Source: Clostridium niameyense (GTDB lineage: Bacteria; Bacillota; Clostridia; Clostridiales; Clostridiaceae). Taken from it: 64,000 nucleotides of DNA. The position numbers and the translations under genes are program-made. The notes below the pieces were generated by a model. It had not been told where the DNA came from and did no database searches. It worked only from the letters and a program-made list of their open reading frames with translations. The first letter of the stretch is position 1, and each line of letters starts with the position of its first letter. The DNA lies in the NCBI RefSeq assembly GCF_001243045.1, contig NZ_LN849007.1:2260989-2324988 (forward strand), in the 5' to 3' direction. Of this stretch, positions 1 to 64,000 are shown in pieces.

Positions 1-54
1 ATCACTAAATTCGTTAATTTCATCAATTCCATTATAATTTTTAAGCAGTATCAT
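1..54 (-). CDS. Start of an unidentified protein, truncated by window edge
   Basis: An ATG on the minus strand at 54-52 is preceded by a good ribosome binding site (AAGGAGA at about 61-67) and opens a frame that runs without a stop to the window edge. Eighteen codons are visible (MILLKNYNGIDEINEFSD). It lies 28 bp downstream of recD2 on the same strand, so it is probably co-transcribed with it. Too little is visible to name it. A comF-like gene often follows recD2 in clostridia, but nothing here shows that. Confidence 0.5.
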   Translation of the reverse strand, partial: MILLKNYNGIDEINEFSD

Positions 55-82
55 AGCTACTCTCCTTTATATAAAACAGTAT

Positions 83-2314
83 CTAATTCTCTATAATAAT
101 ATCGTTATCTAGAACATTACATATACGCCATTTTAATAAGGAATATCTTTCAAAAGATCTATCATTATTAACCATAAAACTAATAGCTTTTAAATTTCCT
201 ACTAAAACTACTAATTTTTTAGCTCTAGTTATACCTGTATATAATAAATTTCTATTCATTAATAACGGTGGACCCATAAACATAGGTATAATAACTACAG
301 GAAATTCACTTCCCTGACTTTTGTGTATAGTTATAGCATAAGCTAAATCTAATTCATCTAAATACATCTTATCATATATTACTTTTTTCTCATCATCAAA
401 TATTACAGATACTGTAGCCTTATCTTCATCTATGCTTTCTATAAATCCTACATCACCATTAAATATTCCTACACCTTCATCTTCTCCCGAACCTGCAATC
501 CGAGTCCATTTTAATGAATAGTTATTTTTTATTTGCATTACTTTATCTCCCACTCTAAAAATACAATTTTTAAATTCTATTTCATGTTTAAATTTAGCCT
601 TAGGATTTAATACTTCTTGTAACTTTCCATTTAAGTTATCTACTCCTAAAACACCCTTTCTCATAGGAGATAATATTTGTATGTGATTCATTTTATCCCA
701 ATTCTTATTAAACTTGGGTAACCTTCTATTTATTAAATCTATTAATGTTTTTTCAATATTATTAGGTTTATCAGATTCTAAAAAGTAAAAATCTTTTCCC
801 TTTTTATTTAGTCTTGGCATTTTACCTTCATTTATTTCATGCGCATTTACTATAATCATACTTTCTTTTGATTGTCTAAATATTTCTTTTAGCCTAACTA
901 CCTTAATACATTTACTTTCTATTAAATCTCTTAAAACATTTCCTGGTCCTACTGATGGTAATTGATCTACATCTCCTACTATTATCAACCTCGTACCTTG
1001 AGATATAGCCTTCAGCAAGTTATTCATTAATATTATATCTATCATAGACGCCTCATCAACTATCAATACATCACATTCTAGAGGAGTATTTTCATCTTTT
1101 GAAAATATCATATCTGTATCTTCCCCAACTCCCATTTCTAGTAATCTATGTATAGTTTTAGATTCTCTACCTGTAGCCTCAGACATTCTTTTTGCCGCTC
1201 TTCCTGTAGGTGCTGCCATAAATACAGTCTTGTTATTTTTTTCAAATATATCTGTTATACAATTAATAATAGTGGTTTTCCCTGTACCAGGTCCTCCTGT
1301 TATTATTTCAATACTATTTTCAAAGGCGCCCTCTATAGCTTCTTTTTGAGAACATGCAAAATTTATACCATTTTCTTTTTCAAATAATTCTATTTCTTCT
1401 CCTACATTAATATTTATATCATCATATATTGATAAGCCTAGTGTAATAACTTTTTTTGTAACTCCTAATTCACAATAATAGTAAGGTAATGTAAATATGC
1501 ACTTTTTGCCCTCCACTACTTCTACCTTTAACTTTTCATCTGTTACACAAGAATATAAATTATTATCTATTTCCTCCTCACCTATAGATAATATACGTTC
1601 TGCCTCTTTATTTAGTTTATCTAAAGGCATATATGTATTACCCATAGCACAAAATTGATTTATTACATATTTTATGCCACTTTGTATTCTAAAAGGCGAT
1701 TTGGGGTCTATACCCAAACTTCTTGCTATTTTATCTGCTGTTTTAAACCCTATACCTGCTATTTCTTCTGTTAAGGTATACGGATTTTCTTTTACTATAT
1801 TTACTGAATTTTCTCCATATCTTTTATATATTTTCATACATTGGCCTGGGGTTATTCCATAGTTTTGAAAAAACATCATTATATTTCTTGCTTCTCTTTG
1901 CTTACTATAAGATTCTTGTATAGTTGCTACCTTTTTGTCCCCTATACCCTCTATTTCTTTTAGTCTTTCTATATTATTATCTAATATATCTAATGTTTCT
2001 TTCCCAAATCTTCCTACTATTTTTTTTGCAGTTACAGGTCCTATACCAGATATTATACCTGACGCTAAATATCTTTCTATTCCTAATGTAGTATCTGGGA
2101 CTAATTCCTCACAACTTTCAATTTTAAATTGATCTCCAAACTGAGGATGCACTACCCACTTTCCCTCTAATCTTAAATTTTGCCCTTCCATGATGTATGG
2201 TATAAATCCAACTATAGTAACCAAAACATTCTTATCTTTAATTCTTGCTACTACATAACCATTATCATCATTTTGAAAAACAATATCTTCTACAATTCCC
2301 TGCAATTCCTGCAT
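83..2314 (-). CDS. recD2: RecD2-type SF1 DNA helicase (RecD/TraA family)
   Basis: This 743-residue protein has the usual RecD2 architecture: an N-terminal beta-rich domain, tandem helix-hairpin-helix segments (about residues 85-200) and an SF1B helicase core. The Walker A motif GGPGTGKTT is at residues 340-348, the DE box at about 420-421, and the C-terminal motif with YAITIHKSQGSEF is typical of UvrD-like 1B helicases. RecD2 is a 5'-3' helicase found in bacteria without, or in addition to, RecBCD; it acts in DNA repair and recombination. The ATG is preceded by AGGAGAGG. It follows metK on the same strand, separated by a terminator-like hairpin. Confidence 0.93.
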   Translation of the reverse strand: MQELQGIVEDIVFQNDDNGYVVARIKDKNVLVTIVGFIPYIMEGQNLRLEGKWVVHPQFGDQFKIESCEELVPDTTLGIERYLASGIISGIGPVTAKKIVGRFGKETLDILDNNIERLKEIEGIGDKKVATIQESYSKQREARNIMMFFQNYGITPGQCMKIYKRYGENSVNIVKENPYTLTEEIAGIGFKTADKIARSLGIDPKSPFRIQSGIKYVINQFCAMGNTYMPLDKLNKEAERILSIGEEEIDNNLYSCVTDEKLKVEVVEGKKCIFTLPYYYCELGVTKKVITLGLSIYDDININVGEEIELFEKENGINFACSQKEAIEGAFENSIEIITGGPGTGKTTIINCITDIFEKNNKTVFMAAPTGRAAKRMSEATGRESKTIHRLLEMGVGEDTDMIFSKDENTPLECDVLIVDEASMIDIILMNNLLKAISQGTRLIIVGDVDQLPSVGPGNVLRDLIESKCIKVVRLKEIFRQSKESMIIVNAHEINEGKMPRLNKKGKDFYFLESDKPNNIEKTLIDLINRRLPKFNKNWDKMNHIQILSPMRKGVLGVDNLNGKLQEVLNPKAKFKHEIEFKNCIFRVGDKVMQIKNNYSLKWTRIAGSGEDEGVGIFNGDVGFIESIDEDKATVSVIFDDEKKVIYDKMYLDELDLAYAITIHKSQGSEFPVVIIPMFMGPPLLMNRNLLYTGITRAKKLVVLVGNLKAISFMVNNDRSFERYSLLKWRICNVLDNDIIIEN

Positions 2315-2393
2315 AAAACCTCTCCTAATTCTTTTTTCTTAAATTATATCATATTATATTTCATATTAATCATTTTACTAATATTTCTATAAA

Positions 2394-2431
2394 ACACAAA
2401 AAGGAACTGGATATATTTAAAATCCACTTCC
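2394..2431 (-). terminator. Terminator after metK
   Basis: On the minus strand GGAAGTGGAT pairs with ATCCAGTTCC (one mismatch), followed by TTTTTGTG. It lies just downstream of the metK stop. Confidence 0.7.
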
Positions 2432-2444
2432 TCTTTATTATTTA

Positions 2445-3620
2445 TTATAAATACTTCTTAATCTCTTTAACTTTATTTAAATTTTCCCAAGGAATATTGA
2501 TATCTGTTCTTCCGAAATGTCCATAAGCTGCCACTTGCTTGTATATAGGTCTTCTTAAATCTAAATCCCTAATAATAGCACCTGGTCTTAAATCGAATAC
2601 CTTTTTTACTATATCCACTATTTTTTCTTCAGTAATTTTACCTGTTCCAAAAGTTTCTACGGTAATTGAAACTGGTTGAGCTACTCCTATAGCATAAGCT
2701 AATTGAACTTCTAACTTATCTGCTACCCCTGCAGCTACTAAGTTTTTAGCTACCCACCTTGCAGCATAAGCAGCAGATCTATCTACCTTTGTTGGATCTT
2801 TACCAGAGAATGCTCCACCACCGTGTCTTCCATATCCGCCATAAGTATCTACTATTATTTTTCTTCCTGTTAATCCAGAATCTCCTTGAGGTCCACCTAT
2901 AACAAATCTTCCAGTTGGATTTATATAATATTTTGTATTCTCATCTAAAAGTTCTTTAGGAACTACTGCTTTTATTACATGTTCTTTAATATCTTTTTCT
3001 ATTTGTTCTTGTTCTACGTGAACACCATGTTGAGTTGAAACCACTATAGCATCTATTCTAACTGGCTTGTCATTATCATATTCCACTGTTACTTGAGTTT
3101 TTCCATCTGGTCTTAAATATTTTAAAGTACCATCTTTTCTAACCTCAGATAATCTTCTTGATAATCTATGAGCCATAGCTATTGGTAAAGGCATATATTC
3201 TGGAGTTTCATTAGTAGCAAATCCAAACATCATACCTTGATCTCCAGCACCTACAGCTTCCAATTTTTCCATTTCACCTTTTTTAGATTCTAAAGCCTCA
3301 TCTACACCCATAGCAATATCTGATGATTGTTCATCAATAGATGTAATTACTGAACAAGTCTCACAATCAAATCCATATTTTGCTCTATCGTATCCGATTT
3401 CTTTTACAGTTTCTCTAACTAACTTTGGTATGTCCACATAACAATTTGTGGATATTTCCCCCATTACCATTACCATTCCAGTAGTTACAGCTGTTTCACA
3501 AGCGACTCTACCATGAGGATCCTTAGCTAATATAGCATCTAATACCGCATCTGAAATCTGATCACATATTTTATCTGGATGTCCTTCCGTAACTGATTCA
3601 GATGTAAATAATCTTTTCAT
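2445..3620 (-). CDS. metK: S-adenosylmethionine synthetase
   Basis: This 391-residue protein is full length for bacterial MetK and makes S-adenosylmethionine from methionine and ATP. The signature GAGDQG is at residues 124-129, the N-terminal ATP-binding segment [11 protein letters not shown] at about 11-21, and the second signature with [16 protein letters not shown] in the C-terminal half. The gene stands alone between terminators and is controlled by the SAM-I riboswitch in its leader, so it is expected to be shut off when its product accumulates. Confidence 0.98.
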
Positions 3621-3650
3621 ATATTTCCCTCCATTCTATTTTTACCATAT

Positions 3651-3677
3651 AAAAAACCCCTTCAATAAGAAGAGGTT
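3651..3677 (-). terminator. Riboswitch expression-platform terminator of metK
   Basis: AACCTCTTC pairs with GAAGGGGTT across a five-base loop and is followed by T6. The 5' arm can instead pair with the AAGAGAGAAGTTA stretch just downstream of the aptamer P1 helix, giving the usual antiterminator alternative. Confidence 0.88.
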
Positions 3678-3691
3678 AATATCTAACTTCT

Positions 3692-3794
3692 CTCTTATCT
3701 TGCAGAATATACTGCAGGAATTGGCACCTTAGCGATAATTCACTGGTTGCCGGGTTTCATAGGGCCCTTTTCCCTCCACCTCTCTTGATAAGAG
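3692..3794 (-). promoter_or_regulatory. SAM-I (S-box) riboswitch aptamer
   Basis: On the minus strand the leader reads CTCTTATC, then AGAGGTGGAGGGA, GGGCCC, ATGAAACCCGGCAACC, GGTGCCAATTCC and finally GATAAGAG, which pairs with the first segment as P1. These are the conserved S-box landmarks in order. SAM binding should stabilise P1 and favour the terminator at 3651-3677, reducing metK expression. Confidence 0.96.
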
Positions 3795-3826
3795 TCTTTA
3801 TTAATTTAATTATGTAATATATATGA

Positions 3827-3855
3827 ATGATATCATAGTAAAATTTTTGTGTCAA
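3827..3855 (-). promoter_or_regulatory. Promoter of metK
   Basis: Minus-strand TTGACA (3855-3850), a 17-bp spacer and TATCAT (3832-3827), about 25 bp before the riboswitch P1. This is a near-consensus sigma-A promoter. Confidence 0.85.
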
Positions 3856-3896
3856 CAATTTTTACATTAGTTTATATTTTAATAAATTATAAACAT

Positions 3897-3927
3897 AAAA
3901 GTACCTTTACTTATATAAGTAAAGGTA
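3897..3927 (-). terminator. Terminator of the tRNA operon
   Basis: TACCTTTACTT pairs perfectly with AAGTAAAGGTA (3927-3902), followed by CTTTTATGTTT, just after the last tRNA-Tyr. Confidence 0.82.
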
Positions 3928-3929
3928 TT

Positions 3930-4014
3930 TGGTGGAGGAAGACGGATTCGAACCATCGAAGCGAAACGCAACAGATTTACAGTCTGCCCCCTTTGGCCAC
4001 TCGGGAACTCCTCC
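3930..4014 (-). tRNA. tRNA-Tyr (anticodon GTA), copy 2 in transcription order
   Basis: An 85-nt class II tRNA with a long variable arm, anticodon GTA in the loop CTGTAAA, the T-loop GGTTCGAATCC and an encoded CCA. The acceptor stem has a G7-U66 wobble that is a G-C pair in the other copy. Confidence 0.97.
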
Positions 4015-4019
4015 ACATC

Positions 4020-4095
4020 TGGAGCTGGCAATAGGACTTGAACCTACAACCTGCTGATTACAAGTCAGCTGCTCTGCCAATTGAGCCATGCCAGC
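4020..4095 (-). tRNA. tRNA-Thr (anticodon TGT), copy 2
   Basis: A 76-nt tRNA with anticodon loop CTTGTAA (TGT), T-arm GGTTCAAGTCC, a 7-bp acceptor stem GCTGGCA/TGCCAGC and an encoded CCA. It is identical to the copy at 4296-4371. Confidence 0.97.
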
Positions 4096-4116
4096 ATATA
4101 TAAAATTTTAATACAA

Positions 4117-4192
4117 TGGTGGGCACAACAGGGCTCGAACCTGTGACCCCCTGCTTGTAAGGCAGATGCTCTCCCAGCTGAGCTATGCGCCC
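4117..4192 (-). tRNA. tRNA-Val (anticodon TAC)
   Basis: A 76-nt tRNA with anticodon loop CTTACAA (TAC), T-arm GGTTCGAGCCC and an encoded CCA. It sits between the two Thr-Tyr blocks. Confidence 0.97.
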
Positions 4193-4205
4193 TTAAATAA
4201 GTTAA

Positions 4206-4290
4206 TGGTGGAGGAGGACGGATTCGAACCATCGAAGCGAAACGCAACAGATTTACAGTCTGCCCCCTTTAGCCACTCGGGAACTCCTCC
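4206..4290 (-). tRNA. tRNA-Tyr (anticodon GTA), copy 1
   Basis: An 85-nt class II tRNA. It differs from the copy at 3930-4014 at two positions, one of which restores Watson-Crick pairing at the base of the acceptor stem (G7-C66). CCA is encoded. Confidence 0.97.
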
Positions 4291-4295
4291 ACATC

Positions 4296-4371
4296 TGGAG
4301 CTGGCAATAGGACTTGAACCTACAACCTGCTGATTACAAGTCAGCTGCTCTGCCAATTGAGCCATGCCAGC
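4296..4371 (-). tRNA. tRNA-Thr (anticodon TGT), copy 1
   Basis: First tRNA of the operon. It is identical in sequence to 4020-4095, with the TGT anticodon and an encoded CCA. Confidence 0.97.
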
Positions 4372-4408
4372 ACAATTCATTTAATTTATTGTCTTATCGA
4401 CAAGAAAT

Positions 4409-4437
4409 AGTATATATGTTTATCAATATAATTTCAA
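4409..4437 (-). promoter_or_regulatory. Promoter of the tRNA operon
   Basis: Minus-strand TTGAAA (4437-4432), a 17-bp spacer and TATACT (4414-4409). It lies about 38 bp upstream of the first tRNA-Thr, the expected position for a stable-RNA promoter. Confidence 0.75.
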
Positions 4438-4611
4438 ATGTCATTATATGCTATAATTTAAATTTATATTTAAATTTCTTTATATTACTCATTATATCTT
4501 AACATTACATAGATACGTATTTATTATTACAACTTATACCTCTTTATTTATATATTCCATTATATTATAATTTTATTTATATATTATGAAAGTTATATTG
4601 GAGGATTATAT

Positions 4612-5334
4612 ATGCAAAAACTTTTAAGTAAATTAAGAAGAGCCGTTCAAGATTTTAATTTAATAGAGGATGGGGATAAAATCGCAGTTGGTTTATCTGG
4701 TGGTAAAGATAGTATTACATTAGTTCACTTACTTAAAAACTACCAAAGATTTTCTCCACAAAAGTTTGATTTAGTTGCAATTACATTAGATCCAGGCACT
4801 GGAGCTGATTTTTCTTCTATGAAGAAAATGTGTGAAGAAATTGATGTTCCTTTCTATATTTATGATACTAATATAAAAGAAATTGTTTTTGATCTAAGAA
4901 AAGAAAAGAATCCCTGTTCATTATGTGCTAATTTAAGAAGAGGAGCCCTAAATGATTATGCTGGAAGATTGGGTTGCAATAAAATAGCCTTAGGTCATCA
5001 TAAAAACGATGCTATAGAAACATTATTAATGTCTATGTTATACGAAGGTAGAATAAATTGTTTTTCTCCTAAAACTTATTTAAGTAGAAGCAATGTAACT
5101 ATCATAAGACCTATGATTTATATTGACGAAAGAGAAATTAAAAGTTTAGTAAAGAGGTATGACTTTAATATAGTTGAAAATCCTTGTCCTGCTAATGGAA
5201 ATACTAAAAGACAGTATATGAAAGAACTTACATACAATTTAGAAAAAGACATTCCTAAAGTAAAAGATAGGCTTCTTAGTTGCTTAACCAATACCGATCA
5301 ATTAAATATATGGTTTAAAGAAGATAAAGAATAA
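4612..5334 (+). CDS. TtcA-type tRNA thiolation enzyme (PP-loop ATPase)
   Basis: This 240-residue protein has the PP-loop SGGKDS at residues 29-34, the CxxC pair C102/C105 and a third cysteine at C192, plus GHHKNDAIET at about 128-137. TtcA adenylates C32 of target tRNAs and sulfurates it through a 4Fe-4S cluster held by three cysteines; all three are present. The related Ctu1/TtuA enzymes, acting on other positions, cannot be excluded. The ATG follows TTGGAGG with eight bases between. It is divergent from the tRNA operon and followed by yyaC. Placement beside tRNA genes may be coincidental. Confidence 0.8.
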   Translation: MQKLLSKLRRAVQDFNLIEDGDKIAVGLSGGKDSITLVHLLKNYQRFSPQKFDLVAITLDPGTGADFSSMKKMCEEIDVPFYIYDTNIKEIVFDLRKEKNPCSLCANLRRGALNDYAGRLGCNKIALGHHKNDAIETLLMSMLYEGRINCFSPKTYLSRSNVTIIRPMIYIDEREIKSLVKRYDFNIVENPCPANGNTKRQYMKELTYNLEKDIPKVKDRLLSCLTNTDQLNIWFKEDKE

Positions 5335-5402
5335 TTTGTTTATTTTTTTTAATATTTGCTTGAAACCCCTCATATAAATTATTATAAAGGAGGGGATACA
5401 AA

Positions 5403-5927
5403 ATGAATAAAATAAAAGCCTATTATAAGGATCTTCTATCTTACTATAAAATAGCCAACTTTTTAAAAGAATACATAAATAAAGATTCTATAATAGTATG
5501 TATTGGAACAGATAGATGTATAGGAGATTCTTTAGGCCCTATAGTTGGTAGTATGTTAAAACACAAAAACTTTCCTTTAAATGTTTATGGTACTGTAGAT
5601 CATCCTATTCATGCATTAAACATTAAGGAAAAGTTAATTCAAATAAAAAGTTTACATCCTAAAAGTAACATATTAGCTATAGATGCCTGTTTAGGTGATA
5701 AAAATAGTATTGGTGAAATACAAGCAAGGGATTATCCTGTACATCCTGGTAAAGGGGTAGGAAAATCTCTTCCCGATGTTGGTGAAATATCAATAGTTGG
5801 TATAGTAGATTCTAACCAAAATACTGATCTATTTAATAATACAAATATTAGATTAAGTTTAGTTACAAATATGGCTAAAACTATAACAGACTCTCTCCTA
5901 CATTGTTTTTATATGATAAATGAATAA
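5403..5927 (+). CDS. yyaC: YyaC family spore protein (DUF1256)
   Basis: A 174-residue protein of the YyaC family, which resembles the germination protease GPR in fold and is found only in spore formers. The N-terminal stretch IVCIGTDRCIGDSLGP and the mid-protein AIDACLGD and HPGKGVGK segments are characteristic. Its exact role is unsettled. The gene is preceded by GGAGGGG and read in the same direction as the TtcA-like gene, then stops at a terminator shared with convergent mbl. Confidence 0.85.
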   Translation: MNKIKAYYKDLLSYYKIANFLKEYINKDSIIVCIGTDRCIGDSLGPIVGSMLKHKNFPLNVYGTVDHPIHALNIKEKLIQIKSLHPKSNILAIDACLGDKNSIGEIQARDYPVHPGKGVGKSLPDVGEISIVGIVDSNQNTDLFNNTNIRLSLVTNMAKTITDSLLHCFYMINE

Positions 5928-5950
5928 AAAGGACTAAAAATAGTCCTTTT
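5926..5950. terminator. Bidirectional terminator between yyaC and mbl
   Basis: AAAAGGACTA pairs with TAGTCCTTTT around AAAA; the A and T ends give U tracts on both strands between convergent genes. Confidence 0.85.
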
Positions 5951-5965
5951 AAAACAACTAAAAAT

Positions 5966-6997
5966 TTATTCAACTAAATTTAGTCCATCTCCTGATGATG
6001 ATATTCCCATCTTATCTAAATAGTCTAACACCTTTCCAGTTCCTTCTGCCACACAAGAAACTGAATTTTCGGCTATATGTACTGGAACCTTTGTTACATT
6101 TTCTATAAGATCACTAAGTCCATTTAGTAACGCTCCCCCTCCAGTCATAACTATACCCTTGTCCGCTATATCTGCTGACAATTCAGGCGGAGTTCTTTCT
6201 AAAACGGAATGAGCAAGATCAGCTATTGCATTAACAGTTTCTTGTAATGCTTCTCTCATTTCACCCGAAGTAACAGTTAAATTTTTAGGAAGACCTGTTA
6301 CTAAATCTCTTCCCCTAATTTCCATAGAAATAGGCTCTTTGTTTTGGAATGCTGATCCTACATTAATTTTTAGATCTTCTGCGGTTCTTTCTCCTATCAT
6401 AAGTTTATGTTTTTTTCTTATGTATTTTATAATTGCCTCATCAAACTTGTCTCCTGCCATCTTAATTGAGGATCTAACTACTATTCCGCCTAATGAAATA
6501 ACAGCTATGTCAGTAGTTCCTCCTCCTATATCTATTACCATGCTTCCACTGGCTTTTGTTATATCTAAATCTGCACCAATAGCTGCTGCTAAAGGTTCCT
6601 CTATTAAAAATACCTTTTTAGCTCCAGCATTTTTAGCAGCGTCTATGACTGCCCTTTTTTCCACTTCTGTTGCTTCACAAGGAATACATATAACTACTCT
6701 TGGTGCAGACATTTTTTTCTTTCCACAAGCTTTACTAATAAAATAATTTAACATTTTTTCAGTAATATCATAATTAGAAATTACTCCATCCCTCATAGGA
6801 CGAATGGCTACTATATTTCCTGGAGTTCTTCCTATCATTTGTCTAGCTTCTTCACCAACTGCTAGTACTTTATTTTTATTTTTATCTATAGCTACAACGG
6901 ATGGCTCATTTAGTATAACTCCCTTACCCTTGATGTACACAAGTACCGTAGCCGTACCTAAGTCAATTCCCATATCAGTTCCTACACTAAAAAACAT
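5966..6997 (-). CDS. mbl: MreB-family cell shape protein, Mbl type
   Basis: A bacterial actin homologue that forms membrane-associated filaments guiding lateral cell-wall synthesis. Phosphate-binding segments DMGIDLGTA (near the N-terminus) and VIDIGGGTTDIAV, plus the adenosine segment VMTGGGALL near residue 290, are intact. The frame opens at a GTG at 7009, but that codon touches the AGGAG box. The ATG at 6997 has this box 11 bases upstream and gives the usual short N-terminus before the first beta strand (343 residues). It directly follows spoIIID, as mbl does in Bacillus, and has its own promoter at 7079-7107. Confidence 0.92.
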   Translation of the reverse strand: MFFSVGTDMGIDLGTATVLVYIKGKGVILNEPSVVAIDKNKNKVLAVGEEARQMIGRTPGNIVAIRPMRDGVISNYDITEKMLNYFISKACGKKKMSAPRVVICIPCEATEVEKRAVIDAAKNAGAKKVFLIEEPLAAAIGADLDITKASGSMVIDIGGGTTDIAVISLGGIVVRSSIKMAGDKFDEAIIKYIRKKHKLMIGERTAEDLKINVGSAFQNKEPISMEIRGRDLVTGLPKNLTVTSGEMREALQETVNAIADLAHSVLERTPPELSADIADKGIVMTGGGALLNGLSDLIENVTKVPVHIAENSVSCVAEGTGKVLDYLDKMGISSSGDGLNLVE

Positions 6998-7028
6998 TGA
7001 TATATCCACTCCTACTCTTATTGAGTTA

Positions 7029-7049
7029 TAATAAACTTTAAGTTTATTA
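7029..7049. repeat. Perfect inverted repeat in the mbl leader
   Basis: TAATAAACTT and AAGTTTATTA are separated by one base, between the mbl promoter and its ribosome binding site. A one-base centre suits a DNA operator better than an RNA hairpin, and there is no T tract. Its function is unknown. Confidence 0.45.
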
Positions 7050-7078
7050 AAAACATAAATTTTAAATCATCTATTCTC

Positions 7079-7107
7079 ATTATAATAGGAATGTTTTTAA
7101 CCTTCAA
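7079..7107 (-). promoter_or_regulatory. Promoter of mbl
   Basis: Minus-strand TTGAAG (7107-7102), a 17-bp spacer and TATAAT (7084-7079). The -35 lies within the last codons of spoIIID, so mbl can be transcribed in vegetative cells independently of the sporulation gene upstream. Confidence 0.7.
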
Positions 7108-7351
7108 TAGCTTTATATTTCATTTTGGTAGCTCTGCCACCTCTTATATGTCTTTCTGCTTTATTGTATTCTAATATTATCTTTGCTTCTTGAGCAATTT
7201 GAGGATTTATTTTAGGTAATCTTTCTGTCATATCTTTGTGTATAGTACTTTTACTTACCCCAAAAACTTTAGCAGTTTTTCTTATAGTAGCTTTAGATTC
7301 TATAATATATTTAGCAACTTCAAGAACTCTTTCTTCAATGTAATCTTTCAA
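7097..7351 (-). CDS. spoIIID: Sporulation transcriptional regulator SpoIIID
   Basis: An 84-residue DNA-binding protein that controls mother-cell genes during sporulation. The helix-turn-helix lies at about residues 22-42 (TIRKTAKVFGVSKSTIHKD), followed by the family segment TERLPKINP and the basic tail HIRGGRATKMKYK. The start is TTG at 7351, ten bases after AAGGAGG; this gives MKDYIEER, which aligns with the N-terminus of Bacillus SpoIIID. Neighbouring mbl, spoIIQ and spoIID are usual partners. Confidence 0.95.
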   Translation of the reverse strand: MKDYIEERVLEVAKYIIESKATIRKTAKVFGVSKSTIHKDMTERLPKINPQIAQEAKIILEYNKAERHIRGGRATKMKYKAIEG

Positions 7352-7424
7352 ATTGCTACTACCTCCTTAATTCTTTTATAGTTATAAATATGCGTATATA
7401 AATGATTAAATTCATTTGTGTTAA

Positions 7425-7455
7425 GCCATTTTCTGCTTAAAAAGCAGAAAATGGC
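7425..7455 (-). terminator. Strong hairpin between spoIIQ and spoIIID
   Basis: A 14-bp perfect stem (GCCATTTTCTGCTT with its complement) with a three-base loop lies six bases after the spoIIQ stop. The T tract after it is poor, so it may be a weak terminator or an mRNA-stabilising hairpin. Confidence 0.6.
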
Positions 7456-7461
7456 ATGAAA

Positions 7462-8187
7462 CTAATATTTTATATACTTAGAAGGATTTATGTAGTTATT
7501 TCCCTTCATAACTGCAAAATGTAAATGATCTCCATACTTCTCATAAGCTGATCTTAAAGTAGTTTTACCTATACATCCTATTGGATCACCCTTTTTAATT
7601 TGTTGACCCTTAGATACCTTTACTTTAGGATCTAAATTTGCATATATAGTTTTTAATCCGTTTTGGTGATTAACAATTATTTGAACACCATCTTGGCTTG
7701 AAGTAACTACATCTTCTACCTTTCCATCTGCTACTGAAAATACAGGCTTTCCTAAACTAGTTTTTATATCTATTCCTAGATTAGATCTATAACTTGATGT
7801 AGAATTCCAAAATACTGGATCTTCTGAATACACCCTAGCCAAAGTTCCTTCTACTGGTTTTATAAAATTAGTATCTTGTGTTTTTGAAACTTTAGCAGTC
7901 TCCTGTTTTTTATCATCTTTCTTTTCAGTTTCTTTTTTGTTATCTTCTTTCTTTACCTCAAGTGCATTATCATAATTTTTTTGTGTATGATCTACAGCTT
8001 GCGCTGAGTCTTTATTACTACGATTTTCTACTACCTTATTATTGATAGGATTCTTCTTTGCTTGCTTACTATTTTTTAATGTAAGTGTAGCTACCGTAGC
8101 TACTATACAAAGGCAAAGAAATAAGATTACGTAAAACCCCTCCCTTCTAAAAAAATTTGAATTTTTATTAGATGGTTTCTTTTCCAT
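7462..8187 (-). CDS. spoIIQ: SpoIIQ-like engulfment protein with degenerate LytM (M23) domain
   Basis: A 241-residue protein with one membrane helix (about residues 17-36), a charged Lys/Glu-rich linker (about 40-105) and a C-terminal M23/LytM fold (about 110-240). SpoIIQ sits in the forespore membrane and binds SpoIIIAH to form the feeding channel. In the LytM domain the second zinc motif HLH is present (H221, H223) and D140 is kept, but the first ligand histidine is replaced by N136, so endopeptidase activity is doubtful. The start at 8187 follows GGAGGTG; a longer frame exists but would overlap a sigma-F-like promoter. It lies between spoIIID and spoIID. Confidence 0.85.
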   Translation of the reverse strand: MEKKPSNKNSNFFRREGFYVILFLCLCIVATVATLTLKNSKQAKKNPINNKVVENRSNKDSAQAVDHTQKNYDNALEVKKEDNKKETEKKDDKKQETAKVSKTQDTNFIKPVEGTLARVYSEDPVFWNSTSSYRSNLGIDIKTSLGKPVFSVADGKVEDVVTSSQDGVQIIVNHQNGLKTIYANLDPKVKVSKGQQIKKGDPIGCIGKTTLRSAYEKYGDHLHFAVMKGNNYINPSKYIKY

Positions 8188-8204
8188 ATGAACACCTCCA
8201 TCTT

Positions 8205-8233
8205 TAGTTTGTCCAGTGAATAACAAAAAATAC
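8205..8233 (-). promoter_or_regulatory. Possible sigma-F/G-type promoter of spoIIQ
   Basis: Minus-strand GTATT (8233-8229), a 14-bp spacer and GGACAAACTA (8214-8205) resemble forespore promoters, with the -10 GGnnAnAnT signature. It would start transcription just before the GGAGGTG box. This fits the forespore role of SpoIIQ but is a pattern match only. Confidence 0.4.
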
Positions 8234-8319
8234 ATTTTCATCAATAAAATAGTTCTCTCTTTTATATTAAATTTCTACATTTTGTGCTCTTTAAAAAATA
8301 AAATTCTTTATAAATAATA

Positions 8320-8375
8320 AAAAAATAACACAATGAACCAAGTAGCCTTTAAATTAACTCTTTAATTCATTGTGT
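8320..8375 (-). terminator. Terminator after spoIID
   Basis: ACACAATGAA pairs with TTCATTGTGT across a long loop and is followed on the minus strand by TTATTTTTTT. Confidence 0.75.
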
Positions 8376-8381
8376 TTTTAA

Positions 8382-9428
8382 TTAATATTTAAACTTTTCT
8401 ATGTTAACACCTGTATAGTAATGTATTAATATTTCCTTGTATTTTTTTCCCGACTTACCCATACTGTTAGCACCCCATTGGCTCATACCAACATTATGAC
8501 CATATCCTTCACAGTTAATTATAATATCTTTATTTTTAAATTCTAAAGAAAACTTAGCAGAATTTAATTTAAAAATTTTCCTAAATTCTGTTCCTGCTAT
8601 AGTTACATTTCCTACCTTAACACTTTTTACACTTCCACCCTTAGTTTTATCTTTAATTACCACTTCATTTCTCATATTTTTTACGCTACAGTTGCTATAT
8701 CGTTTTTTTATTATATTTAGGAATTGATCCTTAGTATATTTTTTACTATCCTTAAATCTAGGAGCTTTTTCTTCCCCAGGACTTTCTACGCTTTTAAGGT
8801 AAGGTACCTCCTTACTAAAAACATCTTCACTATTTTCTGTTTTTCCATTACTTGTGGAAAAATAATAAGGTGCTTTAACTATATCATTATCATATGCTAA
8901 GAATTCTCCCTTTGTATCTTCTACAACTTTTTCTATCTTAGTCCAATATTCATGACTTTTACTCTTAGGCCATGATTTTATCCTCTTGTCCTTTGTCATA
9001 TATACTTGAGATTGTATGCTATCACATACATCTGCATTTAACCTTTTATTATATTGATTATTACCAAAATCCTTCATATGAGCCAATGCATAAGTTCTTG
9101 CCGCCACAGCCTGAGCTTTTAAAGCCTCTATATTAAATTCCACTGGCATTTCAGAACATACCACTCCTTTTACATATGTCTCTAAAGGTATTTCTCTTAC
9201 GCATTTTTCATTAATAAAATAAACTCTTACTTTAGGTTCTTTCGTTAAATCATATTTTTCATATAAAATATTACTTTGTGATACACTTTCATTATTATTT
9301 TTTTTCTTAGTTATAATTTTAGTATTAGAAATAGATAAAACTACTGCAAGTAATACTATACAAATTATACTTGAAACCATTATATAAAATAATCTTTTTA
9401 TATGTGTATAATCATTTACTTTTCTCAT
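8382..9428 (-). CDS. spoIID: Stage II sporulation protein D (lytic transglycosylase)
   Basis: A 348-residue protein with one N-terminal membrane helix (about residues 12-33) and a SpoIID/LytB domain. The core IEALKAQAVAARTYALAH segment (about 107-124), SIQSQVY and the C-terminal GYGHNVGMSQWGANSMG are family hallmarks. SpoIID cleaves glycan strands during engulfment as part of the SpoIID-SpoIIM-SpoIIP machine. It is monocistronic between two hairpins, next to spoIIQ, spoIIID and murA as in many spore formers. The ATG is preceded by GAGGGGG. Confidence 0.95.
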   Translation of the reverse strand: MRKVNDYTHIKRLFYIMVSSIICIVLLAVVLSISNTKIITKKKNNNESVSQSNILYEKYDLTKEPKVRVYFINEKCVREIPLETYVKGVVCSEMPVEFNIEALKAQAVAARTYALAHMKDFGNNQYNKRLNADVCDSIQSQVYMTKDKRIKSWPKSKSHEYWTKIEKVVEDTKGEFLAYDNDIVKAPYYFSTSNGKTENSEDVFSKEVPYLKSVESPGEEKAPRFKDSKKYTKDQFLNIIKKRYSNCSVKNMRNEVVIKDKTKGGSVKSVKVGNVTIAGTEFRKIFKLNSAKFSLEFKNKDIIINCEGYGHNVGMSQWGANSMGKSGKKYKEILIHYYTGVNIEKFKY

Positions 9429-9492
9429 GTTACCCCCTCTTTTCTATATAACGTTAATCAGTATAATTATATTTTTTATACTTTAAAATATG

Positions 9493-9535
9493 CTAAAAAC
9501 CTTACCAATATTTAATGAAAAATATCAGTAAGGTT
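9493..9535 (-). terminator. Terminator after murA
   Basis: AACCTTAC pairs with GTAAGGTT, with an inner AATATTT/AAATAT helix, followed on the minus strand by TTTTTAG. Confidence 0.75.
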
Positions 9536-9550
9536 ATTTTATTTTAAATA

Positions 9551-10810
9551 TTATCTATTAACTCTTTCTATTTGAGCCCCCAATTTTTTTAATTTATCTT
9601 CTATCTTAAAATATCCTCTATCTATATGATATATATCTCCTATTTCCGTATAACCTTCTGCTGCTAGTGAACATAGAATTAGGGCTGCTCCTGCTCTTAA
9701 GTCTGTAGCTTTAACATCTGTACCTGTTAATTTATCCACACCTTCTATTACGGCACTTCTTCCGTTAATTTTAATATTAGCACCCATCCTTTTCATTTCA
9801 GATACATGCATAAATCTATTTTCAAAAATAGTTTCTGTAATAATGCTTGTTCCTTTTATAGTACTTAATAATGCCATCATTTGTGCTTGCATATCTGTAG
9901 GGAATCCTGGATATGGCATAGTTTTTATATCAACAGTTTTCAAACCTTGTGATCCATCTACTACAGCAGAATGCCCTTTTATATCTATAGTTACTCCCAT
10001 TTCCCTCAATTTAGCTATAATAGGTTTTAAATGTTGTTCTATAATACCATTCAATTTGATTCTACTCTTTGTTATAGCCGCAGCAATCATAAAAGTTCCT
10101 GCTTCAATCCTATCATAAATGGGAACATACACTGAATCATTTAAGCTCTTTACACCTCTTATAGTAACATTACCTGTTCCAGCTCCTTTAATATCAGCCC
10201 CTATAGAATTTAAAAAATTTACTAAATCTTCCACTTCTGGCTCTTGAGCTGCATTTTCTATTATTGTTTCTCCCTCTGCCATAACAGCAGCCATTATTAT
10301 ATTTTCTGTGGCTCCTACAGAAGGAAAATCTAAATATATTTTATTTCCTATAAGTTTATTTGCTAAACATTCTACATATCCATGTCCTATACTTACTCTA
10401 GCTCCTAATGCTGTAAAACCCTTAAGATGTAAATCTATAGGTCTAGTTCCTATATTACATCCTCCAGGCATTGAAATTCTAAATTTTCCAAACCTAGATA
10501 ACATAGGACCCATAAGCAAAAATGAAGCTCTCATTTTTTTTACTAACTCAGAATCTGCTTCTTTATTTATTATATTCTTTGTATCTATTACTATTTTTTC
10601 ATTAGTTTCATCTATATCTACATCGGCACAAATACTCTTTAATATATCACTTATAACATAAACATCTTCCAGCATTGATACTCCATTAATAACACATTTA
10701 TTTGCACTTAATATGCTTCCTGCAATAATAGGTAGAACTGAGTTTTTAGCTGAACTTATGTTTACCTCTCCTTTTAATTTCGAACCTCCCTTTACCACTA
10801 TCTTATCCAT
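9551..10810 (-). CDS. murA: UDP-N-acetylglucosamine 1-carboxyvinyltransferase
   Basis: A 419-residue enolpyruvyl transferase that carries out the first committed step of peptidoglycan synthesis and is the fosfomycin target. The catalytic cysteine is C118 in MPGGCNIGTRP, and K22-N23 of the substrate loop is present. The cysteine implies ordinary fosfomycin sensitivity at the enzyme level. It lies 23 bp after ywmB on the same strand and probably shares its transcript. Clostridia often have two MurA paralogues; which one this is cannot be told here. Confidence 0.96.
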   Translation of the reverse strand: MDKIVVKGGSKLKGEVNISSAKNSVLPIIAGSILSANKCVINGVSMLEDVYVISDILKSICADVDIDETNEKIVIDTKNIINKEADSELVKKMRASFLLMGPMLSRFGKFRISMPGGCNIGTRPIDLHLKGFTALGARVSIGHGYVECLANKLIGNKIYLDFPSVGATENIIMAAVMAEGETIIENAAQEPEVEDLVNFLNSIGADIKGAGTGNVTIRGVKSLNDSVYVPIYDRIEAGTFMIAAAITKSRIKLNGIIEQHLKPIIAKLREMGVTIDIKGHSAVVDGSQGLKTVDIKTMPYPGFPTDMQAQMMALLSTIKGTSIITETIFENRFMHVSEMKRMGANIKINGRSAVIEGVDKLTGTDVKATDLRAGAALILCSLAAEGYTEIGDIYHIDRGYFKIEDKLKKLGAQIERVNR

Positions 10811-10833
10811 TTTTTTCCTCCATTTCTTTATTG

Positions 10834-11535
10834 CTAATATGTTATGTTTATCTGTGGAGTACCAATTATTATATAATTACCTGAATTATATCTACATACA
10901 GAATAATTAAAATCTATAGCTTTTCCATTGCTTACAATAGGCTTATAATTTCCTGTATAACATATGGTACTATACCCACTGTTTAGTTTCACTGTTTCTA
11001 TATTTTTAGCCTTACAATTTTTTAAAATATTCAAAATACCTTCATTAGTTTTTGATATAGATTTATCAGAAGTTTTTAATTTACAATATTCATATATAAC
11101 CTTATCATTATCTATATTTTTTATATATTTTTCTAAACTATTTTTTATATTTTTAAAATTACTACTATCTTTTAAACTAGTAATTTTTATTTCAACCAAA
11201 TTATTTGATGACTCTTTATTAATATAAATATTTCCCTCAATTTCTTTATTACACATAGTTATACAGTAATAATTCCCATCACATTGTAGCTTAATATCCT
11301 TTATATTACACAAAATAATACAATCTGTTATATCTTTAATTATCCTTTTATCATCGAAACTTGTACTAAATTTTATAGTACAACCCTTTTCTACTAGTGA
11401 ACTATTAGTTTCCATTTTTATTTTATTAAATAAGTCCTGTTTGTTTGTTGCATAGCAACAATTTTTAAATAGTAAAAACAATATAAACACTAAAGGAAAG
11501 ATCATTTTAAAATACTTATTTTTCAATACGTTCAT
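10834..11535 (-). CDS. ywmB: YwmB family protein (DUF1779), secreted or membrane-anchored
   Basis: A 233-residue protein with a hydrophobic N-terminal segment (about residues 11-27) that looks like a signal peptide or anchor. The rest is mixed alpha/beta without catalytic motifs I can identify. Its position directly before murA, between the atp operon and spoIID, matches ywmB in Bacillus. The family has a TATA-binding-protein-like fold and unknown function. The assignment rests on synteny and general resemblance. Confidence 0.65.
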   Translation of the reverse strand: MNVLKNKYFKMIFPLVFILFLLFKNCCYATNKQDLFNKIKMETNSSLVEKGCTIKFSTSFDDKRIIKDITDCIILCNIKDIKLQCDGNYYCITMCNKEIEGNIYINKESSNNLVEIKITSLKDSSNFKNIKNSLEKYIKNIDNDKVIYEYCKLKTSDKSISKTNEGILNILKNCKAKNIETVKLNSGYSTICYTGNYKPIVSNGKAIDFNYSVCRYNSGNYIIIGTPQINITY

Positions 11536-11638
11536 TTTTTATCCCCCTCCTCTTTAGATTCTTTACATATTTTACAAATTATATTCTAGATGTATATTAT
11601 TAATATATAAATTAAATAAAAAAATGTGATTTTTTCCA

Positions 11639-11691
11639 TAAAAAAACTCTTATTTTAATATCTAAACTAATTTAAATATTAAAATAAGAGT
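11639..11691 (-). terminator. Terminator of the atp operon
   Basis: A 16-bp perfect stem, ACTCTTATTTTAATAT with its complement, followed on the minus strand by T7, just after atpC. Confidence 0.88.
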
Positions 11692-11703
11692 CTATATAAT
11701 CCT

Positions 11704-12105
11704 TTAATGCTTTGCTTTAATTCTAGCTATGGCTCTAACTAATGCTAACTCTGCTCTAGCTATATCTGTACTAGATTGTTTTTCACTAAGTCTTTTTTCT
11801 GCCCTTTCTTTAGCATCTTGTGCCCTTTTCAAATCTATATCTTGAGGCCATTCGCTAGCATCACATATTATGTTCGCCTTATTTTCTATAAATCTTATTA
11901 TGCCGGTAGATGTAAATATGTTTTTCTTTTGATCATTAACATCTATAAATTTAGTAACTGTAGGTTTTAAATCAGCAATCATAGGTACGTGATTAGGTAA
12001 TATAGCTAGACTACCATCTTCACTTTTAATTATTATTTCCTTTACTTCTCCTATTTTTATATTCTTTTCAGGAGTAAATATAGTTAGTTCTATACTATCT
12101 CTCAT
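11704..12105 (-). CDS. atpC: ATP synthase F1 epsilon subunit
   Basis: A 133-residue subunit with an N-terminal beta sandwich (LAILPNHVPMIADLKP) and a C-terminal two-helix domain ending in ALVRAIARIKAKH. It couples the gamma shaft to the c ring and can inhibit hydrolysis. It is the last gene of the atp operon, immediately followed by a strong terminator. Confidence 0.96.
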   Translation of the reverse strand: MRDSIELTIFTPEKNIKIGEVKEIIIKSEDGSLAILPNHVPMIADLKPTVTKFIDVNDQKKNIFTSTGIIRFIENKANIICDASEWPQDIDLKRAQDAKERAEKRLSEKQSSTDIARAELALVRAIARIKAKH

Positions 12106-12141
12106 ATTTAGTCTCCTTTTTATAAATAAGTATGAGTAAAA

Positions 12142-13548
<1,407 letters not shown>

Positions 13549-13558
13549 TCACCTCCAC

Positions 13559-14407
13559 TTATCTTTGAGCTTCTGCTCCACCAACAATTTCTGATATTTC
13601 TTGAGTTATAGCGCTTTGTCTCAATCTATTGAATTTCAAATTTAAATTACTTAATAAATCATTAGCATTATCTGTAGCTCCATTCATAGCTGTCATTCTA
13701 GAACCTATCTCACTAGCCTTTGAATTAAGTAAAAAATTTAAGATACTACCTTTTATATAATTTTCTGTTACTATTTCTAATAATTTATCAGATTGAGGAT
13801 TAAATTCTATATACTTATTAGAATCAACTTCACCTCTATTAAATGGAAGTAGTTTTTCTATCTTTATTTCCTGCTTAACTGGTGAATAAAATTCAGAATA
13901 CACAATGTATACTTCACCAACTTCTTTAGAATTATATAACTTTAATATATGTTCTTCTATAATTCTAGCTTCTTTTAAAGTTGGTACGTCTGGTATTTCC
14001 ACATATTCAGCTAAAGTATTAATCTTTAATCTTTTTAAATAATTTCTTCCTCTTTGACCTACTACTATAATTTTAGATTTTTCTTTATCTTTTTTTATTT
14101 CATCTACTGATCTATTTATAACATTCATATTAAAGCTACCACATAATCCTGAATCAGATGTAAGTATGACATATAACTTATATTCACTATTATTACCATT
14201 AATATAAATACTCTTTTCATCCATAGAATTAACTATAGTATCCATACTTTCTCTATAAGCATTATAATATTTTCTATTTACTTCTAGATTTACTCTTGCT
14301 TTTCTAAGTTTAGCAGTAGCTACGAGCCCCATAGCCTTTGTTATTTTTCTTATATTCGTTACAGATTTTATTCTTCTTCTTATTCCAATAAGCCCTGACG
14401 CTGCCAT
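13559..14407 (-). CDS. atpG: ATP synthase F1 gamma subunit
   Basis: A 282-residue central-shaft subunit. The N-terminal helix with RRIKSVTNIRKITKAMGLVATAKL and the C-terminal helix with MTAMNGATDNA and ITQEISEIVGGAEA are typical. It transmits rotation between the c ring and the alpha3beta3 head. It lies 16 bp from atpD and 20 bp from atpA. Confidence 0.98.
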   Translation of the reverse strand: MAASGLIGIRRRIKSVTNIRKITKAMGLVATAKLRKARVNLEVNRKYYNAYRESMDTIVNSMDEKSIYINGNNSEYKLYVILTSDSGLCGSFNMNVINRSVDEIKKDKEKSKIIVVGQRGRNYLKRLKINTLAEYVEIPDVPTLKEARIIEEHILKLYNSKEVGEVYIVYSEFYSPVKQEIKIEKLLPFNRGEVDSNKYIEFNPQSDKLLEIVTENYIKGSILNFLLNSKASEIGSRMTAMNGATDNANDLLSNLNLKFNRLRQSAITQEISEIVGGAEAQR

Positions 14408-14427
14408 ACCTTACCTCCTTAGAAATA

Positions 14428-15942
14428 TTACATATTATTTAAAAATATCTTTTTAAATTCTGAAATGACTTTATTAATTTTTTCTGTAATCTCATCTGTA
14501 AGTTTTTTATATTGTAATATTTCTTTTTTTACATCCCTATGATGAGTATCTACATACTCTAATAATTCTTTTTCAAATTGGGATATTTTATTTATAGGTA
14601 TATCATTTAAATAATTATTTACAGCTGCATAAAGAATTATTATTTCTTCTTCTACAGGTATAGGTTTGTATTGGGGTTGCTTTAGTATCTCAACTAATCT
14701 CTTACCTTTTTCTAATCTTTTTCTCGATTCTTTATCTAAGTCTGATCCAAATTGTGAAAAAGCAGCCAATTCTCTATATTGTGCAAGTTCTAATCTAAGC
14801 GTTCCTGTTACCTGTTTCATAGCCTTAATTTGTGCATTTCCACCTACTCTAGATACAGATATACCTGCATTAACGGCTGGTCTTTGTCCTGAGTTAAACA
14901 ATTCTGATTCTAAGAATATTTGACCATCAGTAATAGATATAACATTAGTTGGTATGTATGCTGTAACATCTCCTGCTAGAGTTTCTACTATAGGAAGAGC
15001 CGTCAATGATCCTCCTCCTAATTTATCAGATAATCTTGCTGATCTTTCTAATAATCTAGAGTGAAGATAAAATACATCCCCAGGATAAGCTTCTCTTCCT
15101 GGTGGTCTTCTAAGAAGCAATGACATAGTTCTATAAGCTACCGCATGTTTTGATAAATCATCATATACTATTAAAACATCCTTGCCCTTATACATGAAGT
15201 ACTCTCCAATACTACATCCTGAGTAAGGTGCTAAATATTGAAGCGGAGCTGAATCTGATGCTGTTGAAGAAACTATTATAGTATAATCCATAGCTCCCAT
15301 TTTAATTAAATCATTATATATATGTGCTACTGTAGATTGTTTTTGTCCTATTGCTACATATATACATATAACATCTTTTCCCTTTTGATTAAGTATTGTA
15401 TCAATAGCTATGGCAGTTTTTCCTGTTTGCCTATCGCCAATTATTAATTCTCTTTGACCTTTACCTATTGGTATCATAGAATCAATAGCCTTTATTCCTG
15501 TTTGAAGGGGTTCCTTTACAGACTGTCTGTCAATAACTCCCGGCGCTTTTGTTTCTACTGGTCTTGTTTCATTTGTTAATATACTACCTTTTCCATCTAA
15601 TGGAGAACCTAATGAATTAACTACTCTTCCTATTAAAGCATCACCTACAGGAACTTCTACTACCTTTCCTGTTCTCTTAACTACATCTCCTTCTTTAATC
15701 CCCTCTTCTGGTCCTAGTAAAACGCAGCCTACGTTATCTTGTTCTAAGTTAAGTGCCATAGCATATACATTATTGGGGAATTCTATAAGTTCCCCTTCCA
15801 TACAATCGTCTAATCCATAAACTCTTGCTATACCATCACCTATTTGAATTATAGTTCCAGAATCTATCGTTTCTAAAGATGTATCAAATTGTTCTATTCT
15901 TTTTTTTATAATTGATGTTATTTCCTCTGGCTTTATATTCAT
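14428..15942 (-). CDS. atpA: ATP synthase F1 alpha subunit
   Basis: A 504-residue non-catalytic nucleotide-binding subunit. The P-loop GDRQTGKT is at about residues 169-176, and [25 protein letters not shown] and the [14 protein letters not shown] signature are present. Length and order in the operon are standard. Confidence 0.99.
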
Positions 15943-15959
15943 CTATCTCACCACCTATA

Positions 15960-16496
15960 CTATCCTTTAATCATAACTTTTTTCATATCTTGTAATTTGG
16001 TCTTTATAGTATTATCTATAACATCATCACCAATTCTTACATAAACCCCACCTATAATTGATTTATCTATCTCTTCATGCAAAACTATATTTTTGTTGTA
16101 TCGCTTTTGTAATTTATCTATAAGTTGTTTTTTCTCTTCTTCTAAAAGGGGTACAGCAGTTTTCACTTTCGCTGAAATCATATTCCTCTTATCTAAGTAT
16201 ATCTTTTCCATTTCCTTGAGTTTTTGTTCTAAATAGAGAATTCTATTTTCCTCTATAAGAACCAATAAAAATGATAAGAGTTCTTTATCTATTTTATCCT
16301 TAAAAATATCTACAAATATGTTCTTTTTCTTAGAAGTACTTATTTCTGGATGCTTTATAATTTCTCTAATATTCTTATTAGTATTTATCATATAAACTAT
16401 ATCTTTTAACTCTTTTATATACTGTTCTACTTTATTTTTTTCTTCTGCAACTTCATAAAGTGCCAAAGCATACCTTTTATCTAAATACTCATACAT
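15960..16496 (-). CDS. atpH: ATP synthase F1 delta subunit
   Basis: A 178-residue stator subunit that joins F1 to the b subunits. The N-terminal helical domain ([11 protein letters not shown]) and the C-terminal [22 protein letters not shown] segment are typical of OSCP/delta. It starts one base after the atpF stop, suggesting translational coupling. Confidence 0.96.
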
Positions 16497-16497
16497 A

Positions 16498-16977
16498 TTA
16501 CATACCTACCTTACTTATAAAATCATTTATAAGTTCCCTATGTTCTTTTTCATCTATTGCTTTCTTTAATATTTTTGAGGACATAGCTATAGAAAGTTGT
16601 ATAGCTTGATTTTTAACTTCTTCTTCTGCTTTTTGTTTTTCTCTTTCAGCTTCTAATCTAGATCTTTCTATTATTCTTTGAGCCTCTTCATGAGCCTCTT
16701 TGATTATTTCATCATATATTTTTTCAGCTTTTGTTTTATAATCTTCTACCATTACTTTTCCTTGTTTTTTTGCAGTTGACAAGGCTAATTCATTTTCCTC
16801 TTTTAACTCTATAGCTCTTCTTTCATTTTCTTCTGCATTCTTTATTTTATCTATAATTTGATTTTGCCTATTTTCTACTACAGAATTTATTTTGTCATAC
16901 CAAAAATGTTTTACAATAAATAATAAAATTATAAAATTTATTATATTAAAAACAACTTGTGGAATGCTTATTTCCAT
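16498..16977 (-). CDS. atpF: ATP synthase Fo b subunit
   Basis: A 159-residue peripheral-stalk subunit with one N-terminal membrane helix (about residues 8-25) and then a long, highly charged coiled coil rich in Glu, Lys and Arg. A single b gene implies a b2 homodimer. Confidence 0.96.
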
Positions 16978-17023
16978 TAAAAGAAGCCTCCCTTCCTACT
17001 TAAACTTTATAGGCTTCCATTTC

Positions 17024-17269
17024 CTATATTGACCTAATTAGTAAGAATGCAATTATTAAAGCATATATTGCTGTTGCCTCTGAGAATGCACTACCTATAA
17101 TAAGCGTACTCATTATTTTTCCACTGGCTTCAGGTTGCCTTGAAACACCTTCTACTGCCTTTCCTGTAGCATTTCCTGTACCTATTCCGGCTCCTATACA
17201 TCCTAAAGCTGCAATTCCTGCACCTAAAGCTGCCATTCCTGATATAAATGATTTTGGATCTACTGTCAT
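17024..17269 (-). CDS. atpE: ATP synthase Fo c subunit
   Basis: An 81-residue two-helix hairpin that forms the rotor ring. The polar loop RQPEASGK is at residues 44-51 and the ion-carrying carboxylate is E64 in the outer helix. The position matching the Na+-ligand glutamine of the Ilyobacter ring is T31, and the position matching its ligand serine is A65, so the side chains used for Na+ coordination are absent and proton coupling is the better prediction. Confidence 0.97.
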
Positions 17270-17293
17270 ATAAATCTCCTCCTTAAATAATAA

Positions 17294-17974
17294 TTATTCT
17301 TCACATACGATTTTTATATTAATCATAGTTAACATAACAAATATAACCATTTGAATAGTTCCATCAAACAAATCAAAATACATATGAAATGGTATTGGAA
17401 TTACTAACTGTGCTGCCAAATTAATTTTAGCTAGACCTGAATAAATCAAATCCATTATCATAACTGCTGCGGTCATATTTCCAAACAATCTTAAACTTAA
17501 AGAAACTGGTAACATTACCCTTTCTATGATATTAAATGGTGCTAAAAACAAATATGGTTTACCATAACCAAAAAAATAATTACCAACCCCTAATTTTTTT
17601 ATTGCATAACCTTGTATAACCACAAAAGAAATAAGTGCCATAGCTAAAGTTACACTATAATCCATTGTAGGGGGCCTTATACCTATTAATCCAACTAAGT
17701 TCATCAAAAGTATATATATCATCATTGCAGAAACAAATGGACCAAATACCCTAAAGCTATTTCCCATATTTTCATCTATTAAATTTTTTACTACTTGTAA
17801 CATCATTTCCATTATTGTTTGTTTCTTATTTGGTATCTTAGTCAGATTTCGCGTAAATATTATACTAAGTACTAAGACAGCTATTATAATAACCCATTGA
17901 GTTACTATAGCTTCTGTAACTCCTAATTTATAACCAAACAAATTCAAATAAAATAACGGAGAAAAACTTTCCAA
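17294..17974 (-). CDS. atpB: ATP synthase Fo a subunit
   Basis: A 226-residue integral membrane subunit carrying the ion half-channels. The conserved arginine is in the helix MLPVSLSLRLFGNMTAAVM (about residues 154-172), and the C-terminal helix has MYFDLFDGTIQMVIFVMLT. About five membrane helices are apparent. It lies just after atpI and before atpE. Confidence 0.97.
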   Translation of the reverse strand: MESFSPLFYLNLFGYKLGVTEAIVTQWVIIIAVLVLSIIFTRNLTKIPNKKQTIMEMMLQVVKNLIDENMGNSFRVFGPFVSAMMIYILLMNLVGLIGIRPPTMDYSVTLAMALISFVVIQGYAIKKLGVGNYFFGYGKPYLFLAPFNIIERVMLPVSLSLRLFGNMTAAVMIMDLIYSGLAKINLAAQLVIPIPFHMYFDLFDGTIQMVIFVMLTMINIKIVCEE

Positions 17975-17987
17975 ATTATCACTTCCT

Positions 17988-18353
17988 TTATGCCTTATTT
18001 CTACCTAGGCCTATACCATATATAGTTATAGATATAAAGTTTAAACTATAACCTAAAAGAAGAAATATTACATTTTGAAAATTACTTTTACATACAACTA
18101 CAACAGATAATAATACCAAAGAAACTCTTAGTACAAAACTTAATAAGGTTAAATATGATCTTTTTTCTTTTTCCATAGCCAATTTAGTTCCAATAGAGTT
18201 TATAAATAAATTAACTGTAGCTACTACTAACCCTATTAAGAAGTAAGTTCCCAACTGAACTTTAAAGATTGATTTAATAAGTAAAAATATAAAAACACCT
18301 AAAAATAAATTTAATATAAAAATCTTAGAAAGCATTTCTTTAAAATCTTTCAT
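17988..18353 (-). CDS. atpI: ATP synthase subunit I (AtpI)
   Basis: A 121-residue protein with four predicted membrane helices, the accessory gene that opens many atp operons and is thought to help c-ring assembly or cation supply. The frame extends to an ATG at 18446, but the ATG at 18353 has GGAGG ten bases upstream and gives a normal-length AtpI, so I chose it. Sequence identity in this family is low; position before atpB is the main evidence. Confidence 0.85.
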   Translation of the reverse strand: MKDFKEMLSKIFILNLFLGVFIFLLIKSIFKVQLGTYFLIGLVVATVNLFINSIGTKLAMEKEKRSYLTLLSFVLRVSLVLLSVVVVCKSNFQNVIFLLLGYSLNFISITIYGIGLGRNKA

Positions 18354-18795
18354 TACATCAATTCCTCCGGAGTCATGTTTTTGATAACTTATTATAGTAT
18401 CAAAGCTTATATAAGTGAAATTCAAAATTAGTCTATTTAAAGCCATTTATAGCCATTTACCTTAGTTTACTTAATATAATTTTTTATATGTAATTATAAC
18501 TAACGTTATGTATGATTTTCTTTATATTAAGATTATATTAAATAGAATTATTCTTTAGTTGGATTATACTAAACATTCTGATTTTTGCCTTCAATTTAAT
18601 ATTAATATGGAAATATTTAAAATTTTTTTCTATTAATTTATAGTTATTTTAAGTTTTTTAGCAGATTAAAATAATTTTATATAAAATAATTTTATGAATT
18701 GTTAAATAGAATATAACATAATTAACCAAATCCAAAAAAAATAATGAAATTATTTTTTTAATTTATGCAAAAAACTTTATAAATTTTTAAAAATT
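18354..18795. other. Intergenic region upstream of the atp operon
   Basis: A very AT-rich stretch of about 440 bp with no convincing gene. It must hold the atp promoter. TATAAT-like boxes occur at about 18391 and 18564 on the minus strand, but none has a good -35 at proper spacing, so I do not assign one. Short direct repeats of AAATAATTTTAT occur near 18665-18700. Confidence 0.6.
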
Positions 18796-18842
18796 ATTTT
18801 TATAAAAAGAGTAATATAAATAAAATATTTATATTACTCTTT
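18796..18842 (-). terminator. Terminator after the UDP-GlcNAc epimerase gene
   Basis: A 17-bp perfect inverted repeat (AAAGAGTAATATAAATA with its complement, 18806-18842) is followed on the minus strand by TTTTATAAAAAT. Confidence 0.82.
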
Positions 18843-18878
18843 ATTTTAACCATATGTTATTAAATTATTTATAACAAA

Positions 18879-20036
18879 TTAGTATTTATAATTAAATTCA
18901 TTAGGTTTTTCAGATCGTTTTTTAAAATAATATTCTATACTATCAACTATTCGTTCTGAGGCTTTTCCATCTCCATACGGATTTATTGCTTTACTCATAA
19001 GATTATAACTTTCTTTATTTTTTATTAGTTCATTAGCCAATGTTAATATATTATTTACATTTGTGCCTGTCAATTTAACTGTACCCACTTTTATAGCTTC
19101 CGGTCTTTCTGTGACATTTCTTAGCACTAATACAGGCTTTCCTAAATGTGGAGCTTCCTCCTGAAGTCCACCTGAATCCGTCATAACCATATAGCACTTA
19201 TTCATTAAATTATGAGTTTGCTTTGTATCTAAAGGATCTAAAAGATGTACTCTTTTTACATTCCCTAATATTTTATAAACTACATCTCTAACTACCGGAT
19301 TCAAATGAACTAAGTATACTATCTCTACATCTTCATTCTCCTCAACTATTCTTTTTAATGCGTTACATATATTCTCTATGCCTTTGCCCCAATTTTCTCT
19401 TCTATGAGCTGTAACCATAATAACCTTTTTATTATTATAGTCTATGGTATTAAGCTCATCATTATCAAATACATAGTTATTCTCTACTGTAAACTCCATA
19501 GCATCAATAACTGTATTACCAGTTATAAATATGCTTTCTTCATCTACCCCCTCCTTTAATAGGTTATTTTTAGAACCTATAGTAGGAGCAAAATTTAAAT
19601 CTGAGATACCTGTTGTAAGTTTTCTATTCATTTCTTCTGGAAATGGAAAATACTTATCAAATGTTCTAAGTCCTGCTTCTACATGACCTACTTTTATTTT
19701 TTGATAAAAAGCAGCTAAAGCTCCAGCAAAAGTAGTTGTAGTATCTCCATGAACTAATACTAAATCTGGTTTCTCTCTTTGAAATACTTCTTCTAATCCT
19801 TCAAGAACATTTATGGTTATTCCCGTTAAACTTTGCTTTTTTTTCATAATATTAAGGTCATAATCCGTATCTATATTAAATAAATCTAATACCTGATCCA
19901 ACATTTCCCTGTGTTGTGCTGTTACACAAACCTTATTATCTATATTACCCCTTTTATTTAGTTCTTTAACTAGGGGCGCCATTTTTATGGCTTCTGGCCT
20001 AGTACCAAATATGGTAATAGTTTTTATTATTTCCAT
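18879..20036 (-). CDS. wecB: UDP-N-acetylglucosamine 2-epimerase (non-hydrolysing)
   Basis: A 385-residue enzyme that interconverts UDP-GlcNAc and UDP-ManNAc, feeding teichoic acid or capsule-type glycans. Family segments ITIFGTRPEAIKMAP at the N-terminus, GHVEAGLRT, VTAHRRENWG and TDSGGLQEEAPHLGKP are all present. The ATG at 20036 sits seven bases after GGAGGG; the longer frame starting inside the previous stop codon is rejected. It follows the TagO-type gene with 14 bp between, a typical pairing for linkage-unit synthesis (mnaA in Bacillus, also beside the atp operon). Confidence 0.96.
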   Translation of the reverse strand: MEIIKTITIFGTRPEAIKMAPLVKELNKRGNIDNKVCVTAQHREMLDQVLDLFNIDTDYDLNIMKKKQSLTGITINVLEGLEEVFQREKPDLVLVHGDTTTTFAGALAAFYQKIKVGHVEAGLRTFDKYFPFPEEMNRKLTTGISDLNFAPTIGSKNNLLKEGVDEESIFITGNTVIDAMEFTVENNYVFDNDELNTIDYNNKKVIMVTAHRRENWGKGIENICNALKRIVEENEDVEIVYLVHLNPVVRDVVYKILGNVKRVHLLDPLDTKQTHNLMNKCYMVMTDSGGLQEEAPHLGKPVLVLRNVTERPEAIKVGTVKLTGTNVNNILTLANELIKNKESYNLMSKAINPYGDGKASERIVDSIEYYFKKRSEKPNEFNYKY

Positions 20037-20050
20037 ATATATTCCCTCCA

Positions 20051-21085
20051 TTATTCTTTATGGCTAAAAAATCCACATTTCCATGCCGCTAAGATAATTA
20101 TTGTCATTACAACAGCTAATAAAAAGTATGCTTTTTGATTACTAATTTGCATAGCTAATATAGCAAAACTTCCTAAAATTGCACTTATAAAATACATAAT
20201 TATAACTACTTGTTTTTGGTTTAATCCCATATCTAAAAGTCTATGGTGTAGATGCCCTCTATCTGCTTGCATTATTGGTTTACCATTTATTTTTCTTCTA
20301 ATCATAGCAAATAATGTATCATATATAGGTAATCCTAAAGCTAATATAGGTACAACTACTGCAAACGCCGTAGCAGACTTAATAGCACCTTCTATAGATA
20401 TAGCAGATAGAAGAAATCCTAATAGCTGTGATCCTGTATCCCCCATAAATATAGATGCAGGATTGAAATTATAAGGCAAAAATCCTAAAATAGCTCCACT
20501 TAATATACTGGTTAAAATTGCTGCTTCCCATCTACTATTTAGTATAGATATTACAAACATAGTAATAGAAGAAATTAATGCTACTCCTGCTGCTAATCCA
20601 TCCAATCCATCTATAAGATTTAATGCATTAGTAATACCTATAACCCAAACTATAGTGATTGGTATAGATAAAAATTTTAAATCCACATATAAAATAGACG
20701 AGTAAAATGGGTTAGTTATAAATTTTATTTTTAAACCAAACACTATAAGACAAATAGCTGAACTCAATTGAAATATTATTTTTTTTATAGGGGATAAATT
20801 ATATTTATCATCTATAAATCCTCCAATGACTATAACTGTTGAGCCTAAAATTATACCTACTTCTTCTAATGTTAGAGCTCCTTTTTTTAATATTAAAGAT
20901 ATTACAAAGGATATATATATAGCTAATCCTCCAAGTAAAGGTATGGGCTTTTTATGTATTTTTCTTTTATCCTTAGGTATGTCAACTACCTTTATATAAA
21001 ACGCAAATTTTCTTATCATAGGAGTTAATAAAACTGATAAAATTACTGCTGTTACTGCTCCTATAATGTACAACTTTAAATTCAT
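20051..21085 (-). CDS. tagO: Undecaprenyl-phosphate GlcNAc-1-phosphate transferase (TagO/WecA type)
   Basis: A 344-residue polytopic membrane enzyme of the MraY/WecA family with about ten helices. The magnesium and substrate motifs are intact: GGFIDDKYNLSP, NALNLIDGLDGLAAG, FMGDTGSQLLGF and the cytoplasmic HIH-type loop ADRGHLHHRLLDMG. It starts wall teichoic acid or a similar undecaprenyl-linked glycan by placing GlcNAc-1-P on the carrier lipid. Pairing with the epimerase gene supports a ManNAc-GlcNAc linkage unit. WecA and TagO names are both used for this group. Confidence 0.93.
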   Translation of the reverse strand: MNLKLYIIGAVTAVILSVLLTPMIRKFAFYIKVVDIPKDKRKIHKKPIPLLGGLAIYISFVISLILKKGALTLEEVGIILGSTVIVIGGFIDDKYNLSPIKKIIFQLSSAICLIVFGLKIKFITNPFYSSILYVDLKFLSIPITIVWVIGITNALNLIDGLDGLAAGVALISSITMFVISILNSRWEAAILTSILSGAILGFLPYNFNPASIFMGDTGSQLLGFLLSAISIEGAIKSATAFAVVVPILALGLPIYDTLFAMIRRKINGKPIMQADRGHLHHRLLDMGLNQKQVVIIMYFISAILGSFAILAMQISNQKAYFLLAVVMTIIILAAWKCGFFSHKE

Positions 21086-21117
21086 AGTAAAACTCCCCTT
21101 AAATAGTATGACTATTA

Positions 21118-21606
21118 TTAATAAGAATCTTCTCCGTTAAGTGAATCATCATTTTTTATCCATTCTTCTACTTCTATAATTCTAAAATCTTTTTTCGTAT
21201 CCCTTATAACTACTTTATCTATTCCTGCATTAATTATAAATCTTTTACATAAAGAACAAGGTGCAGAATTTTTTACATATTCCCCACTATTATGTTCCTT
21301 TCCAACTAAGTATAAATAAGCTCCTATCATATCTTGCCTTCTTGCAGATATAATAGCATTTTGTTCTGCATGAACAGATCTACAAAGTTCATACCTAGTT
21401 CCTCTTGGTACATTTAATTGTTCCCGTTTACAAACACCTATATCACAACAATTTGTTCTTCCTCTTGGTGCTCCTGTATATCCTGTAGATATTATTTCAT
21501 CATTTTTAACTATTATCGCAGCAAAATTTCTTCTAAGGCAAGTTCCTCGCTCTAAAACCGTTTCACATATATCTAAGTAATAGTTATTCTTATCTATTCT
21601 AACCAT
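21118..21606 (-). CDS. dCMP deaminase family protein (ComEB-like)
   Basis: A 162-residue zinc deaminase. The motif HAEQNAI supplies the zinc histidine and catalytic glutamate, and PCSLC supplies the two zinc cysteines. An extra Cys/His set (CDIGVCKRE) matches the second zinc site of dCMP deaminases such as phage T4 and ComEB. It probably converts dCMP to dUMP for thymidylate supply. It leads the tagO-wecB run on the same strand, 32 bp away. Confidence 0.9.
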   Translation of the reverse strand: MVRIDKNNYYLDICETVLERGTCLRRNFAAIIVKNDEIISTGYTGAPRGRTNCCDIGVCKREQLNVPRGTRYELCRSVHAEQNAIISARRQDMIGAYLYLVGKEHNSGEYVKNSAPCSLCKRFIINAGIDKVVIRDTKKDFRIIEVEEWIKNDDSLNGEDSY

Positions 21607-21707
21607 AATTCCTCCTTACTTACATTATCCTTTATAAAGCCTAACTCCATTTTATTCTATAATAAAAATCAAATAATTGAAAGTATTAGCATAATATATT
21701 TTATAAA

Positions 21708-21749
21708 TAATAAAAATAAAGACGGAGAAATTTAAAATTTCTTCGTCTT
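21708..21749 (-). terminator. Terminator after upp
   Basis: AAGACGGAGAAATTT pairs with AAATTTCTTCGTCTT (one G-U), followed on the minus strand by TTATTTTTATT. It closes the long tdk-to-upp gene run. Confidence 0.82.
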
Positions 21750-21756
21750 ATATTTT

Positions 21757-22386
21757 CTATTTTGTTCCGTATAGTCTATCTCCTGCATCTCCCAAACCTG
21801 GAACTATGTATCCATTCTCATCAAGTTTTTCATCTAAGTTAGCTAAGTATATGTCTACATCTGGATGAGCATTTTGAACTTCTTCTACGCCTTCTGGAGC
21901 AGCTATAAGACACATTAATCTTATATTTTTGGCTCCTTTTTGCTTTAATAATGTTATAGCATCTTTAGCAGATCCGCCAGTTGCAAGCATAGGATCTGTA
22001 ACTATAACATCTCTTTCTTCTATATCTTGAGGTAACTTACAGAAATATTCTACTGGCTTTAATGTTTCTTCATCTCTATAAAGTCCTATATGTCCAACCT
22101 TAGCTGCTGGAATTAATTTAGTCATTCCACCAACCATTCCAAGACCTGCTCTTAATATTGGAACAATTGCTACCTTTTTTCCTGAAAGCATTTTAGATTT
22201 TGTTATGCATATTGGTGTTTCAATCTCAACATCTTCTAACTGTAAATCCCTTGTAACCTCATATGCCATAAGCATAGCTACTTCCTCTACAAGCTCTCTG
22301 AAGTCTTTTGATCCCGTATTTTTATCTCTTATTAGAGATAGTTTATGAAGTATTAAAGGATGTCCTATTTGTGTTACTTTACTCAT
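21757..22386 (-). CDS. upp: Uracil phosphoribosyltransferase
   Basis: A 209-residue salvage enzyme that makes UMP from uracil and PRPP. The PRPP-binding segment [18 protein letters not shown] and the uracil-binding C-terminal [16 protein letters not shown] are intact. It is the last gene of a run including rpiB, which could serve ribose phosphate supply. Confidence 0.98.
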
Positions 22387-22403
22387 TTATTATTCCTCCC
22401 AAA

Positions 22404-22853
22404 TTATCTATTGTATTTCTTTTCAATTTCAGTAATTTTATCTATCCTTTTTTGATGCCTACCTTCTTCAAATTTTGCATTTAAGAAAGTATCTACTATG
22501 TCTAATGCTAAGCCTAATCCAACAACTCTTTGTCCTATTGCTAATATGTTAGCATTATTATGTTGCCTACAAGCATGAGCACTAAAAGTATCGCTACATA
22601 AAGCTGCCCTTATTCCTGGTACTTTATTAGCTGCTATACTTATGCCTATACCTGTACCACATATTAATATACCAAAGTCATATTCTTTAGCAGCTACATT
22701 TTCAGCTACTTTCATTGCATAATCTGGATAATCACATGATTCTCCTGAATATGTACCAAAGTCCTCTAACTCTATTCCCTTTTCTTTTAAGTGATTTATT
22801 ATTTGTTTTTTTAATGGTAACCCTGCATGGTCACTACCTAATGCTATTTTCAT
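22404..22853 (-). CDS. rpiB: Ribose-5-phosphate isomerase B
   Basis: A 149-residue RpiB/LacAB-family isomerase interconverting ribose 5-phosphate and ribulose 5-phosphate. It has GSDHAGLPLKK at the N-terminus and the active-site CGTGIGISIAANK around residues 66-78. The start follows GGAGGTG. It lies between ywlE and upp, as in Bacillus. Confidence 0.96.
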   Translation of the reverse strand: MKIALGSDHAGLPLKKQIINHLKEKGIELEDFGTYSGESCDYPDYAMKVAENVAAKEYDFGILICGTGIGISIAANKVPGIRAALCSDTFSAHACRQHNNANILAIGQRVVGLGLALDIVDTFLNAKFEEGRHQKRIDKITEIEKKYNR

Positions 22854-22904
22854 TAAAGCACCTCCAAATTATTTATCTACAAAAAAAGAAGATACCATAT
22901 AAAA

Positions 22905-23357
22905 CTAATTATGTATATCTTCTTTTATTTTTTTTAATAACAATATAATATTATTTTTTAATTGGTCATAGGTTTGTTCATATACGTCAATATCCCCACC
23001 ATATGGGTCTAAAATTTCCCCTTCTAATCCTACATATTCATTAATACAAAAAATTCTATTACTGTCTCCCATTAGTAAATTTATCAATAAATCTTTCATA
23101 GAATAAGTCATTGTTAGTATTAAGTCAGCTTCTTCTATCATATCTTCTGTCAATTGTACAGCTTCTCTGTTACTTAAATCTACTCCATTTTTTTCCTTGA
23201 CAATTGTACAAGTATTATCTGAAGTAACACTTCCTGGTACAACAGCTAAACCAGCTGAATTTGCTATAATATCACTATCATCACTTAAAGAATTAAATAT
23301 AGCTTCTGCCATACAACTTCTGCAAGTATTACCTGTACAAATAAACAATATATTCAT
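22905..23357 (-). CDS. ywlE: Low-molecular-weight phosphatase, YwlE-type protein-arginine phosphatase
   Basis: A 150-residue LMW-PTP fold protein. The P-loop CTGNTCR runs from C7 to R13 and the general acid lies in DPYGGD. A threonine at position 11 is the residue that marks Bacillus YwlE as a phospho-arginine phosphatase; tyrosine phosphatases usually have isoleucine or similar there. The position between sua5 and rpiB matches ywlE exactly. One oddity is C15 where SPMAEA-type sequences have proline. Confidence 0.88.
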   Translation of the reverse strand: MNILFICTGNTCRSCMAEAIFNSLSDDSDIIANSAGLAVVPGSVTSDNTCTIVKEKNGVDLSNREAVQLTEDMIEEADLILTMTYSMKDLLINLLMGDSNRIFCINEYVGLEGEILDPYGGDIDVYEQTYDQLKNNIILLLKKIKEDIHN

Positions 23358-23366
23358 TAGCTCCTC

Positions 23367-24425
23367 CTAATCTAACTTTATAATATCAAAACCTGCCGAT
23401 TTTTTAAGCCTATTCATAATCGCAAGTCCTATACCTTTTTCTTCAAAGGCTTCTGAAAGTATTATATCTACATTCTTATCATCAAATTCTCTTAGTACAT
23501 TAAATAAATTATGTGCTACAGTACATAATTCCTTTCTACTACCTAAAGACACAATTTCTCCACTTTTATATTCATTTAAAGTTTCATCTGTAGCAATTAT
23601 GCCTACTCTTTTTCCACCATCTATATAATTTTGCACTATTTCATTAATTTTTGCAATAGTTTTATTTAAATCTCCTTGAATTATTTTTAATGGAGCATTA
23701 GGTGCATAATGTCTGTACTTCATTCCTGGGGCTTTAGGTTTAAAATCTTCATTTGGTTTATTCATTATAGCAGGATCTACATATATATTCTCATCTACCT
23801 CTTTAAGCATTTCCAAAGTTATTCCACCTGGTCTTAGTACACAAGGAGGATAAGTACTGCAATCTATTACTGTAGATTCTACCCCTACTTTTGAATTTTC
23901 TCCACCTAATATATAATCAACCTTACCTGATAAATCTTCTATACATCTGTTTATATCAGTAGGACTAGGTTTACCTGATAAATTAGCTGATGGTGCTGCT
24001 ATTGGCACTTTAGCCTCCATTATCAAATTTCTCGCAATATCATTTGATGGCATCCTTATCCCGATACTGTCAAGCCCAGCACTAGTTCCATGTGGTATAA
24101 TATCTGCTTTAGGGAATATTATAGTCATAGGTCCTGGCCAAAATTTATCCATTAATTTTTTTGCAATAGAAGGAACTTCTGTAACTAAAGGTTTTATTTC
24201 CCTCTCATTAGAAATATGCACTATTAAAGGATTATCTTGTGGTCTCCCTTTAGCTTTAAATATTTTTTTTACTGCTTCTTCATCCAAAGCATTAGCACCC
24301 AATCCATACACTGTTTCCGTAGGAAATACTACTAATTTTCCCTCTCTTAGAGCTTTACCTGCTTCTTTTATAGCCTCCTTATAATCCAATTTATTTTTAT
24401 CTAACTTTATAACCTTTGTATCCAT
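23367..24425 (-). CDS. sua5: L-threonylcarbamoyladenylate synthase, Sua5 type
   Basis: A 352-residue two-domain protein: an N-terminal YrdC domain (FPTETVYGLGANA, KAKGRPQDNPL, GIRMPSN) and a C-terminal Sua5 domain (about residues 225-352) joined by the linker PGMKYRHYAP. It makes the threonylcarbamoyl-AMP used for t6A37 of ANN-decoding tRNAs. The frame has an ATG at 24437, but the ATG at 24425 is better placed after AGGATGG. It is ten bases from ywlE (ywlC-ywlE order of Bacillus). Confidence 0.95.
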   Translation of the reverse strand: MDTKVIKLDKNKLDYKEAIKEAGKALREGKLVVFPTETVYGLGANALDEEAVKKIFKAKGRPQDNPLIVHISNEREIKPLVTEVPSIAKKLMDKFWPGPMTIIFPKADIIPHGTSAGLDSIGIRMPSNDIARNLIMEAKVPIAAPSANLSGKPSPTDINRCIEDLSGKVDYILGGENSKVGVESTVIDCSTYPPCVLRPGGITLEMLKEVDENIYVDPAIMNKPNEDFKPKAPGMKYRHYAPNAPLKIIQGDLNKTIAKINEIVQNYIDGGKRVGIIATDETLNEYKSGEIVSLGSRKELCTVAHNLFNVLREFDDKNVDIILSEAFEEKGIGLAIMNRLKKSAGFDIIKLD

Positions 24426-24443
24426 TTTAAACACCATCCTAAG

Positions 24444-25166
24444 TTACAATATATTAATTATGATTAAACCTATAATTACACCTATACTACCGTATATAAA
24501 AGATATTTTTTTATCACCTAGATAAGCAGCCTCTGGTATCATATCCATACATACAACGTATAACATTATTCCCGCTGCTAAAGATATAAACATTCCTAAT
24601 AATAAATTAGAAATATTTACTATAAAGGCTCCAAAAAAAGTTCCTAAACATGTAGGAAGTGCTGTAAACACTACATATAGAAAAGTTTTAACAACATTTT
24701 CTTTTGAAGCAATTAAAGGTGCAGCTACTGCTATTCCTTCTGGTATATCATGTATGGCTATTATTATTGCCATTTTAATTCCTAGATTATTACCCGCTGC
24801 AAATCCGCATCCCATTATAATACCTTCTGGAAAATTATGAAGCATGATGCCTATAGAGGTTAAAAAAGCTACTTTTTTATGTTCATTAATGTTTATACTA
24901 TTTGTCTTGTTATCCACAAACATTATAATTATTATACCTAATATACAAAAAAGTACTACTCCCGGAAAATGCCATTTTTTTAATGCCTCAGGTATAAGAT
25001 CAAAAACAACTATAGCCATCATAAGACCGCCAGAAAATGCTACAAGCTTAGATAATAGTTTATTTGAAGGATTTTTTATAGATACCCCTATTAAAGCTCC
25101 TAGGACTGTACCTACTAAAGATACAAATCCACCTATTAAAATAAAATAAAGCGTATTACTTAGCAA
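24444..25166 (-). CDS. ZIP-family divalent metal transporter
   Basis: A 240-residue polytopic protein with about eight helices. The paired metal-site motifs HNFPEGI and HDIPEGIAVA are characteristic of ZIP (GufA/ZupT branch) importers for zinc, iron or manganese. The start is TTG at 25166, after AAGGTGA. It lies within the co-directional run between prfA and sua5. The metal cannot be told from sequence. Confidence 0.93.
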   Translation of the reverse strand: MLSNTLYFILIGGFVSLVGTVLGALIGVSIKNPSNKLLSKLVAFSGGLMMAIVVFDLIPEALKKWHFPGVVLFCILGIIIIMFVDNKTNSININEHKKVAFLTSIGIMLHNFPEGIIMGCGFAAGNNLGIKMAIIIAIHDIPEGIAVAAPLIASKENVVKTFLYVVFTALPTCLGTFFGAFIVNISNLLLGMFISLAAGIMLYVVCMDMIPEAAYLGDKKISFIYGSIGVIIGLIIINIL

Positions 25167-25230
25167 AAAATCACCTTAATTATTGTTTATATATGATATT
25201 TATTACTTTATTTTAGTAAATATTCTATAG

Positions 25231-25842
25231 TTAATCATCTATATTTATTTCTTTTCTTAATTCTTTTATTTTTTCTACAGTTTCATCTGTAAAATTAGCA
25301 TACACACAAGTTCTATAAATAGCATCTAACAAATAATATTTTTTTAATCCACCTCTTTTTATAACAGTATAATAATAATCTCTTTCTGGATCAATTTTTT
25401 TAAGTTTAGCATAAAATTGATATATATAAGGATACTTCTGTAAGAACTTTTTGTTTATAGGTATCATTCTTTCACTTCTAAATTTAGAATTAGATAATAA
25501 AATTATTTTAAAGTCTTCATTGCCATAAACATCTTCAAAATTTTCAACGTGAACAAATTTTATCTTATCGCAGGCTATGTTTAGTCTCCTATTGGTTAAT
25601 CCTAATATTACTCTTAATCTATTATTATTATAGTAAAATTCTAGCTTTTCTCTATTTATTCTAATTAAAATAGATATTATAATTAATCCCTCTATTAACA
25701 TCAAATAAGATAAATAGAATATATTGTTAAACTCACCATATAAATACAGAATTAAAGGTAGCAGCAAAAAAATAAAGCACATAGATAGCAGAAATCTTTT
25801 AAAAGATTTATTTTGCTTTCTAATAGCTTTATTTAAATCCAT
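25231..25842 (-). CDS. Conserved membrane protein of unknown function
   Basis: A 203-residue protein I do not recognise. It has a basic N-terminus, two adjacent hydrophobic helices (about residues 17-35 and 40-59), then a soluble, Lys/Tyr-rich domain with alternating short strands that could be PH-like. No catalytic motif or cysteine pair is evident. It lies 31 bp after prfA and 64 bp before the ZIP gene, and is probably co-transcribed with them. Confidence 0.75.
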   Translation of the reverse strand: MDLNKAIRKQNKSFKRFLLSMCFIFLLLPLILYLYGEFNNIFYLSYLMLIEGLIIISILIRINREKLEFYYNNNRLRVILGLTNRRLNIACDKIKFVHVENFEDVYGNEDFKIILLSNSKFRSERMIPINKKFLQKYPYIYQFYAKLKKIDPERDYYYTVIKRGGLKKYYLLDAIYRTCVYANFTDETVEKIKELRKEINIDD

Positions 25843-25873
25843 AATTACCTCTTCTTTCTAAAATACTACTTTA

Positions 25874-26959
25874 TTAAAAACCATTCTTATTAGTCCCTAA
25901 ATCTTTCATCTTCTCTGCTTGATCCTCAGTAATCAAAGCCTCGATTACCTCATCTATATCTCCATCTAAGAAAGATTCTAATTTATATAAAGTTAATCCT
26001 ATTCTATGATCTGTTATCCTTCCTTGTGGATAGTTATAAGTTCTTATTCTTTCACTTCTATCTCCTGTACCTACTTGGCTCTTCCTATCTTCTGCTATAT
26101 TGGCATGTCTTTTAGCTTCTGCTTCTTCATATAATCTAGCCCTTAAAACTTTCATAGCTTTTTCTTTATTTTTTAACTGTGACTTTTCATCTTGACATGT
26201 AACTACAAGACCTGTAGGTAAATAAGTAATTCTTACTGCTGAGTCTGTAGTATTTACGCACTGACCACCATGCCCTGAAGCTCTAAATACATCTATCCTT
26301 AAATCATTTTGGTTTATAGTTATATCTACATCATCTACTTCTGGAAGTACCGCTACTGTAGCCGTAGATGTGTGTATTCTACCACTTGATTCAGTATCAG
26401 GAACTCTTTGAACTCTATGAACTCCACTTTCATATTTTAATTTACTATAAGCACCTTTTCCTTTTACTGCTACAGTTACTTCTTTAAGTCCACCAATATC
26501 TGTAGCATTTAAACTTATAGTTTCAACTTTCCAATGTTTTCTTTCTGCAAATCTACTATACATTCTTAAAAGGTTTGCTGCAAATAATGCTGCTTCTTCT
26601 CCACCAGCACCTGCTCTTATTTCTATAAAAACATCTTTGTCATCATTGGGATCTTTAGGTAATAAAAGTATAGTTAACTCATTTTGTAACTCTTCTTCTT
26701 GAATAGTTAACTCTTTTATTTCCTCTTGAGCCATTTCTTTTAATTCTTTGTCTATGTCTTCCTTTAACATTTCTTTATCTGCTTCTAAGTCTTCTTTTAC
26801 TTTTTTATATTCTTTAAATTTTGTAACTATAATTTCTAAGTCTGCATGTTCCTTACAAAGTTTTTGCCACTCACTTTGATTTGCCATAACTGAAGGGTCA
26901 CTAATTTTATTAGATAGTTCTTCGTATTTATTTTCTATAAAATTAAGTCTCTCTAACAT
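25874..26959 (-). CDS. prfA: Peptide chain release factor 1
   Basis: A 361-residue class I release factor. The catalytic GGQ is in [18 protein letters not shown] (about residue 233), and the stop-codon recognition tripeptide is PDT in [14 protein letters not shown] (about 187-189), the PxT form specific for RF1 (UAA/UAG). It directly follows prmC, the methyltransferase that modifies the GGQ glutamine. Confidence 0.98.
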
Positions 26960-27033
26960 TATTTTCTCACTCCGTAAATATATTTTAACAACATAATATT
27001 ATACCATAATTAATAAATTAATTACAAATAATT

Positions 27034-27885
27034 TTACCCCTTAACAGCCTTTATTACTCTATTTTTTCCTGCTAAATCTTTAATACATTCTATATTTATA
27101 TATTCGTACATTTTTAGTATTTCTTCTACATCTTCTTTCTGATCATATCCTATTTCAAAAGCTATAATACCACTTTTTTTTAAAACCTTCAAACTTTGAA
27201 AAGCTATTTTTTTATAAAAATCTAATCCGTCTTTTCCTCCACATAAAGCTTCAAATGGTTCATATTCCTTTACATCTTCCATAAGAGTTTCTATAATTTT
27301 TTCTCTTATATAAGGTGGATTAGACACTATAACATCAAATTTTAAATGATTTTCTATTGCTCTTTGTAATAAATCACTTTTATAAACCTTTACCCTTTCA
27401 CCTAAAGAAAATTTATTTATATTCTCTAAAGTTACATTAAAAGCTATATCTGATATATCATAGCTCTCTATATTAGTATTTTTTAAAAATCTTGCTATAG
27501 TTATACCTATAATCCCACTTCCACAACATAAATCACATATATCAGTAAAATTATTTTGTTTTATTTCTTCTATAACCGACTCTACTAGTATTTCTGTATC
27601 TGGCCTAGGTATTAAAACGCCTTCCTTAACATTAAATTCTATTCCCATAAATTCAGCCTTGCCTAATATATATTTCATAGGCATTTTATTTTTTCTTAAA
27701 TTTAACAAATCGTAAAACTTATTTAATTCTTCTTCATTTAATTTATAATCAGGGTTTGTTAATATAAATATCCTATCTTTATTTAATACTTTACACAATA
27801 GAAGCTGGGTGTCTAATTGATAGCTATCTATAGCCTCATACTTAAGTTTATTATATCCGTTTATTAATACTTCTTTCAAGTTCAA
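27034..27885 (-). CDS. prmC: Release factor glutamine N5-methyltransferase
   Basis: A 283-residue SAM-dependent methyltransferase. The N-terminal helical domain recognises the release factor; the catalytic domain has CDLCCGSGIIGI (SAM binding) and the NPPY motif at about residues 188-191. It methylates the GGQ glutamine of RF1 and RF2. The prmC-prfA pair is a common operon arrangement. Confidence 0.96.
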   Translation of the reverse strand: MNLKEVLINGYNKLKYEAIDSYQLDTQLLLCKVLNKDRIFILTNPDYKLNEEELNKFYDLLNLRKNKMPMKYILGKAEFMGIEFNVKEGVLIPRPDTEILVESVIEEIKQNNFTDICDLCCGSGIIGITIARFLKNTNIESYDISDIAFNVTLENINKFSLGERVKVYKSDLLQRAIENHLKFDVIVSNPPYIREKIIETLMEDVKEYEPFEALCGGKDGLDFYKKIAFQSLKVLKKSGIIAFEIGYDQKEDVEEILKMYEYINIECIKDLAGKNRVIKAVKG

Positions 27886-27905
27886 CTATATCACTCCATC
27901 AAATT

Positions 27906-28808
27906 TTATATATTTTCTGCAACCTTTAGTGCCGCAATAGCAACCTCTAATTGCTGTATATCAGGTTCCCTAGTAGTTAATTTTTGTAGCATAAGACCTG
28001 GATAAGCTATAAATTTGGCAAAATAACTTTCGCTTTTTCCCAACCATTTTATAATTTCATAAGTAATACCTGAAACTAAAGGTAACAATATTATTCTACA
28101 GAAAATTCTTTCCCAAATGTTATTCCATCCTGTAAATGAAAATAAGATTATACTTACTATCATAACCAAAAATAAAAAATTAGTACCACATCTTGGATGT
28201 AATCTACTGAAATTTTTACAATTTTCAGGTATAAGTTCTACCTCATTTTCATAACAATATATAGTTTTATGTTCAGCTCCGTGATATTCAAAAACTCTTT
28301 TTATATCCTCTAATTTACCTATACTAAAAATATATAACAAAAATATACTTACCCTTATTATTCCTTCTATTATATTTAATGCTATTGTTCCTCTAATCCC
28401 TATTTTTTTAAATAAATTTGCCGTAAAGGTTGGTAAAGCAAAAAATAATAATAATGCTATTATAAAAGATATGAAAAGACTAATTCCTATCAATATATTG
28501 TCTGCTTTATCTTTAAATATTTGTTTCAATATTTTATCAAAATTACTCTCTTCTTCCTCATCTTCAAAGAATGAAGCAGAATAATTTAAAGTTTTTATTC
28601 CTATAACTAAAGATTCTATAAGTGATACAAAACCTCTTATTACCGGCATTGAAAATATTTTATTCCTTTTAGTATAAGAAATATAATTTTGTTTATCGAT
28701 TTCTATTTTACCACTAGGCACTCTGACTGCTGTGGCTATGCCATCTCTCCCCCTCATCATTACTCCTTCTAAAACAGCCTGTCCACCAACATTTGTTTTT
28801 ATCCCCAT
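27906..28808 (-). CDS. DUF1385 family membrane protein (YqhQ-like)
   Basis: A 300-residue protein with the family N-terminus VGGQAVLEGVMMRG, several membrane helices between about residues 105 and 240, and the conserved EYHGAEHKTIYCYE and RLHPRCGTNFL segments whose His/Cys residues may bind metal. Its function is not established. It lies between tdk and prmC, a placement common in clostridia. Confidence 0.92.
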   Translation of the reverse strand: MGIKTNVGGQAVLEGVMMRGRDGIATAVRVPSGKIEIDKQNYISYTKRNKIFSMPVIRGFVSLIESLVIGIKTLNYSASFFEDEEEESNFDKILKQIFKDKADNILIGISLFISFIIALLLFFALPTFTANLFKKIGIRGTIALNIIEGIIRVSIFLLYIFSIGKLEDIKRVFEYHGAEHKTIYCYENEVELIPENCKNFSRLHPRCGTNFLFLVMIVSIILFSFTGWNNIWERIFCRIILLPLVSGITYEIIKWLGKSESYFAKFIAYPGLMLQKLTTREPDIQQLEVAIAALKVAENI

Positions 28809-28821
28809 TAAATCACCTCAT

Positions 28822-29397
28822 TTACTTTGGAACACAATGACACTTTCTACATCTTGCCTCATAAGATTCCTTAGCTCCTATTAAGACTACTGGATCTGAA
28901 TATCTAGCAGGATTTCCATCTATCAATCTTTGAGTTCTTGTAGCGGGATTATTACATACCATACAAATTGCTTGTATTTTGTCCACAAATTCTGCTATAG
29001 CCATAAGCTTTGGCATACATCCAAAAGGTTCTCCCTTAAAATCCATATCCAATCCTGCACATATGACTCTTTTATTATTATTGGCTATACTATTTACTAT
29101 ATGTACTAATTTTTCATCAAAAAATTGTGCCTCATCAATGGCAACTACGTCCGTATCTTCTAGTAATAATTTTAATATATCTTCACTGCTTTTAACAGGA
29201 ATAGCTTCCATAGTATCCCCTATATGTGATACTATATCATCCTTACTATACCTATTGTCAATCTCTGGTTTGAATACTTGTATATTTTGTTTTGCAAGTT
29301 TTGCACGCCTAAGCCTTCTTATAAGTTCTTCTGTTTTTCCGCTATACATAGGTCCAGCTATTACTTCAATCCATCCATGATTTTTCGGTCCGTACAT
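28822..29397 (-). CDS. tdk: Thymidine kinase (type II)
   Basis: A 191-residue kinase with the P-loop [11 protein letters not shown] near residues 16-26, the DEAQFF Walker B-like lasso motif, and four zinc cysteines (CMVC and CRKCHC). It phosphorylates thymidine for salvage. It is the first gene of the run that ends at upp. GGAGGTG precedes the ATG. Confidence 0.97.
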
Positions 29398-29545
29398 AAA
29401 AACACCTCCACTATAATAAACAAATCTATTTTATCAAAACTAATAACTATAATAAAGGACTAGTTTATTTTAAAAATAATACTTATATGCTAAAATATAT
29501 CTTAAAATAATCTTTTAAACCATTTTATACAATATCTTTAATTTG

Positions 29546-29575
29546 TTGACTTAAAAGAAACGCCTATGTTATAAT
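29546..29575 (+). promoter_or_regulatory. Promoter of rpmE
   Basis: TTGACT (29546-29551), an 18-bp spacer and TATAAT (29570-29575), about 50 bp before the start codon. Confidence 0.78.
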
Positions 29576-29626
29576 AATGTAGTTAAAATAGTGATATTAA
29601 CACTTAATTTGAAAGAGGTGAAAATA

Positions 29627-29845
29627 ATGAGAGAAGGCATACATCCAGAATATCATCATGATGCTGTAGTTAAATGTGCATGTGGTAATACTTTTACAAC
29701 TGGTTCCACTGAAAAAGAATTAAAAGTAGAAATATGCTCTAAATGCCATCCATTCTTCACTGGTAAACAAAAGATTGTTGATGCTGGTGGAAGAGTTGAT
29801 AAATTTATGAAGAAATTTAATTTATCTAGCGAAGATGTAAAATAA
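29627..29845 (+). CDS. rpmE: Ribosomal protein bL31 (zinc-binding type)
   Basis: A 72-residue ribosomal protein. Zinc ligands C17, C19, C37 and C40 mark the C+ form, not the zinc-free paralogue induced by zinc starvation. The frame extends upstream to 29591, but the ATG at 29627 follows AGAGGTG and gives the standard N-terminus MREGIHP. It is transcribed alone and convergent with rho. Confidence 0.97.
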
Positions 29846-29873
29846 AAAAAGAACCTAATCTCTTTAGATTAGG
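29843..29873 (-). terminator. Terminator of rho
   Basis: On the minus strand CCTAATCT pairs with AGATTAGG across a four-base loop, followed by TTCTTTTTTTATTT. The U tract runs into the last codon of convergent rpmE. Confidence 0.8.
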
Positions 29874-29881
29874 CAAATCCC

Positions 29882-29909
29882 AAGGCAGATTTTCTGCCTT
29901 TATTTTTTT
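29882..29909 (+). terminator. Terminator of rpmE
   Basis: AAGGCAGA pairs with TCTGCCTT around TTT, followed by TTTATTTTTTT. Its T tract overlaps the rho stop codon. Confidence 0.85.
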
Positions 29910-31353
29910 ATCCTCTGTTGTTTTTATTCATATCTATTTTATTTATAATTTCTAAAAATTCCCTATTAGTTTTTGTTTTTGAAAGAAAACTTAAGATTTG
30001 TTCTGTTACATTATCCGTATTATTCTCACTATACAATAAATTTCTAATATTAAATGCAGTTTCTTTTTCTAGATTATCTGCGAATAATAAATCATCTCTT
30101 CTAGTACCTGATTTATATATATCTATAGCAGGGAATATTCTTCTTTCTTGTAGTTTTCTATTAAGATGTACTTCCATATTTCCAGTACCCTTAAATTCCT
30201 CATATATCATGTCATCCATTCTACTACCAGTTTCCGTAAGAGCAGTAGCTAAGATAGTTAAACTTCCACCATTTTCTATATTTCTGGCTGCTCCAAAGAA
30301 TTTTTTAGGCATCACTAAAGCTCCAGGATCTAATCCTCCAGATAATGTTCTACCTGTAGGATTTATAGTCAAATTATATGCTCTAGACAATCTTGTAATA
30401 CTATCTAAAAGTATTACTACATCTTGTCCTTGTTCTACCATTCTTTTAGCTCTTTCAAGTACCATATAAGCCACTTTCGTATGATGTTCAGGTTCTTCAT
30501 CAAAAGTTGAATATATTACTTCTCCATTTATAGATCTTTGCATATCTGTAACTTCTTCTGGTCTTTCATCAATTAATAATACTATAAGTTTTATTGATGG
30601 AGTATTCTTTGAAATGCTCTGAGCTATTTTTTTAAGAAGAGTGGTTTTTCCCGCTTTTGGAGGGGCTACTATTATACCTCTTTGTCCTTTACCTATAGGG
30701 CAAATTATATCCATAAGCCTAGTAGACAAATTTTGTGAATTATACTCTAATTTTATTCTTTCATTAGGATATATAGGAACTAAACTTTCAAATGGCTTTC
30801 TTCCTATAGCTCTTTCTGGATTTTCTCCATTCACCTTTTCAACATATATTAATGCCTTAAATTTTTCTCCTTCTTTAGGTATTCTAACTTTACCCTGTAC
30901 CGCATCTCCAGTTCTTAAATTAAATTTACGTATTTGTGATGGTGACACATATATATCTTCCGGACCTGATAAATAATTATTTCCCCTTAAAAACCCATAA
31001 GTGTTATTTTCAATTATTTCTAAAACTCCTACTGCACTTTGGGATTCATTTATCATATTTTTTAATTTTTCTTTTTTTCCTCTATCTTCTTCTACATTTC
31101 TATGTACTAAATTTGGTTTATCTCTTTCATTATTGTGCTTATTGTTAACTTCGTTAAATGTATTAGTAGTATTTTTATGGGTTATTTTTTCTACTAATAT
31201 TTCTCCGTTCTTCTCTATTACTGTAGGATTAATCTCTTTGATTTTATCTATAAGCTCACTTTTTTTAAATTTGGATATATTTTTTACGTTTAGCTTTTTA
31301 GCTATTTCACGCAATTCTTTTACGGTCATACTATCGTATCCTTTACTTGTCAA
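29908..31353 (-). CDS. rho: Transcription termination factor Rho
   Basis: A protein of about 481 residues: a Rho N-terminal SAP-like helical domain ([25 protein letters not shown]), a short charged insert (about residues 60-100), the cold-shock-like RNA-binding domain ([25 protein letters not shown]) and the ATPase ring domain with P-loop [11 protein letters not shown] and the signatures [13 protein letters not shown] and [12 protein letters not shown]. The start is uncertain: GTG at 31362 overlaps its own GAGAGGTG box, so TTG at 31353 is preferred; ATG at 31329 after AAAGGA is also possible. Confidence 0.95.
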
Positions 31354-31471
31354 AAACAACACCTCTCATTATTTAATTTTATATATATGAATATGGGAAA
31401 ATACCAAAAGAACTCAGTAAGAAAAGATTTAAATAAAAAATATAGAAAATATATGTTAAAGCATATTGTAT

Positions 31472-31500
31472 ATTATAACCTATTTACATATTTTAATCCA
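31472..31500 (-). promoter_or_regulatory. Possible promoter of rho
   Basis: Minus-strand TGGATT (31500-31495), a 17-bp spacer and TATAAT (31477-31472). The -35 is weak. It would give a leader of about 110 nt, long enough for the autogenous attenuation known for rho in other bacteria; that is inference. Confidence 0.4.
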
Positions 31501-31541
31501 CATCATTTTAAATAAATGTAAATAGATGAGTAGAAAAATTT

Positions 31542-31886
31542 CTACATCATCATATATAAACTTCTAGATATTTCATTATATTTATTTGCTCTTTTTTCAA
31601 CCATTTCTTTTTTACCTATGTAAAATAGTGGTGACCCCAAAACTTCACAACCACCAACTATCATATCTCTTTTTAGAAACTCAACTATATTATAATTATA
31701 TTTATGAATATTTCCACATAAAGGACATTTTACATTAAAATAAATATTATTGAACTTATGTTTAGTTATTTTTAGTAGTGTATTACTATAATTTATTTTT
31801 GATATGTTAAATAAGGAAAAGTCTACTATATCATACTCACAAAATTCGTTTTTAATAGCTATAGCCAGTTCTGTTTGTAAAGCCAT
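31542..31886 (-). CDS. Small conserved hypothetical protein with a CxxC knuckle
   Basis: A 114-residue protein I do not recognise. A strong GAGGAGGTGA box precedes the ATG, so translation is likely. It has CPLCGNIHKY (about residues 54-63), a single zinc-knuckle-like half site, and a GGCEVLG segment downstream. There is no signal peptide or membrane helix. A short hairpin overlaps its stop codon. It stands between pyrG and rho and may have its own promoter. Confidence 0.75.
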   Translation of the reverse strand: MALQTELAIAIKNEFCEYDIVDFSLFNISKINYSNTLLKITKHKFNNIYFNVKCPLCGNIHKYNYNIVEFLKRDMIVGGCEVLGSPLFYIGKKEMVEKRANKYNEISRSLYMMM

Positions 31887-32031
31887 AATAAGTCACCTCC
31901 TCTTATTTTCTTCAATAAACTTCAATATTCTTTGTTTAATTTTATTAATTGATATTTTTCTTTATATATAATTCTATAAATATTGCAAAATTCCTCTAAT
32001 TGGCATATAAAATAAAATTTTTCAATAACTT

Positions 32032-32079
32032 TAAATAAAAAGAATGGCTATTAAAAATTATTTTTAATAGCCATTCTTT
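32032..32079 (-). terminator. Terminator after pyrG
   Basis: A 19-bp perfect stem (AAAGAATGGCTATTAAAAA with its complement) with a three-base loop, followed on the minus strand by TTTTATTT. Confidence 0.88.
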
Positions 32080-32080
32080 A

Positions 32081-33727
<1,647 letters not shown>

Positions 33728-33734
<7 letters not shown>

Positions 33735-33756
33735 TCTATTGAAATTCATATATAAT
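33728..33756 (+). promoter_or_regulatory. Full-consensus promoter of a plus-strand transcript with no gene
   Basis: TTGACA (33728-33733), exactly 17 bp, then TATAAT (33751-33756): a perfect match to the sigma-A consensus. No gene with a ribosome binding site follows. The next annotated gene is on the other strand. Confidence 0.8.
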
Positions 33757-33762
33757 AGACAT

Positions 33763-33866
33763 TACCCTCACAAAATGATAGAATGGGTTTTCTATGTATA
33801 TTATTATGAAAATACTTATATATATTATCACAATTTAAAACATTGTGCTACTACTTTTTTTTATTT
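33763..33866 (+). ncRNA. Candidate small RNA divergent from pyrG
   Basis: A transcript starting about seven bases after the perfect -10 would run about 100 nt. It has a 5' ACCC...GGGT hairpin possibility and ends at CACAAT/ATTGTG (33829-33847) followed by T8-A-T7 (33855-33870), an intrinsic terminator with a short stem. ATG codons inside lack a ribosome binding site. If termination fails, the RNA would be antisense to the gene at 33878-34183. Confidence 0.45.
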
Positions 33867-33877
33867 TTTTGATTTTA

Positions 33878-34183
33878 TTATTTTGTATTATCTATTATAT
33901 CCCCAGCCTCAAAAAACATGTCTCTTATTTTTCTATCTAACAATAACATTTCTTCTGCTCTTTCTAAGTTATCACATAAATGATTATAACTTTCTATTTT
34001 AAAATCTTTACTTAATCTCTTCATGTTTATGCAATTATATTTTCTTATTAATAAAAATAATAAATACCTACAATCTTCATCTTTCATTATTTTTATTAAA
34101 TCCTCATCGGATATTCCTTTATATTTACATAGCAACTTTATTATATTACTATATTTATCATTACTATTATCAAAATAAGACAA
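33878..34183 (-). CDS. Hypothetical protein, about 101 residues
   Basis: I do not recognise this protein. The frame opens at 34222, but GGGGTGG lies five bases before a TTG at 34183, the best start, giving MSYFDNSNDK. It is helix-rich and charged, with no membrane segment. Cys pairs are absent; single cysteines are scattered. It lies upstream of pyrG on the same strand, 195 bp away, and after the DUF1934 terminator, so it is probably transcribed separately. Confidence 0.55.
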   Translation of the reverse strand: MSYFDNSNDKYSNIIKLLCKYKGISDEDLIKIMKDEDCRYLLFLLIRKYNCINMKRLSKDFKIESYNHLCDNLERAEEMLLLDRKIRDMFFEAGDIIDNTK

Positions 34184-34243
34184 TGTTACCACCCCATATA
34201 CTTTTATTAATAATATTGCCAATATGATATGCTTTTAAACATA

Positions 34244-34274
34244 AGTAAAACCCCACCTATAACCAGATGAGGTT
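34244..34274 (-). terminator. Terminator after the DUF1934 gene
   Basis: AACCTCATCT pairs with AGGTGGGGTT (10 bp with G-U pairs), followed on the minus strand by TTTTACTT. Confidence 0.75.
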
Positions 34275-34279
34275 TTTTT

Positions 34280-34702
34280 CTATTGAGGTCTTATTTTTAT
34301 ATCTAAATTAATATGTTGAGTATCTTCTCCCGAAATACCCATATCATAACTAATAAAAATTTCGCCTCCTGTATCATCTACATTTATTTGTAACTCTTTA
34401 GTAATGATGTTTATTTCTAAAGTCCCATAAGGTGTACTATACATAGATATTTTTTCTTTATCTTCTTCAAATTCCATTTTTGTTGTAGTACTTCCCATTC
34501 TTATTAATGAAAACTTATTTGCACCTATCTTTAACGTAGTAGTAGTTCCCTCCATACCAGATATCTCTGTTTCTTCATAAACAGCATAATAATCATTATC
34601 TTTTTTATAAAAACTACCCGGAGTAACTACTTCTATTGATTCTTCTTTTTCATCATTTTCTGGTTGGGAACTTAAAACATGTATAAGAGCTCTTTTCTTC
34701 AT
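34280..34702 (-). CDS. DUF1934 family protein (YwiB-like)
   Basis: A 140-residue beta-barrel-like protein of the DUF1934/YwiB family: alternating strands such as YAVYEETEISGMEGTTTTLKI and a C-terminal ISYDMGISGEDTQHINLDIKI. The fold is lipocalin-like in solved members; the function is unknown. An upstream ATG at 34714 is only one base from AAGGGG, so the ATG at 34702 is preferred, though its 13-base spacing is long. It lies just after the PP-loop gene on the same strand. Confidence 0.82.
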   Translation of the reverse strand: MKKRALIHVLSSQPENDEKEESIEVVTPGSFYKKDNDYYAVYEETEISGMEGTTTTLKIGANKFSLIRMGSTTTKMEFEEDKEKISMYSTPYGTLEINIITKELQINVDDTGGEIFISYDMGISGEDTQHINLDIKIRPQ

Positions 34703-34724
34703 AACTTTTACCATTCCCCTTCTA

Positions 34725-35705
34725 TTATATTATGCAACTATTTATATAATCCTCTGTAGGAGGTTCCACTTGTATTGAATTATTGGATGGGGTATTAAAC
34801 TTTCCATATTTCACAGTAACTATTTTTTCATCTTTTCCTTTTGAGTACCTAGCAGTTATCTTTGCAGCAGCCTCTATATCTTCCATACCAGGATCTCCTA
34901 CAATTATAACCATGGATCCTTTATAATCTTTTGCTAAAAATATATAATCATCATGACGTAATAACCCCTTTATATCATCACATTCTTCTTTAGTTCTTGT
35001 AGATATTATCTTAGCATTATCAGATACTCTAAAGTGTCGTCCATATTTTAATAATTCAATTTCTCGTGGGTCTTCATTTTCTCTATGACTAAGTAAATCT
35101 CTTAATCTTTTAGAATAATTAGGTTCTGTAAGCTTACATCCCCCTGCTGATGAAGGATAATCCTTTATATCCCACTTTTCTGCTAATTCCATTTGAATTT
35201 TTCTACTTCTACCAGATATATTTAATAGTTTTTCCCTATCTACTAATCCTTCTAATTCAATAGAAGTAGGCTTTAAATTTTTAGCACACAAAGGTCTTAA
35301 TATTTTATCTTTAAATCCTGATTCTTTTTTTACTATATCTAAAGCTGATTTATTTTGTGACATAGGTCTTTGGTTTAATACTTCTCCTGTAATAATAAAG
35401 TCTGCATCAAACTCTTCTAATAACTTTCCTGAATAATTCATCATCATAGCATGACAATCAATACAAGGGTTCATATTTTTTCCATATCCATGCTTTGGAT
35501 TTTTAAGCATTTGTAAATGTTCTTTAGAAAAATCTATAACTTTTAAAGGTATACCAATTTGCTTAGTCATTTTTATAGCACTATTTTCGTTGAAGAAATA
35601 AGACTTAAAACATATACCTATAACTTCTATGCCTTGATCCTTTATAAGTTTTGCTGCAAGTATACTATCTAATCCCCCTGATATCATAGCTAAAGCTCTT
35701 ACCAT
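34725..35705 (-). CDS. PP-loop ATP pyrophosphatase, MnmA-like tRNA thiolation family
   Basis: A 326-residue protein with PP-loop SGGLDS near the N-terminus, a CxxC in NPCIDCHAMM and a further conserved Cys in SAGGCKLTEP. These are the marks of sulfur-transferring or adenylating PP-loop enzymes related to MnmA/ThiI. The C-terminal third (KYGRHFRVSDNAKIIS onward) is a separate domain found with this N-terminus. It is probably a tRNA or small-molecule thiolase; the substrate is unknown. The start at 35705 lies nine bases after AGAGAGG; the TTG at 35714 abuts that box. Confidence 0.75.
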   Translation of the reverse strand: MVRALAMISGGLDSILAAKLIKDQGIEVIGICFKSYFFNENSAIKMTKQIGIPLKVIDFSKEHLQMLKNPKHGYGKNMNPCIDCHAMMMNYSGKLLEEFDADFIITGEVLNQRPMSQNKSALDIVKKESGFKDKILRPLCAKNLKPTSIELEGLVDREKLLNISGRSRKIQMELAEKWDIKDYPSSAGGCKLTEPNYSKRLRDLLSHRENEDPREIELLKYGRHFRVSDNAKIISTRTKEECDDIKGLLRHDDYIFLAKDYKGSMVIIVGDPGMEDIEAAAKITARYSKGKDEKIVTVKYGKFNTPSNNSIQVEPPTEDYINSCII

Positions 35706-35777
35706 AAAATTCAACCTCTCTATATTTTTTTATTTCATAGTTTACAACATTTATTATTATAATTCAATAATAAAATC

Positions 35778-35816
35778 AATAAAATAGAGTGAATATATTT
35801 TATATACTCACTCTAT
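35778..35816 (-). terminator. Terminator after ypeB
   Basis: ATAGAGTGA pairs with TCACTCTAT, with further TATA pairing inside, followed on the minus strand by TTTTATTGATTTT. Confidence 0.78.
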
Positions 35817-35836
35817 ATTATTTTCCTTTATAAAAG

Positions 35837-37207
35837 TTATATTGTCAATTCCCCATTAGGAGTATCAATAATTTGTATTATTTTTTCTTCATATCCGGTT
35901 TTTGCATTAATATATATTTTAAATTTATCTTTTTTATAGTTTCCTGAGAATTCATAAGCTAAAACTTCATTATCATTTTCTGTAGGAATAACAGCTAATC
36001 TAACATTGGTAATTTGTAAGTTTTTGCTTATGTTTTTCTTAGCTTCTGCTTCTGATATCTTAGAAACATTATTTAATTGCCTATTATAATGTGAAATTAA
36101 ATATTTTTCTGATTCCACTCCTATAATGTTTCCGTTATCTAGAGCTATCTTTAATTTAACTTGATCTGGATAAATAATTGTATTTCCTTGTTTATATACA
36201 TAATTTATTACCATTATGTTCTCATAAGTTAAATTATATGTAGGAATCATATTATTAAATCCTAATTCTTTTAAATATTTATTTCCTATCTCAACAGCTT
36301 CCTTAGATTTAATTTTAGGTTGACCTACATTTCTTTGATCTAGCATATATAGTAATTTACCACCATGTTTACTTACCTCCGCAGTAACATTACCGTTGTT
36401 TCCTTTTCTTCCTTTCATAGAAACTAAAAATCTATAACTATCTATCCTACTACCTTTTTTATTCGCATCTAATTTTACAGATTCTATATTTTTTTCACCT
36501 ATTATTTTTCTAATAAATTTTTCTGCTTCTTTTTCATTTACTACTTTATCATTATTAATTCTAGGGTTTATTTTTAAAATATTATCTGAAAAAGGTCCAT
36601 CATAAATTAAAGCTGGATATTGTATAACTTGTTTTTGTATAGCTTGGAACTGATTTGTTATTGAATTTTTATCTTCTCTTGCTAATACACCACTTACCTT
36701 TTTTCTTATTTCTCCCCATCCTATTCTTCCTTCATTTATATCCATAACTACATTTCTTAATTGATTCTCTAATCTAAGAGATTCATTTTTTAATTTTTCT
36801 ATATTATCATAATCCTTTGTAGAAAGATTTTTATTTTGTACTATGGATTTTGTTAAATTATTAGAAAAATCACCAACCTGAATCAAAAATTTACTTGTAT
36901 CTCCTATAGTATTTTGAGATATAGGCAGGGAATGTAATTTATCATTAGCGGTAGATGCATGCCTAAATATTTCTTCAAACACTACAATTTCTTGATCCCT
37001 TGAGCCTACAATCGCCGCCTTTGATAAATTTGTTCGTATATTTTGTACCGATGATATTAGTTCGTATATGTTTTTGCTATATTCACCTTGTAGATAATTT
37101 TTATAATCATTTCTTTCTAGAAGCATTAATACTGAAAAAGTAGTAGAAAAAACTATTATCAAGGTTACAACTAAGGTATATAATATTCTTTTGCTACTTT
37201 GTTTCAT
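35837..37207 (-). CDS. ypeB: Germination protein YpeB
   Basis: A 456-residue protein with one N-terminal membrane helix (about residues 8-28), an alpha-helical N-terminal half and PepSY domains in the C-terminal half. YpeB is made in the forespore and stabilises and regulates the cortex-lytic enzyme SleB in the dormant spore. The usual neighbour sleB is not here: the flanks are a PP-loop gene and a divergent glycosyltransferase gene, and a terminator follows ypeB. The ATG at 37207, eight bases after GGGAGG, is preferred to one six bases upstream. Confidence 0.92.
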   Translation of the reverse strand: MKQSSKRILYTLVVTLIIVFSTTFSVLMLLERNDYKNYLQGEYSKNIYELISSVQNIRTNLSKAAIVGSRDQEIVVFEEIFRHASTANDKLHSLPISQNTIGDTSKFLIQVGDFSNNLTKSIVQNKNLSTKDYDNIEKLKNESLRLENQLRNVVMDINEGRIGWGEIRKKVSGVLAREDKNSITNQFQAIQKQVIQYPALIYDGPFSDNILKINPRINNDKVVNEKEAEKFIRKIIGEKNIESVKLDANKKGSRIDSYRFLVSMKGRKGNNGNVTAEVSKHGGKLLYMLDQRNVGQPKIKSKEAVEIGNKYLKELGFNNMIPTYNLTYENIMVINYVYKQGNTIIYPDQVKLKIALDNGNIIGVESEKYLISHYNRQLNNVSKISEAEAKKNISKNLQITNVRLAVIPTENDNEVLAYEFSGNYKKDKFKIYINAKTGYEEKIIQIIDTPNGELTI

Positions 37208-37465
37208 TTTCATAACCTCCCAACTTTTTCTCTACATATTATCTGTATTTATTCCCTAGCTTATTCATAATTATTACAATTGATAAATTTAAGTATTTAT
37301 TTTCATTTTTAATGTATAATAATATTTAAAGAAAAATTTTTAATTTAGTTTATTATTATACTTTTATTTTATATAATGTTATTATGTATAAGTAAATATG
37401 TTTCATTATTGCGTTCCTCATAAATGCATTAAAAACTATTACTTAATAAATCAGAGGGTGAATGA

Positions 37466-38695
37466 ATGAAAGTTTTAATATTATCTGTTTCTGCTGGTGG
37501 TGGTCATAGTCATGCAGCTGAAGCACTTAAAATCTATATAAAATTAAATAATCCAAAAGCTAAAGTTGAGGTGATTGATACCTTAAAACATATTAATCCA
37601 ATAATTGATAAAGTAGTTATAGGTAGTTATTTAAAAACTATAAAAATAACTCCATCATTATTTGGGAAACTCTACGCACATTCGGAATCGGATGATGGAT
37701 TAGCATCAATGATAAGTTCTAATTTCAACAAAATTATGACTTATAAATTATCACCTATAATAAAAAAGTTTAATCCAAACATAATTGTATGTACTCATCC
37801 ATTCCCTGCAGAAATGGTATCAATCATGAAGGAAAAAGGTAAATTAAATATACCTCTATTAACTATACTTACAGACTATGCTCCTCACAGTTTGTGGATA
37901 CAAAAACATACAGATGCTTATGTAGTATCCAATAATGACATGATCGATGAAATGTCTAAAAGAGGAGTATTAAAAGAAAAAGTTTTTGATTATGGAATAC
38001 CTGTAAAACCAGACTTTCTGAAAAAGTTTAATAAGGAAGAAACTTTAAAAGATTTGGGATTATCCACTAATAAAACTACCTTATTAGTAATGGGGGGAAG
38101 CTTAGGTATAGGTAAAATAACTGAACTATATGCTGAGCTTTTAAAGATAGAACAAGATATACAAATAATAATAATAACCGGCAGTAATGAAAAACTTTTT
38201 TCTCAACTTAATAAATTAAAAAAATCTTCAATCAAAGCTACTAAAATTATAGGATTTACAGACAAAGTAAATAAATATATGCAATGTTGTGATTTACTTC
38301 TTACTAAACCAGGCGGGCTTACAATTACAGAAGCTTTAATATGTAATATACCTATAGCCACATTTTCTCCTATTCCTGGTCAAGAAGAAAAAAATACAGA
38401 ATTTTTATTAAAGCATAATTTAGCTGTAAACATTGATTCCTTAGAAAATACTAAGGACATAATAAGTAACTTACTATCTTCCCCTGAGAAATTAAATATT
38501 ATGAGGAAAAATTGTAATAAATTTGCTAAACCTTACTCTGGAAATAAGGTTTATGAATTAATTAATTTTTTTTTAATGAATATTAAAGAAAATAAGAAAT
38601 CTGAAAAAAAAACTTATTCTGATACTTCTTCTAAAAATTTTTTTAAATCTTTAGAAAAGTATCTTATTAATGCTAGCAATAAATTTTTATTGTAA
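37466..38695 (+). CDS. Diacylglycerol glucosyltransferase-like protein (UgtP/MGDG synthase family, GT28)
   Basis: A 409-residue MurG-like glycosyltransferase. The N-terminal acceptor domain starts LILSVSAGGGHSHAAEAL and includes CTHPFPAEMV, while the C-terminal GT-B domain has MGGSLGIG and the donor-site TKPGGLTITEALICNIP. Family members add hexose to diacylglycerol to make membrane glycolipids and lipoteichoic acid anchors. A Lys/Ser-rich tail follows residue 370. It stands alone on the plus strand and is divergent from ypeB. Confidence 0.88.
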   Translation: MKVLILSVSAGGGHSHAAEALKIYIKLNNPKAKVEVIDTLKHINPIIDKVVIGSYLKTIKITPSLFGKLYAHSESDDGLASMISSNFNKIMTYKLSPIIKKFNPNIIVCTHPFPAEMVSIMKEKGKLNIPLLTILTDYAPHSLWIQKHTDAYVVSNNDMIDEMSKRGVLKEKVFDYGIPVKPDFLKKFNKEETLKDLGLSTNKTTLLVMGGSLGIGKITELYAELLKIEQDIQIIIITGSNEKLFSQLNKLKKSSIKATKIIGFTDKVNKYMQCCDLLLTKPGGLTITEALICNIPIATFSPIPGQEEKNTEFLLKHNLAVNIDSLENTKDIISNLLSSPEKLNIMRKNCNKFAKPYSGNKVYELINFFLMNIKENKKSEKKTYSDTSSKNFFKSLEKYLINASNKFLL

Positions 38696-38729
38696 AGTCT
38701 CTGTGTATTAATCCATCACAGAGACTTTA
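38693..38729. terminator. Bidirectional terminator
   Basis: TAAAGTCTCTGTG pairs perfectly with CACAGAGACTTTA between the convergent glycosyltransferase and spoIIR genes. Confidence 0.85.
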
Positions 38730-38730
38730 T

Positions 38731-39342
38731 TTATTTTAAAGATTCTGCTATTTTAAATTTAACCTGTACAGGCTTATTATTGTTATCTATATATTTATAT
38801 TCATTACTATTTAAAACTCTTTTCATTTGTTCCTCTGTTTTTTTATCAGAAACTTGTCCTTTTGTAACATCTACAAAACATAATGGAGGAAACATAACAC
38901 ACCACCAATTTTGTCCTTCCCCAGATCCTATTGTTATTTTGTATGCTTCATAATCACCCTGAGGTAAGGTTATATTACCATAAGTTTTTATAGGAAATTT
39001 TTCTCTATCTAAAGATGTATTTACTGAATAATCATAGCCATATTCTTTTATTACATTAAATGCAATCTCTTTTATAGCATTATCATTTTGTCTTAATATC
39101 TTTCTAGATTCATTTATATTTTTACTTTCCTTTAATTTTGGCATCATATATTTTATTACTTCGTCTTTAACTTTTAATTTTAAACTTTGATCCTCTAATG
39201 TATCACTATTTGCTATTACATGAAATCTTATTATTTTATGTGATATATCCTCCCCAACGCTTGTACTATTATTAATATATATAAATTGTAAACCAATTAA
39301 AAATATAACTATAATACTTATAATACCCATTATCTTTTTCAT
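38731..39342 (-). CDS. spoIIR: Stage II sporulation protein R
   Basis: A 203-residue protein with an N-terminal hydrophobic segment (about residues 5-22) that acts as a secretion signal. The conserved block HKIIRFHVIANSDT and the GQNWWCVMFPPLCFVD segment are diagnostic. SpoIIR is made in the forespore and triggers SpoIIGA-dependent processing of pro-sigma-E in the mother cell. It follows the ger operon on the same strand, 82 bp away. Confidence 0.96.
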   Translation of the reverse strand: MKKIMGIISIIVIFLIGLQFIYINNSTSVGEDISHKIIRFHVIANSDTLEDQSLKLKVKDEVIKYMMPKLKESKNINESRKILRQNDNAIKEIAFNVIKEYGYDYSVNTSLDREKFPIKTYGNITLPQGDYEAYKITIGSGEGQNWWCVMFPPLCFVDVTKGQVSDKKTEEQMKRVLNSNEYKYIDNNNKPVQVKFKIAESLK

Positions 39343-39424
39343 AAAAATCTCTCCTTTTATGTATATTTAATTTCATTAGATATTATTGACAAGTATTATA
39401 GTTATATTCACTATTATATAAATA

Positions 39425-40609
39425 TTATTTTGTTGCTCCCATTCTTCTTATTTTGCTGCTTACGTGTATACTTATTGGTAAGTTTCTGTAATCTTCATCC
39501 CAATTATTTTTTACTTTACTCCATATTCTAGGATGATATTTATATAAATAATCCTTTAATCCTATAACATCCGTATTGTATTCTCCTTGAGTTTTCTTTA
39601 ATACTTCTGTAGATTCTTTTTCTATAACTTTATTAAAATAATCTTGTATCACCATTATCTGTTCATTAGAAAATATGTTCTTATCTACATTATAACCTTT
39701 TATTTCTCCCTCTAAAAAAATATAAATATCAAATTTAAGTTTATCTTTATTATTACTTACTCTTATTTTTCTTTCATAATTTTCTACAGAGTAATCTAGA
39801 ACACTACCCTCTTTAACTATACTTCTTGTTCCCTTTTTAAAATTTCCATTAAGTAATGATACTGTATTTCCTTCATAGTTTCCCAAATATCCTACCAATT
39901 TATAATTTTTTACTAATCCAACCTTATCTATTTTTAATTGCTTTTTATTTTTATCAATATTTACAATAGGCACTATGGTATTATTGTAAGAAGTTATATT
40001 TTTTAAAAAATCATTAAATTTCAAAGGAAAAGATGTATTATTTTTTTTATTATTTTCTAACATACCTACCATATAATTTTCTATACTCTTTTCTACATCT
40101 GGTTGGAACTTCAACATATCTTCTGTATTTTCTTCTGTAAAAACTAAATATACCATTCTATTTATGGAAGGCTCCCTTTGTAAATAATCTAATATTTCTT
40201 TAAATGTATCTCTATGCTCTAATATTTTTTTATTTAAAACAATTACCTCTAAATGGCCAAAACTAATAGTTCTACTGCTTTTTTCTATAATTTTTTTTAC
40301 TCCATCAGCCATTGAGTATGCATTAACATTTATACTATTTTCATTAGTACTACCACCTTTCTCCGGACTTAATTGCCCTATATTAGGAAAGGCATAAGTT
40401 ATATTTAATTTTTCGAAATTAGAATTTGAAAAAGATGATTGATTAGGCAACTTTTTTATTTCTTTTTCTTCATCTATATCTTTTCCCGGGTCTATTCCTA
40501 TCATTGATATAAAAAATTTTTTATCTATCTCTACTTTATCCCAGCACCCTGACATACATATGCATGAACATATAAGCATTAATATCATAAATCTTTTTAT
40601 TAATTTCAT
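39425..40609 (-). CDS. Germinant receptor C subunit (GerAC family lipoprotein)
   Basis: A 394-residue lipoprotein with signal peptide and lipobox MSGC (C22), followed by the family opening WDKVEIDKKFFISMIGID. It is the last gene of the A-B-C receptor operon. GerC subunits are outer-face lipoproteins of the spore inner membrane receptor. Clostridium botulinum group I carries several such operons; which germinant this one senses cannot be read here. Confidence 0.95.
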   Translation of the reverse strand: MKLIKRFMILMLICSCICMSGCWDKVEIDKKFFISMIGIDPGKDIDEEKEIKKLPNQSSFSNSNFEKLNITYAFPNIGQLSPEKGGSTNENSINVNAYSMADGVKKIIEKSSRTISFGHLEVIVLNKKILEHRDTFKEILDYLQREPSINRMVYLVFTEENTEDMLKFQPDVEKSIENYMVGMLENNKKNNTSFPLKFNDFLKNITSYNNTIVPIVNIDKNKKQLKIDKVGLVKNYKLVGYLGNYEGNTVSLLNGNFKKGTRSIVKEGSVLDYSVENYERKIRVSNNKDKLKFDIYIFLEGEIKGYNVDKNIFSNEQIMVIQDYFNKVIEKESTEVLKKTQGEYNTDVIGLKDYLYKYHPRIWSKVKNNWDEDYRNLPISIHVSSKIRRMGATK

Positions 40610-40639
40610 ATTATAACAACTCCTATAAAAATTTTATGC

Positions 40640-41767
40640 TTATACCTTTTTTCTCTTAACTTTATTTTTATTCTTATTTTTTATTTTACTTAATATAAAT
40701 AAAATTATTATTATTACATTAGTTATAAAAAATAAGTACGGTTGTATATTTCTGGATATGTTGTATACTTGAGTAACATTTTGAGGGTATAAAGATATAA
40801 CATAAATAATAGGTGCTATTAAAAATGTTGTTATCTTTATGTCTTTAATTTGAAAGACATCTTTTAGTACATCTGCTGAAAAATAATATGAATTCCCAAA
40901 TGTAGTAAAAAAGAACATAACCCATATAGCCATAACTATACCGTCCCATCTTTCAACAAAAGCTCCAGGAATATCTATAGATCTTATCATAACTATTCCT
41001 GGCCATAACATACTCTTTATTTGTTCTGTTGAAAACATAGCTATAGATAAAACTACAACATATAAATAAAACAATCCTATAAAAATCATGCTCTTTAAAA
41101 GTACCTTTGGTGCTTTATCCTTTTTTTTCATAAAGGGTACTACCAAAAACACCATTTCTATACCCTTAAATCTTATTATAGTTTTATTAATAGCTTTTAT
41201 ATAATTTTTGGGGGAATTATTAAATATAGGTAATAAATTAGTAAAATCTATTTCATATAATGCAAAAAATAATATTAATATTACTGGTATAAAACTAAAC
41301 CAAAATGTTACCTCATTAAATTTAATTAAGGTATCAAGTTCTCCTCTTATTAGATATATTGCTGTTAAAATTGTGATTATAATTAAAAATTCAGTAGGAG
41401 TTTTCTCAAGAAGGTATAGCTTTATTTCTTCTATAAATACTCTCAAACCAGCAGATATGTAGATTATATTATATACAATAAAGACAAAACATACTACTGA
41501 CCCTATTAATCTGCCAAAATTATCTCGTAATATTTCATAGAATCCCTTAAAATCATTCATCTCTATTATTTTGTACATTAAATATATTAATACAAAACTA
41601 ATAATAGTATTTAATATTATTATTATCCATGCATCACTACCCACTATAGCCGATAAATCACTAGCATAAGAAAATACACTTATACCTATAACACTAGTTA
41701 CAATAGTGGCAAATAGACTATACGAAGTAGAAAAATTATCATTACGTTGCAATATTAATTCCTCCAA
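40640..41767 (-). CDS. Germinant receptor B subunit (GerAB family, APC-type transporter fold)
   Basis: A 375-residue polytopic protein with ten predicted helices, a member of the endospore germination permease family, which has the amino acid-polyamine-cation transporter fold. The N-terminal TSYSLFATIVTSVIGISVFSYA helix holds the first ligand-site glycine region. B subunits bind the germinant. It lies 20 bp after the A gene and 30 bp before C. A basic Lys/Asn-rich tail ends the protein. Confidence 0.94.
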   Translation of the reverse strand: MEELILQRNDNFSTSYSLFATIVTSVIGISVFSYASDLSAIVGSDAWIIIILNTIISFVLIYLMYKIIEMNDFKGFYEILRDNFGRLIGSVVCFVFIVYNIIYISAGLRVFIEEIKLYLLEKTPTEFLIIITILTAIYLIRGELDTLIKFNEVTFWFSFIPVILILFFALYEIDFTNLLPIFNNSPKNYIKAINKTIIRFKGIEMVFLVVPFMKKKDKAPKVLLKSMIFIGLFYLYVVVLSIAMFSTEQIKSMLWPGIVMIRSIDIPGAFVERWDGIVMAIWVMFFFTTFGNSYYFSADVLKDVFQIKDIKITTFLIAPIIYVISLYPQNVTQVYNISRNIQPYLFFITNVIIIILFILSKIKNKNKNKVKRKKV

Positions 41768-41787
41768 ACTATTTTATTTTATAATTT

Positions 41788-43251
41788 TTACTTTTGTCTT
41801 ATTTTATCTTTAGTATTCATATAGTCCGGTCTTTTTTTGAAAAATCTTATAGGTAACCTTATATACATATCTTTAAAATCACTTATACTAGGATTTACTA
41901 TAGGAGATAGATATGGTATTCCAAAACTCTTTAACTTTACTAAATGTATTAATAAAATAATTAATCCTAACATTATTCCATAAAGGCCCAATAAACTAGA
42001 AAGTATAATTAATACAAATCTAACTAGCCTAAAAGAAGAACTTACCTCATAATTAGGTGAAGTAAAACTTGTTATAGCAGTCATAGATACTATTATTATC
42101 ATAATTGGGCTTACAATACCTGCAGAAACAGCTGCTTGCCCTATAATCAATCCACCTACAATTCCTATTGTAGATCCTATAGGTTTAGGTAACCTAACTA
42201 TAGCCTCCATTAAAAGTGCTAAACTTAATTCCATTATTATAGCCTCCATATAAGCAGGAAACGGAACGCCCTCTCTAGAGGCAGCAATGAAATAAGCAAG
42301 CTTTGTCGGAATAATAGCCTCATGATAGGATGTAACTGCTACATACATAGCTGGTAATGTTAATGAAATAATAATAGAGATTAATCTTATTATTCTGAGT
42401 AAAGATGCATTTGTCCACCTTTGATAATAGTCATCTGGTGATTGATATAAGCTGGGTAATGTAGTAGGTACTATTATAGCAGAAGGAGAATTATCAACTA
42501 AAATAGCTACCCTACCCTCATATAAGGCAGATGATACTACATCTGGTCTTTCTGTAGTTTTAACCATAGGAAAAGATGACCATTTATTATCTTGAACAAG
42601 TTGTTCTATATACCCACTGTCTAAAATAGCATCTATTTTTATTTGATCTATTTTCTTATATAATTGTTCTAAAATATCTGGATTAACTATATCTTTTATA
42701 TACATAATAGCAATATCTGTCTTAGACCTTACGCCCACAGATTTAGATATAATTTTAAATCTAGTATCTCTTATTCTTCTTCTTACTAATGCGGTATTAA
42801 ATCTTATAGTTTCTGTAAATCCATCTCTGCTACCTCTTATAGAAGTTTCAGCAGCTGGTTCTGTTATTCCCCTTGTAGGCCACGAGCGGGTAGCTATTAT
42901 ATAACATTCTGTTAATCCATCTATAAATAATGCTGTATCCCCAGATAATACTAATTTTATCACTTTGTCTAACTTATCAATGGGATTCACATCTGATACT
43001 GATAAAATATTATCTTTTATATCTTTAGGGCCTTTTATACGCCTTCCCTCAAACATAAGAGATTCTAAAACATAATCATCTAACAGTTCTTTTTCTGCTA
43101 ATCCATCTATATAAACCATAAATGCCTTTATATTATTGCCTATAAAGAATTCTCTAAAAACTATATCAGAACTGTCATCTAATAATTCTTTTACATACTT
43201 TATGTTTTCCTCAATTTTAGAACTTATTTCTTCCCTTACTTGCTCTTTCAT
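41788..43251 (-). CDS. Germinant receptor A subunit (GerAA family)
   Basis: A 487-residue protein with an N-terminal soluble domain (about residues 1-270) containing SWPTRGITEPAAETSIRGSRDGFTE-type sequence and TDIAIMYIKDIVN, then about five membrane helices from residue 280. GerA subunits oligomerise into the pentameric ion channel of the receptor. The start follows GGAGGTG. A small two-helix protein gene lies 25 bp upstream. Confidence 0.95.
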   Translation of the reverse strand: MKEQVREEISSKIEENIKYVKELLDDSSDIVFREFFIGNNIKAFMVYIDGLAEKELLDDYVLESLMFEGRRIKGPKDIKDNILSVSDVNPIDKLDKVIKLVLSGDTALFIDGLTECYIIATRSWPTRGITEPAAETSIRGSRDGFTETIRFNTALVRRRIRDTRFKIISKSVGVRSKTDIAIMYIKDIVNPDILEQLYKKIDQIKIDAILDSGYIEQLVQDNKWSSFPMVKTTERPDVVSSALYEGRVAILVDNSPSAIIVPTTLPSLYQSPDDYYQRWTNASLLRIIRLISIIISLTLPAMYVAVTSYHEAIIPTKLAYFIAASREGVPFPAYMEAIIMELSLALLMEAIVRLPKPIGSTIGIVGGLIIGQAAVSAGIVSPIMIIIVSMTAITSFTSPNYEVSSSFRLVRFVLIILSSLLGLYGIMLGLIILLIHLVKLKSFGIPYLSPIVNPSISDFKDMYIRLPIRFFKKRPDYMNTKDKIRQK

Positions 43252-43276
43252 AATTACACCTCCACTTCTTATAAAA

Positions 43277-43474
43277 TTAAATAGAAATTATGTTTATTAT
43301 ATATAACGTAATTCCTATAAGTATAATAATGATTCCTAATACTTTAGATTGAATATTTAACTTATTCATCTTGTTCTTTTTAAAAGTAGGAGCATCTATG
43401 AATATGGCCACTATTCCCTGAAGTATCATAAAAATCATAAAATATATATCAAATATTCCTATTATATCTACCAT
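43277..43474 (-). CDS. Small two-helix membrane protein, probable receptor-associated D-type protein
   Basis: A 65-residue hydrophobic protein with two membrane helices (about residues 6-27 and 43-63) joined by a basic loop (FKKNKMNKLNIQSK). An AGGAGGAG box precedes the ATG. It lies 25 bp before the A subunit gene and probably opens the operon. Small two-helix D proteins of about 65-75 residues beside germinant receptor operons are reported to modulate receptor function in Bacillus and occur in Clostridium. I recall a similar small family catalogued as CLC_0170, but could not check. Confidence 0.7.
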   Translation of the reverse strand: MVDIIGIFDIYFMIFMILQGIVAIFIDAPTFKKNKMNKLNIQSKVLGIIIILIGITLYIINIISI

Positions 43475-43539
43475 AAACTCCTCCTAAAATTTAAAATATC
43501 TTTTTATATTTTTTGTTATAACTATTAATTTTATTCAAC

Positions 43540-43567
43540 AAAAAAAAGAATTCCTAATTAGGAATTC
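43540..43567 (-). terminator. Terminator after ispE
   Basis: GAATTCCTAATTAGGAATTC on the minus strand is followed directly by T8. Confidence 0.87.
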
Positions 43568-43586
43568 ATCTAAATCATGTATTTAA

Positions 43587-44429
43587 TTATATAGTTCTAG
43601 TTATAAACACTTCTGAATATTTTAATCGCATTTTATCATAACAAAGTTGTGCTTTTAACATATCATCAAAAAAACCAAAAACACTAGGACCACTGCCGCT
43701 CATCATAGAACCTATAGCTCCGTAACCTATCATTTCTGTTTTTATATTTTTTATGATTTTATACTTTCTTAAAGTAACATTTTCCAAAACATTCTTCATA
43801 TTGTTAGCAATAAATTTTAAATTATTTTCTTTTATTTTTTTCATTAATGCTTCAGTATCAGGGTGCTTATGGATTCTATTTAAATCTAACTCACTATATA
43901 CTTCCTTAGTTGATACCCCAAAGCCTGGTTTAACCAGTACAAGTATATGTCCTTTAAAATCACTTATATAAGTAATTTTTTCTCCTATTCCCTCACATAA
44001 AGATGTTCCACCCTGTATGCAATATGGAACATCTGCTCCAATTTTTACCCCCATTTTACATAACTTCTCATTAGTAATCTCAGGCTTGAACATATCTCTC
44101 ATAATTTTTAAAACTGTAGCTGCATTTGAACTTCCTCCTGCAAGACCTGCAGCCACAGGTATATTTTTTTTAATATTTATACAAACTCCTGATGATATAT
44201 TATATTCTTTTAAAAACATATCTGCAGCCTTGTAAGCTAAATTTCTATTGTCACTTGGAACATATTCCTTATTACAATTTATTTTAATTCCTTGACTTAT
44301 TTTTTTTAAATATATCAAATCATATAATTCTATATTTTGCATTAACATACGTAATAAATGATAACCATCTTCTCTTTTTCCTATTACATCTAAGGATAAA
44401 TTTATTTTAGCATAAGACTTTGCTAACAT
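43587..44429 (-). CDS. ispE: 4-diphosphocytidyl-2-C-methyl-D-erythritol kinase
   Basis: A 280-residue GHMP kinase of the non-mevalonate isoprenoid pathway. The N-terminal AKINLSLDVIGKREDGYH, the ATP loop PVAAGLAGGSSNAA (about residues 91-104) and the C-terminal MSGSGPSVFG are present. It lies among spore genes next to the yabG-veg segment, an association also seen in Bacillus. Confidence 0.97.
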   Translation of the reverse strand: MLAKSYAKINLSLDVIGKREDGYHLLRMLMQNIELYDLIYLKKISQGIKINCNKEYVPSDNRNLAYKAADMFLKEYNISSGVCINIKKNIPVAAGLAGGSSNAATVLKIMRDMFKPEITNEKLCKMGVKIGADVPYCIQGGTSLCEGIGEKITYISDFKGHILVLVKPGFGVSTKEVYSELDLNRIHKHPDTEALMKKIKENNLKFIANNMKNVLENVTLRKYKIIKNIKTEMIGYGAIGSMMSGSGPSVFGFFDDMLKAQLCYDKMRLKYSEVFITRTI

Positions 44430-44472
44430 ACCCTACCTCCAAAATTTTATATTATCAAACTTATAATACACC

Positions 44473-44510
44473 AAAAAAAATAAAGCTACAATAAATGTAA
44501 CTTTATTTTT
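44473..44510 (-). terminator. Terminator after cphA
   Basis: AAATAAAGTTACA pairs with TGTAGCTTTATTT (one T-G), followed on the minus strand by T8. Confidence 0.85.
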
Positions 44511-44529
44511 ATAAAACTATTATTCATTT

Positions 44530-47154
44530 TTAAGCTAATGCTATACTTTCTTCATTACCTTTTCCTTTTTTAGCTTTTTCTTTTACTATATTTAAAGCTG
44601 GTTCAAATTCTTCAAAAAACATAACTACTAAATCATTCTTATTAGACTTTTCAATAGCTTCCTTTAATGCTTTTTCCTCATCTAGTATTATTTTTATTTT
44701 ATTTTTGTCAAATCCCGTATCTAATATGCCATTTTTAATTAAGTTTGCTACCTCTCCTACTTTTCTTCCTCTCTTATCCCTATCTTCTTTTATATATATA
44801 TAATCAAAAAATTTTCCACATATATTTCCTATTTCCATCATACTACTATTAGTTCTATCTCCTGGAACTCCTATAACTCCTATAGTTGATTTATGTTTTA
44901 TTTTTTCTACACCATTAAATACTGCTTTATATCCTTCAATATTATGACCATAGTCCAATATCACAGAACATCCTTCTAGATTATATAAATTAAATCTTCC
45001 AGGATTGTCATATTCATTACTATAAAATGTACTAATACCTTCTTTTATATATTCTATGTCTATTCCCATACCTATAAGTGCCGAAATAACAGCCATGGAA
45101 TTTTCAATATTATAATCCAATTTTCCCCCTAAGGTAATAGGGATATCCTTTACATTTATAATTGACTTTTTTATATTTCCTTGTTGCATATAAATAAAAT
45201 CATCATGTAAATATACATTCATACTTCCACGTTTTAAATATTTATTCAGAATTATATTATCTTTGTCTTTAGAAAATAATATAATTTTAGATCTCATTCT
45301 ATCTATTATATTAATACTAGCCTTATCATCTGCATTTATGACCACATATCCATCTTCTTTTACGGCTTCTCCCACTAAAGATTTTACATAAGCCATGTCT
45401 TCTAAAGTATTTATACCATCTAATCCTAAATGATCTTCCGTTATATTAGTTATAATAGCTATGTCAGATAAATTATAAGGAAGACCTCCCTTTATTAATC
45501 CACCTCTCGCAAGTTCTAATACAGCTATATCAATTTCATTATTTGTAAGTATAGTTGTAGCACTATCATATCCTGTTGTATCTCCTTTTTCTATGCACTT
45601 GTCATTTATATATATTCCTCCTGTAGTAGTCATTCCTACACTTTTTCCACATTTCTTAAGAATATGAGAGATAAGTCTTGTAGTAGTAGTTTTTCCATTA
45701 GTACCTGTTACAGAAATTATAGGTATGCTAGATTTATTATTTTTAAACATCATATCAATTATAGCCTTAGCTACATTTCTACTTTTACCTTTATAAGGAT
45801 ACTGATGCATTCTTATTCCAGGAGCTGCATTAACTTCCATTATAGCGCTATCCTTATCTAAAGGATTACTTATGTCTCTACAGCATAAATCAATACCACA
45901 TATATTTAATCCTATAGCTTTTGCTGCCCTTATACATACATCCTTTACATCATCAGAAACTATATCTGTGCAATCTATTGCTATTCCCCCTGTAGATAAG
46001 TTAGCATTTTGTCTTAATATTACTTTTTGATTTTTAGATATTATTGAATTTAAATCGAATCCTTGTTTAGCGATATTTTCCTTAAGTTCTTTATCTATTT
46101 TTATTTTAGTTAATGGCTTTTCATGACCTTCTCCCCTTCTGCTGTCTTTATTTAACTCACTAATAAGCTCCTGTACAGAATTTATGCCATTACCTATAAC
46201 GTATGGGGGTATTCTTTGAGCAGCAGCTATAAATTTACCATCTACTATACATATCCTATAATCTTTTCCATGAATAAATTTCTCTATTATTATCTCTTTA
46301 TAATCTTTACTAAGTATTCTATAATCATTTATAAGTTCATCTTGCGTTTTTATATTTACGAAAACACCTTTTCCTTGATTTCCAAAGCGTGGTTTTAAAA
46401 CTACAGGATACCCTATATTATCTGCTTTAATTAATAAATCTATATAGTTATTTACCCTATATCCTTTAGCAGTGGGAACACATTGATTATTTAATATATC
46501 TTTAGTCAATAATTTATCACAAGCTATATCTACAGATATTGTACTTGTACTGTCACATATAGTTGCCTCAACCCTTTGGGAATTTACCCCATAACCTAAT
46601 TGAAACATACTATTTTCTCCTATTTTTGTAATAGGTATATTATGTTTCTTTGCTTCATTTATTATTGCTAATGTACTTGGACCTAGCTCTTCCGTTTTTA
46701 AAATATATTTTAGCTGTTCTATTTTATTTTTTAAATTATAATCCTTATTATTTATTATACTATTTATTAATTCAACAGCTATTTTGCCACATTCAATTCC
46801 AGTATTCCTATATTTATACTCATAAATTATATAATATTTTTCTCCTCCTATTTCCCTTGCTTTTCCATAGCTAACGTCTATATCCAGTATATTTTCTAAG
46901 GCTATTACGGTATGCTCACATATATGAGATAAATAAGTACCCTCATAAAGCCTTTGTAAAAATCCACCCTTTTCTCCTATTGAACAACAGTGTTCCCTTA
47001 AACTTGGTAAATAACCTAATAGGGCTTTATTAAACCCACTTATTTCTTTGCTTGATACATCACTATATCCTTCTAAATCTAAATTCATTTTAATACATCT
47101 TTTATGAGAATATATATTTCTTCCCTCAAATACCCTTACCTTTTCTATCTTCAT
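44530..47154 (-). CDS. cphA: Cyanophycin synthetase
   Basis: An 874-residue, full-length CphA with three parts: an N-terminal domain (about 1-160), an ATP-grasp domain (about 220-470; VLKPRFGNQGKGV, EVNAAPGIRMHQYP) that adds aspartate to the growing chain, and a Mur-ligase-like domain (P-loop GTNGKTTTTR at about 482-491) that adds arginine. The product is a multi-L-arginyl-poly-L-aspartate store of nitrogen. It follows cphB by 47 bp and is probably co-transcribed. A study in Clostridium perfringens linked cyanophycin to spore assembly, which fits the surrounding sporulation genes. Confidence 0.96.
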   Translation of the reverse strand: MKIEKVRVFEGRNIYSHKRCIKMNLDLEGYSDVSSKEISGFNKALLGYLPSLREHCCSIGEKGGFLQRLYEGTYLSHICEHTVIALENILDIDVSYGKAREIGGEKYYIIYEYKYRNTGIECGKIAVELINSIINNKDYNLKNKIEQLKYILKTEELGPSTLAIINEAKKHNIPITKIGENSMFQLGYGVNSQRVEATICDSTSTISVDIACDKLLTKDILNNQCVPTAKGYRVNNYIDLLIKADNIGYPVVLKPRFGNQGKGVFVNIKTQDELINDYRILSKDYKEIIIEKFIHGKDYRICIVDGKFIAAAQRIPPYVIGNGINSVQELISELNKDSRRGEGHEKPLTKIKIDKELKENIAKQGFDLNSIISKNQKVILRQNANLSTGGIAIDCTDIVSDDVKDVCIRAAKAIGLNICGIDLCCRDISNPLDKDSAIMEVNAAPGIRMHQYPYKGKSRNVAKAIIDMMFKNNKSSIPIISVTGTNGKTTTTRLISHILKKCGKSVGMTTTGGIYINDKCIEKGDTTGYDSATTILTNNEIDIAVLELARGGLIKGGLPYNLSDIAIITNITEDHLGLDGINTLEDMAYVKSLVGEAVKEDGYVVINADDKASINIIDRMRSKIILFSKDKDNIILNKYLKRGSMNVYLHDDFIYMQQGNIKKSIINVKDIPITLGGKLDYNIENSMAVISALIGMGIDIEYIKEGISTFYSNEYDNPGRFNLYNLEGCSVILDYGHNIEGYKAVFNGVEKIKHKSTIGVIGVPGDRTNSSMMEIGNICGKFFDYIYIKEDRDKRGRKVGEVANLIKNGILDTGFDKNKIKIILDEEKALKEAIEKSNKNDLVVMFFEEFEPALNIVKEKAKKGKGNEESIALA

Positions 47155-47201
47155 CTCTCAATGTTTCCTCCTCTTTTATAAAAACATATGTATTATGTTT
47201 A

Positions 47202-48047
47202 TTACAAAGGTTTTCTATAATTTAAATCAAATTTATCCTTGTTCTTAAGAACATGTAATTTAATATCATACATAGATAATACTTCATCCGGATATTGCTC
47301 TGACACATTAGTACTGGTTATACCCATTCCATCTATTACATACACTGCACCAGATCCTATAACTTGTAACTTAGCTTTCTCATCTACCATAATTGCTGTA
47401 TCTTCATCTATACCTATACCTAAAGTTTCTGGATTTTCTGCAATACCAACTAATAATCTTCCTATCCTTCCCCTTTGGGCAAAATGTTGGTCTATTATTA
47501 CATTTTTTATAAGTCCTAATCCTGGAGCCATTTTTAATGTACACTTTCTAGGGGATTCATCGCTAGGTCCTGAAACTATCATTGTATCGCTCATAACCGA
47601 AGCTCCTGCTGAAGTTCCTACAAAAATGCACCCTTCTTTATATTTTTCATGTATAACAGAGTATAATTTAGTTCCGCCTAATATACTAGTTATCCTTAAT
47701 TGGTCTCCTCCTGTAAAAAATACTAATGATGCGTTTTTTATAATTTTTACATTATTAATATTATTAGCATCTTGTCTAGTTTTAACATCTAAAATATTTA
47801 TATTTTTTACTCCTAAATTTTCAAATATATATTTATACTCAGTTCCTAATTCCTCTGGAAGAGTAGAAGCTACTGTTGCTATAACTAATTCATCTTTATT
47901 TTTATCTATTTTATTACATACCTCATGCAATATATTTTTATTGTTTTTTTTATCTTCTGCTCCACCTATTATTATTAAATTTCCTTCTAACTTATAATCC
48001 AAATTACATCCACTCTCCTTTTTATGGATATCTCTTATTTTCTCCAT
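47202..48047 (-). CDS. cphB: Cyanophycinase
   Basis: A 281-residue S51-family peptidase that splits cyanophycin into beta-Asp-Arg dipeptides. The nucleophile motif is GTSAGASVM (serine at about residue 145), and IIGGAEDK at the N-terminus and IDQHFAQRGRIGRL are family segments. It is the first gene of the cph pair. A dedicated isoaspartyl dipeptidase is not in the window. Confidence 0.95.
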   Translation of the reverse strand: MEKIRDIHKKESGCNLDYKLEGNLIIIGGAEDKKNNKNILHEVCNKIDKNKDELVIATVASTLPEELGTEYKYIFENLGVKNINILDVKTRQDANNINNVKIIKNASLVFFTGGDQLRITSILGGTKLYSVIHEKYKEGCIFVGTSAGASVMSDTMIVSGPSDESPRKCTLKMAPGLGLIKNVIIDQHFAQRGRIGRLLVGIAENPETLGIGIDEDTAIMVDEKAKLQVIGSGAVYVIDGMGITSTNVSEQYPDEVLSMYDIKLHVLKNKDKFDLNYRKPL

Positions 48048-48076
48048 ATGGTGTGTTTTTATTCATGCAATAATTA

Positions 48077-48124
48077 ATAAAAAAATACTCTAAACTATAA
48101 CTTAGTTATCAGTTTAGAGTATTT
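48077..48124 (-). terminator. Terminator after the SipL-like gene
   Basis: AAATACTCTAAACT pairs perfectly with AGTTTAGAGTATTT across a 14-base loop, followed on the minus strand by TTTTTTATT. Confidence 0.85.
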
Positions 48125-48133
48125 TTTTCAAAC

Positions 48134-49693
48134 CTATATAACTGCCCTTCCTGGTATAATTAATTTTTCTCCAGGTTTTATAACATCAGCATTTTCAATA
48201 TCATTTATTAATATTAATGTATCAACTGTAGTATAATATCTCTTAGCAATTTTCCAAAGAGTATCTCCTTGCTGTACTACATAAATTGTTATACTAGCCT
48301 TCTTTTGTGGTACCTCATCTTCTATGCCCTCAACATTAACTAAAAATTCTTTATTAGTTACATAATTGACTCTGCTATACAAGTTAACAATAGCTTTTAC
48401 TGCAATAGTATTAGCTTCTATTGAAGTTTCTATATCTTCTAAAGTAGCTTTAACTATACAATGCATATTAATTTTACAATTAGGTATTTCTACTGCAGAA
48501 CTAAAAGGTATATTATCCTTTACTGTATAAATATATTTATCCTTATCTGTTGTCTTATACATTACTTCTACATTTAATACCCCTTCTACCAATACCTTAT
48601 CTTCTACTAACTTCTTATCTGTAATATAAACATTTGCACTACTCATTATTATTTCTCTTATTCTAGGCATATCTGATGATATGTCTATATTATTTTTAAC
48701 TATACATTCTACGCTGGAATGACCTTGCATAACATTCAACTCATAATCTTTTTTATCTATAGTAAGTTTCATTGTAGGTGAGTATATATCTTCTATAACT
48801 TCAATTTCCTTTTTATACATAACCTTTATATTAGCTTTTATAAGGGCTTCTAAATCTATTATTCTTCTTTCACCTAAGTCGTCCTCTTTTACATCTATAC
48901 TAACTGCATCCACTACAAAATCTGTGTAATTATCCATAGATGGATTTACATCTTCTAACTCTATATCCTTACTTATAAATACATCATCATCTAAATAACA
49001 TATATCTTTACTATCTTTGGCTCTATAAATCAATCCTATATGAGCAAAGGCTTCTATACTAATCATGTTATCTAAAACCCTTACTTGCCTTTTATGAATA
49101 TTAACGTCATACCTTAAAATACTTTCTACCTCTGGTTTATCACTACTAATTTTCATATTAGATTTGGCTATTAATTCTCCATCTGTAGTTCCTACTATTT
49201 TGTCTACAGAAATAGGGTTTCTAAGCATTTGTATATCTTTTACATCATCTAAATCTTTTATTATCTCAAAATTATAATCCTTATAAACTTCTCCTTTTAG
49301 TTTAACTATACCTTGAATGGATATTTTTCTTTCGTTTACTATTTTGCATTGCATATCCTCTATAAAACATTCTGCCTGACAAGTCATATTAGTCTCTGCT
49401 TTAGAAATTTGAATCTCGTTAGAAAATTTAGTGGTATAAGTAACATTATATAATACTGTCTCCTCTTCTTTTCCAAGATAAAATACATTATAATCAATGA
49501 TACCTTCTATATATACATTATCTCTTATAACTTCTTTATTTGTTATAGATGGTTTAGACTCTATCATAAGAATTTCTTGCACATCAGGATGTGTATCTGG
49601 AATAACATACTCACCTTTTATTGGTGTATCCACAAAATTTTCTCCTAATAATTGTTCACATTCTATATTTTCCTTTACTAAATTCAATTCCAT
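48134..49693 (-). CDS. sipL: SipL-like spore coat morphogenetic protein (DUF3794 repeats plus LysM)
   Basis: A 519-residue protein with several DUF3794 (SPOCS) segments across its length (each with a PDTHPDVQEILMIE- or DMPRIREIIMSS-type stretch) and a C-terminal LysM domain (about 470-516; VQQGDTLWKIAKRYYTT, then KPGEKLIIPG). Length and architecture match SipL of Clostridioides difficile, which binds SpoIVA through its LysM domain and anchors the coat, the counterpart of Bacillus SpoVID. The ATG at 49693 follows GGGAGGG; an upstream ATG overlaps that box. It lies between veg and cphB. Confidence 0.85.
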   Translation of the reverse strand: MELNLVKENIECEQLLGENFVDTPIKGEYVIPDTHPDVQEILMIESKPSITNKEVIRDNVYIEGIIDYNVFYLGKEEETVLYNVTYTTKFSNEIQISKAETNMTCQAECFIEDMQCKIVNERKISIQGIVKLKGEVYKDYNFEIIKDLDDVKDIQMLRNPISVDKIVGTTDGELIAKSNMKISSDKPEVESILRYDVNIHKRQVRVLDNMISIEAFAHIGLIYRAKDSKDICYLDDDVFISKDIELEDVNPSMDNYTDFVVDAVSIDVKEDDLGERRIIDLEALIKANIKVMYKKEIEVIEDIYSPTMKLTIDKKDYELNVMQGHSSVECIVKNNIDISSDMPRIREIIMSSANVYITDKKLVEDKVLVEGVLNVEVMYKTTDKDKYIYTVKDNIPFSSAVEIPNCKINMHCIVKATLEDIETSIEANTIAVKAIVNLYSRVNYVTNKEFLVNVEGIEDEVPQKKASITIYVVQQGDTLWKIAKRYYTTVDTLILINDIENADVIKPGEKLIIPGRAVI

Positions 49694-49724
49694 TAAATAT
49701 TTCCCTCCCATAAAACCTACTATT

Positions 49725-49756
49725 AATGTATATATTGATTTTATGGATAATATGAC
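49725..49756 (-). promoter_or_regulatory. Possible sigma-E promoter of the SipL-like gene
   Basis: Minus-strand GTCATATT (49756-49749), a 16-bp spacer and TATACATT (49732-49725) resemble the mother-cell sigma-E consensus. The spacer is a little long. The expected mother-cell role agrees. Confidence 0.4.
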
Positions 49757-49773
49757 TAATTTATATTTTTAGG

Positions 49774-49803
49774 CAAAAAAAATTTGGTACTTTGAAGTAC
49801 CAA
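49774..49803 (-). terminator. Terminator after veg
   Basis: TTGGTACTT pairs with AAGTACCAA and is followed on the minus strand by ATTTTTTTTGCC. Confidence 0.85.
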
Positions 49804-49808
49804 TAAAT

Positions 49809-50045
49809 CTATAAAACAAAATCTAATTGAACTGTTTTAGTCAATACATCTGAGTAACTATATGTGACTTTCCTTTGGGTGTCATCCTCAAGTCTTATAA
49901 GAAAAATACTTGGATAAGCTTTTTCTATAATTCCTTGATTAACGAAAGTTTTTCTCCTTCCGCCATTAGCCTTTAATGTAACTTTATCTCCAACATGGCT
50001 TTCTATGTCTTTTTTAATGGTATCAATTACGTTCTTTTTTTCCAT
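49809..50045 (-). CDS. veg: Veg protein
   Basis: A 78-residue SH3-like small protein with the family pattern IKKDIESHVGDKVTLKANGGRRK and a C-terminal RLEDDTQRKVTYSYSDVLT. Veg is very abundant in Bacillus, where it affects biofilm matrix gene control and spore outgrowth. The ATG at 50045 is eight bases after AGAGGG; an in-frame GTG lies inside that box. It has a full-consensus promoter and its own terminator, which fits high expression. Confidence 0.93.
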   Translation of the reverse strand: MEKKNVIDTIKKDIESHVGDKVTLKANGGRRKTFVNQGIIEKAYPSIFLIRLEDDTQRKVTYSYSDVLTKTVQLDFVL

Positions 50046-50072
50046 AGTTAACACCCTCTTTCTACACCTTAC

Positions 50073-50101
50073 ATTATATATGAAGGTTTACATTTTGTCA
50101 A
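50073..50101 (-). promoter_or_regulatory. Full-consensus promoter of veg
   Basis: Minus-strand TTGACA (50101-50096), 17 bp, then TATAAT (50078-50073). The Bacillus veg promoter is likewise one of the strongest known sigma-A promoters. Confidence 0.92.
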
Positions 50102-50242
50102 GTAAACTTTTTATTTTACCAGTTTATAAGTGTATTTGTCAATATTATTTTTTGATAAACTATTAACATTTTATTTAATATTTCTCTTTCAGATTATTGT
50201 TCCCTTCATTTCTTGTATATATACAAATTTATTCCGTTACTT

Positions 50243-51157
50243 CTATATATATGGTGATTTTGGAAAACCCTTTCTATACTTCCCTCTAGTTTGTAATCCA
50301 CCTATACCCTTTAAGCCAGTTATGGTGTTTTCTAGTGCATCCTCTATAGAAACTACTTTTTCTATATTTGAATATGCTATTTTTTCACATAAAAATACAG
50401 GATCAAGACAATGAATTAAAACTCTACCAGGCGAACTAGCATAATTAGCACCTGCATCTAATATAGCTTCATAACAGGATTGACAAGCACCTGCAAAAAT
50501 TACTAAATCATCGTAATTGCTTTTATAATCTCTTAAATTAGATACAGTTTCTATAAAATACTTAGAGTTTTTATAATTATTTATATTTGTATAATCATCG
50601 GTTTCTCTTATAACCGCATCATGTCCTGTGATAACTACTATATCTGGTTTAAATTCTTTTACTAACTCTAATACCTTTATAGGTTGATCTTTTTCCATTA
50701 CAGTTTCCCCTACTATATCTAATTGCAATTGTTTATATACTTTAATACATGTATCCAAATACTCTGAATCCCCATCTATATGAAGTATTTTTCCTGGTCT
50801 TCCAAAGTATAAATTTTTATCATTAATACTTTTACTACTCCTAAACATTTTACTTATATTCTTTTTTTTATAGTTGCCTTCACCTCTCATGCCAGTATTT
50901 TTTCTATTTTGTAATATTTTATTTATTGAAGCATTTACTTGTTTATTGAATATTTTTTCTTCATGACTCATTGAACTTATAGCTACTTGTTCAAGATCAG
51001 AAGCTGGTGAATCTGCTATTATTCTTAAATTTACTCCTTTTAATGTATATATAGTTCCTTTATTACCTTGTTTAATATCTATAATTTTAAAGGTAATATC
51101 TTTTCCGTAAGATTTTCTTACCACTATATCTCCTATATTCAAATTCTTCATCTCCAT
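50243..51157 (-). CDS. yabG: Sporulation-specific protease YabG
   Basis: A 304-residue protein of the YabG family (cysteine-type peptidase U57). The N-terminal SH3-like segment NIGDIVVRKSYGKDITFKI and the catalytic-domain segments ILHIDGDSEYLDTCIKVYK, IVVITGHDA and FAGACQSCYEAILDAGANYASSP are characteristic. YabG processes coat proteins and, in C. difficile, pre-pro-SleC and CspBA. The start is uncertain: the ATG at 51157 lacks an upstream ribosome binding site, and the next ATG (51151) is abutted by GGAG. It lies upstream of veg, as in Bacillus. Confidence 0.93.
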   Translation of the reverse strand: MEMKNLNIGDIVVRKSYGKDITFKIIDIKQGNKGTIYTLKGVNLRIIADSPASDLEQVAISSMSHEEKIFNKQVNASINKILQNRKNTGMRGEGNYKKKNISKMFRSSKSINDKNLYFGRPGKILHIDGDSEYLDTCIKVYKQLQLDIVGETVMEKDQPIKVLELVKEFKPDIVVITGHDAVIRETDDYTNINNYKNSKYFIETVSNLRDYKSNYDDLVIFAGACQSCYEAILDAGANYASSPGRVLIHCLDPVFLCEKIAYSNIEKVVSIEDALENTITGLKGIGGLQTRGKYRKGFPKSPYI

Positions 51158-51208
51158 AATAATAAATCACTATATATTATGAAATCCTTATTCATTTTGT
51201 GATTTACC

Positions 51209-51250
51209 AAAAAAAATAAGACATACAAAATTATATATTTTTGTATGTCT
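51209..51250 (-). terminator. Terminator after the first CotS-family gene
   Basis: AGACATACAAAA pairs perfectly with TTTTGTATGTCT, followed on the minus strand by TTATTTTTTTT. Confidence 0.85.
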
Positions 51251-51266
51251 AAAAATATATTTCATT

Positions 51267-52265
51267 TTAATGTAAATAAATCTCTTTAAATTGTTTAATA
51301 AAATCGATATATTTTTCCTGTTCAGAGATTAATTCCTCCATTTTATTGTTAAAAGTGTTCTGAGGCCAAGTTACTTCGTTATAATAGTATCTATTACTTA
51401 ATCTCCAAAATCTTTGTGGAAATAGTAAAAATGCAAATAAAGTATCATATTCTTCTTCTTTTAAAGGATTTATAGCATTATAAGAATTTAGTATTATTTT
51501 GGCATAATCCATACTCCAATCATTTCTCTTTAATACCTTTATCATAAAATTTGAAATATCATAGGTTTTTATCTCTCTTTTGCAGTAATCAAAATCTATA
51601 ACATTTACGTGATTATCCTTATCTATTATAATATTATGATACGTAAAATCATGGTGACAAAAACTTTTTTCTTTTTCGGTAGCTTTACATATATTTAAGT
51701 ACTCAGAATTTTCTAGTACATCCATAGCTCTTTTACCTAGATTTTTATAGAACTCTACATTCTTGATATAATTTAAATCAAATTTACTCTTATTATTTTT
51801 CTTTCTTATCATATCCCTCATTTTATTTAATGCTTTAACTCTCTTTTTCATTAAATGAGGCCACCTACCTAAATCTGTCTTTAACTTGCTATTTTCTGGA
51901 GGCTCATATCCCTTTGATGCTATATGAAGATATCCAAGATATCGTGCTGCTAATATTAAATCTTCTTTATCCTTAAAATTACACTCTCTCCCATCAATCC
52001 ATTGAGATATTGTGTATATATCTTCATTTACTAGTGCATAAGGTTCCTGATCTAAATTTAAGGAATATTTATCCACATATTGAAATCCGTTTTTTATTAA
52101 ATGTTCTTTGGCACCGTACACAAATAGCAGTTTTTGTACTCCGTAATCAATTTTTTTTAAACATAAATCTCCCTTATTAGTCTTTAAATAATATACCCCT
52201 TTATGAGGTTTAAGTTGTTCAATTTTAATATTAAACTGCCTTTCAATTTCAAATTCTCTCATCAT
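51267..52265 (-). CDS. cotS: CotS-family spore coat kinase-like protein (1)
   Basis: A 332-residue protein with an aminoglycoside phosphotransferase-like fold, as in Bacillus CotS/YtaA/CotI. The catalytic loop HHDFTYHN (D206, N211) and the metal-binding IDFDY (D224) are intact, as is the N-lobe lysine strand LCLKKIDY. The C-terminal segment FAFLLFPQRFWRLSNRYYY is a CotS-family mark. Bacillus CotI was proposed to be a coat protein kinase; the substrate here is unknown. It is divergent from a GT4 glycosyltransferase gene 108 bp away. Confidence 0.9.
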   Translation of the reverse strand: MMREFEIERQFNIKIEQLKPHKGVYYLKTNKGDLCLKKIDYGVQKLLFVYGAKEHLIKNGFQYVDKYSLNLDQEPYALVNEDIYTISQWIDGRECNFKDKEDLILAARYLGYLHIASKGYEPPENSKLKTDLGRWPHLMKKRVKALNKMRDMIRKKNNKSKFDLNYIKNVEFYKNLGKRAMDVLENSEYLNICKATEKEKSFCHHDFTYHNIIIDKDNHVNVIDFDYCKREIKTYDISNFMIKVLKRNDWSMDYAKIILNSYNAINPLKEEEYDTLFAFLLFPQRFWRLSNRYYYNEVTWPQNTFNNKMEELISEQEKYIDFIKQFKEIYLH

Positions 52266-52379
52266 AGTTAACCACCTCCTTTAATCTATATGTAATGTTT
52301 TTTCATTTTAGAATAACTTTAACATTTTTATAATGATCTTAATATAATGAATTAGGAGAAATTCGAAAGGACAGTGTAT

Positions 52380-53468
52380 ATGAAAATTGGTATTGACGGT
52401 AGAGCTGCTTGCTGGTATAGGGGTACTGGTATAGGCACATATACCTATCAATTGATAAATTCTCTAAATAAAATAGATAATGCAAATAATTATTTGATTT
52501 TCACTCCAGAAACCCCCAATTATACACCAAATTTAAACAATAACTTTTGGCAAGAAATTAATATTCCCAATACACTAAAACATAGTGATATTGATATCTA
52601 CCATGTTCCTCAAAATGGTGTAGGTCTTCCAACTGATAAAAGCTGTAAATTTACAATAACATTGCATGATGTAATTCCTTACAGAATGCCTGCAACTGTA
52701 AGTGATAGATATTTAAAAATTTTTTCAGAGCAAATTCCAAAAATAGTATCTTTAAGTGATTCTATAATAACCGTCTCAGAATTTTCTAAAAAAGATATAA
52801 TAAAATCTTTTAATTATCCAGAAGATAAAATACACGTTACCTACTTAGCTGCTGAAGATATATATAAGCCTTTAGATAAAACCTTGTGTAAAAATATTTT
52901 AAAAAGCAAATATGGAATAGATAAGGATTTTATACTTTATCTAGGGGGCTTTAGCTTAAGAAAAAACATACTAGGATTAATTGAATCCTTTAGTAAATTT
53001 ATTAGTTTATATAAAAAAAACATATCCTTAATCATAGTAGGTAAAAAAGGTTTTCTTTGTGAAAAATATATGCAAAGAGCTAAAGATTTAAAACTTGAAA
53101 ATAAGATTATATTTCCAGGATTCATACCTGTAAATGATTTACCTTACTTTTATAACAGTGCAGACCTTTTTATTTATCCTTCTTTTTACGAAGGCTTTGG
53201 TCTTCCCACCATAGAAGCTATGGCTTGTGGCACACCTGTTATTACATCAAATACTACTTCTATTCCAGAAGTGGTTAAAGATGCCGCATTATTAACAGAT
53301 CCTAATAATATAGATGATATGTGTAACTGTATATATAAAGTATTATTAAACCCTGAGTTATCAAGAATTTTATCTAATAAAGGTTTATATCGTTCTAAAA
53401 AATTTAGCTGGAACAATTGTGCTAAAGATACCCTAAATGCTTATAAAAAAACTTTGGATATAAAATGA
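52380..53468 (+). CDS. GT4 glycosyltransferase of the spore coat cluster (1)
   Basis: A 362-residue GT-B enzyme. The N-terminus IGIDGRAACWYRGTGIGTYTYQL is acceptor-side, and the donor-side ExFGLPxxE motif is present as EGFGLPTIEA. It resembles CotSA and mannosyl/rhamnosyl transferases. The ATG at 52380 follows AAAGGA; an in-frame GTG six bases upstream is less well placed. It is divergent from one CotS gene and convergent with another, so it probably modifies the spore surface or coat. The sugar and acceptor are unknown. Confidence 0.9.
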   Translation: MKIGIDGRAACWYRGTGIGTYTYQLINSLNKIDNANNYLIFTPETPNYTPNLNNNFWQEINIPNTLKHSDIDIYHVPQNGVGLPTDKSCKFTITLHDVIPYRMPATVSDRYLKIFSEQIPKIVSLSDSIITVSEFSKKDIIKSFNYPEDKIHVTYLAAEDIYKPLDKTLCKNILKSKYGIDKDFILYLGGFSLRKNILGLIESFSKFISLYKKNISLIIVGKKGFLCEKYMQRAKDLKLENKIIFPGFIPVNDLPYFYNSADLFIYPSFYEGFGLPTIEAMACGTPVITSNTTSIPEVVKDAALLTDPNNIDDMCNCIYKVLLNPELSRILSNKGLYRSKKFSWNNCAKDTLNAYKKTLDIK

Positions 53469-53498
53469 CTTCAGTACATTAAGTACTGAAGTCATTTT
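53462..53498. terminator. Bidirectional terminator between GT4 gene 1 and CotS gene 2
   Basis: A 16-bp perfect inverted repeat, AAAATGACTTCAGTAC with its complement, with A and T ends for both directions. Confidence 0.88.
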
Positions 53499-53501
53499 AT
53501 A

Positions 53502-54515
53502 TTATAATATATTTTCTTTAAACTCTTTTAATAAGTCCTCTCTGTATTCCTTATAATCACATTTTTTAATAAATCGGTTTAGAAATACTCCCTCTCCCCA
53601 TTGCTTCTTTCTGGTATAATAATTTTTAGATATACTATAAAAATCCTCTGGAAAATTAAGCATAGCATATAATACTTTAAGTTCCCTTTTATCCAGATTA
53701 TTAGTTTTACAGTAATTATCCAATATGTTTTCCGTTCTCCCTATATCAAATGCAAATCTTTTTATGGATTTAATTATAAAATTGCATAGATCATGAATTT
53801 TCAGATCTATAATTGAATAATCGAAGTCTATAAAATATGCTTCTTCTTTTTCAATTATTATATTATGATAAGCTAAATCATGATGACAAATAGCAATTTT
53901 ATCTTCTTCTTTACATAATGCATAATAGTCACTATTTTCTAATACCTCTATAGATTCTTCCACTTGACTAATATAATAATCTACATAAAATAAAAATATA
54001 TTATCAAAATCAGTTTTATTATCATGGACGTTAGCTATCTCCTTAAAGAATTTCATATCCTTCTTTTTAGTCTTAAAATTATCTATCATTTTCCCTAAAA
54101 AAATATTTTTTTGAAAATTTGTATTAAATCCCATAGAGGCTTTATGCATTTCCCCAAGTCCTAAAGATGCTACTTTTAAATCTAATGGATTATTTAAATC
54201 ACACTCTCTTCCTTTAATCACATTCATAATACAATAAATTTCATTATCATATGTTGTATAAATTTTATTCTCTTTATTTTTCATAAAACTCATCACTCTA
54301 GGGAATCTTATTGATATATAATTTAACACCTCTTGTATAAAGTTTAATTGTTCTATACTATAATCTAATTTTTTTAATATTTTTTCCCCTTTATCTGTTT
54401 TTAATAAAAAAACGCTCCTAATGGGAAGTACTTCTCTTATCTCTAAATCAAATTTATCAAACAAATTTAAAGATAAATTGTAATTCATAAGAACTTCTTT
54501 ATCTAGTTTATCCAC
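53502..54515 (-). CDS. CotS-family spore coat kinase-like protein (2)
   Basis: A 337-residue paralogue of the 51267-52265 protein. The catalytic loop HHDLAYHN (D213, N218), IDFDY (D230) and N-lobe KILKKLDY are retained, so it may be active. The start is GTG at 54515, seven bases after AAAGGAG. It is the last gene of a four-gene minus-strand run (CotS 3, Lys-rich protein, degenerate CotS, this one) with gaps of 12-29 bp. Identity to its paralogues is low outside the motifs. Confidence 0.88.
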   Translation of the reverse strand: MDKLDKEVLMNYNLSLNLFDKFDLEIREVLPIRSVFLLKTDKGEKILKKLDYSIEQLNFIQEVLNYISIRFPRVMSFMKNKENKIYTTYDNEIYCIMNVIKGRECDLNNPLDLKVASLGLGEMHKASMGFNTNFQKNIFLGKMIDNFKTKKKDMKFFKEIANVHDNKTDFDNIFLFYVDYYISQVEESIEVLENSDYYALCKEEDKIAICHHDLAYHNIIIEKEEAYFIDFDYSIIDLKIHDLCNFIIKSIKRFAFDIGRTENILDNYCKTNNLDKRELKVLYAMLNFPEDFYSISKNYYTRKKQWGEGVFLNRFIKKCDYKEYREDLLKEFKENIL

Positions 54516-54527
54516 TTCATCACTCCT

Positions 54528-55292
54528 TTAGATTAAACTATCTCCATCCATTTTCTTAGCCTTATTAAAACTATTAATATATTGCTTTTCATTCCAATTT
54601 TTTTTCTTGTACATATATCTAGTACAACATCTAATTATATAATAAGGATAAGAAATCATACCCAAAATAAAATTATAGCTACTATCTTGTAGATTCTCCA
54701 TAGAACAAAATTCCTTTATTAATTTACACTTATCCACCTTTAAATTTTTCTTTTTTATTTTATATAAAAAATCTATAGCATCTATCTCAACCATATCATA
54801 ACAGCAATTATTAAATTCTATAATCTCTAAGTCATTTGTTTTTCTCAAGTTGTCAAAATAAACTTTACTTAGACATATCTCTCGTCTTTTCATACTTCTT
54901 AATATTAAATCCAAATAACTATCTTCATATACAAAATTTATTGACTTTTCTCCTCTTTTTATATACTTAGGCAATTCTTCTAGTAGTATATTCTCAAATT
55001 CATTAATATCCGTTTTATGTTGTAACCCATATAAAAATTTCTTTACTTTTTTTAAAGCTACCTTATTTTTTTCTACATTTTTACCAGTTCTGTTATTTAC
55101 TTCATTCTTAAAATAATTTTTATATCCTAAAGTTTTTTTATGAAACAAACTAATATTATATAATTGTTCTAGAATATGGTCTTCTCTAATAGATTTTTTA
55201 TTTAAGTCATTATTAAAGGATTCAACTAGTTTTATCCCTTTTATTTGCAAATAACTTTTAAAATCAATTTCTTCTTCTTTTATTAAACTCAT
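54528..55292 (-). CDS. Degenerate CotS-family protein, probable pseudokinase
   Basis: A 254-residue protein that aligns with the C-terminal two thirds of its CotS neighbours: FHKKTLGY (about 50-57) matches LHIASKGY, and YPYYIIRCCTRYMYKKKNW (about 215-233) matches the CotS C-terminal block. The N-lobe, including the ATP-anchoring lysine strand, is missing. Where the others have HHDxxxHN it has LSKVYFDN (catalytic Asp replaced by K143), and IDFD has become IEFN (D to N161). No frameshift or stop is seen, so it looks like a maintained non-catalytic protein. The start at 55292 follows GGGAGGTG; an earlier ATG overlaps that box. Confidence 0.75.
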   Translation of the reverse strand: MSLIKEEEIDFKSYLQIKGIKLVESFNNDLNKKSIREDHILEQLYNISLFHKKTLGYKNYFKNEVNNRTGKNVEKNKVALKKVKKFLYGLQHKTDINEFENILLEELPKYIKRGEKSINFVYEDSYLDLILRSMKRREICLSKVYFDNLRKTNDLEIIEFNNCCYDMVEIDAIDFLYKIKKKNLKVDKCKLIKEFCSMENLQDSSYNFILGMISYPYYIIRCCTRYMYKKKNWNEKQYINSFNKAKKMDGDSLI

Positions 55293-55321
55293 ATCATTAA
55301 ATGCACCTCCCATAAGGTGTG

Positions 55322-55516
55322 TTACCTATATTTTTTTTTAATTTTTTTTAAAACTTCTTTTTTTTCTTCCCTTAGTTTTTTTATCTTCTTTTTTCTTTTT
55401 TTTATTTCTTTTAAATTTTTAACACTTTGTTTTAATTCACTAAGTTCTTTATCATAATTTTCTATTTCATTTAAATCATCAGGTATGTTTTTTTTATAAT
55501 ATTTTTTTTTGGACAT
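55322..55516 (-). CDS. Small lysine-rich coiled-coil protein
   Basis: A 64-residue protein, about 40 percent lysine, with a predicted charged helix or coiled coil for most of its length (ELKQSVKNLKEIKKRKKKIK). GAGGGGG six bases before the ATG supports translation. It lies between CotS 3 and the degenerate CotS gene with gaps of 14 and 29 bp, so it is co-transcribed. I recognise no family. The strong positive charge suggests binding to an acidic partner such as a phosphorylated or anionic coat polymer; that is inference. Confidence 0.65.
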   Translation of the reverse strand: MSKKKYYKKNIPDDLNEIENYDKELSELKQSVKNLKEIKKRKKKIKKLREEKKEVLKKIKKKYR

Positions 55517-55530
55517 ATAAATCCCCCTCT

Positions 55531-56538
55531 TCAAATTTTTAATAGCCTAAATTCTTCTATGAATTCTTGCTTTTCCTCCCTATCCTCATAAATCTTGTTT
55601 AATTTATTTAAGAAAAATTCGTTACTCCAGGGTTGCATTTCCCAATAATATTGTATGCCTACTTGCCAATAATCTTGAGGAAATTCCATAAAAGCTGCCA
55701 TTATAGTAATATCCCTAGGCTCTATTTTTTTAGTCTTATCATAAGTTTTCAATACACTTTTAGCTGTATCAATACTCCACTTTCCATTTTTCATAATTCT
55801 TATCATAATACTAGATAAATCATGTAAGCTACTATCTAACATACAATAATCAAAATCAATAATGTTTACTTCTCCTTTATTATCTATTAAAATATTATGA
55901 TGAGCTAAATCATGATGACAGAAACCTCTTTTATTTATTTCATCTAACATTTTATTTAAATATTCACTTTGTATTAGATTTTCTATAGATTTATTTGCCC
56001 TAAAAACTTCCTCTTGTATCATATCTAAGTATAGTGAATCAAATTCTGATTTATCTTCTTTTAAATTAATTTTTTTCTTAAAATCTAATATTTCATCTTT
56101 TCTAGTATAAAAAGTTTTAATCCATCTAAACCAACCTATTCTTGGCTCCATATCTTTAGTTATATAAAAATTTTGACTTTTTATATGCAATTGAGCTAAT
56201 TTATTTACTGCAGTAGACACATCAATTGGATTATCAAAACTACATTGTCTACAGTTAATCCATTTAGTCATATAAGCATAATTTTTTTCAAACTTTATAT
56301 AGTCTTGACCTTTATTATTTGGTAAGATTCCAGGGATTTTTTTAAAACCATTATTCTGTAGATGTTTCATAGCACTAAGTATAAAAAGAAAATGTTTTAA
56401 GTTATACCTTACTACTTTTAAACAATACGCATTGTTTTTATAATCAATTATTTTATACACATTTTTTATTTTTTCTATGGAAGAAGCCGTAATATCATAA
56501 TTATTTTCTACAAATTTTGCTACAGATGATATATTCAA
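55531..56538 (-). CDS. CotS-family spore coat kinase-like protein (3)
   Basis: A 335-residue CotS-family protein with an intact catalytic loop HHDLAHHN and IIDFDYC, and the C-terminal MEFPQDYWQVGIQYYWE block. It heads the four-gene minus-strand run. The start is a judgement: ATG at 56544 is one base from GGAGG, so TTG at 56538, seven bases after it, is preferred. It is divergent from GT4 gene 2, repeating the arrangement at 51.3-53.5 kb. Confidence 0.88.
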   Translation of the reverse strand: MNISSVAKFVENNYDITASSIEKIKNVYKIIDYKNNAYCLKVVRYNLKHFLFILSAMKHLQNNGFKKIPGILPNNKGQDYIKFEKNYAYMTKWINCRQCSFDNPIDVSTAVNKLAQLHIKSQNFYITKDMEPRIGWFRWIKTFYTRKDEILDFKKKINLKEDKSEFDSLYLDMIQEEVFRANKSIENLIQSEYLNKMLDEINKRGFCHHDLAHHNILIDNKGEVNIIDFDYCMLDSSLHDLSSIMIRIMKNGKWSIDTAKSVLKTYDKTKKIEPRDITIMAAFMEFPQDYWQVGIQYYWEMQPWSNEFFLNKLNKIYEDREEKQEFIEEFRLLKI

Positions 56539-56713
56539 ACTCATTCCTCCATTATTAAATTAATTTATATATATTATATGTTAATTAAGTTACGTTGGTG
56601 ATAAATGGCACATTTTTCATAGTAGTTAATAATATATATTACAGTAAAGATATTTTTTAACTCTTTTTCAGTTTATTTATAATAAAATTCTTATTAATGG
56701 GGTGGTTAATAAA

Positions 56714-57832
56714 ATGAAAATTTCTATAGATGCCCGAGGAATAAACTGGTATAAGGGTACTGGCATAGGTACTTATACTGAAAATATATTAAAATATATG
56801 ATAAATAAAAATAGTAATTATTTCTTTAATATATATTGGGCTGGAGGTAACTACAATAATTTCAAAAAACATAATACAAATATATTACTTACATCTAAAA
56901 AGTATAGTAGATTTTTTGAACAATGTTATTTCCCTAATAACATAAATAAATTAAAGCCTGACATATATCATATTCCTCAAAATGGCATAGGACTATGTGA
57001 GAACATAAACTGTAAAATAGTAGTTACCATTCATGATTTGATTCCTTATATAATGCCTGAAACTGTTGGAAAAGGTTATTTGAATAAATTTTTAAGAGAA
57101 ATGCCTAAAATAATGTATCTTTCAGATAAAATTATTACTGTGTCTCAACATTCAAAAAATGATATTCTAAAATTTTTCCCTATGGATGAAAAAAAAGTTA
57201 AAGTTATTCCTTTAGCAGCTGGGAAAAAATATAAACCCTTAGAAAAAAATAAATGCTTAAATTTACTTAAACATAAATATAAAATTGACTGTCCTTTTAT
57301 ATTATATATAGGTGGTTTCAGCCCTAGAAAAAATGTAAAATCTCTTATAATATCTTTTTCTAAGATTTATAATAAGTTGCAAAATAAATATAAACTTGTG
57401 ATTATAGGTGCAAAAAAAGATGAGGGAAATAAATTATTAGAACTAACTAATAAGCTAAAGATTGCCTCTAACATAATATTTACAGACTTTGTTCCAGAAA
57501 AAGATCTTCCTATTTTTTATAATGCGTGTAGTGCTTTTGTATATCCTTCTTTATATGAGGGTTTTGGTTTACCTCCCTTAGAAGCTATGAGTTGTGGTGC
57601 CCCTGTAATAACCTCAAATACCTCCTCAATACCTGAAGTTGTTGGTAATAGTTGTATAACTATAGATCCTTTAAATACAGATGATATGATAAATTCATTA
57701 GAAAATTTGCTAAACAATGAAGCTTTACAACGTAAATTAAGTAAAAATGGCTATGAACGATCTAAACTATTTTCTTGGGAAAAAACTTCTAAATTAACTT
57801 TAGACTTATATAATGAATTATATAAAAATTAA
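56714..57832 (+). CDS. GT4 glycosyltransferase of the spore coat cluster (2)
   Basis: A 372-residue paralogue of the 52380-53468 enzyme. It shares the N-terminal DARGINWYKGTGIGTYT pattern, the mid-protein IYHIPQNGIGL and the donor motif EGFGLPPLEAMSCGAPVITSN. The ATG at 56714 is eight bases after GGGGTGG. It is divergent from CotS 3 with 175 bp between. The two enzymes may add successive sugars to one coat glycan; that is inference. Confidence 0.9.
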   Translation: MKISIDARGINWYKGTGIGTYTENILKYMINKNSNYFFNIYWAGGNYNNFKKHNTNILLTSKKYSRFFEQCYFPNNINKLKPDIYHIPQNGIGLCENINCKIVVTIHDLIPYIMPETVGKGYLNKFLREMPKIMYLSDKIITVSQHSKNDILKFFPMDEKKVKVIPLAAGKKYKPLEKNKCLNLLKHKYKIDCPFILYIGGFSPRKNVKSLIISFSKIYNKLQNKYKLVIIGAKKDEGNKLLELTNKLKIASNIIFTDFVPEKDLPIFYNACSAFVYPSLYEGFGLPPLEAMSCGAPVITSNTSSIPEVVGNSCITIDPLNTDDMINSLENLLNNEALQRKLSKNGYERSKLFSWEKTSKLTLDLYNELYKN

Positions 57833-57845
57833 TATCTTTAACTTT

Positions 57846-57887
57846 AAAAGAAAAAGAGTCAAAATTAGAAATTCTAATTTTGACTCT
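57846..57887 (-). terminator. Strong terminator shared by GT4 gene 2 and a minus-strand transcript
   Basis: A 16-bp perfect stem (AGAGTCAAAATTAGAA with its complement, 57855-57887). On the minus strand it is followed by TTTTTCTTTT, a better tract than the plus-strand side, so it mainly terminates leftward transcription. Confidence 0.85.
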
Positions 57888-57946
57888 AAAATTTTAAGTA
57901 TTATTCCAAGCTATCGCTTCTTATATTAAGCCCCCTAATATTCCCC
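57850..57946 (-). ncRNA. Candidate small RNA between the GT4 gene and the solute-binding protein gene
   Basis: About 97 nt bounded by a near-consensus promoter (57953-57981) and a 16-bp intrinsic terminator. No plausible reading frame with a ribosome binding site is present. Predicted folds by eye: an ATATTA/TAATAT stem presenting GGGGGC, a small AAGC-GATA-GCTT hairpin, then the terminator. The G-rich loop (GGGGG at about 57935-57931) and the upstream AAGGGGAA are candidate antisense seed regions. Confidence 0.55.
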
Positions 57947-57952
57947 TTCTAC

Positions 57953-57981
57953 ATTATACAATACCTTTCGTGCTTTGTAAA
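57953..57981 (-). promoter_or_regulatory. Promoter of the candidate small RNA, with overlapping cre-like box
   Basis: Minus-strand TTTACA (57981-57976), 17 bp, then TATAAT (57958-57953). The sequence TTGTAAACGTTTTATA (plus strand, about 57975-57990) overlaps the -35 and resembles the catabolite-response element consensus WTGNAANCGNWWNCAW apart from the last CA. A LacI/CcpA-type repressor there would block the promoter. Confidence 0.6.
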
Positions 57982-58003
57982 CGTTTTATAGCGCTTATTT
58001 TCA

Positions 58004-59272
58004 TCATTTTATTACATTATTTATAAATTCCTTGATATTTTGTAATTCCTTTTTTATATTCTCACTAGTATATATATTATTTTTATATTTTAATAACACT
58101 CTTTCCACCGCATTAAAATTTTCTGTATAGTTTATATTAGGAATTTGCTTTGATATACTACTAAACATCATCCAAATTCTCATATTTTCAAAATAATTAA
58201 CCTGTTTTCTAAAAACATCACATTCATAAGCTGGTATATATGATGGAAACAAACCATATTGCTTAAAACCTTCTTCTAGATTTCTTCTGCTTAAAGTTAT
58301 ATATTTAGCTAAACTTAAAGTTAAATTATCTTTATTAGTTTTAGATGACTTTATTAAAACTAAAGATGTCCCCCCTGTAGTTGCAGAATTCTTACCCCCT
58401 TGTTCAAAGGCTGGCATTTTTATTACTCCCCACTTTTTGCTACTGTTAGGATATTTATTTATTAAGTAATGGGCAAATTCACAATTACTTGGAATTGTGG
58501 CTATATTTTCATTATTGATAACATTTCTATAATCACCTTTATTATTAATAACAATATTAAAATTTCTTATAGACTTTAAAAGATTAATAGCTTTGTTTGA
58601 ATCTTCTTTATCTATAGTAACGTCATTGTCATAATTAAAATAATATGTCCCTAATTGATTTAATAATATCTTTAACATACTATTATCATCTAGATTAAAA
58701 GATATCATCTTTACGTTACTGTTACTTTTTTTATCCATCATCTTTCCAACTTCTATAAAATCATTCCAGGTTTTTATAGATTCTGGATCAATATTATATT
58801 TGTTGAATATATCTTTTCTATAATAAAGGGCTACAGGTTCTACATCATAAGGTATAGCTATATAATTTTCATTTATCTTTATTATATTTTTTTTATAGTG
58901 TATAAAATCTTTTATATAAGGTTTAATTTCACTATTTAAATTTAATATATCTTTATAGTACTTAGAAGCAAATTCGCTTAAATCACTATCTTTTAAACAT
59001 ATTATATTAGGATATTCTTTTTCATTATTACTTTTACCGAAATTATTTAATATATCTTCATAACTTTTTTTATAAAATTTCACTTCTACATTAGGATATC
59101 TTTTATTAAAATCTTTTACCGCAATATCCATAGATTGATTATATTTGGGTTCGCCCCATATAACTAATCTAGATTTAATGTAATTTTTTCTATTTGATCC
59201 TTTTTTACAAGCTATAAATACTATAGGTATAATTAAAATACAAATTATTAAAAGAATATTTCTCTTTTTCAT
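58004..59272 (-). CDS. Extracellular solute-binding lipoprotein (sugar ABC type), orphan
   Basis: A 422-residue type 1 solute-binding protein. The signal peptide ends at a lipobox with C22 (VFIAC), and the mature part starts SRLVIWGEPKYN, with the family segments IPYDVEPVALYYRKDIF and TTGGTSLVLIKSS. Such proteins deliver sugars or oligosaccharides to ABC permeases. No permease or ATPase gene is adjacent, so it must use a transporter encoded elsewhere or serve as a sensor. AGGAGG precedes the ATG. Confidence 0.85.
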   Translation of the reverse strand: MKKRNILLIICILIIPIVFIACKKGSNRKNYIKSRLVIWGEPKYNQSMDIAVKDFNKRYPNVEVKFYKKSYEDILNNFGKSNNEKEYPNIICLKDSDLSEFASKYYKDILNLNSEIKPYIKDFIHYKKNIIKINENYIAIPYDVEPVALYYRKDIFNKYNIDPESIKTWNDFIEVGKMMDKKSNSNVKMISFNLDDNSMLKILLNQLGTYYFNYDNDVTIDKEDSNKAINLLKSIRNFNIVINNKGDYRNVINNENIATIPSNCEFAHYLINKYPNSSKKWGVIKMPAFEQGGKNSATTGGTSLVLIKSSKTNKDNLTLSLAKYITLSRRNLEEGFKQYGLFPSYIPAYECDVFRKQVNYFENMRIWMMFSSISKQIPNINYTENFNAVERVLLKYKNNIYTSENIKKELQNIKEFINNVIK

Positions 59273-59334
59273 ATTAATTTAGTCCTCCTATTAAAGGGTG
59301 CAATTTATATTTTATTATATATTAAATATACCAT

Positions 59335-59366
59335 ATAAAAAAGTCCCCAACAAAGTGGGGACTTTA
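59335..59366 (-). terminator. Terminator after the radical SAM gene
   Basis: AAAGTCCCC pairs perfectly with GGGGACTTT, with A/T tracts on both sides. Confidence 0.85.
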
Positions 59367-59376
59367 AAATAAAAAT

Positions 59377-60759
59377 TTAACCTTTTGACATTTTATAATT
59401 GCCTGTTTCATTAAAATCCTCTTTCCAAGATTTCTCTGACCAAGGCTTAAAGTCTTCTGCTAATTTATCTAATTTATGTTGAAATTCCTTATTATGAAGC
59501 ATCATATGTGCGCCCTTATCTGTAGGCCTAATTCCAATTTTATCAGCTACTTCCCTAATAACATTAGGATTATCTATCATCATACATGGTCTTAATAGAT
59601 TATCATTATATGGCTGTCTATCTCTTAATTCTTTAAAGAAGGGTCCTTTAAATACATCTATTACTGATTTGCCTTTTAAATTATCTGTGGCAAAGTGAGC
59701 AAATATGCATGGCTCTACATCTTCTTTAGAATTTATATGACAATAAAACTTTCCTGCTATACATCCACCAACATATGGAGCATCATTAAAAAAATCTATA
59801 GCAAAATATGGCTTCGTACTTCTTATTTTTCTTACTCTTCTACCAAGTTCTATTCTTTGCTCTGGAGTAAGCATTAAATTAAAGTCAGGTTCCTCGCCTA
59901 CTGGCATAAATATGAAGTACCAACTCATTTTAGCTCCTTTTTCTATTAACATATTAATAAATTCATCTGATACTACAGTTTCCATATTATTTCTACCAGT
60001 AGCTGTGGATACACCAAATAGAACTCCCCTTTCTCTTAACAAATCCATACCGTTCATAACTTTTTTAAATACGCCTTTTCCTCTTCTTTCATCTGTTTCT
60101 TTTTCAAATCCTTCTAAGGAGAACATTGGTATTACATTTCCCAGTTTTTGTACTTTATCTGCTAACTTCTCATCAAATAAAGTTCCATTAGTAAAAGGCG
60201 TAAACATGCAATCATTATATTTTTCATATATATCTAGCATATATTTATTAAAAAATGGCTCTCCACCTAAAATTATAAAATAATATATGCCTATGTCCCT
60301 TGCCTCTTTTATTATTCTATCTACTTCTTCATAAGGTATGTCATCATCTTTACTGTAGTTCGCTGCATAACAGCCTGTGCATCTCAAATTACATCTCATT
60401 GAAGGACTAATAAGCATCACAAAAGGAGTCTTTATACCTTCATTTTCAAAAATCTTTTTTCTTTTTGGCATACCATACCACACAGCATTTGCAAAAAAGT
60501 TAGTAAAAAATTTTTCTAAACACTTAGGATTAGTTGATTTAAATAAATTTTGTACAAACTTATTAGTAGCTGGATTATTATGATACTCATCTTCTACAAC
60601 CTGAACTCTTTTTACATTCTCTTTATCCTTGCTTATAGTTTTCTTAATTAAATTAAAAAGTTTATCTATATTTTTGTCAGGATCTTTACTTAATAAACCT
60701 GCTGCACTTTTGACGAGTTTATCCTTAGCAGATTTTTCCAAAAGTTGTGTTACCTTCAT
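59377..60759 (-). CDS. Radical SAM protein of unknown substrate
   Basis: A 460-residue protein with CNLRCTGCYA (CxxxCxxC) at about residues 122-131 holding the SAM-binding 4Fe-4S cluster, and the GGEPFF motif downstream. Further cysteines in the C-terminal part (GGCIAGKFYCHIN, VEPCIFAHF, RPCMM) suggest an auxiliary cluster of SPASM/twitch type. An N-terminal helical region of about 110 residues precedes the barrel. It is transcribed alone from its own promoter, with no obvious precursor peptide beside it, so a small-molecule or protein substrate is as likely as a RiPP. Confidence 0.88.
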   Translation of the reverse strand: MKVTQLLEKSAKDKLVKSAAGLLSKDPDKNIDKLFNLIKKTISKDKENVKRVQVVEDEYHNNPATNKFVQNLFKSTNPKCLEKFFTNFFANAVWYGMPKRKKIFENEGIKTPFVMLISPSMRCNLRCTGCYAANYSKDDDIPYEEVDRIIKEARDIGIYYFIILGGEPFFNKYMLDIYEKYNDCMFTPFTNGTLFDEKLADKVQKLGNVIPMFSLEGFEKETDERRGKGVFKKVMNGMDLLRERGVLFGVSTATGRNNMETVVSDEFINMLIEKGAKMSWYFIFMPVGEEPDFNLMLTPEQRIELGRRVRKIRSTKPYFAIDFFNDAPYVGGCIAGKFYCHINSKEDVEPCIFAHFATDNLKGKSVIDVFKGPFFKELRDRQPYNDNLLRPCMMIDNPNVIREVADKIGIRPTDKGAHMMLHNKEFQHKLDKLAEDFKPWSEKSWKEDFNETGNYKMSKG

Positions 60760-60817
60760 TTAATATTCCTCCTGTTTAAAAAAGATTATTATTCCTAACT
60801 CCGTAAACCTTATTTCC

Positions 60818-60845
60818 ATTATATTCCTAAGTGACCAAATGTCAA
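60818..60845 (-). promoter_or_regulatory. Promoter of the radical SAM gene
   Basis: Minus-strand TTGACA (60845-60840), 16 bp, then TATAAT (60823-60818), giving a leader of about 50 nt. Confidence 0.78.
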
Positions 60846-61122
60846 TATATTCATATAATCATTTACAAAGTATTAATAAAATGTTATATATTAACATTAT
60901 TCCCAATACCCTATTAAATATATATATTTAATTAAAAAAATATTATGATAATTTTTATATACTTATAAGGTATATATTACGCCATATACCCTTATAATTG
61001 TAAATAAAAAAGTACTATACATTAAAATAACTAAATATAATTAATAAAATATTTATTATTAATCATATGAGATAATTAACACATAGTACTCTTATTAAAA
61101 ACATTTTATTAAATTGTTTATA
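60846..61122. other. AT-rich intergenic region downstream of larB
   Basis: No gene is seen. It holds two inverted repeats readable as terminators of the lar operon. On the minus strand AGTACTATGTGTTAA...TTAATGTATAGTACT (61090-61011, long loop) is followed by T6. A second hairpin, ATAAGGGTATAT...ATATATACCTTAT, lies at 60997-60963. Confidence 0.55.
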
Positions 61123-61869
61123 CTAAAGTTTATTTATCATGCTTGCCAGATATCCTGCTCCGAATCCATTATCTATATTTACCACACTTACTCCACTTGC
61201 ACAGCTATTTAACATAGATAAAAGTGCAGATAATCCCTGAAAGTTTGCACCATATCCTATACTAGTTGGAACTGCTATAACAGGTTTATCAACAAGACCT
61301 CCTACTACACTTGCTAATGCTCCTTCCATACCTGCTACAACTACAATAGCCTTTGCTCCTCTTATAAGATCTATCTTATCAAATAATCTATGTATACCTG
61401 CTACTCCTACATCATATATTCTCTCTACCTTATTCCCGAATATTTCTGCAGTTACTGCTGCCTCCTCTGAAACTGGTATATCAGAAGTTCCCGCTGTAAC
61501 CACAGCAATATACGATTTAGAGCTTTTACTTTCCCTCTTTTTTACAATTATAGTTCTTGCAAGTTCATTATATTCCGCAAATGGGCATACTTCTTTTACC
61601 GCTTCATAATCTTCTTTAGATGCCCTTGTACCAAGAATATTACTATCCTTTTTCATCATAAACTCTACAATACCTTTTATTTGATCTGAAGTTTTACCAG
61701 CACAATATATTACTTCAGGGAATCCAACTCTCATCTCTCTATGGTTATCTATTTTAGCATATCCTAAATCCTTAAAGGGTAAATCTTCTAATACCTTCGT
61801 ACCTTCATCTATAGATATTTTTTGGTCTCTTACATTCTGCAATAAAACTTTAATATCTTTTGTATTCAC
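61123..61869 (-). CDS. larB: Nickel pincer cofactor biosynthesis protein LarB
   Basis: A 248-residue PurE-like protein. LarB carboxylates and hydrolyses nicotinic acid adenine dinucleotide to start the nickel-pincer nucleotide (NPN) pathway. Segments DNHREMRVGFPEVIYCAGKT and the C-terminal NSCASGVSVVNIDNGFGAGY (with the catalytic-type cysteine) are diagnostic. The frame extends into larE, but a GTG at 61869 follows GGGGTGG by four bases and gives the usual N-terminus, so it is preferred. It is the last gene of larC-larE-larB. Confidence 0.92.
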   Translation of the reverse strand: MNTKDIKVLLQNVRDQKISIDEGTKVLEDLPFKDLGYAKIDNHREMRVGFPEVIYCAGKTSDQIKGIVEFMMKKDSNILGTRASKEDYEAVKEVCPFAEYNELARTIIVKKRESKSSKSYIAVVTAGTSDIPVSEEAAVTAEIFGNKVERIYDVGVAGIHRLFDKIDLIRGAKAIVVVAGMEGALASVVGGLVDKPVIAVPTSIGYGANFQGLSALLSMLNSCASGVSVVNIDNGFGAGYLASMINKL

Positions 61870-61891
61870 TATACCACCCCATAATAAGTTT

Positions 61892-62689
61892 CTATTTATT
61901 AGTTCTTCCTTCATTTAAGCTTCCCATCTTATAACCTTCTAGATCCAAAGTAACATACTTAAATCCTAATCTTTTTAATTCTATAGATATATTATCTAAT
62001 ATATTACCATCAATTAACTTTTCTCGATCATTTTTTTGCACTTCAATTCTAGCTAAATCTCCATGACTTCTTACTCTAACTCCTTTAAATCCTAAATTCA
62101 TTAAATACAACTCTGATTTCTCAACCCTATTTAAGTCATTTTCATCTATATTTTGATTATAAGGTATTCTAGATAAAAGACATGCATAAGCTGGTTTATT
62201 CCAAGTTTTTAGCCCTAATTCCTTAGAAAAAGCTCTAACTTCTTCTTTAGTTATGGAATTTTCCAAAAATGGACTTTTTATCTCTAATTCTCTTAAAGCT
62301 TTTAATCCTGGTCTGTAATCTTTTATATCATCTGCATTAGTACCATCTACTACATATTCAACTCCATTTTCTTTTGCTAATAATTTTATTTTATTAAATA
62401 TAGCTTTTTTACATAAATAACATCTATTTTCTGGATTAGATCTTATTTCCTCCAAAATAGGTACTTCTATAAAAAAGCTTTTTATACCCATTTCTTTCAC
62501 AAGTTCTTTGGCTTCTTCTATCTCCCATTTAGGCACATATGGTGAAGCAACGGTTACAGCTATAGCATTATCACCCAAAGCTTCCTTACAAGCTTTTAAA
62601 AGTAATGTACTATCCACTCCCCCCGAAAAAGCTACGGCTACACTTTTTAAGTTTTTTAAATAGGTAATAAGCTCTTTATACTTATTCAT
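61892..62689 (-). CDS. larE: LarE pyridinium-3,5-dicarboxylate sulfur transferase
   Basis: A 265-residue PP-loop enzyme with SGGVDS at residues 22-27. It inserts the two sulfur atoms of NPN. It has C90 and C93 (CYLC) and C170 (ACLLSR). Three such cysteines mark the 4Fe-4S-dependent LarE type, as opposed to the Lactiplantibacillus type, which sacrifices a single cysteine's sulfur. It lies 15 bp after larC and 22 bp before larB. Confidence 0.94.
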   Translation of the reverse strand: MNKYKELITYLKNLKSVAVAFSGGVDSTLLLKACKEALGDNAIAVTVASPYVPKWEIEEAKELVKEMGIKSFFIEVPILEEIRSNPENRCYLCKKAIFNKIKLLAKENGVEYVVDGTNADDIKDYRPGLKALRELEIKSPFLENSITKEEVRAFSKELGLKTWNKPAYACLLSRIPYNQNIDENDLNRVEKSELYLMNLGFKGVRVRSHGDLARIEVQKNDREKLIDGNILDNISIELKRLGFKYVTLDLEGYKMGSLNEGRTNK

Positions 62690-62704
62690 TGAAATACCTC
62701 TCTT

Positions 62705-64000
62705 TTATTTTAAATTTTTATAAACTTCCTTATATACTTCCCTTATAGGAACTTTGTTTTCTAAAGATATTTTTTTACAATCTTCATATTCTGGTTTTCG
62801 CTTTATTATCTCTCCTTTATAATAGGAATTTTTTATATCTATCTTACCATACTTAGTCTCTAGCTTTTCTATCTCTCTATTAAGCATTACTTTTTCTACT
62901 TTATATTTTCTTATTCCTAATGTAGTAGTTTCTTTTAATATTATCTCCTCTATTTTATCTACAAATTTCACATTTGTTAAAACACTTAGCTTAACTGCAG
63001 GTCTGGTCTTCTTCATAATTATAGGAGTAAAGTAAACATCAGATGCTCCCACATCAAATAATTTATCCATAACATATTCATAAAATTCAGGATTCATATC
63101 ATCTATATTACATTCCATTATAATAGAGGTATTTTCCTTTTCCATTATAATATCCTCTGCTAAAAATACCCTTAATGCATTGGGAATATCTCCTTCATCT
63201 TTACCACCTATTCCATATCCTGTCTTTATAATTTTAAAATCTTTATCATTTGTAAACTTATTTACAATAGATTTTATTATAGCAGCTCCTGTTGGAGTTG
63301 TAGCCTCAAAGGGTACATTACCTGATGTAACTGGAACATCTTTTAATATTTCTGTAGTTGCAGGTGCTGGTACTGGTAAAGTTCCATGTGCACACTTTAC
63401 AAAACCTGATCCTACTTCCACTTTGGAACACATAATTTTATCTACTTTTAAGTAATCTAAACATATAGCTGCACCTACTATATCTACTATAGAATCTGTG
63501 GCTCCTACTTCGTGGAAATGAACCTCTTCTAAAGATTTATTATGTACCTTAGATTCAGCCTCGGCTACCTTTAAAAATATATCTTTACTTATTCTTTTAA
63601 TATTATCATTCAATATACTATTATCTATAATTTTATTTATATCATTTAAATTTCTATGCTGATGATTATGACTATGTTGGTGATCATGTTCATGTTCTCC
63701 ATGACTATGATGATCATGACAATTCTCGTTCTTATGACTATGATCATGTTGGTTTTCTTCATGACAATGTTCGTGATTATGCTCATAGTTATGTTCATGA
63801 CTATGAGTTAAGATTACATCTGCCTTTATACCTGATATTCCTTTTCTTTCATCTTCGTTTACTTTAATCTTAAATTCATTATTGATATTTAACTTTGATA
63901 ATTCTTTAATTAAATAATCCTCACTTACTCCTAAACTTATTAACGCTCCTAAATTCATATCTCCACTTATTCCAGAAAAACAATCATAATACAATATCTT
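62705..64000 (-). CDS. larC: LarC nickel insertase, truncated by window edge
   Basis: About 431 residues are visible. The in-frame codons at the edge read KILYYDCFSGISGDMN, and LarC normally begins MKILYYDC, so probably only the start codon is missing. LarC puts nickel into the pincer nucleotide using CTP. A histidine-rich insert (about residues 68-118, many HxH and HEH units) is the expected metal-binding region. Unlike Lactiplantibacillus larC, which needs a programmed frameshift, this is one continuous frame. Confidence 0.94.
   Translation of the reverse strand, partial: KILYYDCFSGISGDMNLGALISLGVSEDYLIKELSKLNINNEFKIKVNEDERKGISGIKADVILTHSHEHNYEHNHEHCHEENQHDHSHKNENCHDHHSHGEHEHDHQHSHNHQHRNLNDINKIIDNSILNDNIKRISKDIFLKVAEAESKVHNKSLEEVHFHEVGATDSIVDIVGAAICLDYLKVDKIMCSKVEVGSGFVKCAHGTLPVPAPATTEILKDVPVTSGNVPFEATTPTGAAIIKSIVNKFTNDKDFKIIKTGYGIGGKDEGDIPNALRVFLAEDIIMEKENTSIIMECNIDDMNPEFYEYVMDKLFDVGASDVYFTPIIMKKTRPAVKLSVLTNVKFVDKIEEIILKETTTLGIRKYKVEKVMLNREIEKLETKYGKIDIKNSYYKGEIIKRKPEYEDCKKISLENKVPIREVYKEVYKNLK
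63655..63812. repeat. Imperfect short tandem repeats encoding the LarC histidine-rich region
   Basis: Repeated ATGATCATGT- and ATGACTATG-like units (plus strand) encode runs of His with Glu, Asp and Asn. Length variation between strains is expected. Confidence 0.75.

Follow-up and report, generated by a model that had tools for sequence, protein, structure and literature searches.

A candidate member of a conserved clostridial sRNA family at a lipoprotein/glycosyltransferase junction of Clostridium niameyense

The DNA analysed (hereafter the window) is a 64 kb stretch of Clostridium niameyense (contig NZ_LN849007.1, assembly GCF_001243045.1), and the unit described here lies on its minus strand, between the stop codons of a solute-binding lipoprotein gene and a convergent glycosyltransferase gene (Table 1). 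We found no permease among the nine neighbouring proteins scanned around the lipoprotein gene, which a first-pass annotation of the sequence had called an orphan. That word is misleading, since the gene, even without a nearby permease, is part of a conserved cluster. A block of larC, larE, larB, a radical SAM gene and the lipoprotein gene faces the glycosyltransferase and CotS-like genes, and this arrangement recurs, whole or in part, in many of 59 loci; larC, larE, larB and CotS-like are what we take these genes to be, partly from Pfam matches.

The lipoprotein is fast-evolving (22-33% identity), and as an anchor for the locus search in genome contigs it gave no match. Anchoring on the radical SAM neighbour yielded 28 loci, the best of them matching at 77%. 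Hence, no close relative was found. A plasmid search gave no match, and matches to three phage records, covering pieces of 21-26 nt (E 0.4), were taken as chance. Elsewhere in the window, the stretch 3692-4371 holds a SAM riboswitch (3692-3794, minus strand) and five clustered tRNA genes in the order Tyr-Thr-Val-Tyr-Thr, a cluster that may have arisen by partial duplication. A perfect TTGACA-16-TATAAT was seen at 60818-60845 (minus strand), ahead of the radical SAM gene, with a cre-like palindrome carrying two mismatches just upstream of it (60854-60867); matches of this kind are no commoner in the window than expected by chance.

Table 1. Features of the unit and its flanking genes (window coordinates)
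Feature	Position	Strand	Remarks
Solute-binding lipoprotein gene (SBP_bac_8/SBP_bac_1)	58004..59272	-	ends upstream of the sRNA promoter
Gap from lipoprotein stop to convergent glycosyltransferase stop			171 nt; sRNA unit inside, minus strand
Operator-like AAAACGTTTACA	57976..57987	-	candidate site; overlaps the -35 box
-35 box TTTACA	57976..57981	-	motif scan
-10 box TATAAT	57953..57958	-	motif scan
Candidate sRNA	57846..57946	-	~97-101 nt; start near 57946 judged from the -10 box
First G box GGGG	57943..57946	-	
Predicted hairpin	57923..57941	-	second G box GGGGG (57931-57935) at the loop
Small predicted hairpin AAGC-GAUA-GCUU	57908..57919	-	
Intrinsic terminator	57855..57887	-	15-bp stem, 3-nt loop, T-rich tract 57854-57845
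Convergent glycosyltransferase gene (Glycos_transf_1)	56702..57832	+	other side of the sRNA

The promoter matches 11 of 12 consensus letters over its two boxes with a spacer of 17 nt, and this minus-strand TTTACA-17-TATAAT is present where the first-pass annotation had read it (57981-57976 and 57958-57953). The terminator stem begins 65 nt from TATAAT and is followed directly by the T-rich tract TTTTTCTTTT; stem and T-rich tail are thus as described earlier, except that the stem has 15 pairs and not 16. As had also been claimed, no reading frame lies between promoter and terminator: no ORF of at least eight codons was found in the window transcript. The RNA has a fold z of -3.7, and in the predicted structure one hairpin has its loop formed by GGG from the GGGGGC run. 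The hairpin at 57908..57919 may be what is left of the terminator loop seen in the relatives.

We compared these elements with chance expectation within the window. Between 55 and 61 kb, 46 promoter-like matches were observed against 47.9 expected from shuffles, and 4 terminator-like matches against 1.1; over the whole window, the cre consensus with at most two mismatches was matched 39 times against 49.2 expected, while exact AAAACGTTTACA was found once. With the window sequence as the only evidence, neither the promoter nor the cre-like match therefore exceeds chance level, and the terminator and the fold stand out moderately. Hence, the 'LacI/CcpA palindrome' of the first-pass annotation carries no weight from the window by itself, because its matches (39) do not exceed the 49.2 expected. 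Judged from sequence comparison, it is through conservation in relatives that the unit goes beyond chance.

We found the unit at the same lipoprotein/convergent glycosyltransferase junction in 25 other clostridial genomes, so that 26 distinct members, the window included, were collected. Its parts come in the order AAACGTTTAC, 17-nt spacer, TATAAT, GGG box, TTAATC, second GGG box, T run (in the relatives) and hairpin. The ten letters AAACGTTTAC are identical in 26/26 members, with conservation fading to A-richness further upstream; the spacer is 17 nt in all 26, the search having allowed 16-18, and TATAAT is likewise universal, being fixed by the pattern used for collecting. Hence, the invariance of CGTTTAC and TATAAT is partly built in, because the collecting pattern AACGTTTAC fixed both. 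GGG is kept at box 1 in 26/26 members and at box 2 in 25/26, the boxes standing 11-16 nt apart, start to start. TTAATC occurs in 23/26 and is absent from the window and from two loci, L044 and L050.

We also compared 32 distinct junctions (window included) that were reached by gene order and not by the promoter pattern. CGTTTAC with a spaced TATAAT was present in 15 of them, and in 15/20 of those longer than 100 nt. The unit is missing from the other 17, among which 12 span just 3-76 nt and 5 exceed that length. The pattern AACGTTTACN{17,19}TATAATN{5,35}TAGGG matched in 23/340 genomes against 1/340 for the backward control, and 22 of the 23 matches lie at the lipoprotein/glycosyltransferase junction; the remaining one (L092, genome G127) is away from it and was dropped. 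A promoter-free search with the core 18-mer TTAATCATAGGGAWTTTT matched in 13/225 genomes (control 2/225), in all 13 where a member was already known. Most genomes with the lipoprotein are without the unit: among 147 relatives of one genome, 56 have a lipoprotein match and 11 of these carry it. Each carrier examined has the unit at one place. The carriers include C. tyrobutyricum ATCC 25755 (L013), C. carboxidivorans P7 (L008) and C. drakei (L007), none of them known as a pathogen.

Three junctions have features of their own. Those of L044 (2791-3004) and L050 (2841-3054) hold enlarged versions with a larger 3' domain (by eye), and the extra 5' stretch before their G boxes could pair, as ATAGC..GCTAT in one and GTAGC..GCTAC in the other. 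The junction of L086 (~1640-1819) is about 180 nt longer than those of the closely similar L083 and L084; the extra sequence, which looks unrelated and resembles an insertion, separates the sRNA terminator from the stop of the glycosyltransferase gene.

The terminator stem was assessed in alignment A3, which has 23 rows; alignments A2 and A3 deliberately exclude the window, and also L044 and L050 for their extra domains. We found 95.1% of stem cells paired in A3 and compensatory double changes at 14/17 stem pairs. None of 500 shuffled alignments reached the A3 stem on any of five measures, relatedness lying outside this shuffle control, and structures with slid partners brought pairing down to 40-61%. 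The mean fold z over the 26 members is -4.8, with L044 at +0.2 (L044 and L050 were cut short for the member fold and ORF scans). ORFs of at least eight codons occur in 3/26 transcripts (L041, L044 and L047), at different places. Conservation is strongest in the promoter and the 5' core, and less so in the sequence of the terminator. The comparison of related genomes finds promoter, G boxes and terminator hairpin kept at one locus, and the unit has what identifies an independent bacterial sRNA gene: its own conserved promoter and an intrinsic terminator, with no conserved ORF. We hold with high confidence that it is an independent sRNA gene, in line with the small RNA unit read by the first-pass annotation, and that its family is conserved in clostridia.

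The window copy was recovered by a covariance model (R1) built from 12 relatives with the window excluded. Its best match in the 64 kb is 57989-57907 on the minus strand (30.7 bits, E 0.0068; next match E 0.9); judging from the alignment, the promoter contributes most of this score. The window has the promoter, the operator-like site, both G boxes and the position in common with the family; it is without TTAATC and its terminator differs from the family's. Hence, the window copy is a divergent one. With strict filters R1 matched in 10/147 genomes and did not detect the enlarged versions in G032 and G066. A weak R1 match in G074 (L069, E 0.0058) was dropped: it has no CGTTTAC promoter, and neither a lipoprotein nor a glycosyltransferase gene lies beside it.

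A quickly built tree of the glycosyltransferase, with 42 rows that include 25 carriers (L050, with an ORF below 330 aa, was left out), placed 22 carriers in one starred clade without any non-carrier. The branch of the window is long and marked unsure, and the group that it falls in has weak support (82) and consists otherwise of rows without the unit. L044 and L091 also carry the unit and lie outside the main clade, and 4 state changes are needed. Our own reading is that the unit is ancestral with several losses; the tree itself cannot separate gain from loss.

The site over the -35 box was compared with the cre consensus for CcpA of B. subtilis, TGWAANCGNTNWCA, as quoted in PMC5263246. The reverse strand of the clostridial promoter reads TGTAAACGTTT, with AGTAAACGTTT in two members. 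Against the consensus, 11-13 of 14 letters agree and the far end is not kept: the 26 members have 1-3 mismatches and never meet it in full. The GTAAACGTTT half-site, which is the likeness to the cre and cre_var sites of CcpA, reads TGTAAACG on the reverse strand in 24/26 members and AGTAAACG in 2, and is the one half-site kept; the half-site away from the -35 box is not conserved. The cre_var layout, with TGTAAA within about 40 nt upstream of TTTACA, was found in only 1/26 members.

The operator-promoter pattern AAACGTTTACAN{16,18}TATAAT matched in 14/147 genomes, 10 of them at the clostridial sRNA, against 5/147 for the control; in 4 of the 14 genomes (G018, G020, G027 and G120) it occurs elsewhere. 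Of the LacI/CcpA palindrome reported over the -35 box, then, a conserved site stands (26/26), whereas the full consensus is never met and the match within the window is at chance level. The site is probably a LacI-family operator, as a candidate named from sequence conservation, and CcpA is our best guess among the LacI-family regulators, a choice that we favour by a little.

Taken as a whole, the explanation that we favour on balance is a stand-alone conserved sRNA under LacI-family/CcpA control that acts by pairing of its G boxes. The repressor, a LacI-family protein and most likely CcpA (with HPr-Ser-P as its co-factor), would bind AAACGTTTACA over the -35 box and keep the gene off under a preferred sugar. 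When the repressor leaves, the sRNA would be made, and its G boxes would pair with C-rich stretches in mRNAs or in C-rich small RNAs, the latter being titrated.

Several other readings of the locus were weighed. It could be mainly 3' UTR, with a bidirectional terminator that serves both convergent genes and an incidental promoter; the unit does sit between convergent genes, no terminator-like site was found between the lipoprotein gene and the sRNA promoter, and the relatives' hairpin could stop both genes because A and T tracts flank it (by eye). Conservation that peaks in the promoter and 5' core and not in the terminator sequence argues against this reading, as do the 12 of 17 unit-less junctions that measure only 3-76 nt, and we consider it very unlikely. 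A short peptide gene is more improbable still: the transcript is short and AGGGG/AGGGA could resemble ribosome-binding sites, but ORFs of at least eight codons appear in just three members, each at a different place, and the window has none. A decoy RNA that titrates CsrA through GGA motifs, the type known as CsrB/RsmZ, would fit the AGGGA at box 2 in most members, the GGA in many terminator loops (both by eye) and the presence of CsrA in 23/23 carrier genomes searched, of 25 known. However, CsrA is also present in 27/30 genomes with a lipoprotein match and no RNA at the junction (these 30 have no RNA match, apart from one elsewhere in G018 and in G027), GGA, at 19/26 for box 1 and 23/26 for box 2 (by eye), is less conserved than GGG at both boxes, and the second box of the window is without GGA; titration of CsrA is therefore unlikely in our judgement. 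Since GGG is kept better than GGA, we lean to pairing with C-rich RNA over CsrA binding, and action by base pairing through the G boxes is, by a narrow judgement, probable.

Known G-rich RNAs bear on what such pairing might do. RosA (S345) of Bacillus subtilis is a stand-alone sRNA of about 229 nt with three G-rich regions, its transcription being repressed by CcpA, which has a site at -1 to +12 (PMC8216469), and RsaI (RsaOG) of Staphylococcus is a CcpA-regulated stand-alone sRNA with two G-rich regions (PMC8216469), which pair with UCCCC motifs of RsaE (PMC9217828), and with a C-rich region for mRNAs (PMC8216469). In RosA too, the G-rich regions are described as pairing with other RNAs (PMC8216469). 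The clostridial RNA resembles RosA in layout, being stand-alone and G-rich, with two G boxes and a cre-like promoter element; it differs in its length of about 97 nt, its two boxes and the site over the -35 box. Like RsaI, it is stand-alone and has two G-rich regions (25/26 members have GGG in each box), whereas no C-rich region was seen in it by eye. A strict sponge of the RosA/RsaI kind, which would neutralise one or more C-rich small RNAs and so link catabolite repression to their targets, draws on this same combination of two G boxes, an operator-like site over the promoter and a stand-alone gene. Yet the partner family RoxS/RsaE was over the cut-off in 0/25 carrier genomes (weak in 6/25, with E up to 1 and a best E of 0.0019), and no other C-rich partner was identified. 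Hence, the clostridial RNA is at most an analogue of RosA and RsaI, a strict sponge of their kind is doubtful, and titration of another sRNA in general is rather unlikely, if slightly less so.

Under the preferred reading, G-box pairing by a catabolite-controlled sRNA, mRNAs are among the possible partners, and the first-pass annotation had suggested the adjacent sugar-binding gene or coat-cluster mRNAs. This suggestion found no support: across 10 loci, the sRNA was predicted to pair with the start regions of adjacent genes and coat-cluster genes no better than shuffled versions of it did (60 shuffles each; mean z -0.7 to +0.5 for genes present in at least 7 loci). The exact antisense of the core, CCCTATGATTAA, matched in 14/16 carrier genomes; outside the sRNA loci it occurred at 6 places in the 16 genomes, none of them recurrent. 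Four of these lie inside ORFs (L100, L106, L111 and L115) and one outside the listed ORFs (L113). The match at L096:1501 is part of a hairpin that has a T run and immediately precedes an apparent tRNA synthetase gene; this is probably a coincidence.

We found no Rfam family at the gathering score at the junction in the window or in 6 family loci, and the three sub-threshold matches belong to unrelated families. Among the literature matches listed, none describes the clostridial junction RNA. A survey of small RNAs in the genus Clostridium reportedly appeared in 2011, and to our knowledge the sRNAs of solvent- and acid-forming clostridia have been little studied. We take the unit as a new sRNA family, and it is possible that the locus has been predicted by computer before.

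The covariance model of the clostridial sRNA family would be usable for annotation. Tentatively, and as a conjecture that we rate as rather improbable in its full form, clostridia may have evolved a counterpart of RosA/RsaI independently. It would be a G-box RNA of old origin, present in single copy and under catabolite repression beside the spore-coat glycosylation cluster; it would capture C-rich RNAs and would have been lost in several lineages, with the window copy a highly diverged survivor. A single-copy family at a fixed place, whose core is conserved and whose promoter element can be tested, offers a handle on the question whether catabolite repression works through RNA in clostridia, as is described for RosA and RsaI (PMC8216469).
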